Assembly (NCBI GenBank): GCA_002716765.1
Contig: PBBY01000016.1
Location: forward strand, 1 to 47,321
Length of the DNA stretch: 47,321 nt
Direction of reading: 5' to 3'
Origin: Candidatus Magasanikiibacteriota bacterium
Lineage (GTDB): Bacteria; Patescibacteriota; Patescibacteriia; Magasanikbacterales; UBA922
The stretch's first letter is position 1. Each line of letters starts with the position of its first letter. The translations under genes and the position numbers were made by a program. Below the pieces are notes generated by a model, which ran no database searches, was not told the origin of the DNA, and worked only from the letters and a program-made list of their open reading frames with translations. Below, piece after piece: positions 1 through 47,321 of the stretch.

Positions 1-47
1 CTTTGATTTCTGTACACAAACATGGTCGTATATCAAAGATGTCGACA
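1..47. repeat. 47-bp direct repeat, copy 1
   Basis: An exact 47-bp copy recurs at 96-142, with 48 unrelated bases between. The first 38 bases are bounded by a 7-bp inverted repeat, CTTTGAT at 1-7 and ATCAAAG at 32-38, and the unit ends with the palindrome GTCGAC at 41-46. The repeat starts exactly at base 1, so further copies may lie upstream. Confidence 0.9.
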
Positions 48-54
48 CATTTTT

Positions 55-83
55 TTGCCAAAATTAGTTAAACACTGTATAAT
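55..83 (+). promoter_or_regulatory. Promoter of the AAA+/vWA operon
   Basis: TTGCCA (55-60) and a perfect TATAAT (78-83) are separated by 17 bp. It sits wholly in the 48-bp gap between the two 47-bp repeats. The predicted start near base 90 leaves a leader of roughly 125 nt before the ATG at 214. Confidence 0.7.
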
Positions 84-95
84 AAAAGTAAGTCG

Positions 96-142
96 CTTTG
101 ATTTCTGTACACAAACATGGTCGTATATCAAAGATGTCGACA
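96..142. repeat. 47-bp direct repeat, copy 2
   Basis: Identical to 1-47. It lies just downstream of the -10 box at 78-83, so it would fall at the start of the 5' untranslated region of the first operon. A copy on each side of the promoter suggests an operator or repeated regulatory site. Part of a longer upstream array is also possible. Confidence 0.9.
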
Positions 143-213
143 TTATATTTTTATAAAAAGAGGGTGCGCTGATAAAGGATTAAGGTTTTCAATTAGAAAA
201 ATAATCAAAATTT

Positions 214-3066
214 ATGAGCAGTAGGCGTTTTGAACAATCAATGACACCAAAAGAAAGTGTTAATATAAACCTTAAAGATTATGGTGTTAGCGACCCGCAA
301 GAGTGGAGTGAGGCTACTTATAGTGAAATTCAAAATTATAGTGAAATTCAAAAATTTAATAAGTTACTTACTTACATTGAGGGTGGGGAAAAAGTATCAC
401 AAATAGAAAAAATCCAACAATTTCAAAAAATAGAAGACAGTATTGAACGCCTAGAACTTTTACGAACAATGTCATTTAGAGATGCAATTGAAAGTCTCCT
501 AAAACATTCTGAGTCTGGAGGCGCCTATAAATACTTATCAAGTCGGTTAGATTTTTATCAAAAACTATTCCAAGGTAAGGCCACAAAAAGATATACTGAG
601 GAAGAGTACGATTACGATACAGGAGAATATGTTAAGGTTGTTAAAGAAAAATTAATAGACGCAAGCGATGTAACACCAGAAACTATTAGGTTAGGTGTTC
701 TAAGAGATCTTATGTTTGCTTCAATGATTGGCACGCCCGAGCTTGCCATTTTTAAGATTGCAGAAAAAAGATTGAAACGAGGTGGGGTAAGTAGTGGGCA
801 TATGCCTCAAATAAGTGGTTATCATTCAGGTATTAATGAGCATAGCATCGGTCATGCGTATCCATTTCTAAAGGATCTTTATCAAAAAGCACGAAAAAAT
901 GTTGAGAGCGGATCAAAGGGGAAAGAAAATGATGAAGAAATGATTAGTGAAGAAACATTGGAGCATAGAGCTGTTATTCGGGCTGCTAACTGGCTAGAAG
1001 AAGCAATGGATTATAACGATCCATTCCGCACTCAATACTCACCTTATGCGTCAGATATAGAAGAAGCTGTAGCCTGGGCTCGGTTAGGTGATGAAAAAGT
1101 TAAAGCACAACTAAGGGGAATGAGGCAGAAAATACAAGAAACAAACCTGCACAATATTGGTAGGTTTATAGGTAAATCAGGTTTCAATAAATATGATCCC
1201 GAAAGAAGAAAATTATTTTGGCAAACAAAGAATTTTGAGCAACTAATTGCTGGAGATGAGAGAGTGTTTGAGCAGCCTCATTTGCAGGAATATGCGTATA
1301 AATTGCAGGATTTAGAGAAGGACTTGGAAGATAAGAAAATCACTCAAGAAGAATTTGATACTAAAAAGCAAGAATTGGATCAATGGTTTGAGGAGAACAA
1401 GATATCATTTTTAGAACAAGAAAATTCAAGAGAAATTAGTAAACAAGAGAAATGGAGAGCTAGTGAAACAGCTCGACTTCAGGCCAAATTAGTAAAACGG
1501 TTTGGTGAGATTGAAGCATTGGATTTGCCTGAAGAAGAAAAAGAATTGCAGCTAGCAAGTTTACAATCAGAATTTGATAGAGATGTGGCTGCTGTGACAC
1601 AAGATTATTCTGAGCAAGTTGCGTATTTTAAATCAAGAACAGCAGAACAATTATCAAGTGACTTAAAAGATCGACAAGCGTTAGTGGAAACAAGGTATGA
1701 GAAGAGAAAGAGCTTAGCTCAAAAAGCTCTTGATTTGCATTTTGCCACAAATCATATTTCAAGCGATGACGACTATCAAAGTAAACCATTAGCTGGAATT
1801 GTTGATTGGATAAATTTTGTGCCTTTCGGAACCCTAAAAAGATCTCACCGCCTAATGAGGGATGGAGCGAGTGAAGAGCGGTTGGTAGAATACGCCCTAA
1901 CTGAAATTATTTGTGGTGCGCGAGGTGTTTCAAAAGAAGATATGCAGTATGTTCATGGATTGGTCGAGAAAGTAAAAAGTGGAGACTGGGAGGCAAGGCA
2001 AAAATTAGAGTCTGTAATGAAAGTCGGTAATATACTTTCTCGGTTCAAATATGAGGTGTCTTTACAAGAAGTCGAGGAATTAGCAGAAAAGAGATTTTAT
2101 GGTATGACTGATGCCTTGCGTGAGTACACATTGGATGAGGTTAAGGCTTTTATGGCTAAGGATCTTGATTTGAAATCAGTAGTGAAAGTTAAAAAAACAG
2201 GTGAGAAATTTGGGCACACGTTAGATACTGACACCGTTGCTGAAATGGCAGCGCATAATATAGAAGGTCTTGAAGATTCATTTAGGTCTTTTGACTTAGA
2301 AGGTACTCGGACATTGTTAAAAGAAGATGTTAATTTAACAGTTGCTGTTGCGGTTTTGAATAATACTACCCAGTTTGGTTATGAGCTCTCAATTACTCAA
2401 ATAGCTAAAATAGCAAAAAATGTACAAGATATTGAAGATTTCAAAAGTGCATTACGCAGTTTGCCTCTTGAAGAAGTTGAACGGTTGTTTACTGCTGGAG
2501 TGCCATTTTCAGAGTTTAATAAAGTGCAGGCTTCTTTATCTAAAAAGCGATATGCCTCAGATTTTGATTCAACCCTCACTTTATCTGAAAAGCTTTCCAG
2601 AAATCACGAATATGACACTTTAGAAAGAGCTTTTAAGGTGTTTTCTCTGAAAGAAGTTAAAGAGATTCTTGCTCAAAGAGCTTCATTGTCTGGTGTGTTA
2701 GAAGTTAGTGAGGTACTAAAAGGAAAGAATATTGATACTAATTTGCAAGAGATTATTAGATTTGAAAAACATGCTGGTCATGGTTGGGGTAAAGGAAGAA
2801 ATGTTAGTAGTTCTATTGATAAATTTGGCATTGATAATGTAAACAATATGATAAGTCAAGGAGTTCAACTACCCAATGCTCTAAATGTTAAAAGACAAAT
2901 AGAGAGACAAGAGTTAAATCAATTTGACAATATCGATATCATAATCGCCATAGCAAAGCACGGCGGTGATGTAGAAGTAGCCTTAAAGACTCTTGAAGCA
3001 GGATTCAGTATCGAAGAAATTACCAGATTCCCATATTTAATTTCACCATTAGTTTCCAAACAATAA
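214..3066 (+). CDS. Large cytoplasmic helical-repeat protein, first gene of AAA+/vWA operon
   Basis: I do not recognise the family (950 aa). There is no signal peptide or membrane segment. Residues about 355-515 are a Glu/Lys/Gln-rich predicted coiled coil. From about residue 630 to the end I see five or six degenerate units of roughly 57 residues, starting near 631, 686, 743, 803, 866 and 922. Each unit has a pattern like LREYTLDEVK followed by a second helix, suggesting an alpha-solenoid. The last 20 residues (R938-F-P-Y-L942 and flanks) match the end of the fifth gene's protein. The start ATG at 214 has no nearby Shine-Dalgarno sequence; AAGG at 176-179 and 182-185 is too far upstream. An 18-bp tandem duplication (319-354) gives YSEIQN-YSEIQK near the N-terminus. 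By context it is a partner or substrate-recognition subunit of the ATPase/vWA pair; that is inference. Confidence 0.85.
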   Translation: MSSRRFEQSMTPKESVNINLKDYGVSDPQEWSEATYSEIQNYSEIQKFNKLLTYIEGGEKVSQIEKIQQFQKIEDSIERLELLRTMSFRDAIESLLKHSESGGAYKYLSSRLDFYQKLFQGKATKRYTEEEYDYDTGEYVKVVKEKLIDASDVTPETIRLGVLRDLMFASMIGTPELAIFKIAEKRLKRGGVSSGHMPQISGYHSGINEHSIGHAYPFLKDLYQKARKNVESGSKGKENDEEMISEETLEHRAVIRAANWLEEAMDYNDPFRTQYSPYASDIEEAVAWARLGDEKVKAQLRGMRQKIQETNLHNIGRFIGKSGFNKYDPERRKLFWQTKNFEQLIAGDERVFEQPHLQEYAYKLQDLEKDLEDKKITQEEFDTKKQELDQWFEENKISFLEQENSREISKQEKWRASETARLQAKLVKRFGEIEALDLPEEEKELQLASLQSEFDRDVAAVTQDYSEQVAYFKSRTAEQLSSDLKDRQALVETRYEKRKSLAQKALDLHFATNHISSDDDYQSKPLAGIVDWINFVPFGTLKRSHRLMRDGASEERLVEYALTEIICGARGVSKEDMQYVHGLVEKVKSGDWEARQKLESVMKVGNILSRFKYEVSLQEVEELAEKRFYGMTDALREYTLDEVKAFMAKDLDLKSVVKVKKTGEKFGHTLDTDTVAEMAAHNIEGLEDSFRSFDLEGTRTLLKEDVNLTVAVAVLNNTTQFGYELSITQIAKIAKNVQDIEDFKSALRSLPLEEVERLFTAGVPFSEFNKVQASLSKKRYASDFDSTLTLSEKLSRNHEYDTLERAFKVFSLKEVKEILAQRASLSGVLEVSEVLKGKNIDTNLQEIIRFEKHAGHGWGKGRNVSSSIDKFGIDNVNNMISQGVQLPNALNVKRQIERQELNQFDNIDIIIAIAKHGGDVEVALKTLEAGFSIEEITRFPYLISPLVSKQ

Positions 3067-3088
3067 AAATTTTACTAACTAGAAATAT

Positions 3089-3445
3089 ATGCCTAAAAAA
3101 TTGCAAACTTTCCCTAGTGCATCTTTGCCTCTTGATGCAATCGTGGAAATCACAGTACCAAAGCCGTTAGGGGTGATAGCTGGAGTTTTTATACAAGAAA
3201 GAGCTCGTAAACTAGACCTTTATAATGAGAAAATCGAATGCTTTGCTGAGGGACAAGATAAAGATGGAAAGAAAATAGCTGTTAATACTATTGGAAGATG
3301 GTTATTTGGGGTGCCTGGTTATGGAGGACACATTCGAGTGGTTGGGGTTGAAGATAAAGTGTTGCTATATTATCCAAAAAAATCATTAAAAGTTGTTCAC
3401 GAGCTTGTTAATTCAATAAAAGACAGCGTTGAAGCTGCCAAGTAA
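3089..3445 (+). CDS. Small protein of unknown function in AAA+/vWA operon
   Basis: A 118-aa soluble protein of unrecognised family. It starts 22 bp after gene 1 and ends 9 bp before the ATPase gene, so it is almost certainly co-transcribed. A mixed alpha/beta fold looks likely: the middle holds a Gly-rich stretch (VPGYGG) followed by alternating hydrophobic strands, and the C-terminus is a predicted helix. There are no Cys residues suggesting a metal site beyond a single Cys, no signal peptide and no membrane segment. Being encoded directly upstream of the ATPase it could be an adaptor, but nothing in the sequence proves that. Confidence 0.75.
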   Translation: MPKKLQTFPSASLPLDAIVEITVPKPLGVIAGVFIQERARKLDLYNEKIECFAEGQDKDGKKIAVNTIGRWLFGVPGYGGHIRVVGVEDKVLLYYPKKSLKVVHELVNSIKDSVEAAK

Positions 3446-3454
3446 TTTAAATAT

Positions 3455-5404
3455 ATGAGAGAAAAATTTACACCAGCACCCCAAGAAGCAGCCTCAGCAT
3501 CAACACGAGAGGTATCAATTACACAAGCAGACATTCAAGAAAAGCGTGAACGAGTAACCCAAACACTTGAAAAAGCAAGGTTATTGCCAGCTGATTGGCA
3601 AAGTGGAGGTGGAAAGAGTCGAGATGAAATGATTGCGGCTTTAGAACAGTCATTGGAAGAGTTGGATAGCATGGAAGCGTCAGTTCAACAAGCAACAGAA
3701 GAGGCAGCTGCTCCAAAAGAAAGGCGAGTTAAAGCGAAGCGAAAACCGCTTCGATCACCGCAGGCTATTGAAGAAGCTGGGCGGGCTTTTCAAGCTGATG
3801 AAGGGAACTACATAACTGTGGGAGAAATTCATATTCCTGTGTGTGAAATGTCTCCAGATGAATCTCAGTGGGAGGCTGTTCCAGGTAAGACATATGTTTC
3901 AGGTGGTAAAAAGTTTTCTGAAGTTAGATTTGTAAAAGACACCTATGGTTTAACATATACAGCAAAACCTGGTGAACTGATGACTTTTTCAGAAAAACAT
4001 CGTGGAAAAAGATTAGAAGCAGTGGATACTGTTTTAGAAGGTAGACAAGAGTTAAAAGCCTTCAAAGAAGCTGTTCGTAGATTAGGAGAACTTACCAGAG
4101 ATTATGAGGAATTAAATCCTGATGATCTTGATTATGATAAAAAAGCAAGTCAATTATCGGCTCAAATAGAAGGAGTGGTTGATCCTGATAAGTTGACGGA
4201 AATGTTAGGGCTAGAAGAGATGAAAATTGATGATCCTGAAGATTTCGCAGAAAGATGTGCAGAAATACTTCGCACTCAACAGTTTTTGCGAGAGCTAGAC
4301 GGCAACATGAATGAATTTATCCCATCACATGATCCTCATTTCAAACTAACTCCTTATTTTGAAAGGAAGTTTGCCTGGTTTGCAACTTTAGTTAATCGAC
4401 AGCTTGGACTTGGAAACAATGCTTACTTAGAAGAATTGGTTAAGAACAAGCAGGCTCCTGAATGGGAAAGACTTGCTGGAAAAGGAATGACAGTGATGGT
4501 TGGTCCTCGCGGTACTGGAAAAAACAAAGTTACGGATTTTTATTGTAGTGAAACTAACCGACCTTTGTTTCGCTATGCTTGTTCACCAGATAAGGAAGAA
4601 AGAGACCTTACTTATGATGTTGAATTATCTGATGGTGAAGTTGTAAGAATACCAACAAGAATTTTAACAGCTATTACAACACCTAATGCTGTATTGGAAT
4701 TAGATGAGTTAAACTTGCTTCGTCCAAATGTCGCAAAGTTTTTCAACTCACTATTTGATGGTGATCGAACAGTGTACTTAAATGACCAACAGATCAAAGC
4801 AGCTCCTGGAGTTGTCTTTATTGGTCTTATGAATCCGGCTGAATATGATGGGGTTGAAGATTTGCCGGAAACAATTGATGACCGTTCAAATATCATGACT
4901 ATGGGGTATCCTCCATTCAGAGAAACCGACCCAACTACAACTCGTGAGAGATTTACGCACGATGAGGCTCTTATTCTTAAAGAACATATTCATCCGCTTA
5001 GTAATCTTTCTGACGAAGAATTTAGAAAGGTATGGGATTATGTTATTAATGGTACGGCGGCACAAGTTTCTTTAGATCCTGAGACTGTAAAAGTGATTAA
5101 GGATTTAAAGAATTTGGTTGCTATTTGTGACAGAACTCGTCAAGTTGTTGGAGCGTATAAAACACGAACCGGAGACACAAGAATGGAAAGAGATATTTCT
5201 TTGCGTGGATCAATTGAAGCAGCCAGGTTTTATTCGGAAAATCATTTGTGGAAAGAAGATTTATCAAAGATGCCGGATTGGAAAGCTGGGTGGAATGCAG
5301 CTCAGTATGCTGTTGCTATGACTTATCTACCTCATACAGATACTTATCGTCGTGGTAAAACAGATCGTGATGCCATGATGCTTATTTTGGCTGAAGGAAT
5401 TTAA
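3455..5404 (+). CDS. MoxR/CobS-like AAA+ ATPase
   Basis: This 649-aa protein has an AAA+ domain from about residue 335 to 600. Walker A is G350-PRGTG-K356, Walker B is LELDE (D417, E418), a sensor-1-like Asn is N460 (LMNP), and a likely arginine finger is R477. Its DDRSNI segment and its order next to a vWA gene fit the MoxR/CobS/NorQ branch. The residue after the Walker A lysine is Asn rather than the usual Thr/Ser, so magnesium coordination may be altered. The N-terminal 330 residues are not part of the ATPase: residues 1-120 are charged and probably disordered or coiled, then comes an unrecognised domain. It lies 9 bp from both neighbours. Known family members remodel or insert metals into partner proteins together with a vWA protein; the substrate here is unknown. 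Confidence 0.88.
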   Translation: MREKFTPAPQEAASASTREVSITQADIQEKRERVTQTLEKARLLPADWQSGGGKSRDEMIAALEQSLEELDSMEASVQQATEEAAAPKERRVKAKRKPLRSPQAIEEAGRAFQADEGNYITVGEIHIPVCEMSPDESQWEAVPGKTYVSGGKKFSEVRFVKDTYGLTYTAKPGELMTFSEKHRGKRLEAVDTVLEGRQELKAFKEAVRRLGELTRDYEELNPDDLDYDKKASQLSAQIEGVVDPDKLTEMLGLEEMKIDDPEDFAERCAEILRTQQFLRELDGNMNEFIPSHDPHFKLTPYFERKFAWFATLVNRQLGLGNNAYLEELVKNKQAPEWERLAGKGMTVMVGPRGTGKNKVTDFYCSETNRPLFRYACSPDKEERDLTYDVELSDGEVVRIPTRILTAITTPNAVLELDELNLLRPNVAKFFNSLFDGDRTVYLNDQQIKAAPGVVFIGLMNPAEYDGVEDLPETIDDRSNIMTMGYPPFRETDPTTTRERFTHDEALILKEHIHPLSNLSDEEFRKVWDYVINGTAAQVSLDPETVKVIKDLKNLVAICDRTRQVVGAYKTRTGDTRMERDISLRGSIEAARFYSENHLWKEDLSKMPDWKAGWNAAQYAVAMTYLPHTDTYRRGKTDRDAMMLILAEGI

Positions 5405-5413
5405 TTTAGTTTT

Positions 5414-8400
5414 ATGCCAGGGGAACCAAAAGGGTCACAATTTATAAAAGAAACTACGACACCTTCAGTAGAGGTTTCTCAAGTTGAAAGGACTTTGAAT
5501 GAATTAGTCCCTATTTTAGCGCATGGTTTGGTGAGAAGGATTGAACAAAAAGGTTTTGCTGGAAAAATCAGAGTTAGCTCTATGGCTGGTGAAGATTGGG
5601 GGGGTGCTAAAAGCAAGGATAATACAACTGATATTCCTAACGTGATTATTTATCCAAAACGTGTTTTGTCTGGTGATAAACGAGTAGTTAATGCACAGCT
5701 TAGACATGAAATAGGTAATCTTAATTATCCGATTGATTCTGAGCTTAATACTCTTCGCGGCTGGTGTGCACAGCAGGGAATTGCTCCTGAATTATTAACT
5801 TCTTTAGTTGAGGCAACTCAAGAAGCATCGGTGAATTATTTAGAAATGCGTAATTCACATAGTGATGAACCAGAAGAAAACTTTCGGGCATTGTATGAAC
5901 AGGAGATAAATACACAACAAATTGCAGCTAGTATAGGCAGTTCATCACCATACAAACAAGCAGTTGATATTACATTGCTCTATTCTTTAGCTCATGTTGG
6001 TTTAATTCCACAGGCGCAGGTAGATCAGGCATTGGGTTCTGCTCATCCTAAAGTGAGGGAATTATTTGATAAGCAAATTCAATCAGTATTAGGTCAAATA
6101 GTTAAGATGTCGGTTGCTAATAAAAAAATGCAATTGATAAGAGAATATGTTTGGCCAAAGTTTTCTGGTTTAGTTGCTCTATCACCTGTTAGCCCGCAAG
6201 AATTAGCTAAAAGACAACAAGTTGCTGAGCCAGCAGCTCTTTCACCTGCTCAAAAACAACTTCAGGAAATGCGGCAAGAAATAGCTAGAATGAAGCAAGA
6301 AATGGCAAAGTCTGGAAAAGAACAGCCGCCCAAACCTTCCAATCCAGAACAAAAGTCTAAAATGTCAGAAAAACCCAGTCAAAAAGAAATGACTCCTGGG
6401 GGTAAGCGTGAGCAAGACGAAGTAAAAAAGGCGTTGGAGGATAGCTTAGCTGAAAGGCTGCAAGATTTAAAAGAGCAGATGGAACAGTTGCAAAAAGGTG
6501 CGGAAGAACAAAAGCCAAAGCCACAATCATTGCAAGAGATGGCAGAGCAAGCTAAAGAGATGCAAGCTCAAGCCCAGGAAGCAACTGAACAGGCAGAAAA
6601 AGAAGAGCTGGAAAAATTGCAGGAGTTAATGGAAGAGTTAAAAGACTTGCAAGACGTGGCTGAACAATTATCCGAAGAGGCTCCAGAAGAGGTTGAGGTT
6701 GAAGACGAAGAGCCGATGACATATAAAATTAGTGAATATGGAATTGTTGAGTCAGAATTAAACCCAGAACAAGCAGCATTGCTGGAAAATATACGGACAT
6801 TTACCAAAGAAACTTCAAAAGTATATCGCAAGGTAATGCGATTGCTATTTGCTGCTTATCAAAAAAGAAATTCAAAATTTACCCCCAAACTTATAAGTAG
6901 TCTTAAAGAAAAAGGTCATGATTTGCCACAATTTTCAATTTATAGTCCCGAAGCCGGTGGAGAATTTTTAAGTGCTGAGGAAGAAATGGGAGTCACTGGC
7001 GTGGATGAAAACAATTTTTTACTTAATTTTAATTTACCTAAACCATTTGGTAAGTTTTGGTATAAAGGCGGTGAAGGAAGCCGTGCACAACCTGTTAAAG
7101 AAGGAGAAATTGCTTGGGGTGAATTTTATCGGCGTAGCATGCCGGTTATTTGGAGTGCAGTTGATAGAGCCGTTGGAGCTGGGCTGTATTTGGATCGAAT
7201 AAATGCGTTTGGGCAACATGACTACAAAAAATATTATTATCTTTGGGAGGCAATGAAACTTCAAATGCCTGAATTTGAGGGTGAAGATAGTGAGCAAGAA
7301 GGAGAACAAGCCGAAGGTGAAGAATCAGAAGAAGGACGAGCTGATGACTCTGGTGGCGCTCAAGAAGGTTCCGGTGAGCAAGGTGAAGGTGCGACAGAGG
7401 GCGGTGAGGGCGCAGGAGAAGGCGGAGAGCCTGGCGCTGGTGATGCAGGAGAGGGTGAGCCTGGCCAAGGACATCCTGGCGGCGAAGCTGGTGAAGCACA
7501 ACCTCATGATCAATTTCAAGAAGGGGGGCAATCACAGGATCGTGATGTAGAGAGTTTATTTGGTAAACCTGCTGATGAGTTGTTGCGTCAACTTCGTGAA
7601 TCTCAGGACGCTTTAAGTAGTAAATTTGCTACTCAGGATGAAAGTGGAAATGTTGTCGAAAGGGATCTTTCAGAACAAATGGGAGATGCTTTAAGGCATC
7701 AAATGGCTGAAACAGATCAAGTGCAAGCTAGACAATTAGATCAATTAGAAGACATAAAGAGGCAACAAGAGAAAAAGCTGGAGTCAATGTATAGAGAAAT
7801 GTCAGGACTTGATGGAGAAGCTTTGCGTGTCTATGTCGAATACATGGAGGATAAAAAAGATTTCACCCGTGACTTAACAGACTTTTTCATAGAGAAGTTC
7901 AAATTAGATAAGGATTATGTTTATGAACGGGATCAAAGAAGAGGTGCTAAGCTTCAGAGAGGATACACCAGAAAAATCCTTGGAACTAAAGGGGGTAAAC
8001 CGGTAATTGATCCAAGATCATTTGAAAGGAAAAGACCACCAGAAAAGCCACAGTTTGCCTGGACTTTGATTATTGATAATTCTGCTTCTTGTGGTGGAGA
8101 TATAATTGAAGAAGAAAAGAAGTTAGCTGTAGCATTGGTCGAAGTTGCAAAAAAATTAGATATTCCGCTTGAAATAGTAACTTTTGGCGGCCCCCAACAG
8201 TATACTTTCCTAAAAGGTTTTGAACAGGATGTTGCTGGAGAGGATTTGCAGAAAATGGTTTTTCTTAATGCAAACCAAGGTACTCCGGACGTTGTAACTT
8301 TAGATGCAGCTTGTGCGAGTATGGAAAGGTTTACTGATAAATTTCAAAGATCATACAATTTTGTTTATTTCATGACTGATGGACAGTCAGGATCAGGATC

Positions 8401-8584
8401 AATTCAAGAGGTATTGAAAAAATATAAACGGGATATGGTGGTTACTGGAATTGGATTAGCTGGAGCTGCTAGCTCTATCGGTGAAACCTGGGGTAGAAAT
8501 GCGGTGTCTGTTCCTGATGTATCAAAATTGTCAGATTTTTTTATTAGAAAAATTGAAGATCAGATAGATCAGACATTTGACTAA
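5414..8584 (+). CDS. CobT-like von Willebrand A domain protein with coiled-coil and acidic linker
   Basis: This 1056-aa protein is the partner of the upstream ATPase. Domain order: an N-terminal region with HEIGN at 98-102, resembling a zincin HExxH that lost its second His; a Gln/Glu/Lys coiled coil at about 277-435; a conserved-looking middle domain; a Gly/Glu/Asp-rich low-complexity linker at about 620-695; and a C-terminal vWA domain from about 880. The metal-ion-dependent adhesion site is complete: D888-x-S890-x-S892, T957 and D989. This order (metallopeptidase-like head, acidic linker, C-terminal vWA) recalls CobT and NorD/CbbO proteins that bind a MoxR-type ATPase. I infer that the vWA binds a target carboxylate through a divalent metal while the ATPase does the work. 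There is no export signal. Confidence 0.88.
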   Translation: MPGEPKGSQFIKETTTPSVEVSQVERTLNELVPILAHGLVRRIEQKGFAGKIRVSSMAGEDWGGAKSKDNTTDIPNVIIYPKRVLSGDKRVVNAQLRHEIGNLNYPIDSELNTLRGWCAQQGIAPELLTSLVEATQEASVNYLEMRNSHSDEPEENFRALYEQEINTQQIAASIGSSSPYKQAVDITLLYSLAHVGLIPQAQVDQALGSAHPKVRELFDKQIQSVLGQIVKMSVANKKMQLIREYVWPKFSGLVALSPVSPQELAKRQQVAEPAALSPAQKQLQEMRQEIARMKQEMAKSGKEQPPKPSNPEQKSKMSEKPSQKEMTPGGKREQDEVKKALEDSLAERLQDLKEQMEQLQKGAEEQKPKPQSLQEMAEQAKEMQAQAQEATEQAEKEELEKLQELMEELKDLQDVAEQLSEEAPEEVEVEDEEPMTYKISEYGIVESELNPEQAALLENIRTFTKETSKVYRKVMRLLFAAYQKRNSKFTPKLISSLKEKGHDLPQFSIYSPEAGGEFLSAEEEMGVTGVDENNFLLNFNLPKPFGKFWYKGGEGSRAQPVKEGEIAWGEFYRRSMPVIWSAVDRAVGAGLYLDRINAFGQHDYKKYYYLWEAMKLQMPEFEGEDSEQEGEQAEGEESEEGRADDSGGAQEGSGEQGEGATEGGEGAGEGGEPGAGDAGEGEPGQGHPGGEAGEAQPHDQFQEGGQSQDRDVESLFGKPADELLRQLRESQDALSSKFATQDESGNVVERDLSEQMGDALRHQMAETDQVQARQLDQLEDIKRQQEKKLESMYREMSGLDGEALRVYVEYMEDKKDFTRDLTDFFIEKFKLDKDYVYERDQRRGAKLQRGYTRKILGTKGGKPVIDPRSFERKRPPEKPQFAWTLIIDNSASCGGDIIEEEKKLAVALVEVAKKLDIPLEIVTFGGPQQYTFLKGFEQDVAGEDLQKMVFLNANQGTPDVVTLDAACASMERFTDKFQRSYNFVYFMTDGQSGSGSIQEVLKKYKRDMVVTGIGLAGAASSIGETWGRNAVSVPDVSKLSDFFIRKIEDQIDQTFD

Positions 8585-8594
8585 AATAAAAATT

Positions 8595-10148
8595 ATGAAA
8601 GAAAATATAAATTTACAATTTAAGGAACATGAAGGTCAAGAAGTAGTTGACCCTAAACTACAACTAGAAAAATTAGGCATTCCAGAGGGAGTTTTTCCTG
8701 AGGCATTGTTTCAAGACAAAGAGATGTTGGAATTTGTATTGGAGCAGCTACCTTCCATTAAATCAAGTATATTTATGGGGGCGCTAGCTGGCGGAGGCGG
8801 AGAAGTGGCTAACGAAGAGCGAGGTGTACAGAAAAAAACAGGAGCATCAAAAATTTTATTTAAAGCAATGGATAGGGCAATATATTTGAAAAAACCTGAG
8901 TTAGCTCGTAGGGTGGCAGATTTAGCAGGTTTTAATTTAGAAGATGTGCATTTTGATTTATGGAACAAATTTATGATGACGCGTATTCATTCTTTGGGTT
9001 GGGAATATTTTTATGATGTTTGTAAATCATTCGATATCAAAGAAGATAAAATTAATAAGACAATAATACGGAGTATTGAACGAGATTTGCAGTATGGAAA
9101 AAAGGAGGTAATAAAAAAGTTTGAAATATATTTAGAGCATGGAGGGTCAAGAGATCAACTTTCAGCTGATTTTCAGGATAACGCAATAAGAGGACTGTCT
9201 GTTTTATTTACTGCGGGCAACCATGAAGAGGTAGAACGTTGGGGGGTAATTTTTCAATTATCTCCTGAACAAAAAGAGATGGCTCGCAAACAAGCAATCA
9301 ATGGACTTATTAAGAAAAGAAAATACGATAAAGCAATAATACTTGGGGAAGAAAATCTTAAAGAATACTTAGTTCAACAATTTTCCAATCATTATTTGTC
9401 ACTATTAGTATCGTTATCTTGGACTGAAATAGAAAAATTGGAGAAGGATCATTCAGAATATATCAGTGAAGTGCCAGTAGAGGAACGTAAAAAAGCTTTA
9501 TCTAGCGGCCTTGGGTCGATGATGAAAGGGCGTGGTGCTGAAAGATGGTTGTCGATAGAGGAGAATCAGGCACGCGTGGCTTCGTTGCCGGATGATGTTG
9601 TTTTAGGTGGATCTGTTCAAAATGAAGCATTACAACTGTATGAAAAAATGCTAGTGGATCCAGAGAGCAAAGTAGCTATACCTTTTATTGAGTTATTCCG
9701 ATTATCTCAGGATGTTAGAGAGGGACACCTTAAAACTGTGGTAGATCGTATTTTTTCTCATCCAACCTTAAATCGTGGTGATTTGGATAAATTAGTGGTA
9801 ATAGTGGAAAGATATCCATTTCTACGAGATCTCATCGAAAACGAAGACCAGCAAGAAAAGATATTAGCTGCAATTCAAAATAGTCTTTCTTCGCGTATTC
9901 AATGTGAAAAATATATGGGTTTACTTAAAAAAGAGTTGCAAGATAAATTAGTATTTAGTAAATTTGAACAGGCTATACTCAGTGATGATCAAAGGGAATT
10001 TGAACGATTAGGGAAGGAATTCAAATTATTTGAAGGAATAGACTTAAGACGGAAGTGGGGTGAATTAAAAGCAAGTTTTAATGCAGGTTTCTCAGTTTAC
10101 GAACTTTCTAGATATCCATTTTTAGTTTCATCATTAATTAATCAATAA
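8595..10148 (+). CDS. Helical protein sharing C-terminal tail with first operon gene
   Basis: The family is not recognised. I chose the ATG at 8595 (517 aa), 10 bp after the vWA stop, rather than an in-frame TTG at 8577 that overlaps the vWA gene; other spacings in this operon are similar. The protein is predominantly alpha-helical, without membrane segments. Its last residues, R506-Y-P-F-L510 inside AGFSVYELSRYPFLVSSL, closely match the end of the 950-aa protein (AGFSIEEITRFPYLISPL). A second RYPFL occurs at R406. An early Gly/Ala-rich turn (about residues 55-65) separates two N-terminal helices. The shared tail makes a common docking partner, such as the ATPase or the vWA protein, the simplest hypothesis. 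Confidence 0.85.
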   Translation: MKENINLQFKEHEGQEVVDPKLQLEKLGIPEGVFPEALFQDKEMLEFVLEQLPSIKSSIFMGALAGGGGEVANEERGVQKKTGASKILFKAMDRAIYLKKPELARRVADLAGFNLEDVHFDLWNKFMMTRIHSLGWEYFYDVCKSFDIKEDKINKTIIRSIERDLQYGKKEVIKKFEIYLEHGGSRDQLSADFQDNAIRGLSVLFTAGNHEEVERWGVIFQLSPEQKEMARKQAINGLIKKRKYDKAIILGEENLKEYLVQQFSNHYLSLLVSLSWTEIEKLEKDHSEYISEVPVEERKKALSSGLGSMMKGRGAERWLSIEENQARVASLPDDVVLGGSVQNEALQLYEKMLVDPESKVAIPFIELFRLSQDVREGHLKTVVDRIFSHPTLNRGDLDKLVVIVERYPFLRDLIENEDQQEKILAAIQNSLSSRIQCEKYMGLLKKELQDKLVFSKFEQAILSDDQREFERLGKEFKLFEGIDLRRKWGELKASFNAGFSVYELSRYPFLVSSLINQ

Positions 10149-10152
10149 TAAT

Positions 10153-10626
10153 ATGCTTAAAAATTTCGAATCAAACCTTGTGAGAATAGATAAATTACTC
10201 AGTGAGGGTGAGGAATCCCCAGACTTCGAGGCTTTATTTTCTGGTATCGATAGTATGTGCGATGAGATTGATCAAGGGGTTGAATCCAGAAAAGACGAAG
10301 TAGAAACCTGGTCTTTGGAAAGAAAAAGAAAAGAAGCTGTTGATTCACAAGATACTTTTGTTTTGAATTTACTTTCAATGGATGAGGAATTCACTATTCG
10401 CACACTTTCTGCTTGTAATCCAAATACTCCTAATACATCCCTTAGACGACTGGTTGAAGGAGCTAATGATTATGTGAGGATGGTTATTGCTAATAATCCT
10501 CGTGTATCTCCAGATGTACTTAGTCGCATTGCTGAGTTGAGTGGAGAGCAAGAGGTCTTAGATGCGGTAAAAAATAACCCTAATGTTTCAAAGGTTACAA
10601 AATTCAGAATTGAAAATAAGTTATGA
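10153..10626 (+). CDS. Leucine-rich-variant (LRV) repeat protein, last gene of AAA+/vWA operon
   Basis: A 157-aa protein starting 4 bp after the previous stop. Residues about 80-156 hold three units of 26-27 residues with the LRV-type pattern: VRMVIANNPRVSPDVLSRIA is the clearest, and NPN/NPR/NPN turns sit at 89, 115 and 142. LRV repeats form short right-handed helical solenoids used for protein binding. The Cys-rich N-terminal Fe-S motif of some LRV proteins is absent; the N-terminal 75 residues are charged helices. It closes the operon: the terminator at 10733-10758 follows after about 105 bp. A scaffold or target-binding role is inference. Confidence 0.8.
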   Translation: MLKNFESNLVRIDKLLSEGEESPDFEALFSGIDSMCDEIDQGVESRKDEVETWSLERKRKEAVDSQDTFVLNLLSMDEEFTIRTLSACNPNTPNTSLRRLVEGANDYVRMVIANNPRVSPDVLSRIAELSGEQEVLDAVKNNPNVSKVTKFRIENKL

Positions 10627-10732
10627 TCTAAGCAAATTACACTGAAACGGTTGTTAGCTCCTTCAGAACCTCGATAGTATTATTGGTAGATGGGGTTGTG
10701 GCTACTTTTATGTAGGCTAGATTGAATATTTT

Positions 10733-10758
10733 GAGATGTAATTTTTCATCTCTTTTTT
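10733..10758 (+). terminator. Rho-independent terminator of AAA+/vWA operon
   Basis: GAGATG (10733-10738) pairs with CATCTC (10747-10752) over an 8-nt loop, followed by six T residues. Confidence 0.7.
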
Positions 10759-10961
10759 ATTTATTTTGTATTACATGAGGTATCTTATACTACTATGAAT
10801 AGTGGACTAGTCATAATTGAGTCTAAATAGGTAAAAATAGTGACAATACCTCTATGTTGTGATAAGTTTGAGTCTCTTGTGTTTGTTCTTTTTGACTAGG
10901 TCATATTTCATTAATTGATAGTTTTTATTCAAAAATTACTTGTCAAGCAAACTTGTACACA

Positions 10962-10990
10962 GGGGTGTTAATAATACCCCTTTTATTATT
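10962..10990 (+). terminator. Second intergenic hairpin terminator
   Basis: GGGGTGTT (10962-10969) pairs with AATACCCC (10973-10980), including one G-T pair, over a 3-nt loop. TTTTATTATT follows. It directly precedes the next promoter and insulates it from upstream transcription. Confidence 0.65.
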
Positions 10991-11017
10991 GCTTTTTCTG
11001 TATACTATAGGTATAAT
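10989..11017 (+). promoter_or_regulatory. Promoter of RimK-like ligase gene
   Basis: TTGCTT (10989-10994), a 17-bp spacer, and TATAAT (11012-11017). The predicted transcript starts about 23 nt before the ATG. Confidence 0.6.
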
Positions 11018-11046
11018 CACGATAGTTTTAAATCCAAATACTTACT

Positions 11047-11958
11047 ATGAACATTTCTCTTTTAGTAAAGGTTATGCCGAAAGACACAGAATCAGGTCTC
11101 TATTTTGCGATTCAGCAATTTATTGCATCAGCAAAAAAACGTGACTGTGATTTTAGTGTGTTTGATTATTCAAAATGTTGTGTTTCTTTGGTTAAGAAGC
11201 CGCAGATCTTGGTAGATAATCAAGAAAAAGATATTGATGGACTTATTGTAAAGGCGGGGTTTAAAGCAAAAGATTTAGAGTCATATTTACCAATTAATAC
11301 AATATTTGAAGAATCAGGTTTGGTTGCGGTAAATAATGCAAAGGCTATTGGTGTTACAAAAAACAAGATCTCAATGCTATATAGGCTTTTTTCTTCTGGT
11401 ATTCCAATTCCAAAAACCCATATTATCCGTTCAACGCATGATTTAGATAATTGTCTAAAAGATATTAATACATATCCAATTGTCTTAAAATCAATTTCTG
11501 GCTCTGGTGGTATTGGAGTATCGCTTGTGGAAAGTAAGCGATCTGTAACTTCTGTTGTAGATCTTGTTCTAGAGGAAAGTGGTGTGTTTCCTGTTATTAT
11601 TCAAGAATTTATAGCTGAGTCTTCTGGAAAGGATATACGCGCTTTTGTTGTAGGAGATAAGGTTGTTGCTGCAATGGAAAGATCCTCTGCAATTGAATGG
11701 GAATTTCGTTCAAATTTTTCTATGGGTGGAAATGTGCGCATTATTGATTTAACTGAAGAAGAAAAAAAATTAGCAATAAAAGCATCAAATGTTTGTGGGC
11801 TTGGATTTTCTGGAGTAGATATTGTCCGCTCAAATAATGGGCCAAAAGTATTAGAGGTAAACGCAAACCCAGGAATGAAAGGTATTGTGTCAGCAACCGG
11901 AATTGATTTGGCTGGGGCAATTCTTGATTACACGATTTCCCTTATTAAAAATAAGTAA
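11047..11958 (+). CDS. RimK-like ATP-grasp ligase
   Basis: The 303-aa length is that of RimK-type ATP-grasp enzymes. The central part holds the ATP-grasp signatures: PIVLKSISGSGGIGV forms the nucleotide-binding lysine and glycine-rich loop, IQEFI is the adenine-contacting segment, RSNFSMGG is the typical RimK loop, and EVNANPG near the C-terminus carries the magnesium-binding Glu and Asn. Such enzymes join an amino acid to a carboxylate through an acyl-phosphate: RimK adds glutamate to ribosomal protein S6, and relatives make gamma-glutamyl or lysine-pathway conjugates. The substrate cannot be read from sequence. It is a single-gene unit with its own promoter and a strong terminator. Confidence 0.88.
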   Translation: MNISLLVKVMPKDTESGLYFAIQQFIASAKKRDCDFSVFDYSKCCVSLVKKPQILVDNQEKDIDGLIVKAGFKAKDLESYLPINTIFEESGLVAVNNAKAIGVTKNKISMLYRLFSSGIPIPKTHIIRSTHDLDNCLKDINTYPIVLKSISGSGGIGVSLVESKRSVTSVVDLVLEESGVFPVIIQEFIAESSGKDIRAFVVGDKVVAAMERSSAIEWEFRSNFSMGGNVRIIDLTEEEKKLAIKASNVCGLGFSGVDIVRSNNGPKVLEVNANPGMKGIVSATGIDLAGAILDYTISLIKNK

Positions 11959-11980
11959 TTTACTGTGTGACATATAGTGC

Positions 11981-12009
11981 ACTTCTTCATTATTGAAGAA
12001 GTTTTTTTT
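11981..12009 (+). terminator. Rho-independent terminator after RimK-like gene
   Basis: A perfect 9-bp stem, ACTTCTTCA (11981-11989) with TGAAGAAGT (11994-12002), 4-nt loop, then a run of T. Confidence 0.9.
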
Positions 12010-12021
12010 ATATACTATTTT

Positions 12022-12030
12022 TGCTATAAT
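12022..12030 (+). promoter_or_regulatory. Extended -10 promoter of MFS-like gene
   Basis: TGCTATAAT is an extended -10 element. No good -35 exists 17 bp upstream, where the preceding terminator's T-run lies. Confidence 0.6.
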
Positions 12031-12115
12031 ATATATAAGTAAAAGTATATGCGTTATTTGGGGTATTTTTTACTACCGCACAGTTCGTAATCTTACTATT
12101 CTAGGTTAATACTAC

Positions 12116-13240
12116 ATGGCTCATAATCATCATTATTTACACTATTTTTTCCTTAAAACACATTTACGACAAATTTATACCTTTGTCGGTCTTCATGCAT
12201 TTGCTGCATCAATGGTTGGGTTATTTGTTCCACTTTATCTTCATGTAGAGCTGGGATTTTCTCTATCAGTGGTATTGTTATTTTTTATTATACAGAAGAT
12301 CGTCCTAAGTCTTGTTACGCCACTTGCGGCGTTATGTGCTACCAAAATTGGGACAAAACATACTGTGCTCGTGTCACTTCCTGGGTCGGCTATAACTATT
12401 GGATTATTATATTTACTGAGAATCTACTCAACACCACTGTGGCTTATTGCCAGTATTTCAGGAAGTAGTATCGCCTTTCTGTGGTTTGGTCTTCACACCT
12501 CTTTTGTCTTTTCTAGTCACAAAAAACACAGGGGAGAAGAAATGGGAAAACGTGTTGGCGCTGCTATGGTTGCAGGCATGTTTGCGCCAGCATTAGGGGG
12601 GTTTATTATTTCAATATTTGGGTTTGGAAGTCTTTTTTTATTTTATATACTCCTTCTTTTTTTGAGTGGAGTGGTATTATTACACAATGGCGATTATAAG
12701 CCGCAATATACTTTTTCATTAACACGTTTTAGCCGGTCTATTCATTGGCCATATGCGGTGTATTATGTGGCCAGAGGAATGGAAATAAGTGCAGGAAGTA
12801 TACTGTGGCCATTGTTTATTTATTCTATTCTTACAGATTACTTGTCACTTGGGTTTGTGGGTTTTCTTGTTTCATGTATTAGTGGCATACTCTTCTATAT
12901 TGTTGGGAAACGGAGTGATAAAACAAAAAAAAGAACGATAGCTCGATTGTGTATGCCGTTTCGCCTCCTTTGTTGGGTTTTTCGTGCTGCTGTAAGCTTG
13001 CCAATCCATGTTTTTCTTGCTTCTGGATTCGCGGGGTTTGTATATGGTATTTCTTCGCCGCTAAGTAGTATGCAATACGATAATGCCGATAAAAAAAATA
13101 TTTATGATTACTTTATTTATCGAGAACTTTTTTTAGGTATTGGTAAGGTGTCTGTTTTACTCTTTTTCCTCCTTACACAGAACTTTGCTGGGGCTTTTTT
13201 GTGGACAGGTTTTGCGCAAATCGCTATCTTCCTCTTTTAA
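12116..13240 (+). CDS. MFS-like multi-span membrane transporter
   Basis: This 374-aa integral membrane protein has about ten to eleven hydrophobic helices in two bundles separated near residue 190-210, as in the major facilitator superfamily. After the sixth helix there is a short basic loop, and a KRSDKTKKR loop in the second half is like the cytoplasmic loop between helices 8 and 9. It is shorter than the usual 400 or so residues and ends abruptly in a hydrophobic stretch (FAQIAIFLF), so the last helix may be incomplete. The His-rich N-terminus (MAHNHHYLHYF) is unusual. No substrate can be assigned. The ATG is about 85 nt downstream of the promoter and lacks a Shine-Dalgarno sequence. Confidence 0.75.
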   Translation: MAHNHHYLHYFFLKTHLRQIYTFVGLHAFAASMVGLFVPLYLHVELGFSLSVVLLFFIIQKIVLSLVTPLAALCATKIGTKHTVLVSLPGSAITIGLLYLLRIYSTPLWLIASISGSSIAFLWFGLHTSFVFSSHKKHRGEEMGKRVGAAMVAGMFAPALGGFIISIFGFGSLFLFYILLLFLSGVVLLHNGDYKPQYTFSLTRFSRSIHWPYAVYYVARGMEISAGSILWPLFIYSILTDYLSLGFVGFLVSCISGILFYIVGKRSDKTKKRTIARLCMPFRLLCWVFRAAVSLPIHVFLASGFAGFVYGISSPLSSMQYDNADKKNIYDYFIYRELFLGIGKVSVLLFFLLTQNFAGAFLWTGFAQIAIFLF

Positions 13241-13291
13241 CTATTTAATTACACAACCTCCTTGCTTTTTTGTGTTTTTTATGATACAAAA

Positions 13292-14614
13292 ATGTATATG
13301 AATGTAGAGAAAAAAATATTGTCTTTTCCAGATAGTCCGGGGATCTATCTATTTTATAATGCACAAAAAGAGATTATATATATTGGAAAAGCGACATCTC
13401 TTAAAAAGCGCGTTCAGAGCTATTTTAAAGGCAGTAGAAGTAGTAGGCCAATAGAGCAAATGATGCACGAAGTGGTGCAAATTAATATAAAGCAAACCGA
13501 TTCAGTATTAGAAGCGATTATTGCCGAAGCTCATGCAATAAAAAAGCATATGCCAAAGTATAATGTTTTGGGAAAGGATAATAAGAGTTGGAATTATATT
13601 GGTGTAACGCAAGAGGAGTATCCACAAATACAATTTATTCGCCAGCATGATTTGTATACACAGTTTGGGAAGGATGTACAAATTCATAATTTTGCATTGT
13701 CTAAAACAGCAAAAAAAGCACGAAAGACATATCAATATCTTTTTGGTCCATTTCCGGGACTTAATACAAAAGCAGTTGTACGATTACTTCGGCAATTATT
13801 TTATATTTCTACGTGTAAGCCGGGAGCAAAACGATCGTGCTTATATTATCAAATGGGACAGTGTTTTGGTGTATGTATTGGTGATATTTCACCACCTGAA
13901 TATAAGAAGCATGTAGTGGCTCCACTTATTATGTTTTTAAAAGGAGGAAAAAAACGGGTAATATCTACACTTACCAAAAGAATGAAACGCGCGGCAAAAG
14001 AAAAAAACTATGAACAAGCCGCAAGACTGCGAGACCAAATTGCTGCATTAAAACGAATTCATGATATGGCGCTTATTAATAAAAGCTTTACGCATGATGC
14101 TATATCACACACAGATCAATCAGATGGTTTACGAATTGAAGGATACGACATTTCTCACTTAGGTGGAACGGGCGTGGTTGGGAGTATGGTGGTTTTTTCT
14201 GGGAATACGCCAAAAAAGTCAGCATATAGAACTTTTCATATAAAAAGTGTTACGGGTCAAGACGACACGGCGTGTATAAAAGAAGTGTTAACTCGCCGAA
14301 TAGCACATGGTACAGAAGAAGCGCAAAAGGGGGGAGGGGCACAATTTTGGCCACTTCCAGACCTTTTTCTTATAGATGGTGGAAAACCACAAGTACATGT
14401 GGCAAAATCAGTATTACAAAAACATAATATTAAGATTCCGGTAGTAGGTATTGCCAAAGGAAAGGGGCGTAAAAAAAATGAGTTTATACTCGGACAATCT
14501 TCAAAAGAGAATACTGTGTTAATAGAGAAAAACAAAAAAACACTTATCGCAGTGCGAGATGAGGCACATAGATTTGCACTAAAATTTCAAAGAAAGCAGC
14601 GAAAAATAGTATAA
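13292..14614 (+). CDS. uvrC: UvrABC excinuclease subunit C, lacking the HhH domain
   Basis: UvrC makes both incisions around lesions marked by UvrA/UvrB in nucleotide excision repair. An N-terminal GIY-YIG nuclease is present (GIY at 17-19, YIG at 30-32, Arg 40). Residues about 228-255 are the UvrB-binding UVR helix pair. The RNase H-like 5' nuclease carries its catalytic triad: D286 (YDISH), D362 (IDGG) and H426 (DEAHRF). The protein stops 14 residues later, at 440 aa against about 600 for typical UvrC, so the tandem helix-hairpin-helix DNA-binding domain is missing. No frame downstream resumes it, and a promoter follows at once. I start at ATG 13292; ATG 13298 is equally possible, while the upstream TTG at 13262 is unlikely. 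Confidence 0.93.
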   Translation: MYMNVEKKILSFPDSPGIYLFYNAQKEIIYIGKATSLKKRVQSYFKGSRSSRPIEQMMHEVVQINIKQTDSVLEAIIAEAHAIKKHMPKYNVLGKDNKSWNYIGVTQEEYPQIQFIRQHDLYTQFGKDVQIHNFALSKTAKKARKTYQYLFGPFPGLNTKAVVRLLRQLFYISTCKPGAKRSCLYYQMGQCFGVCIGDISPPEYKKHVVAPLIMFLKGGKKRVISTLTKRMKRAAKEKNYEQAARLRDQIAALKRIHDMALINKSFTHDAISHTDQSDGLRIEGYDISHLGGTGVVGSMVVFSGNTPKKSAYRTFHIKSVTGQDDTACIKEVLTRRIAHGTEEAQKGGGAQFWPLPDLFLIDGGKPQVHVAKSVLQKHNIKIPVVGIAKGKGRKKNEFILGQSSKENTVLIEKNKKTLIAVRDEAHRFALKFQRKQRKIV

Positions 14615-14618
14615 GTGC

Positions 14619-14647
14619 TTGACAAAAATAAGAGTACGAGGTAGACT
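14619..14647 (+). promoter_or_regulatory. Strong promoter of the small exported-protein gene
   Basis: Consensus TTGACA (14619-14624), 17-bp spacer, TAGACT (14642-14647). It begins 5 bp after the uvrC stop. Unlike most promoters here it relies on a consensus -35 instead of an extended -10. Confidence 0.75.
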
Positions 14648-14648
14648 A

Positions 14649-14689
14649 ATAGCTCTCAATTAACCATAAGGAGGGATCTTGAGAGCTAT
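14649..14689 (+). promoter_or_regulatory. Inverted repeat enclosing the Shine-Dalgarno and start codon
   Basis: A perfect 11-bp inverted repeat, 14649-14659 against 14679-14689, with a 19-nt loop that contains AAGGAGGG (14668-14675). The start codon TTG (14679-14681) lies in the right arm. In RNA this would hide the start codon and display the ribosome-binding site in the loop. As DNA it could be an operator just downstream of the -10 box. The predicted transcription start falls inside the left arm, so the RNA stem may be shortened. Confidence 0.6.
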
Positions 14690-14954
14690 CATTTTATTTG
14701 TTATTTTATTCAGTGTTGGATGCAATTCTGGGCCAATTTCTATGGTATCGACTCAATGCAAAAATCCTCTTTTGCGAATTCAGGACAAGTTTTGGGTCCG
14801 TGTCTGTAAAAGTGAGGGTGCTTTGCGCCGAAAGCAAGCGCAGTTGCCGAAGAATGGGAATCAACGAATCCTATTCAGTAAAGCTTTGGAAGAGGTAATT
14901 AACTCAGAGGATCCAAACAATTGGAAAAAGTTTCGGTCTCGCCATAAACTTTAG
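14679..14954 (+). CDS. Small predicted exported or lipoprotein of unknown function
   Basis: A 91-aa protein read from TTG 14679, chosen because AAGGAGGG lies 3 nt upstream, the only strong Shine-Dalgarno sequence I found in the window. Residues 1-15 are a hydrophobic signal segment followed by SVGC at 12-15, an imperfect lipobox (Ser rather than Leu at -3). The mature part is basic with two further Cys residues. I do not recognise a family. Its G+C is visibly higher than the neighbours. With the consensus promoter, the TTG start and the strong ribosome-binding site, this suggests an acquired gene. An overlapping frame at 14698-14898 is less likely because it lacks such signals. Confidence 0.55.
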   Translation: MRAIILFVILFSVGCNSGPISMVSTQCKNPLLRIQDKFWVRVCKSEGALRRKQAQLPKNGNQRILFSKALEEVINSEDPNNWKKFRSRHKL

Positions 14955-14997
14955 GTGCCGCTAGCTATCATTGCATGCACACATATTTCTTTATGAT

Positions 14998-15020
14998 ACA
15001 CCTGGAGGGAGGTGTTTTTT
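14998..15020 (+). terminator. Rho-independent terminator after small exported-protein gene
   Basis: ACACCT (14998-15003) pairs with AGGTGT (15010-15015) over GGAGGG, followed by T residues to 15020. Confidence 0.75.
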
Positions 15021-15031
15021 ATATATAAAAC

Positions 15032-15048
15032 ATTGTGCGACACCATAT
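15032..15048 (+). repeat. 17-bp interspersed repeat, solitary copy
   Basis: ATTGTGCGACACCATAT differs at one base from both arms of the inverted-repeat element at 16135-16283. It lies between a terminator and the Nudix promoter. Confidence 0.7.
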
Positions 15049-15083
15049 CTTTAAAAATGCACTGTTATTTTTTTATACATGTA

Positions 15084-15112
15084 TTGATATTTTTTCGTAT
15101 CATACATATACT
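15084..15112 (+). promoter_or_regulatory. Promoter of Nudix hydrolase gene
   Basis: TTGATA (15084-15089), 17-bp spacer, TATACT (15107-15112). The predicted leader is only about 16 nt. Confidence 0.65.
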
Positions 15113-15134
15113 ATTATACATACACACATTTACT

Positions 15135-15587
15135 ATGAAAGAAGATACACAAACACTCCTTGTAACACATAAGGAAAAACCGCAACACACATTCAAAGGT
15201 GGTGCTTTTGCTATTATTTTCAACAATAATAAAGAGGTACTGCTTTGTCATAGAACAGATAAGGATTTATGGAATCTTCCGGGAGGTAGACAAGAAAAAG
15301 GGGAGGCACCGTGGGAAACAGTCACTCGAGAAACAAAAGAAGAGGTTGGATTAATAGTGAAAGTAGAAAAGTTGGTTGGACAATATTTCAAACCAAAAGC
15401 CAATGAAAACTGTGTTGCATACCTTTGTTCTGTTATAGCAGGTGAGCCTACGCTCAGTAACGAGGCTGATGATATTCAGTATTTCAGTGTCGATGCATTA
15501 CCAGAAAATATATCACAAAAACAGGTTGAACGTATTAAAGACGCGTTAGCAGAATATAGTGAACCAGTTCTACGAATTCAGCAGTAA
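15135..15587 (+). CDS. Nudix hydrolase
   Basis: A 150-aa single-domain Nudix protein. The Nudix box is complete: Gly, five residues, Glu, seven residues, then RETKEEVG, which binds magnesium and activates water for cleavage of a nucleoside diphosphate linked to another group. Its small size suits nucleotide-pool cleaning or cap-like removal, but the substrate is not predictable. I start at ATG 15135, just after the promoter. An in-frame upstream extension to 15012 would overlap the terminator and promoter and encodes an unlikely hydrophobic leader. It ends at a shared bidirectional terminator facing the bcp gene. Confidence 0.88.
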   Translation: MKEDTQTLLVTHKEKPQHTFKGGAFAIIFNNNKEVLLCHRTDKDLWNLPGGRQEKGEAPWETVTRETKEEVGLIVKVEKLVGQYFKPKANENCVAYLCSVIAGEPTLSNEADDIQYFSVDALPENISQKQVERIKDALAEYSEPVLRIQQ

Positions 15588-15600
15588 TAGCGAGAGTTAA

Positions 15601-15625
15601 AAAAGACCTTTATCCAAGGTCTTTT
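15601..15625. terminator. Bidirectional terminator between Nudix and bcp genes
   Basis: A perfect 10-bp stem, AAAAGACCTT with AAGGTCTTTT, loop TATCC. A-rich and T-rich ends serve both strands. It overlaps the last codons of the bcp gene. Confidence 0.9.
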
Positions 15626-16065
15626 AGTATTTGTGCCACATGTTTTGCTGGTTTTACCTTTATATAATGCTGTATAATTATTCCATTTTCATCTATTAAA
15701 AAGGAGTCACGTTGAATACCCATATATTTTTTTCCAAACATCGATTTTTCCTTCCACACATCATATAACTTCACCACTACTTTTTCATTGTCAGATAGTA
15801 AAGGAAAAGGAAGTTCTTGTTTTTCTGCAAATTTTTTGTGGGAATCGACCGAATCACAACTAACACCCAAAACAATTACATTTTTATCTGTTAGAGTCGA
15901 AAAATTATCACGAAAACTACACGCTTCTTGTGTGCAGCCAGGTGTGGCATCTTTTGGGTAAAAGTAGAGGAGTACCCGCTTTCCTGTATAAGAAGATAAT
16001 GTGTGTGATTGACCATGTTGATCCAAAAGTGTAAAATCTGGCGCCTGTGTATTAATATACTCCAT
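15610..16065 (-). CDS. bcp: Thioredoxin-dependent peroxiredoxin, Bcp/PrxQ type
   Basis: This 151-aa enzyme reduces hydrogen peroxide and organic peroxides using thiols. The PGCTQEAC motif supplies the peroxidatic Cys44 and, five residues on, Cys49, the resolving Cys of the atypical 2-Cys PrxQ group. The thioredoxin-like core (YFYPKDATPGC, VLGVSCDS) and the length are typical. ATG 16065 follows an extended -10 promoter at 16096-16104. It stands alone, convergent with the Nudix gene. No partner thioredoxin is in the window. Confidence 0.93.
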   Translation of the reverse strand: MEYINTQAPDFTLLDQHGQSHTLSSYTGKRVLLYFYPKDATPGCTQEACSFRDNFSTLTDKNVIVLGVSCDSVDSHKKFAEKQELPFPLLSDNEKVVVKLYDVWKEKSMFGKKYMGIQRDSFLIDENGIIIQHYIKVKPAKHVAQILKDLG

Positions 16066-16095
16066 ATAAAAAAGGTAATAAATAAGTCAGTACTT

Positions 16096-16104
16096 AGTAT
16101 ACCA
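16096..16104 (-). promoter_or_regulatory. Extended -10 promoter of bcp
   Basis: On the minus strand TGGTATACT, about 30 bp before the ATG. There is no convincing -35. Confidence 0.55.
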
Positions 16105-16134
16105 AACAGGATCATACAAAGAAAGAGAGAGTAT

Positions 16135-16283
16135 TATTGTGCGACACCTTATTGTAAAGTAAATACGAAAAAGTGTGGCGGCCCGGCCCCAAAAAATTTA
16201 ATATTATTTCTTTCTATACTACATAAGTATAGAGTAGGGTTTAAGATGTTTAGTAAATTGAAAGTATAAGGTGTCGCACAATA
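16135..16283. repeat. 149-bp MITE-like inverted-repeat element
   Basis: The ends are perfect 18-bp inverted repeats (16135-16152 and 16266-16283), flanked by TAT on both sides (16132-16134, 16284-16286), a possible 3-bp target duplication. The interior has no credible gene, a second hairpin at 16213-16233, and a GC-only burst at 16177-16190 in otherwise AT-rich DNA. The arms recur singly at 15032 and partly at 16601. Confidence 0.6.
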
Positions 16284-16525
16284 TATGTCTATTTATTCAT
16301 GTATAGAAAGTAGGGAAGTGGTGAATTAAACATTATGTAGTGGTTGTAGAAAGATACGTACATTGTTATAAAGGATATTACGTAGTTGTGTTTTTGTGTA
16401 GAAAGCAAAAATACAGTTCATTATTTGATATAACTTTTGGAAAAAGTTGATCAAACATACATGTGACTTATATTAATTCTGATGATATACAGTACATTGT
16501 ATAGCTTTCTTAGCGTTTTTATTTA

Positions 16526-16551
16526 AAAAGATGATATAACTATCGTCTTTT
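16526..16551. terminator. Possible terminator hairpin in gene-free region
   Basis: AAAAGATGAT pairs with ATCGTCTTTT (one G-T pair) over a 6-nt loop, with A-rich and T-rich flanks. No gene ends nearby, so it may belong to a small RNA or be fortuitous. Confidence 0.4.
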
Positions 16552-16582
16552 ATATTATGTAGCAACCCTCCTTCTCTATATA

Positions 16583-16615
16583 GTATGTCGCATAAGATAT
16601 ATTGTGCGACTATAC
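16583..16615. repeat. Palindromic hairpin of the GTGCGAC repeat family
   Basis: GTCGCATAA (16587-16595) pairs with TTGTGCGAC (16602-16610) with one G-T pair. Beyond a bulged T, GTAT/ATAC extends the stem by 4 bp. Its right arm repeats the first ten bases of the 17-bp repeat. Confidence 0.6.
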
Positions 16616-16906
16616 ATATGTTACTTGTGTATTATAGTAAAAATAAAAGAGAATCTATGTTTTGATCTCCTTTTGATACTTCGCTTAGTGTCTTTCTTTT
16701 TTTTGTTACGGATTTTAATGGTTGCTTCTAGGTTTTTCTAGCTATATATCTTAAATTAAATTTACAGATACTTTTCTTACTTCATTCTCTTTTAAGAAAC
16801 TTTTGTTTTAACAAATTGGTTACAGCACATCCTTCCCTACCCTATTTTTTAGTGTCTACAGTAATGAGGTATGAGGTGGAGATACAATACTAAATCTTAC
16901 ACCTCC

Positions 16907-17851
16907 TTATTTCCAATATATCTTGTCGCCATAACGCATGTCTATATACATAATGTTTGGTACCGGGACTTCTTCTTTTATAAGTTGCTGTAGTATGGCA
17001 AATTGTTTTTCTACGTCATACGTAAGTCTTGTGTAAATGAACCAGCCATGTGTAGTGTGTAATTGTACGTGCTTCGGTTCTTTTTCTAGAGTAATATACG
17101 CGAGTGGAATTTTTGCTTGTTCTTTTAAGAGGTTATACCATTTCACCATCTTTGCCACACTTTCTGGATGAACCACCTCATTTTTTAAACTATCCCTTTT
17201 TCTTTTATCATATACTATGGGATGATTTCCCATTTCTGATGCTATTTGCTCAAAAGGTATTATGTGGTTTTTTTTAACCACACGCTCTTCTTTGATTTCT
17301 TCTCCTAATTCATTGGTAGAAGTAGTGTACTCAAGAACCACGTCCCATTCGTCTTCCCCAACGTTTCTAATAGTTTCAAGAATCTTTCCATCAAGCCCAA
17401 TATAACTAAATGTTTCCTCATTATCGTAAATAAGTGTTGATATTTTTTCTTTAATTTCTATTAATAATGTTTGTGGAAAGGTTTTTTTGATATGCATCGA
17501 AGTAACAGGAAATTTTTCTTGTACAATATTTTCAATCTCTTTTGTGTTCACACCAAAGTAACTTTTTCCTGGAAGAATAAAAAAGCGCCTATAATCGACA
17601 ATACCAGAAACAGCATTATGTATTGCCTTACTATTAATCCTCTCTATTCCTGAAATATGTATTTTTTGAATATGGAAAAAAGGATGGTAAATCAATAAAA
17701 AAATTACACCCAAAACAGCAGTTCCCAAAAGCAATAACAGTATCTTTCTTTTTATGCCGCTGTTTTTTTCGCCTCGCTTATATGGATTCACTCTTTGGTG
17801 TTTTGTATGCGCAATATCTCTACAGGAGTGTGTTGTGACGTTTTTTCCCAT
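16907..17851 (-). CDS. ftsQ: Cell division protein FtsQ/DivIB
   Basis: A 314-aa bitopic divisome protein that links early and late division proteins through its periplasmic part. A basic cytoplasmic N-terminus of about 32 residues precedes one membrane helix (about 34-56). Then comes a POTRA domain (HIQKIHISGIERINSKAI onward) and a beta domain to the C-terminus. I prefer ATG 17851 over TTG 17857, which would almost abut the upstream stop. It is the last gene of a run of cell-wall genes (murF, DegT, FemAB-like), as ftsQ often follows mur genes. Confidence 0.9.
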   Translation of the reverse strand: MGKNVTTHSCRDIAHTKHQRVNPYKRGEKNSGIKRKILLLLLGTAVLGVIFLLIYHPFFHIQKIHISGIERINSKAIHNAVSGIVDYRRFFILPGKSYFGVNTKEIENIVQEKFPVTSMHIKKTFPQTLLIEIKEKISTLIYDNEETFSYIGLDGKILETIRNVGEDEWDVVLEYTTSTNELGEEIKEERVVKKNHIIPFEQIASEMGNHPIVYDKRKRDSLKNEVVHPESVAKMVKWYNLLKEQAKIPLAYITLEKEPKHVQLHTTHGWFIYTRLTYDVEKQFAILQQLIKEEVPVPNIMYIDMRYGDKIYWK

Positions 17852-17859
17852 GTGCAATA

Positions 17860-18885
17860 TTAAAACCCTCTTTTTATACGGCGAATAGTTTCTATAACCC
17901 AGTTAAAGTAGTACTTTTTTGTTATTACAATATCATGGCAAGGAACCAAATCTTTTTGGACACCACCAAACCCTTTTTTAAAGTGTGTAATACCTTTAAA
18001 TGGGTGTATTTCTGGCGCCCCTTTTGGTGCAATTCCCCAAAAGTTATAATACCTAAGCCCTCTTTTTTTTGCCTCCTTAATCACTTCCCATTGAATTAAG
18101 TATGAGGTTGGAAGTCGTTTATTTTTATGGAGTGAAGCACTGTGTCTGTAGCATGCCATATTATTATAGAATAAAATAATTGCCGAAGAATCAACTTCTC
18201 CATTTGGCAATGTTGCCTCAAATATTTCTGCATTATTATTTTGTGCAAAGACAGAGAACTCCTGTCTTATAAAGTCCTTTGAGAACCGGTGGAACTGATG
18301 CCTTTTTGCCACAATATCATGCATAGTATTGAGACGTTGTATTGTAGCAGCGTCTTTAGTTTTGCGTATTACCACTCCTTCTCTTTCGCACCGCCTAATA
18401 AGGTTTCTGTGATTTTTTTTCATTTCAGACAGTAGTTGTTTTTCTGTTTTATGGAGGTCAAGAATCCATGTGTTTTCCGCCAACACATGCATCGGGGATT
18501 TTCTACAAGCATATTCTGTAAACATGTGGCCTATTTCTGCAGAATGTTCAACAAAAGGACTAAGTCGCACAAAGTCATATTTTTGTTTTCTAGCAAATAC
18601 TGTGATAGCAGTAATAAAAGAGGAAAACTGCTCTTTATTAGAATAATCAAGAATAGGTCCGTATGGTAACAATAGAAAGTTTCCTCTTTTTGCATGAACT
18701 GAGGTTACTAGTGAGCCACCAACAAGCGCATCGTCCTTGTATACGCCAAAAATCCATGATTTTTCGCCTGTTTTAGTATACACATCACAATATAGGCTCG
18801 ATTGTGTAAAAAGTGCATATTCTTGTGTTTTTAGGAAATCTTCCCACTCCTTTCTATCTGTCACTTGTCTTATTATATAATTCAT
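17860..18885 (-). CDS. FemAB-like peptidoglycan bridge aminoacyltransferase
   Basis: A 341-aa protein with two GNAT-like lobes of the FemABX family. The first lobe contains LLPYGPILDY, the second NLIRRCEREGVVIRK and a YNFWGIAP segment near the end. Family members use aminoacyl-tRNA to add amino acids to the lipid II or muropeptide side chain. Others in this fold make alginate- or exopolysaccharide-linked products, so the assignment rests partly on context between ftsQ and murF. The long coiled-coil insertion of staphylococcal FemA is absent. It lies 3 bp after the DegT stop and 8 bp before ftsQ. Confidence 0.82.
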   Translation of the reverse strand: MNYIIRQVTDRKEWEDFLKTQEYALFTQSSLYCDVYTKTGEKSWIFGVYKDDALVGGSLVTSVHAKRGNFLLLPYGPILDYSNKEQFSSFITAITVFARKQKYDFVRLSPFVEHSAEIGHMFTEYACRKSPMHVLAENTWILDLHKTEKQLLSEMKKNHRNLIRRCEREGVVIRKTKDAATIQRLNTMHDIVAKRHQFHRFSKDFIRQEFSVFAQNNNAEIFEATLPNGEVDSSAIILFYNNMACYRHSASLHKNKRLPTSYLIQWEVIKEAKKRGLRYYNFWGIAPKGAPEIHPFKGITHFKKGFGGVQKDLVPCHDIVITKKYYFNWVIETIRRIKRGF

Positions 18886-18888
18886 AGA

Positions 18889-20136
18889 CTAAAGAGTATT
18901 AAGTAAAGTAACGATTCGCTTTACCTCTTTTTTTGTGATATTTTTATGAGTCGGTAAGTTAATAGATTGTGCTGCGTACTTTTCCGCATTTGGACACATA
19001 CCTTTTTTATATCCACTTTTTTCCATATCAACATCGCGTGGCGAAATAACACTGTCATACCAACTCCCCAAAATAATACGGTGTTTTTTTGCTAATGCGT
19101 GTAACTTTACTGGATTTTTTACAAAAAGGAGGTATCGTAAATATACCGACTCATAAGAATTTTTTTGTGGTTGTTGAATATCTTTTTGTAGTAATGAGGT
19201 ATATAATTTTGCTATTTTTTTTCTATGTGAATTGAGTGTGTCTATTTTACCTATCTGGTGACACAATATTCTTGCAAATACATTTGGCAACACACTTGGA
19301 AAACCGGACACCCTCTCCCCTCTTTTTTCTTTTTGATCTATGATACTACCGGTAATATCTAGTTTTTTAGTAATAAATAGCAACATCTTTCCAACTTCGA
19401 CACTATATAACGGTTTTGCCACCGCAAATAACGTATATTTTAGTAACTGCTGCACAATAGAAAAAATAGGTGCTTTAGGAAGGTTCTTTTGTAAAAAGGT
19501 AATTTTTTTTGCCAGTTCACTGTCTTTTGTAACTAGCGCACCCCCTCTTCCACAAGAGATAATTTTATCACTTCCAAAACTCAACATACCAATATCTGCA
19601 ATAGTTCCTGTTAATCGTTTTTTATGTACTGCACCCAAGGAGTGTGCACAATCCTCTATTGTTTGTATATTGTGTTTTTTTGCCACCGCACAGATACCAT
19701 CCACATCTGCTGGCAAACCAAACGTATGCTGAATAATAATCGCCTTGGTTTTTTTAGTAATTTTTTTCTTTAGATCTTTTATATCTATATTACAATCATT
19801 TTGTACATCCACAAAAACAGGAGTTGCTCCTGTGTAGATAATTGCATTTATTACAACCACACAGGTATATGCTTGAACCAACACCTCATCCCCTTTTTGT
19901 ACACCTTGTGCGCGTAATGCAATATATAATGCAGACCTTCCAGAATCAAAAACAGATACATGTGAAACAGAAAAATATTCTTGTAGTTTTTTTTCTGCAC
20001 GAATCACATACTCCCCTTCACACAAAGCGTACCATTTCCAAGGAAAAAAGAGATAAATAAAAGAAATGCTCACATGTCGCCAAGAAAGGTTTGGTTCAAA
20101 GCCAGTAAATATTGTTTTCCTAAGCCATGAATTCAT
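18889..20136 (-). CDS. DegT/DnrJ/EryC1-type PLP aminotransferase
   Basis: A 415-aa fold-type I aminotransferase that normally aminates a keto-sugar nucleotide. The PLP-binding lysine is K191 in SFGSDKIISCGRGG, and the family's VEDCAHSLG and GRSALYIALRA segments are present. I take ATG 20136; an in-frame GTG at 20142 overlaps the murF stop by one base. It has an unusual N-terminal extension (residues about 1-40) containing a hydrophobic stretch (FIYLFFPW). In a wall-gene operon it could make an amino sugar for a surface glycan. No matching sugar dehydratase is in the window, so the substrate is open. Confidence 0.85.
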   Translation of the reverse strand: MNSWLRKTIFTGFEPNLSWRHVSISFIYLFFPWKWYALCEGEYVIRAEKKLQEYFSVSHVSVFDSGRSALYIALRAQGVQKGDEVLVQAYTCVVVINAIIYTGATPVFVDVQNDCNIDIKDLKKKITKKTKAIIIQHTFGLPADVDGICAVAKKHNIQTIEDCAHSLGAVHKKRLTGTIADIGMLSFGSDKIISCGRGGALVTKDSELAKKITFLQKNLPKAPIFSIVQQLLKYTLFAVAKPLYSVEVGKMLLFITKKLDITGSIIDQKEKRGERVSGFPSVLPNVFARILCHQIGKIDTLNSHRKKIAKLYTSLLQKDIQQPQKNSYESVYLRYLLFVKNPVKLHALAKKHRIILGSWYDSVISPRDVDMEKSGYKKGMCPNAEKYAAQSINLPTHKNITKKEVKRIVTLLNTL

Positions 20137-20141
20137 ACACA

Positions 20142-21749
20142 CTAGACTATTCCACGTAACTCATTATGCACCATTAGCGGTATTCTATTTTCTAATAATA
20201 TCACAACACGCTCCTGCTTTAATGCTTTTACGTAAGATAATAAATCAATAGGATTATCTTTTAGTGCAACTTGCGTATGGTACTTACACCCAACACCTCT
20301 AAACAGTGGTTCGAAAAAGTCTTTTGTTATTACCACTAAACCATCTGCAACAAATGCTATCTCCCCTCCTATTTCTTCGTGAATTTGCGCACTTTTCTCT
20401 CCCAACTCAACCATACCTCGTGTAATAACTATCCTTCGCATATCAGAAGGAAACTTAGCAAGAACATCCAAAGCACTCTTAAATCCAGTTGGGTTTGCAT
20501 TATAACTGTCATCTATAATAGTTGCCTTACCATAAGAATATATTTTATACGATCCATGTATATTTGTTGGCAACGTTTTACAGCCAGTCAAAATATCTAC
20601 TTCTGACATATGTAAAAAACGTGCAACCAACATGGCCGGTGTAATATTGTACGCATGATGCGCACCAATAACAGGTGTCTCGACCCTTACACTGTCTTCA
20701 TCAGCACATTGCCACTCATATGTAGTACCATTTGCTCCAGAAGAAATATCTGTAATAATACATTGTGGATCACTTTCTTTTTCTGTGCCAAATGTTTGGA
20801 TATTTTGACAAGTAAGTGATTTTAAAAACTCTATGCAGTATGGATTGTCTGCATTGGTAATAACTAATCCATCTTCTGGAATTGCTCGTAATAATTCATA
20901 TTTTGCTGTTTGAATATTTTGTATACTCCCAAACAGTGAAAGGTGTTGCTCATTTACAGCAGTAAGAATACCAATCTTTGGTTGCACCATTTTACAAATA
21001 ATAGCAATTTCTCCTATTCTGTACGCACCCATTTCACAGACAAATATGTCTTTATCTGAAAAATCTTGTGTAAGAATATATTTGGCTATACCAATTTCAG
21101 TATTAATATTTTTTTCTGTTTTTGCTATACGGTATTTTTGACCCAATATATGGCTTAAAAACTCTTTAACAGATGTTTTTCCGTAACTTCCTGTAATGCC
21201 AACCACGGTTATATTTGGATATTTTTGTAATTTTTTCTTTGCTAAGAATATAATAATTTTTTTTGTCCAAATTGTCGGAATCTGTAATACCATTACAACA
21301 AATGTTATCACTATAAAACGAAGAAGTATAATAACAAAAATAAGTGCCCAATCTTTTGTATAAAGAAATATTCCCCACTCTAAAACGAAAGAGAGTGCTA
21401 TTATACCAAGCGCTTTTACTGTTATACTTGGTCTTTGGACCTGGCGACTAATAAGCGCTCTTGTGTTATACCCTAAATCAACAAGAAAGGTCCCAATAAG
21501 AATATATTTTAGAAGCAACAAATCGTTAAATGGTAGGAACGAAACAATAATTAATATAATCGATCGCCACAACATGGGGTATCTGAAAAGAAACAACTTT
21601 CCTTGTTGCGTTGTAAGAAAATCCCGAAATATATCTAGGCGGTATTGTTTTAGTTGCCAGATATAGCAAAACTTACTGTAATCAAAAAGAGCACTAACAA
21701 ACCAAAGGAGTGCTATACCAATATTAATTGTTCGTATTGTATCAAACAT
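20142..21749 (-). CDS. murF: MurF-like Mur ligase with N-terminal membrane domain
   Basis: Mur ligases add amino acids to UDP-MurNAc. This one best fits MurF, which adds D-Ala-D-Ala. The ATP-binding loop is G187-SYGKTS193, with NINTEIG nearby and a DDSYNANPTG segment typical of MurF. At 535 aa it exceeds the usual 450 because residues 1-172 form an extra membrane region with about five hydrophobic helices. That would tether precursor synthesis to the membrane. The usual N-terminal UDP-substrate domain seems replaced, so a related ligase acting on a lipid-linked substrate is an alternative. It is 1 bp from the upstream hydrolase gene. Confidence 0.82.
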   Translation of the reverse strand: MFDTIRTINIGIALLWFVSALFDYSKFCYIWQLKQYRLDIFRDFLTTQQGKLFLFRYPMLWRSIILIIVSFLPFNDLLLLKYILIGTFLVDLGYNTRALISRQVQRPSITVKALGIIALSFVLEWGIFLYTKDWALIFVIILLRFIVITFVVMVLQIPTIWTKKIIIFLAKKKLQKYPNITVVGITGSYGKTSVKEFLSHILGQKYRIAKTEKNINTEIGIAKYILTQDFSDKDIFVCEMGAYRIGEIAIICKMVQPKIGILTAVNEQHLSLFGSIQNIQTAKYELLRAIPEDGLVITNADNPYCIEFLKSLTCQNIQTFGTEKESDPQCIITDISSGANGTTYEWQCADEDSVRVETPVIGAHHAYNITPAMLVARFLHMSEVDILTGCKTLPTNIHGSYKIYSYGKATIIDDSYNANPTGFKSALDVLAKFPSDMRRIVITRGMVELGEKSAQIHEEIGGEIAFVADGLVVITKDFFEPLFRGVGCKYHTQVALKDNPIDLLSYVKALKQERVVILLENRIPLMVHNELRGIV

Positions 21750-21750
21750 A

Positions 21751-22479
21751 CTATGCTGAAATAACTGTGTCTATAATATGAGTAACTGCTTTTTTTTGAT
21801 GTAAATGAAGTCCGTGTGTGCCGTTAGGAATAATATGTAGCGTGGCATTTGGAATATTCTCTGCAATTTGCTTTCCATGCTTTAAGGGTGTATATGTATC
21901 TTTTTCTCCCCAAATTATTGTTGTATGAACCAATATATTTAGTAAGTCCCGAGAAATATCTTCTCGTATAACCTTTTTAAAGATTTCTTTCTGTACACTA
22001 CTAGTTTTTAGATAATCTGGTGAATGTGCTGTTTTATACAACAGGCGCCTTGCAATATTTTTATATTTCTTAAGAAAAGGTATAAGAAATAGTATTTTTC
22101 CAATTTTTGCTAGTCCGCCAAAAAATACTCGTTTTAGTAAGTGTTTTGACCTATAAATTGCTGCGCCACTTAAAAATAATTGATCACATATATTTTGGTC
22201 CCTTGCCACAAGATATGCTGCAACCTGACCACCAAAAGAATGTCCAAAGAGAAACAGTCTCCCCTTTTTTAGATGTACAATCTTATGTTTCACAAAGCTA
22301 GCATATTCTGCCACACCCCAAACATGACTTGGGCACGGCTCTTTACCAAAACAAGGAAGATCAATAACATGAACAACAGTATTTGGAATGTGTTTTTCTA
22401 CAAATGACACAAAACCTTCCCACGTTTTTGCACTTCCACCCCACCCAGGAATAATAACTAATGTATTAACCTGCTTCAT
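21751..22479 (-). CDS. Alpha/beta hydrolase
   Basis: A 242-aa serine hydrolase fold. The nucleophile elbow is GHSFGG (S81), the acid is likely Asp in WGEKDTYTP, and the His is in GTHGLHLHQ. An oxyanion-type PGWGG occurs near residues 11-15. It overlaps the serS stop by 4 bp (ATGA type), so the two genes are translationally coupled, and it stops 1 bp before murF. The substrate is unknown; esterase or lipase-like action on a cell-wall or lipid intermediate is only a contextual guess. Confidence 0.85.
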   Translation of the reverse strand: MKQVNTLVIIPGWGGSAKTWEGFVSFVEKHIPNTVVHVIDLPCFGKEPCPSHVWGVAEYASFVKHKIVHLKKGRLFLFGHSFGGQVAAYLVARDQNICDQLFLSGAAIYRSKHLLKRVFFGGLAKIGKILFLIPFLKKYKNIARRLLYKTAHSPDYLKTSSVQKEIFKKVIREDISRDLLNILVHTTIIWGEKDTYTPLKHGKQIAENIPNATLHIIPNGTHGLHLHQKKAVTHIIDTVISA

Positions 22480-23771
22480 ACCATTACTTCCTTTCTCATG
22501 TATGGTTGTAATACTTCTGGGACTACAACACCCCCATCTTCTTGTTGATAATTTTCAATAATAGCTATTAAAATACGCCCAATACCAAAAGCAGTTGCAT
22601 CGTTCATATGGACAAAATGTTTTTCTTTTGTGTCTTTTGTAATATACCTTGTATTAAGCCTCCTTGCCTGAAAATCAGTCATGTAATCTGCGGTGTGAGT
22701 TTCTCTGAATTTATTTTGGCCTGGCATCCAACACTCTATATCTATTGCACGAAAATCTGCTTTTCCTCCCATATCTCCGGTGCATTTTAATATAACCTGA
22801 TGATGAATACCTAATCGCTGCACTAAATATTCTTGTATTGCAACCAAAAGCTCCTGCTCTACCAACCCTTGTTCTGGTGTGGTAAAACTTTCCATTTCTA
22901 GCTTATCAAATTGATGTCGCCGAATGATTCCTGCCATATCCTTTCCATACGTTCCCGCCTCTCTTCTAAATGATGTGGAGTATCCAATATAGCGAATTGG
23001 TAAGTCTTCTTCTTTTAATATCTCGCCCATATGAAGCGGACCAAGCGTGTGCTCTGCACTACCAACAAGTACGAGCTTGTCTTTTTCAAAATAATACCTA
23101 TCATCGATTGGATCAAATCTATCCATCTTCTTCATTACCTCATCTCGACACATCACCGGTGTAATTGCTGGTATAAACGGTTTTTCACTATTACTTCCAA
23201 CTTTTTTTGCCAAAGTACTTATTATTTTTGGATCAGTGAGTGTGTGCATTACAAAATTAATGAGTGCAAATTGTAGTAGAGCAATATCACCAAAAAGATA
23301 ATTAAATCGTGAACCAGAAATTTCAGCAGCTTTTTTCGTATCTATATTCTTTCCACATATATCCATATGGTTTTTTGGCACAAAGCTAAATTCTGGCTTT
23401 TGTCCAAATGTTCTTAATACAACATTTTCTGTCTCATCTTTTCCTTCGGGTGTATCTTCTGATATCCTGTTTGGGACTTGGTACATAAGTGCTAGAAATT
23501 GTTCTTCGACACCTTTAAATTTTACCTCAATTGTTTGAGTTTGCTGCTTAATACGCCTTCCCTCTTCCAGTTGTTCATTGCTTGGTTTTTGACCATTCAT
23601 TTTAGCGTTTAATTCATTTTTTTGTGCACGCACATCATCTAATTCTTTTTGTAGACGGTTTTTTTCTTCATCAAGAACAAGGAGTGTGTCAATATCACAA
23701 TCCAAACCTTTTAGTACGATGGTTTTTTTTACTTCTGCAACATTATCTCGTATATATTGTATATCTAACAT
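22476..23771 (-). CDS. serS: Seryl-tRNA synthetase
   Basis: The 431-aa class II synthetase charges tRNA-Ser. An N-terminal antiparallel coiled coil (about residues 30-100) contacts the tRNA long variable arm. Motif 2 is FRREAGTYGKDMAGIIRRHQF and motif 3 is GIGRILIAIIE. Length and order are standard. It is 4 bp after the RdgB-Nudix stop. The ATG at 23771 has no Shine-Dalgarno sequence. Confidence 0.97.
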   Translation of the reverse strand: MLDIQYIRDNVAEVKKTIVLKGLDCDIDTLLVLDEEKNRLQKELDDVRAQKNELNAKMNGQKPSNEQLEEGRRIKQQTQTIEVKFKGVEEQFLALMYQVPNRISEDTPEGKDETENVVLRTFGQKPEFSFVPKNHMDICGKNIDTKKAAEISGSRFNYLFGDIALLQFALINFVMHTLTDPKIISTLAKKVGSNSEKPFIPAITPVMCRDEVMKKMDRFDPIDDRYYFEKDKLVLVGSAEHTLGPLHMGEILKEEDLPIRYIGYSTSFRREAGTYGKDMAGIIRRHQFDKLEMESFTTPEQGLVEQELLVAIQEYLVQRLGIHHQVILKCTGDMGGKADFRAIDIECWMPGQNKFRETHTADYMTDFQARRLNTRYITKDTKEKHFVHMNDATAFGIGRILIAIIENYQQEDGGVVVPEVLQPYMRKEVMV

Positions 23772-23775
23772 AAAA

Positions 23776-24855
23776 TTATAAGTTATGTGCTGTTATTTTT
23801 TTTTCAATGAGTTGCACAATTTCCTCTATTCTTTCTTTACTGTCTATAAAATCATAATTTTTTAATTCGCTCACCTTAGCCCAACGTGACTCCAAGACTT
23901 CGTTATCGCTATATTTTCCATCACCAGAAACGACACGACAAATATGTGGAATAATATAGAGTTGGTACTTATCGATACTTCCATTATCACGAACTCTTTC
24001 AGTAGGGTTTATATAAATTTTCCCCAAATTGTCGATAATGTCAACAACGTATCCGGCTTCCTCAAATACTTCTCGTTTTAGATTATCTTCAAGAGTTTCT
24101 CCAAAATCCATTGCACCGCCCGGAAACTCCCATTTTTCATGATGGTCTAGATTGTGCGGATCATTTCTTTTGTTAACAAGTACTTTCCCATCTTGTATAA
24201 TAATCCCAATTGCCAAAATAATATGTTTCGGACTCACAATATCTGCAATATGGTATTTCATTTTGATCAATGCTTTTCCTCTATGACTGACACTATTTTT
24301 TTCCTGTAAAGACATTTCGGCATATGTTTTTCCTGTTGCTTCAGGATATCGATCGTCTTTTTCAACAAAAAAGATCTTATTAAAACCGTATGAAGTAACC
24401 ACCTCTGCTTCAGTCACCTCTTCTGTGATCTGACCATTGGTTTTACCAAAAGTAGTAAAAAATGTACACTCATTTGGATCATACAGTGCCAAACACACCT
24501 GAAACTGCGCAGAGCGACTACTTCCAGACTCCTCTTTTAGTTTTGAAAGAAGTGTTGTGCACTGCACATCGCTGGTTTCCCCTACTCGTGCGCTTTTTAC
24601 CCCTGGCCACCCGTCTAGCGCATCAACAAAAAGACCAGAGTCATCTGCTAAAGTAAGAAAACCAGTTTTTTCTCCATAATATCTTGCCTTTAACATTGCG
24701 TTTTCCTGTATCGTAACACCCGTTTCTTCTGGAGCGATAATATCCTCAACCAAATCATCAAGAGTAAGGATTTCTACCGAAAGATCATCAAAAAAATGGT
24801 AAATTTCTTTCAGTTTTCCTTTATTTGTAGTAGCTACGAGTATTTTCTTTTTCAT
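23776..24855 (-). CDS. RdgB/HAM1 XTP pyrophosphatase fused to Nudix hydrolase
   Basis: A 359-aa fusion. Residues 1-200 are a complete HAM1/RdgB enzyme, which converts ITP, dITP and XTP to monophosphates: TTNKGK at 9-14, ADDSG at 70-74 and SHRGKAL at 190-196. Residues about 208-355 are a Nudix domain with a complete box (G247, E253, R261-EVFEEAG268). Both are nucleotide-pool cleaning activities, so the fusion is functionally coherent. No frameshift or stop separates them, and the linker is only about ten residues. It overlaps the upstream cytidylyltransferase gene by 4 bp. Confidence 0.93.
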   Translation of the reverse strand: MKKKILVATTNKGKLKEIYHFFDDLSVEILTLDDLVEDIIAPEETGVTIQENAMLKARYYGEKTGFLTLADDSGLFVDALDGWPGVKSARVGETSDVQCTTLLSKLKEESGSSRSAQFQVCLALYDPNECTFFTTFGKTNGQITEEVTEAEVVTSYGFNKIFFVEKDDRYPEATGKTYAEMSLQEKNSVSHRGKALIKMKYHIADIVSPKHIILAIGIIIQDGKVLVNKRNDPHNLDHHEKWEFPGGAMDFGETLEDNLKREVFEEAGYVVDIIDNLGKIYINPTERVRDNGSIDKYQLYIIPHICRVVSGDGKYSDNEVLESRWAKVSELKNYDFIDSKERIEEIVQLIEKKITAHNL

Positions 24856-25271
24856 AATTGAGAATGAATAACCTCTTTAATAATCCCGCTTTTATATTTT
24901 TTTTCATTATATGGCTTGAGTCGAATAACTTTTGTATGCAGTGTATTTGAAGATATTATTTCTTCTAACTTATCTACAAATGCTGTTTGATCATACCCAA
25001 GTGCAATAATGTCTGGTTTTTTTTCTAGAATAACACTATACACATCTGACTCACCACCAAGAACCGCTTCATCGACACAGTCAATATGTGAAATTAATAT
25101 TCTTCGCTCTTCTTCAGAATGGACCGAGCTCTTTCCTTTTATTCTTTTTGTTCTTTCGTCTCTTGCTACCACCACGATAAGTTTTTCTGCATATTTTTTT
25201 GCTTGGACTAACAGATCTATATGACCCAAATGAAGGATATCAAATGTACCAAAAACCATAACTGTTTTCAT
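24852..25271 (-). CDS. Cytidylyltransferase-family protein, archaeal RibL-like FAD synthase
   Basis: A 139-aa nucleotidyltransferase of the HxGH group (H14-LGH17 in FGTFDILHLGH). A phosphate-contacting loop VVVARDERTKRIKGK and the late KSGIIKEV segment are present. The overall pattern resembles archaeal FAD synthetase RibL, which adenylates FMN, more than bacterial RibF, and it has no riboflavin kinase domain. Glycerol-3-phosphate or other cytidylyltransferases share this fold, so the substrate is uncertain. It lies 1 bp after lysS and overlaps the next gene by 4 bp. Confidence 0.8.
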   Translation of the reverse strand: MKTVMVFGTFDILHLGHIDLLVQAKKYAEKLIVVVARDERTKRIKGKSSVHSEEERRILISHIDCVDEAVLGGESDVYSVILEKKPDIIALGYDQTAFVDKLEEIISSNTLHTKVIRLKPYNEKKYKSGIIKEVIHSQL

Positions 25272-25272
25272 A

Positions 25273-26769
25273 CTAGTCTTCGTCTTGATTATTGTTCACC
25301 GGCTTTACCAAAGGAAACGCAACTACCTCTCGAACCGTATGAGAGCCTGTAATAAGCGCAACAAACCGATCAATACCAATACCGGTACCAGTTGATGGTG
25401 GCATTCCGTGTTCCATTGCCACAACAAAATCTTCGTCAGGCAACATAACATCCTCCTCTTCGCCACCTTCTTTAATTCTTGCCTGCTCTTCAAAACGTTC
25501 TCGTTGATCCAAAGGATCGTTAAGCTCTGTGTATGAGTTGCTTAGTTCATAGCCTTTAACAACTAATTGGAACATTTCTGCATACCGAGGATCTTTTGCA
25601 CGTTTTGCTAATGGTTTGAGCTCGACGGGATACCCTGTTACAAACGTTGGTTGAATAATTTGCGGTCTTGCTGATTGTTTGAATAAGCTATCAAGTAGTT
25701 TTCCACGATTTGTTGATTCTTCTACCACATACCCCTTCTCTTTCATAATAACAAATAAGTCCTTTGTATCAGCAAAATCATTAATGTCAATACCTGAGTA
25801 CTCCTTAACCAATTCCCGAAATGTTTTTACCGGGTACGGTGGTGTAAAATCAAGCAAGTGCCCTTCGTTTTCTATTTTTAATGATCCGACAGCTTCTTGT
25901 AAAATATATGGAATCATTTCTTGGTGAAGTAATATATTGTCAGAAAGGTCTGCATACGCCCAATAATATTCTAACATGGTAAATTCTGGATTATGCGAAT
26001 AGTCCACCCCTTCATTTCTAAACACTCTTCCCATGTCATACACTTTTTCAAATCCACCTACCATGAGTCGTTTTAACCACAACTCTCCACAAGCAATACG
26101 CAAGAAAACAGGCATGTCATAGTCATTAATAAATGTTTCGAAAGGTCTTGCCATTGTCCCTGATGCAAGAGTCTCAAGAATCGGTGTTTCAACCTCAATA
26201 AAACCTTTAGTGTCTAAAAAGTTTCGTATTGATCGCAATACTTTTGACCGTACAATTATTTTCTCTTTTTGCTCTTGGTTAACCAAAAAATCAAGATATC
26301 TTTTTCTGTACCGAAGTTCTTCATTTTGTATACCATGAAATTTGTCCGGTAATGGGAGCAGTGACTTGGCTAAGAGTTTCCATGATAAACCAAGAACCGA
26401 CTCTTCTCCTTTATGTGTTTGGAACCGCTTTCCCTGAATTTGGACAATATCACCAATATCAATTTTCTTACTAAAGAGCGTATATAGTTCTGGGTCAATC
26501 TCATCTTTTTTGAACGCAATTTGTATTTTTCCAAACTCATCTTGAATGTGACAAAACATGAGTTTTCCCATATCTCTTTTTGTCATAATTCTACCCACAA
26601 TAGTTACCTGCTGATCTGCAATAGCTGCTAGTGCCTCTAATATGGTATGTGTTCGTTTTGATTGTGCTGGATATGGATCTACACCCAGATCCTTAAGTTC
26701 AGATAGCTTAGCAAGACGGATTTCATGCTCATCATTAATATTTGGGATTTTACTGGAGTCCTGTGTCAT
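25273..26769 (-). CDS. lysS: Lysyl-tRNA synthetase, class II
   Basis: A 498-aa enzyme that charges tRNA-Lys. An N-terminal OB-fold anticodon-binding domain (about residues 55-150) precedes the class II core. Motif 2 is FRNEGVDYSHNPEFTMLEYY and motif 3 is GTGIGIDRFVALITGS. Length is normal. It heads a run of closely packed genes to ftsQ and has its own promoter in the 142-bp gap after greA. Confidence 0.97.
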   Translation of the reverse strand: MTQDSSKIPNINDEHEIRLAKLSELKDLGVDPYPAQSKRTHTILEALAAIADQQVTIVGRIMTKRDMGKLMFCHIQDEFGKIQIAFKKDEIDPELYTLFSKKIDIGDIVQIQGKRFQTHKGEESVLGLSWKLLAKSLLPLPDKFHGIQNEELRYRKRYLDFLVNQEQKEKIIVRSKVLRSIRNFLDTKGFIEVETPILETLASGTMARPFETFINDYDMPVFLRIACGELWLKRLMVGGFEKVYDMGRVFRNEGVDYSHNPEFTMLEYYWAYADLSDNILLHQEMIPYILQEAVGSLKIENEGHLLDFTPPYPVKTFRELVKEYSGIDINDFADTKDLFVIMKEKGYVVEESTNRGKLLDSLFKQSARPQIIQPTFVTGYPVELKPLAKRAKDPRYAEMFQLVVKGYELSNSYTELNDPLDQRERFEEQARIKEGGEEEDVMLPDEDFVVAMEHGMPPSTGTGIGIDRFVALITGSHTVREVVAFPLVKPVNNNQDED

Positions 26770-26815
26770 AGAAACCGAAAATTAAAGAGTAAAAAGCTCT
26801 GCATAGTATTGGCTT

Positions 26816-26844
26816 ATTGTAGCAGATACATAGCAAAAAATCAA
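26816..26844 (-). promoter_or_regulatory. Promoter of lysS operon
   Basis: Minus strand: TTGATT (26839-26844), 17-bp spacer, TACAAT (26816-26821) preceded by TGC, making an extended -10. Confidence 0.7.
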
Positions 26845-26911
26845 ACAATATTTTGACAATGAAAAAAACAGGTGTTTGAACCTATTTTTGTCATGTATAT
26901 ACCTGTGAAAA

Positions 26912-27373
26912 TTATGTAATAGTCCTAATAGTGTACACTTGTTTACCTGCAGGCACCTCAACTTCTACAACATCTCCAGATACTTTACCTAAAAATGCTT
27001 GACCAATAGGAGATTCATTAGAAATTTTCCCTTCTAGTGGATTAGCTTCTTGTGCACCCACTATAGTATATTCTTTTTGCTTTCCTTTTATTTCAACAGA
27101 TATAGTTGAACCGATCCCGACACTCCCATCACTTGTTCCTGTGTTTTTAAGGACCTCCGCATTATCTAGGATATGAGTAATCTCTTTTACCCGCCCCTGC
27201 TCCCAAGCAAGCTGCTCTCTTGCCATATGGTATTCAGCATTTTCTGACAAATCTCCATTTTGCTTTGCTTCGTCTATTTGCTTTGCTGTTTCTAACATCT
27301 TTACGTTTTTAAGCTCGGCAAGCTCAGCTTCTAATTCATCGTATTTTTGTTTAGAAAGGTATTGAATAGTCAT
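26912..27373 (-). CDS. greA: Transcription elongation factor GreA
   Basis: A 153-aa cleavage factor that rescues backtracked RNA polymerase. The N-terminal coiled coil carries the acidic tip NGDLSENAEY (D41, E44), which enters the secondary channel. The C-terminal FKBP-like domain ends in TIRTIT. Length is typical. It has its own promoter, and its leader begins with a strong hairpin. Confidence 0.97.
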   Translation of the reverse strand: MTIQYLSKQKYDELEAELAELKNVKMLETAKQIDEAKQNGDLSENAEYHMAREQLAWEQGRVKEITHILDNAEVLKNTGTSDGSVGIGSTISVEIKGKQKEYTIVGAQEANPLEGKISNESPIGQAFLGKVSGDVVEVEVPAGKQVYTIRTIT

Positions 27374-27393
27374 AGGTAATTATAATAATGAAT

Positions 27394-27420
27394 AAAACCA
27401 TCCCGCAAATAGCGCGGGAT
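27394..27420 (-). terminator. Hairpin ending the PBP2 operon and heading the greA leader
   Basis: A 7-bp GC-rich stem (27400-27406 with 27414-27420), then on the minus strand GG and TTTT. It is placed to terminate mre/PBP2 transcripts. The predicted greA start near 27423 would put the same hairpin at the very 5' end of greA mRNA. Confidence 0.6.
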
Positions 27421-27429
27421 ATCGGATAT

Positions 27430-27458
27430 AGTATAGCATAAAATATGCTAAAAGTCAA
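27430..27458 (-). promoter_or_regulatory. Promoter of greA
   Basis: Minus strand: TTGACT (27453-27458), 17-bp spacer, TATACT (27430-27435) with upstream TGC. This is among the best promoters in the window. Confidence 0.8.
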
Positions 27459-27473
27459 TATTAACAACTACTA

Positions 27474-29501
27474 TTATTGTGTTTTATATCCATACCACCA
27501 ACGATAAAATTCATCTGCTATTGGTACGGCAATCTTTGACCCCTCTCCACCTTCTTCCACTAAAATTGTTACTGATATCTCTGGATTATGCATTGGTGCA
27601 AAGGAAGTGAACCACGCATGATTCTCTTTTGCACTATTCCACTGTGCCGTCCCTGTTTTTCCTGCAACGTGTAGCGGAAGTGTATTAAGACGCCTACAAG
27701 AACCATATAGTACACAGTCACGCATCCCCAAACGGATTGTTTTTAGGTGTATACTGTCTATAATATCTCTTCTAATCATGCTTGGATGAATGACAGTCTT
27801 CTTCTTTTCAACAGGATCAATAAATTCTGAAACAAGCTGTGGTTTAAACAGTGTGCCACCATTTGCAACAATGTTTGTCATAAAATTAATTTGTAGTGGA
27901 GTCGCAAGTAAGTCTCCTTGCCCAATAGACAGATTATATGTATCACCCACATACCACCGCTCTTTCTTTATGCGTTCTTTCCATGCAATCGACGGAAGGA
28001 ATCCTTCTTGCTCTCCAGGTAAGTCAATACCAAGTTTTGCATATAGACCAAACTGTTTTAGGTATTTTATGATACGACTTACGCCCAATCCCGTAAAATC
28101 CTTATACCCGCCACCTATGTAGTAGTAAAACGTATTTACCGATTGTGAGAGTGACTTTCGTACATTAGTAACACCATGCCCACCGCCAAGCCAGTCAGGA
28201 AAAAACCATTGCCCAACAGAAATACCACCATTACTTAAAAAAGATGAGTTTTTGTGTATTACACCTTCTTGTAATGCTGCAGCAGCCACAGCAAGTTTTA
28301 TTGTTGATCCGGAAGGATAAGTGCCGGAGATTGATCGATTAAATAACGGATTGTCTTTATTTTGAGTATATTTTCTATATTTTCCCTCAGAAATCCCCCC
28401 AGAAAAATCATTATTATCAAAAGAGGGAATGCTGACTAATGCAAGTATTTTTCCCGTGTTTGGGTCAGAAACAATACCCGAAGCTTTTGATTTATTATTT
28501 TTTTCTAATGATTGGCGTAGAATTCTTTCTAAATTGTTTTGTATTGTTGCGTCTATGGAAAGAACAATATGATTCCCGGGAACTGGTGCCTGCTCTGCTA
28601 AATTTGCCTGCTCTCTTCCACGAACATTTACCTCTATGCGTCGCTTTCCATAAGAACCGCGCAACACTTCTTCAAATGTTTTTTCAATACCATACTTTCC
28701 CAATGTGTCAGATGGGAGATACCCTTTTTCATATAGTCTGTCCAGTTCTTCGCGGTCCAGTTTACCTAAATACCCAAGAATATGCGACAAGGAAGACAGC
28801 TCATCAACATCTTCTTGACCTACCTTTTTTACAGTACCATCCTCAGGGTTTTGGTACAACCGTTTACTTCCTCTGGTAACAGATATCCCCGGTAAATCTG
28901 CCGTGGCAATCTGCACACGAAGTGCCACGTCATAAGGTATGTCTTCCTTAATATTGATAGACTCATAGCTATAATCACCATACTCCTCAATAAGCTGCTC
29001 AATCCCTGTAATATTTTCTTCGGTGATATTTGATAACGTACGTATTAACTGCTTTTTCTGCTCTTGATTTCTTGGTATGTCTTGCGGCGTAATAGCTAAC
29101 GAAAAATTTGGTATATTTTGTGTAAGTTGGATACCATTTTTGTCGTAAATCATGCCACGCTCAGAAGGTATTGGTATTACTCGCTCTCTGTTATTAACAG
29201 ACCTTGCCGCATAGTAATCTCCTTTAAATAACTGGAGGTAAGAAACTCTTATCACTAGTGTAATAAAAATTAATACAATAAACGATACACACCATAAAAC
29301 CTTTTTTTTTGTAAAACTTGTACCAATAAAGTGTGTACTGTGTGGTACAGCAACTTGTTTTCCCGTATCATTTTCAAAACTAAAAGACTCTTCTACCCAA
29401 TCATATTTTTTTTTCTTATTTAAAGATAGGCGATTATTTGTTTCCCCATTCTCAAAAAAAAGATATTCCCCGTGTGGGTTTTTTTTATTCTTTTTTTTCA
29501 T
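27474..29501 (-). CDS. mrdA: Penicillin-binding protein 2, elongation transpeptidase
   Basis: A 675-aa class B PBP that cross-links peptidoglycan during rod elongation. One membrane helix lies near residues 70-92, then a non-penicillin-binding dimerisation domain, then the transpeptidase with S399-TIK402, S454-V-N456 and K615-TG617. A polar, Lys-rich cytoplasmic tail of about 65 residues precedes the membrane helix. It overlaps mreD by 4 bp and is the last gene of the mre operon, matching the classic mreBCD-mrdA order. Confidence 0.95.
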   Translation of the reverse strand: MKKKNKKNPHGEYLFFENGETNNRLSLNKKKKYDWVEESFSFENDTGKQVAVPHSTHFIGTSFTKKKVLWCVSFIVLIFITLVIRVSYLQLFKGDYYAARSVNNRERVIPIPSERGMIYDKNGIQLTQNIPNFSLAITPQDIPRNQEQKKQLIRTLSNITEENITGIEQLIEEYGDYSYESINIKEDIPYDVALRVQIATADLPGISVTRGSKRLYQNPEDGTVKKVGQEDVDELSSLSHILGYLGKLDREELDRLYEKGYLPSDTLGKYGIEKTFEEVLRGSYGKRRIEVNVRGREQANLAEQAPVPGNHIVLSIDATIQNNLERILRQSLEKNNKSKASGIVSDPNTGKILALVSIPSFDNNDFSGGISEGKYRKYTQNKDNPLFNRSISGTYPSGSTIKLAVAAAALQEGVIHKNSSFLSNGGISVGQWFFPDWLGGGHGVTNVRKSLSQSVNTFYYYIGGGYKDFTGLGVSRIIKYLKQFGLYAKLGIDLPGEQEGFLPSIAWKERIKKERWYVGDTYNLSIGQGDLLATPLQINFMTNIVANGGTLFKPQLVSEFIDPVEKKKTVIHPSMIRRDIIDSIHLKTIRLGMRDCVLYGSCRRLNTLPLHVAGKTGTAQWNSAKENHAWFTSFAPMHNPEISVTILVEEGGEGSKIAVPIADEFYRWWYGYKTQ

Positions 29502-30028
29502 ATATATCGTACTCTATCTCTTTGTAGCTCTGCAAAAGATTTCGTCAATATAAGATGTGATACGATACTACACACAGTCGTAAGGCATATTTCCCAGGCA
29601 AATGAATAATAAATACTTGAAAAGGAAAACATGGTAGCATAACCAAACAAAGAAAGTATAAAAAGTGCAACCAGATAGAGTATTCTAAATATCAACAATG
29701 TACAAAAAACCAAGCCAGCAGCCGTATACCAAGACTTATTGGTAAATACATGTTGATATAACCAAAGCATTATTAAAACACTTATTACCGCAGAAAATAC
29801 AATAACCCCAAAAGGTTGTGTACTGTATAATTCAACAAAGAAATGAACCAGGAGTATGTACCAAACAACAGCAAAAGACTCATTTAGAAATAGATGCATA
29901 GTGGCGATAGCAAAAAATACATTTATTAATGAAAAAGGATATGGAAAAAGATATAACACGAAAAGATAGAGAATAAAAGAAAGTATAATAAAAACTATTT
30001 TTCTTATGAGTAATAATATAATAGACAT
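29498..30028 (-). CDS. mreD: MreD-like rod-shape membrane protein
   Basis: A 176-aa protein that is nearly all hydrophobic, with about five to six predicted membrane helices, as for MreD. Sequence similarity to MreD is not obvious by eye; the call rests on size, topology and position between mreC and the PBP2 gene. The stop overlaps the PBP2 start by 4 bp. Confidence 0.8.
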   Translation of the reverse strand: MSIILLLIRKIVFIILSFILYLFVLYLFPYPFSLINVFFAIATMHLFLNESFAVVWYILLVHFFVELYSTQPFGVIVFSAVISVLIMLWLYQHVFTNKSWYTAAGLVFCTLLIFRILYLVALFILSLFGYATMFSFSSIYYSFAWEICLTTVCSIVSHLILTKSFAELQRDRVRYI

Positions 30029-30034
30029 ACAACA

Positions 30035-30841
30035 CTATTCTTTATCTGCTGGAACCGCAACAGAAACAAGCCGGATAGAATCAAATGGCACTATTGGATT
30101 AATTACGGCCTCTTGAAAAGGTTGATAGGTCTCTTTTTGCACCGCTTCTATGAACCCAATAAGTAATCCGTGCGGTATGTATTCAGACAAACCTGAGGTA
30201 ATAACCGTATCCCCAATATGGATTTGTTCATTTTGGGGAATAAAATTCATGTGGACACTTATACCAAAACCCCCTTCAACTAACCCTAGACTTTTCTTTT
30301 TATTAATGATTGTTGCAGCAATTTTACTTTGATTATCGTTAATCATTCGCACGAGCGCAGTATGTTTATGCACCTGCTCCACAACACCCACCAAAACTCC
30401 TTCATGTGTAATAACAGGATAATGTGGAAGTAGACCGCTACTTTCCCCCTTGTTTATTACTATACTACTTCCGATTGGTTCAATATCTCTACCAATAACC
30501 CTGGCCCCAACATACTGCACCCCTGAAGAAGTGGTGTACCGCAACTGTTTCCGAAGATTATCATTTTCTTCCTTAAGTAATAATAACTTTGTATAATCAA
30601 TAGTATTTTTAACATGATCCTTCTCTAAATTATAATATGCTTGCTCTAGTTCGGAAAAAGAAGAAAATCTCTGCTTTCGCACCCTTTCTGTACTAATCTG
30701 ATATAACCTGTCCGAGGCTGGATTAATAACAATTCGAACAACCTCTTCGACTGACGCAAACCATCCCAAATTATGAAAAATAACCACCGCAGCAGCGATA
30801 GACAGAAATAATATACAAGTTTTTCTTCTTATCTTATACAT
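30035..30841 (-). CDS. mreC: Rod-shape-determining protein MreC
   Basis: A 268-aa bitopic protein that connects MreB/MreD to PBP2. A short N-terminus and one membrane helix (about 8-27) are followed by a coiled coil (about 60-95) and a beta-barrel pair. The family-typical segments ARVIGRD, LLPHYPVITHEGVLVGVV and VITSGLSEYIPHGLLIG are present. It follows mreB by 46 bp and precedes mreD by 6 bp. Confidence 0.93.
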   Translation of the reverse strand: MYKIRRKTCILFLSIAAAVVIFHNLGWFASVEEVVRIVINPASDRLYQISTERVRKQRFSSFSELEQAYYNLEKDHVKNTIDYTKLLLLKEENDNLRKQLRYTTSSGVQYVGARVIGRDIEPIGSSIVINKGESSGLLPHYPVITHEGVLVGVVEQVHKHTALVRMINDNQSKIAATIINKKKSLGLVEGGFGISVHMNFIPQNEQIHIGDTVITSGLSEYIPHGLLIGFIEAVQKETYQPFQEAVINPIVPFDSIRLVSVAVPADKE

Positions 30842-30887
30842 ATGCCAATATCCTTATGTCAAGAAAACCCTCTATTGAGGGTATTGT

Positions 30888-31955
30888 TTATATTTTTTTT
30901 CTTTTCTTTCTTTTAGTATTTCTTGTTGAAGGTAACACCACCTCCTCTAGCAATTCTTCATCTTCTAGTAATACCCCTGTACCGCGCACAACAGCAGTAA
31001 GAGGATCATCAGCAATTCGTACAGGTATTTCGGTCGCCTTTGCTATAACAGTATCTAAACCACGCAACAATGAACCTCCACCAGTAAGCAACATACCGCG
31101 TTCGTGAATATCTACTGTTAACTCTGGTGGAGTAATTTCTAGTGTCATTTTTATAAGATCTACGATAGTGCGAATTGACCGAGAAAGTGCTTCTCTTATG
31201 TGTGTATCCGTAATCATAATTTCTCTTGGTAAACCACTAATCACATCTCTTCCGCGCATCGGAAACTCAATTTTTTCAGACATTTCTGATGCTGAACCAA
31301 CTTTTAATTTTATAAGCTCGGCATGACTTTCTCCGATAAGCAAATTAAACACCTCTCTTGCGTATTGTATAATGTTCCTATTCATTTCATCCCCTGCAAT
31401 GGTGGTAGACTTCCAGGCAACAACACCATTTAACGATATAACAGCAACTTCTGTATTTCCACCACCCAAGTCAACTATCATATTCCCAATTGGTTCTTGA
31501 ATGGGCATTCTTGCACCAATCGCTGCTGCAACCGGTTCTTGTACCACAAAAACTTCTCTTGCTCCGGCAGCAATAATAGCATCCTCGACCGCCTTTGTTT
31601 CCACTTCGGTTACTTCTAGCGGCACACAAATAACCACCCGAGGTCTTGTAACAAAAGAAAAGCCATCTTCATGAATTTTATCTATGAAATATTTTACCAT
31701 CTTTTCGGCAACCTCATAATCCGAGATGATACCATTGGTAAGTGGCCGAGTCACCTCTATATGTGGTGGTGTTTTTCCAAGCATGTGCTTTGCCTCTTTT
31801 CCCACAGAAAGAATTTGTTCTGTTCGTACATTTACCGCAACCACTGTTGGCTCATCTACTGTAATACCCTTTTCTGGAACATATAATAATGTGTTTGCGG
31901 TCCCCAGGTCCACCCCCATGTCTTTACTAAACCTCCTAAATACCCAATTAAACAT
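30888..31955 (-). CDS. mreB: Actin-like cell-shape protein MreB
   Basis: A 355-aa actin homologue that positions wall elongation. Phosphate-binding loops are DLGTANTLLY near residue 17 and VDLGGGNTEVAVIS near 165, with TGGGSLLRGL near the adenosine site. Typical MreB is about 335-345 aa; the extra length is a C-terminal acidic then basic tail (EDEELLEEVVLPSTRNTKRKKRKK in outline). That tail is atypical and might bind membrane or partners. It follows proS by 9 bp. Confidence 0.96.
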   Translation of the reverse strand: MFNWVFRRFSKDMGVDLGTANTLLYVPEKGITVDEPTVVAVNVRTEQILSVGKEAKHMLGKTPPHIEVTRPLTNGIISDYEVAEKMVKYFIDKIHEDGFSFVTRPRVVICVPLEVTEVETKAVEDAIIAAGAREVFVVQEPVAAAIGARMPIQEPIGNMIVDLGGGNTEVAVISLNGVVAWKSTTIAGDEMNRNIIQYAREVFNLLIGESHAELIKLKVGSASEMSEKIEFPMRGRDVISGLPREIMITDTHIREALSRSIRTIVDLIKMTLEITPPELTVDIHERGMLLTGGGSLLRGLDTVIAKATEIPVRIADDPLTAVVRGTGVLLEDEELLEEVVLPSTRNTKRKKRKKI

Positions 31956-31964
31956 ATAAAAAAA

Positions 31965-33230
31965 TTAGTACGTCTTAGAAATAATACGCAATAGTGCATC
32001 AAAACTCATATACTTTGCGTCTTTTTCTGATCTTTTTTTATACTCAAAAGTATTATTTGCAATAGTTTTAGGACTCATAATAACCCGGTGTGGGATACCT
32101 ATTTTATCGCTTTCTGCAAATTTTTGACCCGCTGAAACATTTGATCTATCATCATACAATACATCAATATTGTGGGAGATAAGTTGTTTGTATACCTTCT
32201 CGACAACACCTTTTTCAGCATCACCCTTACACAAAGAAATAAGATGCACAGCAAACGGCGCAACCTCTTCTGGCCAAATTATTCCGTCCTCATCGTTGTA
32301 CACCTCCACAACCGTTCCCATGACACGCGGAACCCCTATTCCATAACTCCCCATAAACACTGGATGACTTTTTCCTTCTGCGTCTGCATATGTCAAATCT
32401 ATTGCTTCTGAATATTTGGTTCCAAGTGAATAAATATCTCCAATTTCAATTGACTTAGCCTCTTCAAAAACATAATCATCTTTATTAAGTCCAAAATCAA
32501 CAAATATCTCATCTGAAAAATCATCTTTATTAATAGCAACTTTTTTTTCTTTATCGAATAATATAACATCTTCACCCGCTTCTGAGATTGTTTGAAACTC
32601 AAAAGAATATTTTGAAAATGGTACTCCAGACGACATGGTAAGGTAAGTATTACCGCCTAAGCCTAATTTACGGAATATTTCCATATACACTCCTTTCATT
32701 TTTTCATAAAATTCGTCATGTGCTTTTTTGTCGACATGAAAAGAATATAAATCTTTCATAAGAAATTCTCTTCCACGCATAATACCAGACTTTGCCCGCA
32801 ACTCATTGCGAAATTTTGTCTGGAATTGATAAGCAGAAAAAGGTAAGTCTTTGTATGAATGCACATAATTTGCCATTATTTGTGCAACCGGTTCTTCGTG
32901 TGAAAAAGCAAGTCCAAGTTCTGTGCCATTTTTAAGACTAGTCTTAAAACAATTATCCACCACATCATCACTCCACCTACCTGTTTTTTTCCAAATATCC
33001 TTACTTTGTAATGACGTCATAGACATTTCCTGACACCCTGCATTATTAAGTTCTTTGCGGATAACGTGTTTTATTTTCTCTATAACCCGCAAACCAAGAG
33101 GTAGAAACGAGTAAACACCAGCCATCTCTTTATGAATAAACCCGGCCTGTAGTAAAAGTTGTGCGTTTTTTGCAACCTCTCCGCTTGGTATTTCTTTTTT
33201 AATTTTAGTAAACAGTTGTGATTGTTTCAT
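31965..33230 (-). CDS. proS: Prolyl-tRNA synthetase, short form without INS domain
   Basis: Charges tRNA-Pro. The chosen ATG 33230 gives 421 aa; the open frame extends further upstream but covers the previous gene. Motif 2 region FRNELRAKSGIMRGREFLMKD and motif 3 GSYGIGVPRVMG are clear, and a C-terminal anticodon-binding domain follows. Bacterial ProRS usually has about 570 aa with an editing insertion of around 180 residues between motifs 2 and 3. Here that interval is short, so in-cis clearance of Ala-tRNA-Pro is probably missing. It lies 9 bp before mreB, in the same transcript. Confidence 0.94.
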   Translation of the reverse strand: MKQSQLFTKIKKEIPSGEVAKNAQLLLQAGFIHKEMAGVYSFLPLGLRVIEKIKHVIRKELNNAGCQEMSMTSLQSKDIWKKTGRWSDDVVDNCFKTSLKNGTELGLAFSHEEPVAQIMANYVHSYKDLPFSAYQFQTKFRNELRAKSGIMRGREFLMKDLYSFHVDKKAHDEFYEKMKGVYMEIFRKLGLGGNTYLTMSSGVPFSKYSFEFQTISEAGEDVILFDKEKKVAINKDDFSDEIFVDFGLNKDDYVFEEAKSIEIGDIYSLGTKYSEAIDLTYADAEGKSHPVFMGSYGIGVPRVMGTVVEVYNDEDGIIWPEEVAPFAVHLISLCKGDAEKGVVEKVYKQLISHNIDVLYDDRSNVSAGQKFAESDKIGIPHRVIMSPKTIANNTFEYKKRSEKDAKYMSFDALLRIISKTY

Positions 33231-33240
33231 ACGATAAAAT

Positions 33241-33639
33241 TCATTCCTGAGTAACGTTCTCAGAAAAATGTAGTGATAATTTAAATAGCGACAAAAATAT
33301 GAGTATTCCAAAAAATATAATAATATTCCACGTATTTAACACCGCTTTACTCTGTAAGTATAATAGTGCCAACACAATACAGCTAGTAGTAAACCCAAGG
33401 ACAAACGTTTTGTGAACATACTTATACATAGGTAATTTTTGGCGCAAAAATAATAAGGAGAGTAGAAAAGTAATAAGTGCGACCGTTCCCAACACACTTA
33501 AAAAAAGTGTGATGTAGAAAAAGATAAAACCAATACCAGTATCTCTAAATGGATCCACATTAAACAAGACAAAAAACCAAGACACCCAACACAATACCGT
33601 AGCAAGGGTCATAATTAGTAAATACTGCTTTAATGTCAT
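33241..33639 (-). CDS. Four-helix membrane protein of unknown function
   Basis: A 132-aa hydrophobic protein with four predicted membrane helices (about 5-27, 37-62, 75-95 and 100-118) and a basic loop between the second and third. I start at ATG 33639 because the upstream TTG at 33675 gives an unlikely N-terminus. The family is not recognised. It ends 10 bp before proS and is probably the first gene of the proS-mre transcript. Similar small membrane proteins are common beside envelope genes, but no role can be stated. Confidence 0.7.
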   Translation of the reverse strand: MTLKQYLLIMTLATVLCWVSWFFVLFNVDPFRDTGIGFIFFYITLFLSVLGTVALITFLLSLLFLRQKLPMYKYVHKTFVLGFTTSCIVLALLYLQSKAVLNTWNIIIFFGILIFLSLFKLSLHFSENVTQE

Positions 33640-33680
33640 ATGGATTACGATAAATAATAAATCAAAAGGATCCAATATAC

Positions 33681-33705
33681 AAATAAAATAGCCTATTTCA
33701 GCTAT
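33681..33705 (-). terminator. Weak terminator after DciA-like gene
   Basis: Minus strand: ATAGC and GCTAT pair over 8 nt, followed by TTTATTT. The stem has only 5 bp. Confidence 0.4.
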
Positions 33706-33748
33706 ATTATTATTTTACTTGTTTTTTATGCAACTGGCAAGCCTTACT

Positions 33749-34048
33749 CTATGAGAGATAACGGATTCGGTCCACTTCTTTATTTCCTAGAATAGCATTA
33801 ATTTTTTTGACAATATTAGCCTGATTGATGCGAATTTCTTGCGACACCACAGAACTCGCGCAGGTAACCGTTAATGTTCTATTCTTTAGGAACAATGGCT
33901 TAATATCTGCAACATCTTTTTCTCCAAAATGTTCCTGGAATGCTTGTGTCGCTGCTTCTAGGACGCGTGCTGCTTCTAATTGATCCTTTACTGATTTGTG
34001 ACTATTCACTTTATTTTGAAGGGCATCCCCAACCGGTGTAAATACCAT
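33749..34048 (-). CDS. DciA-like protein (DUF721)
   Basis: A 99-aa protein matching the small DUF721/DciA fold: the LKNRTLTVTCASSVVSQEIR strand-helix segment followed by IVKKINAILGNKEVDRIRYL is characteristic. DciA loads the replicative helicase DnaB in bacteria without DnaC or DnaI. The long C-terminal disordered tail of many DciA proteins is absent. Start ATG 34048 gives the normal N-terminus. It stands between the methyltransferase and the proS transcript. Confidence 0.72.
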   Translation of the reverse strand: MVFTPVGDALQNKVNSHKSVKDQLEAARVLEAATQAFQEHFGEKDVADIKPLFLKNRTLTVTCASSVVSQEIRINQANIVKKINAILGNKEVDRIRYLS

Positions 34049-34162
34049 AGTAAAATTCTATAACAAATAAATGAGTACTATATCACCAAGACATGGTAAT
34101 GAATACAAGTCTAGTGTACCACCCTTTAAAAAATATTTCCAGTCTTTTGCATAAAAAACCTT

Positions 34163-34672
34163 TTATACAATATATACTCGTATATTATCTTTAGTCTCCT
34201 TAGGCTCCCAACAAGGAAATGTAAAGGCATAAGACACCACCCTACTTCCAGGTTTCATCTCTTTTTGAATTTTTTTCTTCAGTTTTTCCATTTTTGGCCC
34301 CATAAAGAAAAGGGTAAGCACATCTACGCCAGTAAGATCCATTGTCCACAAGTCTTTTCGCAAAAATGTAATATTATTCTTTTTTCGTGCCTTCCAAATA
34401 CTCCAATAATATAATAATGGATTTATTTCTATACCTATTACTTTTTGTGCAAATGGGGCTGCTTCTAGTACTATTCTACCATCTCCTGAACCTAGATCTA
34501 ACACCGTGTCTGTGGGCGCAACTTGAGCCATCTCTATCATTGTTTTTACTTGTTTTTTGTTTGTTGGTACATACGGTGCTGCAGTGACCATGGCGTAAAG
34601 GGTGTACAAGATGAAAACAGTGACGAAACCGTACACAATAATAAGAAAAATATAAGTAGATACGATTATCAT
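34163..34672 (-). CDS. Membrane-anchored class I SAM-dependent methyltransferase
   Basis: A 169-aa protein. Residues about 5-27 are a membrane helix. A compact Rossmann methyltransferase follows with the SAM-binding VLDLGSGDGRIV motif, an acidic residue after the second strand (GIEINP) and a later DVLTLFFMG strand. It is a short family often annotated only as a class I methyltransferase; some relatives methylate proteins, but the target is not predictable. It starts 8 bp after the helicase-nuclease stop and is likely co-transcribed with it. Confidence 0.82.
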   Translation of the reverse strand: MIIVSTYIFLIIVYGFVTVFILYTLYAMVTAAPYVPTNKKQVKTMIEMAQVAPTDTVLDLGSGDGRIVLEAAPFAQKVIGIEINPLLYYWSIWKARKKNNITFLRKDLWTMDLTGVDVLTLFFMGPKMEKLKKKIQKEMKPGSRVVSYAFTFPCWEPKETKDNIRVYIV

Positions 34673-34680
34673 ATACTACA

Positions 34681-37629
34681 TTATACCCCATACTCACATA
34701 TATCCCTAAAATCGCAACGTGAGCAAATTTCTTTACTTGGTTTTGGGTCAAAATTTCTTGCGTGTAATGCATCAAGAGTACCGGTAATTTTGTCTCGCAT
34801 TTTTTCTAAATCTTTATTCTTTCCAATAAATGCTGTTTGTATATTATCGTTAACATAGAAAAAAGTTAATTTGGCTACTTTACCAAAATTTCTATACTCT
34901 GGTAGTGACTCTGCGGCTATTTGATACAATAATAACTGCTCCTTATCTTGTGTTTGCAACTTTTCCTTACTTTTTCCTGTTTTATAATCAATAATCTCTA
35001 TTGACCCATCTTCTTGCTGATCAATTCTGTCTATTTTTCCTTTTATAATGTATGGCCCAACTTGGATCTTAAACCCACTCTCTAGAAAAAGCGGTACTTG
35101 CCAATTGTCTTTATTTGCGGCATAAAATATCTGTAATATATCTTTTCCCTTTTTGTAATATTCCTCTTTTTGTTTTGCGTCCAAATACCAATCATCTATC
35201 CAACAATTTTCATATAATTGCAGTAAATCTGCAAGTGTTGGCGCACCTATTCCTTGTATCTTTTTAGTTTTTGGCGGTACATCAAATAGAGATGCCTGTT
35301 TTGCACTATTCATTTCTTGTACGCGAAGGTAAAATTTGTGCAATGTATTATGAATAGTGTTTCCAAAACTAAAAGAAGCGTTTCCTCGAATTGGAATTTT
35401 TAGGATATGGGCAAGTTTGTATTGATACGGACATGTCTGATAATTTCTTATTTGTGAAAAAGAAAATGTTTTTGGTAATGGATATAGGACATTTTTGTCA
35501 ATTTTTTTATGGTTAACACTTTTTTTCCTTGGGTTACATAAGGAAGTCACACCTCTTTGTCTAATATCAGACTTTTTTTCAGCTTTATCTTTTTCCTCAT
35601 CACCAAAACCAATCTCTGTTAAAAACCTGCTCAATTTCTTTTTTCTTACGCCACCATAATTTTCTGCACTAAGAAAATATAATTGTTTTTTTGCCCGGGT
35701 AACTGCGACATAAAACAAGCGTCTCTCTTCTTGAAAATGATAGTCACCTTCTGGAAGTGTCTCATTAACTAGATCAAGCGGTAATTCAATACCTCCCCCT
35801 CTTCTTCGAGACGGGAATCTGTCCTCAACCATGTTTACCATAAAAACATAATCAAATTCCAACCCTTTTGATGCATGGATCGTAAGAATTTGTACCGCAT
35901 TATCTGATTCCTCCATCTTTTGAACTATGCCACTATCCCCTGCTTGAACTCTATAATCTATATAGGTTAAAAATGATGCAACCGTTGGCTCTGGAGCAGA
36001 TTCCTCAAACCGTACAATCATGTCGAAAAACTGTTGTAGTTGTTGTATTTGTTTTATTACCTGACCATTTCCAGCAGACTCTTCTTTAGTGAGGTAGGCA
36101 AGATAACCACTTTTTTCAAGAAATTCATATAATAATATCGATGGTTTTTCTATTTGTGTTTTCTTTACCCCGTCGGCAATAAGCGTAAGTAGCTTTTGTG
36201 CTGTTTTTATCCCCGAATCCGAAAGAAGAAACTCTTTTGCACGTCGTAATCCAAAATAATACGAAATAGCTTTTTTCTTACACATAAATAAGAGTTTCTG
36301 CAAATCATGCGGTTCGAGTGCTAAACACGGTAATGAAAGTAATCTATATATTGCAGATGATTCACGATAACTGTGAATTGCTCGTAAAAAGCCCATACAA
36401 TCCAAAACTATTCGCTGACGAAATAGCCCAGCGGTTGCCAAAAACACATATGGAATACCGTGGCGCTCCAACACTTCTATACACGGTTTTGCGTGTGAAT
36501 TTGCTCGAATTAAAATGGCAACATTATGTAGCGGCACATCTGGATTACACCTCTTGATTTCAATAATTTTTTCTGCCATTTTTTGCATCTCTTCTTGCGC
36601 GGTTTGTGTATGAATATGCACCACTTTTGACCCGTGATTATTAACCGCTTCTAAGTGCTTTTTTATACCAAGTTTTTGTTCTAGTCGATCTGGATTATTT
36701 TTTTGAATTGCCGTATATGCTGTATCTAAAATTTCTTGACCAGATCTATAATTTTTTTGTAAGACAATTTCCTTTGCTTGTGGATAATCTTCTTTAAATC
36801 GTAAAATATTAGACACGCTCGCACCACGAAACGCATAAATACTTTGATCATCGTCTCCCACAACAGTCAACTGTGATTGTTGTGCGAGTAACTGCACCAA
36901 CCGGTATTGCGCCCAATTTACATCCTGAAACTCATCGACCAAAATATATGGAAACTGCCCTTGTAATTCAGTAAGTATCTGTGGTTTTTCTTCTAGAATT
37001 TTCACACAATAATACACCAAATCTCCAAAATCTAAACGTTCGTTATCTAATAATAATTGATTATACACTTTGTATGCATTGGCAATTTCTTTGTATCTTA
37101 CTTTTTCCTCGGTAGAAAGCGCCTGATTACATGATGATTGTTTTTTTACAAAATCCAAATACTTCGTTGGGCTTATTAATTCATCTTTGCACTTAGAAAA
37201 ATGTTGCAAAAGTGCGTGGATATGTCTATTTGGACTCCCCATCGGCCTGTAATAATCCAAATCGAAGCTATGTAGGTTTTCTCGCACAAGCATCCAAGCT
37301 TCAATTTCTGTTACCACAGAAAAGTGATCTGAAATTCCAATAGATAGGGCATGCTTTTCTAATAGTTTCTGACAAAACGCATGGAACGTGGAAATATGAA
37401 TATCTACATACCCAAAATCTAGCATAGCATCTATTCTCTCTGTCATTTCGGCTGCAGCTTTTTCGGTAAATGTTAGAGCGAGGATATGTTCTGGCCTAGC
37501 AAGACCTTTTTCTACAATATGTGCAAATTTATGTGCAACTACTGTGGTTTTTCCTGTTCCAGCTCCTGCAATAATAAGAAGTGGTCCTTTTGTGTATGCT
37601 ACTGCCTTTTTTTGTGCGTCATTTAACAT
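34681..37629 (-). CDS. UvrD/PcrA-type helicase fused to a Fe-S PD-(D/E)XK nuclease
   Basis: A 982-aa protein from ATG 37629. Residues 1-700 are a superfamily 1A helicase: Walker A AGAGTGKT at 21-28, FTEKAAAEM, VDEFQD, GDDDQSIYAFRG and VAVTRAKKQL. The C-terminal 260 residues are a RecB/AddB-type nuclease with D867, D881 and K883 (IIDYKTG). C733 and the C969-x2-C972-x5-C978 cluster fit a 4Fe-4S staple as in AddB and Cas4. The architecture suggests processing of double-strand DNA ends in one chain, replacing RecBCD or AddAB; simple mismatch-type unwinding is less likely. A promoter precedes it at 37651-37679. Confidence 0.93.
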   Translation of the reverse strand: MLNDAQKKAVAYTKGPLLIIAGAGTGKTTVVAHKFAHIVEKGLARPEHILALTFTEKAAAEMTERIDAMLDFGYVDIHISTFHAFCQKLLEKHALSIGISDHFSVVTEIEAWMLVRENLHSFDLDYYRPMGSPNRHIHALLQHFSKCKDELISPTKYLDFVKKQSSCNQALSTEEKVRYKEIANAYKVYNQLLLDNERLDFGDLVYYCVKILEEKPQILTELQGQFPYILVDEFQDVNWAQYRLVQLLAQQSQLTVVGDDDQSIYAFRGASVSNILRFKEDYPQAKEIVLQKNYRSGQEILDTAYTAIQKNNPDRLEQKLGIKKHLEAVNNHGSKVVHIHTQTAQEEMQKMAEKIIEIKRCNPDVPLHNVAILIRANSHAKPCIEVLERHGIPYVFLATAGLFRQRIVLDCMGFLRAIHSYRESSAIYRLLSLPCLALEPHDLQKLLFMCKKKAISYYFGLRRAKEFLLSDSGIKTAQKLLTLIADGVKKTQIEKPSILLYEFLEKSGYLAYLTKEESAGNGQVIKQIQQLQQFFDMIVRFEESAPEPTVASFLTYIDYRVQAGDSGIVQKMEESDNAVQILTIHASKGLEFDYVFMVNMVEDRFPSRRRGGGIELPLDLVNETLPEGDYHFQEERRLFYVAVTRAKKQLYFLSAENYGGVRKKKLSRFLTEIGFGDEEKDKAEKKSDIRQRGVTSLCNPRKKSVNHKKIDKNVLYPLPKTFSFSQIRNYQTCPYQYKLAHILKIPIRGNASFSFGNTIHNTLHKFYLRVQEMNSAKQASLFDVPPKTKKIQGIGAPTLADLLQLYENCWIDDWYLDAKQKEEYYKKGKDILQIFYAANKDNWQVPLFLESGFKIQVGPYIIKGKIDRIDQQEDGSIEIIDYKTGKSKEKLQTQDKEQLLLYQIAAESLPEYRNFGKVAKLTFFYVNDNIQTAFIGKNKDLEKMRDKITGTLDALHARNFDPKPSKEICSRCDFRDICEYGV

Positions 37630-37650
37630 AAATATGTCTTTATTGCTCCT

Positions 37651-37679
37651 ATTGTAACGCAAAAAAAGGACAAAAGCAA
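37651..37679 (-). promoter_or_regulatory. Promoter of helicase-nuclease gene
   Basis: Minus strand: TTGCTT (37674-37679), 17-bp spacer, TACAAT (37651-37656). The -35 overlaps the T-run of the preceding terminator. Confidence 0.6.
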
Positions 37680-37701
37680 AAAATAGCCATTTGGCTACTT
37701 T
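37678..37701 (-). terminator. Terminator after pilin-like gene
   Basis: Minus strand: a 9-bp stem (37693-37701 with 37680-37688, one G-T pair), 4-nt loop, and six T residues. Confidence 0.8.
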
Positions 37702-37717
37702 TGTGTAATATTTTCTA

Positions 37718-38149
37718 TTATTTATGGTCTAAAATCGCTGGTGGTATTTCTCTCTCAAAACATACCTCTCCTTTTTTGTGCTTCCAAGAAATTACAGGAC
37801 GAGCATTATGGTATGGCGCTCTTTCTAGATATTCCATATTATTCTCTGTACTAAAATGTGCGCAAATACTATAGGTTTTTTTATCTATGACGGTATATCT
37901 GTATTCTTTTCCAGTTTCTGGATCGGTAGTATCCTGAAAATATGCTGTATCTGAAAGAGAGTCTGGGAGTGTTTGATCATGTTCTTCGTAAAAATCAATA
38001 ATACGATTATATAAATAGGTCATATCATCTATTCGCTGCTCGTCGTATCTTTCGGCTCGTGCTTGTGATGGGCTTCCTGCTAAATATATCCCGGAAACTG
38101 CGGCAATGATACAAATAGCTAAGATACTGTGTGGAAGATATTTTTTCAT
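37718..38149 (-). CDS. Small secreted or pilin-like single-span protein
   Basis: A 143-aa protein from ATG 38149. A basic start (MKKYLPH) leads into one hydrophobic helix (about 8-25), ending in AGSPSQARA, which could be a signal peptidase site. The rest is soluble with LYNRIIDFYEEHDQTLPDSL and DPETGKEYRYTV, the spacing seen in pseudopilin-like proteins of Patescibacteria. There is no classical G-F-x4-E pilin cleavage motif. It follows the DUF5671-like gene by 4 bp, so the two are co-expressed. Function unknown. Confidence 0.72.
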   Translation of the reverse strand: MKKYLPHSILAICIIAAVSGIYLAGSPSQARAERYDEQRIDDMTYLYNRIIDFYEEHDQTLPDSLSDTAYFQDTTDPETGKEYRYTVIDKKTYSICAHFSTENNMEYLERAPYHNARPVISWKHKKGEVCFEREIPPAILDHK

Positions 38150-38153
38150 ACAT

Positions 38154-38624
38154 TTATTCCCTTGTGGTTGTGTAAAAGTACCACCCAACTGAAAAAGCAA
38201 CAAATAATACACTGAGCAATTTAAGAATAAAACGCAATGTTAATTCTCCACCTAATAATACGTTTACTAAAGTACCACAAGAAATAAGTATAATAAGTGC
38301 AGCAATAAACATGGTTAAATACACTAGCCATTTTCTAATGCGCATATCTTTTACTGCAGCATTTTTTGTGTATTCTCTCTTTAAGTATTTGGCAATTCCC
38401 ACAAACACCGGAAGCATAACAATAAAAAATGACAATGCACCGCGGAGCCGCTCTTTTGCAAAACGGATTTCGTACCCTGGATCAAGAATATCTGGAATAG
38501 TGATATTAATAATTTGAAATGTAATAATAATAAACGTAATTGCACTTACATAAAGTGTAATCATGAGTAGTAGATGGAGAAAAAAATATTTTGGCAAATG
38601 TTTTTCTTTGTGTTGTCTTGTCAT
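38154..38624 (-). CDS. DUF5671-like four-span membrane protein
   Basis: A 156-aa membrane protein with four hydrophobic helices (about 15-40, 62-82, 98-120 and 128-150). The loop RFAKERLRGALSFFIVMLPVFVG with flanking charges fits my recollection of the DUF5671 family, frequent in Patescibacteria and of unknown function. An extended -10 promoter (38645-38653) lies just upstream with a leader of about 14 nt. It forms a two-gene unit with the pilin-like gene. Confidence 0.72.
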   Translation of the reverse strand: MTRQHKEKHLPKYFFLHLLLMITLYVSAITFIIITFQIINITIPDILDPGYEIRFAKERLRGALSFFIVMLPVFVGIAKYLKREYTKNAAVKDMRIRKWLVYLTMFIAALIILISCGTLVNVLLGGELTLRFILKLLSVLFVAFSVGWYFYTTTRE

Positions 38625-38644
38625 AAATATATGTTATATATTCA

Positions 38645-38653
38645 AGTATATCA
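38645..38653 (-). promoter_or_regulatory. Extended -10 promoter of DUF5671-like gene
   Basis: Minus strand TGATATACT. There is no recognisable -35. Confidence 0.55.
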
Positions 38654-38681
38654 TGTTTTTTTGGTATTTTCCATACATAGT

Positions 38682-40637
38682 CTATTGTGTCATATTTTCT
38701 TCAATCATTGCATTTCTCATGGTGTGTATAATGTCCATATTCCGAGATATATTTACCACATTTGCAGGTGTAACACCATCACCCGCAAACCGAATGTTTT
38801 GCGTGCCGTTATTGTTATTTTTTGTTAAAACAAGTTCTGGATGTATAAGATTACTAATATTATGACAAGTAAGAAACGCATGGTTTGGGTGTCTATCAGA
38901 AAACAGACTAGTGCCCAAAAACTGTGTGTTTGGCATATACGACTCCCCTTCTAGGAGATGTAAAAGTGATGGCGCGATATCTATATGAGTGGCGATATCT
39001 GCCACCTTTTTTCCACCTAAACCTGGAACATGCATCATAAAAGGAGTCTCATTATAGGCATAAAAATCTTCTAAATTATTTGAATTAAATCCATAATACC
39101 TATGATCCGTAGTAATAACAACAATTGTATTATTAATGAGTTTTTTTGTTTCCAAAAGTGAAAATAATTCTTTAATTGCATTATCAATTGATGTAAGAAA
39201 TCCTAAATATGCCCGCACATCTGTTTCGGTGCGTAATTCTGATCGTGCAACTATGTCTTTTGGTAAATCACCACTATAGAGCATAAGCGGAATTCCACTT
39301 TTTTCTTCATGAGACTTCATTTCTGAAAATATATGCGGTGCATGGGAACTGTATCCAATAATCTGTGCAAAAACTGGTGCATCTGATTTTTCTATATATT
39401 CTACCGCGTCTTTAAGCACCACCCCATCATATATTTTCGGATAAGGGTATTTTGGCATAAACATCATATTGTTAAATCCCCACTTTGGGCCCAACACATC
39501 TCTACTCCAAAATTCTGACCTGTTTGCATGAAAAACGGCAGTATTATACGAATATTCTTCTGACAGTATTTGAGGCAAACACGTATATTGATTTTCTGCG
39601 CCAACACTTGGAATTGGCCGAGACCCATGTGGATAAAAACTACAAAGCGAAGCAAACTCTGCATCAATTGTGTGACATCCATTTGGATAAAATGAGTCTG
39701 TGTGAACGCTTTCTTTTCTCTTTTTTACCAAAAATGGCATAGCATTTGCACCATTTTCCATGCCCCAAGATGACACAGATTCTAACTGATAGATAATAAT
39801 ATGTGGTTTTGACGAAAACCTTGGAAGTATATTTTTTTTCTCTAACACAGCACTATTTATATGTAATTGTGAATTAAGTGTATTAATCTGTGAACGCAAC
39901 ACAGCGTATGGTGTTTTCTTTGCTTCTTTTTTTTCTACAGCAATATCAGAATAGCCCAGAATGTCTTTTTTATCCTGTGTAACAAAAGAATATACTTTTT
40001 TGTATGTTGCGTCTATTATATGCCCATATATACCATAATCTGCAACATAAGTTGCGCTATTCCACCAATCCTCTTTTGGATTATTTGAATAAAAATCAGC
40101 ATGATAAAATCCGGTAGAACTAATAAGGAGGCAGGCGCTGCAGGTAGAAAACACACGTTTCCATTCTGTGCTTTTTTGTGGTTGTGTTTTTTCTCCATGA
40201 AATGTTGTGGTAAATACCGAATCTAAAGTCCTGGAATGAAGCACAATAAGTGTTGCAGAAAAAATAAAGAAGGAAAGAGTTAGAAGATATATATGTAATG
40301 GAATAGTGCTATAAAATTCGCTTGCAGTTGAAATGAGCGTATACATATTTTGCCCAAACTCTGGATCAAGAAATGTTGAGAAGACTTGTATGTACGCAAA
40401 ATTTACCAAGGAATAGAGCGAGGTGAGAAAAAATAACACAATAGACCCAATCCGCCAACTAGTGTGCATAAACACAAGTGAAAGCGATACAAAAAATCCC
40501 GTAAGGAGTAGGATTGAAAAAAAAGTTAGCTTTGAAAATATTAAATCTAGACTGCGATAATACACCAAAAAATACACCATTGTGACAAAGGATAGTTGTA
40601 TATAGTAAGTCGACACGGTTATCCACTTTTTTTTCAT
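38682..40637 (-). CDS. LtaS-like membrane sulfatase-family phosphotransferase
   Basis: A 651-aa protein with five N-terminal membrane helices (about 8-150) and an extracellular alkaline-phosphatase/sulfatase-type domain from about 275. Likely catalytic residues are E286 (QLES), T323 (HTIDAEF, where LtaS has the nucleophilic Thr in TSxxEF) and D511-H512 (TTDH). LtaS transfers glycerol-phosphate from phosphatidylglycerol to build lipoteichoic acid; others of this fold add phosphoethanolamine. The presence of true lipoteichoic acid in this lineage is not established, so the substrate is left open. It has its own promoter. Confidence 0.85.
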   Translation of the reverse strand: MKKKWITVSTYYIQLSFVTMVYFLVYYRSLDLIFSKLTFFSILLLTGFFVSLSLVFMHTSWRIGSIVLFFLTSLYSLVNFAYIQVFSTFLDPEFGQNMYTLISTASEFYSTIPLHIYLLTLSFFIFSATLIVLHSRTLDSVFTTTFHGEKTQPQKSTEWKRVFSTCSACLLISSTGFYHADFYSNNPKEDWWNSATYVADYGIYGHIIDATYKKVYSFVTQDKKDILGYSDIAVEKKEAKKTPYAVLRSQINTLNSQLHINSAVLEKKNILPRFSSKPHIIIYQLESVSSWGMENGANAMPFLVKKRKESVHTDSFYPNGCHTIDAEFASLCSFYPHGSRPIPSVGAENQYTCLPQILSEEYSYNTAVFHANRSEFWSRDVLGPKWGFNNMMFMPKYPYPKIYDGVVLKDAVEYIEKSDAPVFAQIIGYSSHAPHIFSEMKSHEEKSGIPLMLYSGDLPKDIVARSELRTETDVRAYLGFLTSIDNAIKELFSLLETKKLINNTIVVITTDHRYYGFNSNNLEDFYAYNETPFMMHVPGLGGKKVADIATHIDIAPSLLHLLEGESYMPNTQFLGTSLFSDRHPNHAFLTCHNISNLIHPELVLTKNNNNGTQNIRFAGDGVTPANVVNISRNMDIIHTMRNAMIEENMTQ

Positions 40638-40662
40638 AAGCCGCGTTTAATTAAGTGGGCCA

Positions 40663-40691
40663 AGTATAGCAAAACAGCACAACTTTTTCAA
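40663..40691 (-). promoter_or_regulatory. Promoter of LtaS-like gene
   Basis: Minus strand: TTGAAA (40686-40691), 17-bp spacer, TATACT (40663-40668) with TGC before it. Confidence 0.75.
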
Positions 40692-40703
40692 GCCGGGCCA
40701 TAT

Positions 40704-40737
40704 AAAAAAACTCACGATATAGTGTGTGAGTTTTTTT
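40704..40737. terminator. Terminator of ABC exporter gene
   Basis: A 12-bp stem with A7 and T7 ends and a 10-nt loop. It works on both strands; the gene ending here is on the minus strand. Confidence 0.9.
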
Positions 40738-40743
40738 ATATAT

Positions 40744-42504
40744 TTATTCTACAAATCCACCAGCCTGCAGGTCCCACAGCTTTTTATACACACCCTTTTT
40801 CCTCTTTAATAATTGCTTGTGTGACCCATCTTCAATTATTTCCCCCTGTCCCATTACGATAATCCTATCCATATTCATAACAGTAGAAAGTCTATGAGCA
40901 ATAGCAATAACTGTTTTTCCTTGCATAAGTGTCTTAAGTGCATCTTGAATAAGTATTTCGGATTCGGAATCTAATGCCGACGTTGCTTCGTCTAATATAA
41001 GTATTGGTGCATTACGCAATATAGCTCTGGCAATGGCTATTCTTTGTCTTTCTCCTCCGGAAAGTTTTACCCCACGTTCACCAACTAACGTCTTATATCC
41101 CCCTTCTAAATCTTGAACAAACTCATGACAATGCGCTGACTTTGCTGCTGCAACCACCTCCTCTTGCGTGGCACCTGGTTTTCCATAGCGAATATTTTCT
41201 TCTAATGTTCTGTGAAAAAGAATTGGATCTTGCGGCACAAAACTTATTGCGCGATGCAGTGAATTTTGTGTCATGCGAGCAATATCTTGACCATCTATAC
41301 ACACCCTTCCTTTTGTTACGTCAAATGTTCGTAAAAGGAGTTTTACTACTGTTGATTTCCCTGCACCACTTTGACCAACGAGTCCAATTTTTTGTCCCCC
41401 TTTTATAGAAAGAGAGAAATCTTTTAAAATTGTTCTTGTTCTATTATAATTGAACCCAACATGATCGAATACTATTTCTCCTTTTTTTGTTACTAGGTTT
41501 TTTGCTTTTTTCTTATCGGTAATATCATGCGGTGTATCAAATACTTCTGCCATCTCTTTTGAGTCTGCAAGCACCTCAAAAAACCGCCTAAAAACATACC
41601 CAAGACTCTGAACCCTGCTAAACAGAAGTAAAAGATAGGACTGAAACAAGACAAAGTCTCCAGCAGTCATAAAACCTTGTTGCCAAAAATGAATACCATA
41701 ATAAAATACAAGAAACTCAACAACTATTACTAAAATCTGTTGAAACGTTTCAAAATACTGGTCAATATTCCACCTAAAACGGCGCAAACCTGTAAGAGAC
41801 TTCATGGCACGATAATAATGCTCTCCTTCTCTGTTATACCCATTAAATAACCGAACATTTTCATGATTTGTGATTGTGTCTGCTAAAATTGCCGTACCTT
41901 TCGAATCTAATTCTGCTTGTTTAATGTCGTACCTACTTTTAAAACGAACAAAGATAGTGTTTATAACAATAAAACAAATCAGCCACACAACAACAATATA
42001 GCCAAAAAGTGGTTGTTTTGAAAATAATACAACAAATACAAATCCAAATTCTGCGATAAGAGGTAAAAAGTTCCACAAAAACATGTCACTTAAATTCTCA
42101 AATCCAGTAGCAAAACGATTGACTTTTTTTACCAGTGAGCCAACAAAAATATTATTAAAAAAATTCGCAGAGTGTCCATGGATATACAAAAAACATGAAG
42201 AAGATAAATCTCGTATTCCACTTGTTTGAAAATATGCTGCGGAAAAATTTGCTGAACGCCAGAAAGCCCATGATATCCCATGAATAACCAGGATACTTGT
42301 GATAATTTCTACAAGCCTACCGCTAACATCACTTTCAATCACTGAATTTGACACAATATCAAAAAACTCCTTGTAATATAGCGGAGCTAATAGGTTTATA
42401 ATACACGCAGCCAATGTACTAAAAGTAGCCACTAACGAGGTTTTCCAATAGGTTTTTAGCGTAGCGCCATATTTTTGTAGAACAATTTTTGTATACAGTT
42501 TCAT
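40744..42504 (-). CDS. ABC exporter, fused permease and ATPase (MsbA-like)
   Basis: A 586-aa half-transporter. Residues 1-320 hold six membrane helices. The ATPase has Walker A GQSGAGKST, Q-loop FVPQDP, signature LSGGERQRIAIARAIL, Walker B ILILDEATSALD and H-loop IAHRLST. It would act as a homodimer exporting lipid, peptide or drug. Its neighbours (an envelope sulfatase and metK) do not identify a substrate. It is monocistronic, between the metK terminator and its own strong terminator. Confidence 0.93.
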   Translation of the reverse strand: MKLYTKIVLQKYGATLKTYWKTSLVATFSTLAACIINLLAPLYYKEFFDIVSNSVIESDVSGRLVEIITSILVIHGISWAFWRSANFSAAYFQTSGIRDLSSSCFLYIHGHSANFFNNIFVGSLVKKVNRFATGFENLSDMFLWNFLPLIAEFGFVFVVLFSKQPLFGYIVVVWLICFIVINTIFVRFKSRYDIKQAELDSKGTAILADTITNHENVRLFNGYNREGEHYYRAMKSLTGLRRFRWNIDQYFETFQQILVIVVEFLVFYYGIHFWQQGFMTAGDFVLFQSYLLLLFSRVQSLGYVFRRFFEVLADSKEMAEVFDTPHDITDKKKAKNLVTKKGEIVFDHVGFNYNRTRTILKDFSLSIKGGQKIGLVGQSGAGKSTVVKLLLRTFDVTKGRVCIDGQDIARMTQNSLHRAISFVPQDPILFHRTLEENIRYGKPGATQEEVVAAAKSAHCHEFVQDLEGGYKTLVGERGVKLSGGERQRIAIARAILRNAPILILDEATSALDSESEILIQDALKTLMQGKTVIAIAHRLSTVMNMDRIIVMGQGEIIEDGSHKQLLKRKKGVYKKLWDLQAGGFVE

Positions 42505-42579
42505 GCGTAAATAGTTATAACACTTCCTTTACCTTAGTAGACGTAAAAATACGTAAAATGTTACAGAGTGCATAGAAAT

Positions 42580-42588
42580 AGTATAGCA
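42580..42588 (-). promoter_or_regulatory. Extended -10 promoter of ABC exporter
   Basis: Minus strand TGCTATACT. The -35 position falls in the T-run of the metK terminator. The leader is about 70 nt and includes a small ACGTA/TACGT hairpin. Confidence 0.6.
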
Positions 42589-42600
42589 TATTTCTGACAT

Positions 42601-42646
42601 AACAAAAAAAACACTCGTCTTATGGTGTCTGAGTGTTTTTTTTGTT
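42601..42646 (-). terminator. Terminator of metK
   Basis: A perfect 16-bp stem (42601-42616 with 42631-42646), 14-nt loop, with eight consecutive T in the descending arm. Confidence 0.9.
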
Positions 42647-42659
42647 TATCAGTAACAAT

Positions 42660-43817
42660 TTACGCACTATCACTTTCTTGCAATTGTGCTATTTTTTGCG
42701 TATTAAGCTGTTCCCAAGGAAAATCATCTCTACCAAAATGACCATATGTTGCGGTTTTTTTATAGATTGGACGAAGCAGGTTAAGTTCCTCAATAAGTGC
42801 TTTTGGTCTAAAATCAAAACATTTTCTTACCCTTTTTGTAATATCTTCTTGAGATATTTTTCCCGTTCCAAATGCATTAACCAAAATACTCACCGGCTCG
42901 GCAACACCAATTGCATAGGCAACCTGTAACTCACATTTTTCTGCCAAACCAGCTGCAACAATATGTTTTGCCACATATCGTGCATAATAAGACGCACTTC
43001 TGTCTACTTTACTCGGGTCTTTTCCACTAAACGCCCCACCACCGTGACTTCCTTGTCCGCCATAGGTGTCTACGATAATTTTTCTCCCTGTAACCCCCGC
43101 ATCCCCTACCGGACCACCAATAACAAATACACCAGTTGGGTTAATAAAAAACCGTGTATTTTCGTCTATATATTCTCCGCAAACTGGTGTAATTATTTTT
43201 TCTATTACATCGTTTTTAATACTTTCTTGTGTAATATCTGGATCATGCTGTGTGGAAATAACAACAGTGTCAATACGGCGCGGCTTTCCATCTTCATACT
43301 CAACAGTAACCTGTGCCTTTGCATCTGGCCGCAAATAGGTTATTTCTTTTGCTTTTCGCACATCAGCCAAGCGTTTTGTTAATTTATGAGCCAAGATAAT
43401 TGGCAATGGCATAAATTCTGGAGTTTCATTAGTAGCATATCCAAACATTAAGCCCTGGTCTCCGGCACCCTGTTCTTTTTCACCACCTTCATCAACTCCT
43501 TGTGCAATATCAACTGATTGCTCAGAAATTGCTACAAGCACACCACAAGTTGTTCCATCGAACCCATACACGGGATTGTTATATCCAATCCCAACAATCG
43601 TATCTCGCACAATTTTCTGAATATCCACATACGTACTTGTGCGAACTTCTCCGGCTACCACCACAAAGCCGGTTTTAGTTAAACATTCTACCGCAACCCG
43701 AGCTTGTGGGTCATCTGTTAAGATTGCATCCAAAATTGCATCTGAAACTTGGTCACAGATTTTATCTGGATGTCCTTCAGAAACTGATTCTGAAGTAAAC
43801 AAAAATTTTTCTGCCAT
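42660..43817 (-). CDS. metK: S-adenosylmethionine synthetase
   Basis: A 385-aa enzyme that makes SAM from ATP and methionine. [29 protein letters not shown] and [17 protein letters not shown] are the family signatures and carry the ATP, magnesium and phosphate contacts. I use ATG 43817, which gives the standard N-terminus [12 protein letters not shown]; the open frame upstream to 43922 runs through the structured leader and is not coding. There is no Shine-Dalgarno sequence; a terminator hairpin ends 3-6 nt before the start codon. Confidence 0.97.
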
Positions 43818-43819
43818 AT

Positions 43820-43847
43820 AAAAAACAGCTAATAAATAAAGCTGCTT
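43820..43847 (-). terminator. Leader terminator hairpin directly before metK start
   Basis: Minus strand: AAGCAGCU pairs with AGCUGUUU (8 bp, one G-U) over a 9-nt loop; a six-U run starts inside the stem. It lies within 6 nt of the ATG and so could act on transcription or on initiation. Confidence 0.65.
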
Positions 43848-43955
43848 AAGAAGATAGACGATCTGTTTACACAGATTCGGACAGTGTCGATATGTATCCG
43901 AGCACTTGGAACGACACACCAACAGCGAACACTATATCCTTAAACATATTGTACA
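43820..43955 (-). ncRNA. Structured metK leader, candidate riboswitch or attenuator
   Basis: The predicted transcript starts near 43955. On the minus strand, helix A pairs 43912-43917 with 43884-43889. Helix B (7 bp, one G-U) pairs 43895-43901 with 43877-43883, so its 5' arm lies in the loop of helix A: a pseudoknot or two exclusive states. A 6-bp hairpin with a GUAA tetraloop is at 43861-43876. The terminator stem is 43840-43847 with 43823-43830. GCUGUU at 43921-43926 can pair with AGCAGC at 43841-43846 inside the terminator's 5' arm, an antiterminator or closing helix. No known SAM riboswitch class was matched by eye. Confidence 0.6.
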
Positions 43956-43961
43956 AAAAAT

Positions 43962-43970
43962 AGTATAGCA
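43962..43970 (-). promoter_or_regulatory. Extended -10 promoter of metK
   Basis: Minus strand TGCTATACT. The -35 position reads TTCCCA, a weak match. Confidence 0.65.
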
Positions 43971-44015
43971 GGATTTGTGTTATATGGGAAGAGTAATAGT
44001 CCACAATCATTTTTC

Positions 44016-45203
44016 TTAAAAAGAAAGCCGAATTGTTTGCAAAGCACCTATAGTTAATATAAAGAGTAACACATACAACAACACCCTAGCATGTTTAACA
44101 CGAGAGACTCCTGGATTTTTATCACCTTTTTCGCGTGCTTTTAAATAAATAAGTAAAATAAGCAACATTTCCAAACTAACGCATATGCCACCAATAACAG
44201 ATATTGCCTGAATAAATTGCTGCATACCTAACAAAAATATACTAAGCGGAAAGATAAGAACCAAAAACACCGAAATGTGTTTTTCTACACGAAAATCCCA
44301 ACACAACGAGTCTTTAAATGAAACACCAATAAGTAAATAACTTGTAGCCATAGCAAGAATTGCAAACAAGGTACCGAATAAATACATGGTTGGACCAATA
44401 ACATTCCCAAGTCCTGTCGTAGCAATTTCAGTGGTCCCAACTCCTGTAACACCAATTACCGTTATCGCAAACATGATATAGATTACCATTGTTATAACAG
44501 CGGAAATAATAATAGCCTTTTTAAAATCACGTTTTCTGTTATGTAATAGTTCATAAGCTTCTGGAATAGCAGTGACTCCATGAAATGCGAATAATACCAC
44601 ACCATATGGAACAAGAATGCCAGACCAATTTACAAACTGGAAGTTTAAGAGAGAGGTGTGTGGAATACTAAAAAAGCTAATACAAAAAACAATAAAAAAT
44701 ATAATGATTAAAAGAAAAAATTCTACTGTTTTTATTGTTCTTAAACCAAGAAAAATACAGAAAGATGAAACTACAAAAAAAATAATACTCCAAAAAAATG
44801 GCGTATTTCCTAGCAAACTAGATAACGCTTCGCCAACACCAATCATGTACACGACTAGGGTACCAGTAAGAATGGTATAAAAAATAACAGTCATTAGAAA
44901 ACCACCAAATGTGCCAAGATATTTGTGCGCAAGCCCGGAAAGCTGGAATGACTGTCTTGTTCTTACCACCACCTCTCCGAGCAACAGGTTTAACCCCATC
45001 ATAAGAAACCCAAGAACAGTAATAACTATAACACCTGGTAAAACTCCGACCTGCGCAATAGCAAATGGAATACCAAAAACACCAGCACCAACCGTACCGC
45101 TTACAATTAACGCAACACTTTCCCAAAGTGATATTTTTTTTCTAAAAATACCCAAATGTTTTCGCATGGGAGTTTCTTTGCGGATTGACCCAATATGTTT
45201 CAT
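44016..45203 (-). CDS. Amino acid permease, aromatic amino acid transporter type
   Basis: A 395-aa membrane protein with about eleven helices. The first helix carries GTVGAGVFGIPFA, the unwound substrate-binding segment of the LeuT-fold APC superfamily, and the layout resembles the HAAAP (Trp/Tyr) family. A charged cytoplasmic loop HNRKRDFKKA precedes helix 6 or 7. The substrate is inferred only at the level of amino acids; neither metK nor tRNA-Val fixes it. The ATG at 45203 lies within a few nucleotides of the predicted transcription start, so the mRNA may be nearly leaderless. Confidence 0.85.
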   Translation of the reverse strand: MKHIGSIRKETPMRKHLGIFRKKISLWESVALIVSGTVGAGVFGIPFAIAQVGVLPGVIVITVLGFLMMGLNLLLGEVVVRTRQSFQLSGLAHKYLGTFGGFLMTVIFYTILTGTLVVYMIGVGEALSSLLGNTPFFWSIIFFVVSSFCIFLGLRTIKTVEFFLLIIIFFIVFCISFFSIPHTSLLNFQFVNWSGILVPYGVVLFAFHGVTAIPEAYELLHNRKRDFKKAIIISAVITMVIYIMFAITVIGVTGVGTTEIATTGLGNVIGPTMYLFGTLFAILAMATSYLLIGVSFKDSLCWDFRVEKHISVFLVLIFPLSIFLLGMQQFIQAISVIGGICVSLEMLLILLIYLKAREKGDKNPGVSRVKHARVLLYVLLFILTIGALQTIRLSF

Positions 45204-45212
45204 AGTATGGAT

Positions 45213-45221
45213 AGTATATCA
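45213..45221 (-). promoter_or_regulatory. Extended -10 promoter of amino acid permease
   Basis: Minus strand TGATATACT; start expected near 45206, only about 3 nt before the ATG. Confidence 0.6.
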
Positions 45222-45274
45222 TAATATACGGTATTAAAAAACAGTAGCTATTTACTACTATTTACCACAATAAT

Positions 45275-45299
45275 TAAAAAACCACCAACTAGGGTAGTT
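45275..45299 (-). terminator. Terminator after tRNA-Val
   Basis: Minus strand: AACTACC pairs with GGTGGTT (one G-T pair) over 6 nt, then a T-run. Confidence 0.8.
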
Positions 45300-45304
45300 T
45301 TTTG

Positions 45305-45378
45305 TGCGCGCCAAGGGATTCGAACCCCTGACCCCCTCGGTGTAAACGAGATGCTCTAACCAACTGAGCTAGGCGCGC
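45305..45378 (-). tRNA. tRNA-Val (anticodon TAC)
   Basis: A 74-nt cloverleaf. The acceptor stem is GCGCGCC with GGCGCGC and discriminator A. The D-arm contains AGCTCAGTTGGTTAGAGC, the anticodon loop is TTTACAC with TAC at 34-36, and the T-loop is TTCGAAT. CCA is not encoded. The anticodon stem closes with one U-G pair. It has its own promoter and terminator. Confidence 0.97.
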
Positions 45379-45393
45379 ATATTATGTGAACAT

Positions 45394-45422
45394 AGTATAT
45401 ACGATTATATACTTATCGTCAA
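45394..45422 (-). promoter_or_regulatory. Promoter of tRNA-Val
   Basis: Minus strand: TTGACG (45417-45422), 17-bp spacer, TATACT (45394-45399). Start expected about 8-10 nt before the mature tRNA. Confidence 0.8.
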
Positions 45423-45427
45423 GAGCT

Positions 45428-46459
45428 TTATACCGTACCATTCTCCACAAACACCTCTCTTACCATTTCCCAATACTGTGAATTATTTCTCCTTTCTTTC
45501 ATAAAGTACCACCATTCCGTTCCCCACAAAAATACGGCCGACGTATTAATGTGCTGTGCATAGTTTATGTGTTCCTGTAGTCGGTTTGGACTCATAAGTT
45601 GCATTATCTGCTGATCAGACATTGTTTGTGGTGTATTCTCTGTATTATGCTGACTAAACCACGGCTCTGCTTGTAATTCCGATATCATCATGCGTTCTGG
45701 GGCAATACCAAATACTTTTGCTTTAAGATTGTAAAAACCAGCGGGCATCCAAAAATAGCTAAATATCTTTCCTTTTGGATTTTGTACAATTCTGTAAAGT
45801 GTTGTACCAAAGACATCCCCTGCTTCTGCCGCCTTTTTCCACAATCCCATTTCTCCGCTATCAGTTACCATCACCTTATGATTTGAGTCAAGTTTTTTTA
45901 CTAACCCAATTTCATCGTACACAACCTCTTGATTATACTCTGGACAACTCCCAAAGGTAAAATGAATAAAGGGTTCGTTTTCTACTTGCCACATATATAA
46001 TGCCTTGTGATTTTTATATCTATTTACGGTTTTTTCTATATATGCTAATACCTGTTCTTTATACGTACTCTTATCTTCATATACCCAATTTGGAATAAAA
46101 CATTCTGGCCATCGCGGTGCTTTTTGTCCAATCACAAGCACTACTTGCGTATTGTGTTTTTCTGCCGCATCCATCATCCAATCTATGTTACCATAATCAA
46201 ACACATTATTTTCTGACTCAACCGCGTGCCACTTTGCAGCTATTCGAATGTATGTTGGCTGTAAATCATGCAATGCTTCACGATACACCTCTTTCCAGTC
46301 TAGACCCAAATATGTTGCGTATTCTGGATCAAAACTAATACCAAAATCAGGGTTATATGTTTTTTGGCTTAGCAAAACACTTATACTATAAAACAATAGC
46401 GCAAGAATTATGACGCTATAAATAAGACATATAATCTTTTTTTTTATGTTTTGCAACAT
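45428..46459 (-). CDS. Membrane-anchored clan GH-A glycoside hydrolase
   Basis: A 343-aa protein. Residues about 8-28 are a membrane anchor or uncleaved signal, and the rest is a TIM-barrel glycosidase. Catalytic Glu residues are placed as in clan GH-A: E162 in WQVENEP (acid/base, after strand 4) and E261 in ISELQAEPW (nucleophile, strand 7). WGTEWWYF near the C-terminus is a strand-8 substrate platform. The family (GH5-, GH39- or GH42-like) cannot be chosen by eye. It could trim a surface polysaccharide or host glycan. It follows the EamA-like gene by 5 bp. Confidence 0.83.
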   Translation of the reverse strand: MLQNIKKKIICLIYSVIILALLFYSISVLLSQKTYNPDFGISFDPEYATYLGLDWKEVYREALHDLQPTYIRIAAKWHAVESENNVFDYGNIDWMMDAAEKHNTQVVLVIGQKAPRWPECFIPNWVYEDKSTYKEQVLAYIEKTVNRYKNHKALYMWQVENEPFIHFTFGSCPEYNQEVVYDEIGLVKKLDSNHKVMVTDSGEMGLWKKAAEAGDVFGTTLYRIVQNPKGKIFSYFWMPAGFYNLKAKVFGIAPERMMISELQAEPWFSQHNTENTPQTMSDQQIMQLMSPNRLQEHINYAQHINTSAVFLWGTEWWYFMKERRNNSQYWEMVREVFVENGTV

Positions 46460-46464
46460 ATATT

Positions 46465-47321
46465 TTATAATACAAAAAGTGCCGAACCAAAGACCACAAA
46501 AATAATTCCTACAATTTGTAGTATCACTTCCTTTTTTGTAAAATCTTCTTTAAAAAGTTTTGGTGTAAAAAATGTTAGTATGTACACCAGAATAAACATA
46601 AAGACAAACTGTATGCCGGCAAGCGCCACCACCATTGATGTATTTCCTATGGCTATTGCATATTGAATTAAAATAACAGCCAAAACTCCTAAAATCTTAT
46701 CTATTATAATAAGTATTAGCGGATTCTTTTTTTGCCTTGTTTTTTTCTTCTTTTTTTGTGTAAAAAGTGCACGAACAGACGGATGAAACAGTGTAACAAT
46801 TGCCACTAACCCTGTTGTTGCCCGTGTCCACACAAAACCAGTAAAAAAGTCATACTGTGTATAAATATACTTTGCACTTACATGAGACGCGGCAAATAGT
46901 ATTCCAGCGCCAATTGCCCAAATAAATCCCGTATGGAATCCATTATGTTTTTCACTTTTTTCAAATGAGAATAAGATTGCACTTATTACTAGAATAGTAA
47001 TACCAAGAATCTGCATGTGCGTAAGGCTCTCTGATAAAAACGCAGAAGCAAAATAATAGGTACCAATGGTTGTAACAGCTCCAACAAATGGGTTAATATG
47101 ACTTGTCTCCCCTTTTTTAAGACCAATAAAAAGCATCCACAGTGCAAAACCAAAACTCATACCAGAAAGTATGGCCCAAATCCAATCCATACCAGAAAGC
47201 ATGCCCACACCAAATGGCAAAAGAAGTAATGCACCAAAGACAAAAAATGTAGAATACCAGGTATACACCGCTGGATCTGATACACTTTTTGTCACAATGA
47301 TTTTATCTAATACAAAAACAA
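46465..47321 (-). CDS. EamA/DMT-family transporter, 5' end outside window
   Basis: At least 285 aa with about ten hydrophobic helices in two repeats of five, as in drug/metabolite transporters. The frame is open through the window edge; residues preceding the internal GTG at 47295 (FVLDKIIVTKSVSDP) look like the genuine first loop of this family, so the gene is truncated here. A basic loop KKKKKTRQKK lies between the two halves. The substrate is unknown. It is probably co-transcribed with the glycoside hydrolase. Confidence 0.83.
   Translation of the reverse strand, partial: VFVLDKIIVTKSVSDPAVYTWYSTFFVFGALLLLPFGVGMLSGMDWIWAILSGMSFGFALWMLFIGLKKGETSHINPFVGAVTTIGTYYFASAFLSESLTHMQILGITILVISAILFSFEKSEKHNGFHTGFIWAIGAGILFAASHVSAKYIYTQYDFFTGFVWTRATTGLVAIVTLFHPSVRALFTQKKKKKTRQKKNPLILIIIDKILGVLAVILIQYAIAIGNTSMVVALAGIQFVFMFILVYILTFFTPKLFKEDFTKKEVILQIVGIIFVVFGSALFVL

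Follow-up and report, generated by a model that had tools for sequence, protein, structure and literature searches.

The MoxR–vWA machines known so far are chaperones and the ternary conflict systems predicted in multicellular bacteria. The mode in which NorD binds NorQ has been described (PMC13036017). Variable parts within a conserved operon are a hallmark of conflict systems (PMC7159879), and the multicellularity test of Kaur et al. 2020 excluded Patescibacteria (PMC7159879). The gene cluster examined here, found in Patescibacteria, lies in the window, by which we mean the whole 47,321 nt stretch of contig PBBY01000016.1 (Candidatus Magasanikiibacteriota) that was analysed. It appears to specify a machine that remodels proteins at the expense of ATP and has a constant core and interchangeable arms built of repeats, and it occurs in ultra-small genomes, for which a 10-kb accessory system is an expensive load.

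Gene layout in the window

Six ORFs on one strand (+), here A to F, are separated by gaps of 22, 9, 9, 10 and 4 bp, exactly as listed in an earlier note made from these letters alone. The one promoter and one terminator that it had called were also recovered, both as consensus or pattern matches only, and promoter-like sites overall were not above shuffles. The features are as follows.

55..83, +, promoter-like site TTGCCA-N17-TATAAT, 5' of gene A (consensus scan, 11/12, best in region)
214..3066, +, gene A, 950 aa (ORF; homologues in L008–L012)
2995..3063, +, C-terminal tail of A, EAGFSIEEITRFPYLISPLVSKQ, proposed docking tag (alignment, genome-wide search, tail DNA comparison)
3089..3445, +, gene B, 118 aa, core subunit (ORF; 8 homologues)
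3455..5404, +, gene C, 649 aa, MoxR/NorQ-like AAA+ ATPase by homology (AAA_5, NorQ match, alignment)
4502..4525, +, variant Walker A GPRGTGKN of C, Asn for Ser/Thr (Asn invariant, 8/8 homologues)
4697..4708, +, Walker B ELDE of C (invariant in alignment of C homologues)
5414..8584, +, gene D, 1056 aa, vWA protein (ORF; alignments; VWA match 6e-4, slightly under the Pfam gathering score)
5462..6193, +, N-domain of D with invariant R-H-E-x-G-N (H98, E99, G101, N102; alignment; AlphaFold2 pLDDT 86.9)
8075..8089, +, MIDAS DxSxS of the D vWA domain (DNSAS), D888–S892 (alignment)
8595..10148, +, gene E, 517 aa, accessory second tail-bearing helical protein (ORF)
10080..10145, +, C-terminal tail of E, NAGFSVYELSRYPFLVSSLINQ (match to L012 A tail)
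10153..10626, +, gene F, 157 aa, LRV-domain core subunit (LRV_2; homologues)
10733..10752, +, terminator-like hairpin with T-run, 3' of F (pattern scan)

As the source contig starts 213 bp 5' of gene A, the upstream side of A is out of view in the window copy; A is the first gene of the cluster in L010, L011 and L012. No Pfam, NCBIfam or PADLOC family matched A, B or E, in keeping with the earlier description of four unrecognised partners, but the fourth, F, carries a recognised LRV_2 domain (Pfam, 1.1e-6). F homologues are found in L009–L012, with a solenoid-fused version in L014. B has eight homologues that are 38–61% identical to the window copy, and its AlphaFold2 model (pLDDT 91.6) returned no significant fold match in the PDB and nothing among viral models. 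The idea of a fixed six-gene unit was not borne out. Beyond its tail, E has no counterpart in L008–L014 and was found in the window copy only; it is an accessory tail-bearing arm outside a five-gene core, A-B-C-D-F.

The ATPase C and its vWA partner D

C carries an AAA_5 domain (Pfam, 1.3e-15), and its nearest solved structures are NorQ and CbbQ (3e-11 to 1e-5; NorQ 3.3e-11 over residues 339–509), with the match confined to the AAA+ core at ~25% identity. The 340-aa N-terminal extension is of an unrecognised type. Walker B and the arginine-finger region align to NorQ and CbbQ, and ELDE and DDRSN are invariant, which makes C an ATPase of the MoxR/NorQ type. In the Walker A motif, which reads GPRG[TAV]GKN across all eight C copies, Asn replaces the catalytic Ser/Thr of the canonical GxxxxGK[ST]. 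With this Asn unchanged in every one of the eight homologues, the P-loop of C is non-canonical, and the substitution might lower or abolish ATP turnover. The motif bears on how the predicted ATPase works and is a directly testable point of interest. The earlier view of C as a Walker A/B ATPase holds for the AAA+ assignment and for ELDE, but had overlooked the abnormal Walker A.

D opens with a helical N-domain that is conserved, continues through linkers that are charged coiled coil or rich in G/E to a C-terminal vWA domain, and ends in a conserved C-terminus. Its MIDAS is intact, as had been noted, and reads DNSxS in the window, L009, L011 and L014, and DNTGS in L010. With this vWA protein adjoining the ATPase, C and D constitute a MoxR–vWA pair. 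The invariant motif of the N-domain reads HEIGN in the window copy. The model of this domain returned no significant PDB fold match, and a Foldseek match to HtpX was weak (probability 0.23); from HEIGN and later invariant Glu residues, we would guess that it is possibly a degenerate zincin. The strongest PADLOC match was a ZorA coiled-coil similarity in the linker (5e-5), the others being weaker; beyond coiled coil, no described defence protein was matched.

NorQ and CbbQ are the closest solved relatives of C, and D resembles CobT in having a charged linker and a C-terminal vWA, features that would suit a variant metal-insertion machine (CobS–CobT, NorQ–NorD, CbbQ–CbbO) serving an undiscovered metalloenzyme. 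We consider this very improbable. There is no metal enzyme, cobalamin or RuBisCO gene among the annotated window genes, consistent with the earlier remark that the neighbourhood holds neither a metal enzyme nor a metabolic target, the additional subunits A, B and F have no counterpart in such machines, and the similarity of C does not extend past its AAA+ core.

Exchange of repeat arrays and spread of the cluster

The N-terminal half of A (~aa 1–560) is comparable across all six A homologues having that region, and is followed by a variable helical-repeat region (~aa 560–925; domain borders are approximate) and the conserved C-terminal tail. A, E and additional repeat proteins encoded in other genomes have one EAGFTIEEITRFPFLISPLVTKK-like tail in common, which sits behind non-homologous helical repeat arrays. 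In a profile and genome-wide search, A, E, L011 A2 and L013 A all ended in this tail, and so did the two G431:C12 copies, which had not contributed to the profile (1e-12 and 3.5e-9). The E tail is 54% identical to the L012 A tail over 24 residues, both at the extreme C-terminus. Differing kinds of array occupy the same slot, and tandem repeats are visible in the DNA of L011 A2 (79–87% matching) and L013. L009 and L010 form a mosaic: their DNA is 88.8% identical over the stretch running from the A tail to the middle of D, while segmental identities are 9–28% in the arrays and ~50–75% in the vWA domain. In L014, the A tail is absent from the 186 bp 5' of B and from the rest of the genome, and a helical repeat array is fused to F. 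The repeats of this F-solenoid match the L010 A array by blastp (51 bits; other arms ≤23), a score reached by 0 of 1000 shuffles (best 25.8), while a phmmer search with the L014 solenoid as query did not recover that array. The earlier suggestion that helical-repeat subunits are recognition parts fits these data well, though the shared tail and the interchange of arrays had been overlooked.

The cluster was found in seven other MAGs, all Patescibacteria-like, making only eight copies in all, several of them incomplete. Wherever contigs permit, the gene order is A-B-C-D-F, a conservation far beyond chance; homologues are not scattered, which answers the check for a shared neighbourhood proposed in the earlier note. 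An apparently wide family, obtained from relaxed C matches in relatives, was rejected when it proved to be a lone pseudo-MoxR. In four samples the cluster was solitary (1/380, 1/246, 1/118 and 1/113 genomes). L010 and L011, both on contigs of >100 kb, share 80% identity in C versus 53% in RpoB. In L009 and L010, C is 95% identical versus 54% for RpoB, with differing array and vWA; as L009 lies on a contig of just 10.8 kb, misbinning is possible for this pair alone. We conclude that the cluster is horizontally mobile between lineages, an aspect overlooked earlier. Purifying selection on the core is strong (Ka/Ks ~0.03 for C; ~0.05 for D 1–600 and F).

No effector (nuclease, protease, pore or NADase) was recognised in any subunit. 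The enigmatic beta-propeller class of ternary systems is likewise without conventional effectors (Kaur et al. 2020, PMC7159879). As no effector was found, a machine dedicated to chaperoning or quality control, in the manner of NorQ–NorD or RavA–ViaA, is kept in play. It would remodel complexes that belong to the cell itself, and the solenoids would scaffold a native client. All characterised MoxR–vWA pairs work in this way (PMC13036017, PMC3893208), LRV and solenoid proteins often serve as scaffolds, and the strong purifying selection on the core is in favour. However, with a housekeeping client one would expect vertically inherited, common genes, whereas the carriers are solitary among their relatives and the core has passed from lineage to lineage. 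Conservation is lowest in the arrays that would bind the client, and the operon is accompanied by no client gene. We therefore regard this explanation as rather unlikely.

No defence genes were found beside the window operon or in the readable flanks of homologous loci, which look housekeeping, so the search for defence neighbours that had been proposed came up empty. An envelope role, also left open earlier, is unsupported; no subunit has a segment of transmembrane-strength hydrophobicity (highest 19-residue hydropathy 1.73). This also weighs against a mobile or niche-adaptive module, for example in the interaction of an episymbiont with its host bacterium, whose arms would act on host-derived proteins inside the cell. 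Carrier lineages are thought to be episymbionts, and patchy, horizontally moved genes with modular binding arms would suit such a module, but the operon has no secretion genes and the readable flanks show no link to surface genes. We judge it quite improbable.

Other identities were rejected. For a gas-vesicle MoxR (GvpN) operon, the GvpG match of A was 0.07 and lay in coiled coil, and there was no gas-vesicle gene. A phage or plasmid origin was set aside, as single-protein and profile searches found no C homologue in viral contigs; plasmids yielded only remote CbbQ/NorQ matches to C, and there was one phage CobS-like match. No reverse transcriptase of a diversity-generating retroelement was present among the window ORFs scanned. 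Among the papers searched, none meaningfully joined MoxR with Patescibacteria or Saccharibacteria.

Proposed mechanism and comparison with known systems

Our preferred reading, held with somewhat less than even confidence, is that A-B-C-D-F is a horizontally spread cytosolic MoxR–vWA remodelling machine, in which exchangeable alpha-solenoid arms choose the targets and the likeliest role is biological conflict. C would form an AAA+ ring. Judging from homology, D would be seated on this ring in the manner of NorD on NorQ, using its vWA domain and its conserved C-terminus. B and F would be constant core subunits, and A, E and further copies would be arms whose variable helical-repeat array binds the target. 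The shared 23-residue tail would plug the arm into the core, most probably at or near F, since L014 fuses an array of the same repeat type directly to F. As docking is read from this one fusion, the tail may instead cap the solenoids structurally. Once a target is bound, remodelling or release driven by ATP would follow through D, and the machine would probably sense or disable invader proteins. A constant core with variable arms is typical of defence or conflict systems. A stronger version, which is possible and which we hold more loosely, would be a previously undescribed immune-like machine of Patescibacteria, with a constant MoxR–vWA–B–F core and interchangeable solenoid arms on a universal C-terminal plug; turnover of tandem repeats would diversify the arms, and recombination would exchange them. 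In either form, a constant core with plug-in repeat arms is a simple, testable idea for re-aiming one remodelling engine.

Compared without alignment, the cluster resembles RavA–ViaA in its two-gene core of a MoxR ATPase and a vWA cofactor, and differs in having no LdcI-like partner and in its extra subunits. It is like NorQ–NorD and CbbQ–CbbO in the affinities of C and in a partner with a C-terminal vWA, MIDAS and conserved C-terminus. Unlike them, C has its N-terminal extension and GKN Walker A, the N-domain of D differs, three further conserved subunits (A, B and F) are present, and the metal enzyme is absent.

Pfam includes VMAP models, and VMAP-C gave no Pfam match in any of the six window proteins (E up to 1). 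The MoxR N-terminal motifs of VMAP systems, WxhapG and PsWRxa, were found by regex in 0/8 C proteins, and a MoxR/VMAP ternary system is excluded. No iSTAND NTPase, FtsH AAA+ pair or beta-propeller was found in A, B, D, E or F, and no EAD domain was detected in the cluster's proteins. The locus thus matches no described ternary system, as its earlier proposal as a candidate new system had supposed. What it shares with the VMAP, iSTAND, FtsH and beta-propeller ternary conflict systems is a MoxR and vWA core with additional proteins, and a highly variable component inside a conserved operon (PMC7159879).

Operon and genomic setting

The six same-strand ORFs described in the earlier note (A to F, 214–10626) and their intergenic gaps were confirmed at the same positions by an ORF check on the window. 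Contig PBBY01000016.1 starts 213 bp upstream of gene A, and the genome that holds it is 886 kb and 89.7% complete. Two candidate transcription signals flank the genes:

55–83, strong promoter-like site (consensus scan)
10733–10752, terminator-like hairpin (pattern scan)

When Pfam was queried, C matched AAA_5 (1.3e-15), F matched LRV_2 (1.1e-6) and D matched the VWA domain at 6e-4, slightly under the curated cut-off. A, B and E had no match in Pfam, NCBIfam or PADLOC, and in PADLOC the similarity of D was to ZorA only, in coiled coil. The region 3' of the operon includes RimK-like, MFS and UvrC-like genes, then cell-wall, cell-shape and tRNA-synthetase genes, and no defence or metal genes were found among the annotated window neighbours. 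This is an ordinary chromosomal setting.

Relatives and probable horizontal transfer

A scan of approximately 85,000 species genomes returned seven loci (L008–L014) with C at 53–77% identity; as it relies on short exact peptide patterns, more divergent copies may be missed. All eight copies of the cluster come from MAGs. The carriers are Zambryskibacteria, Parcubacteria, Moraniibacteriota, Saccharibacteria and two MAGs whose RpoB groups with these, kinship outside the window genome being taken from assigned names and RpoB only. Gene order is shared: A-B-C-D-F is complete in L009–L012, and in L008, L013 and L014, where contig ends cut the cluster, the remaining order agrees. In L012, D is spread over three reading frames, which probably reflects an error in assembly or sequencing.

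A C-profile match was found in 1/380 genomes of the phylum, 1/246 from the L013 genome's family, 1/118 relatives of the L011 genome and 1/113 relatives of the L010 genome, in each case the known carrier only. RpoB normally ranks among the most conserved proteins. However, L010 and L011 share 80% identity in C and 53% in RpoB (both contigs >100 kb), and L009 and L010 share 95% and 54%, respectively, where one contig is only 10.8 kb and could be misbinned. As RpoB diverges more than C between these distant hosts, the pattern is most simply explained by horizontal transfer. The comparison concerns carriers other than the window genome, which is incomplete and yielded no RpoB. Between L009 and L010, Ka/Ks is approximately 0.03 for C and 0.05 for both D 1–600 and F, and these low values indicate that the core is functional and constrained.

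Four genomes of the window's family contain, C itself aside, a lone 240–333 aa C-related protein (reciprocal profile match 1.2e-16) that has lost Walker A and B. In each case a radC-like and an antitoxin-like gene follow directly 3' of this pseudo-MoxR:

L005:1351–2352, +, C-related pseudo-MoxR
L006:1375–2097, −, C-related pseudo-MoxR
L007:1333–2109, +, C-related pseudo-MoxR

Separately, an orphan B-like domain (3e-14) starts a protein of approximately 290 aa with a C-terminal extension in the L048:13100–13560(−) region (G395:C6:21169–21540(−)). The A1 and A5 profiles returned no match to C, D or F in that genome.

Variable arrays and a constant tail

Between L009 and L010, DNA identity is 88.8% over the stretch from the A tail (L009 3262) to mid-D (7619). 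Identity is 35–73% in the N-terminal half of A and 9–28% in its repeat region; the A tail hardly differs, and at the vWA end of D identity is approximately 47–77%. The divergent repeat region beside a near-identical tail indicates that a second array type sits in the equivalent position. The loci together show five kinds of array:

Kind 1, A of the window, L008, L009, L011 and L012
Kind 2, 'KFSGI' type, L010 A and L014 F
Kind 3, 'FHIPEETIQSPEVQSAAKERMI' type, L011 A2
Kind 4, 'LFPDDIKTLDQAIDAWREIQKAG' type, L013 and L030
Kind 5, window E

DNA tandem repeats are still visible in the arrays of L011 A2 and L013. L010 departs from L009 in both array and vWA domain (MIDAS DNTGS versus DNSGS), and this one case is suggestive of a functional link between the two changes. 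The vWA domain at L010:14918–16024, with DNTGS, is without the GTPD stretch usual in other copies, and the A array of the locus is also different.

One 23-residue motif, the tail, ends every arm (solenoid array protein) seen except that of L014. It is kept at the protein level, with the same residues encoded by different codons. The tail of window E is exactly C-terminal and 42–54% identical to A tails; as the rest of E has no counterpart in other loci, E is an accessory arm. Two more copies in the L013 genome, outside the profile-building set, scored 1e-12 and 3.5e-9, and a genome-wide profile search found the tail at a convincing score in no other protein of the eight genomes. The L013 genome also includes a second cluster fragment (L030:1–2668, G431:C12) with an array end and tail, a near-identical B and another tail-bearing repeat protein, which suggests duplication of the arm-B unit, with contigs broken by repeats.

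In L014, no A precedes B, and no tail was found in the 186 bp upstream of B or elsewhere in the genome. The 874 aa L014 F opens with the LRV domain and continues as a solenoid; the solenoid repeats align to the L010 A array at 51 bits (1000 shuffles ≤25.8 bits; other arms ≤23.1). As one repeat type can come with a tail (L010) or fused to F (L014), this single locus suggests that the tail would dock at F or close to it.

ATPase, partner and comparison with known systems

C is alignable with NorQ and CbbQ across the AAA+ core. All eight copies have Asn as the final P-loop residue, while the rest of the P-loop and Walker B are intact. The Ser/Thr of P-loop NTPases normally binds the magnesium ion, and because it is replaced, C may have a low turnover rate, an altered mode of nucleotide binding or a switch role. 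B is predicted to be a compact alpha/beta protein (pLDDT 91.6) and the D N-domain is likewise confidently predicted; neither fold had a significant structural match, that of D matching HtpX only weakly. At window 5705–5719 (HEIGN in D), an invariant R-H-E-x-G-N lies in a helix, followed by invariant Glu residues in another, and the region looks like a zincin minus the second His.

In NorQD, the ring is held by the C-terminus and vWA finger of the partner, both twisted by ATP turnover (PMC13036017). The C-terminus of D is equally conserved, which would be compatible with a NorQD-like mode. Kaur et al. recognise conflict systems by a conserved, exchanged, sporadic operon with a variable binding part (PMC7159879), and by analogy this operon bears that signature, the binding array being the variable part. 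However, no known effector was recognised in the operon, and the main rival is a native chaperone role. Among the alternatives we consider a putative conflict role to be the more probable. Identity with the MoxR-vWA classes of Kaur et al. (PMC7159879) was ruled out, as their defining third components and MoxR motifs were not found here. The candidate new system of the earlier note thus fits none of these ternary classes, and we place the operon among the MoxR-vWA systems as a new variant.
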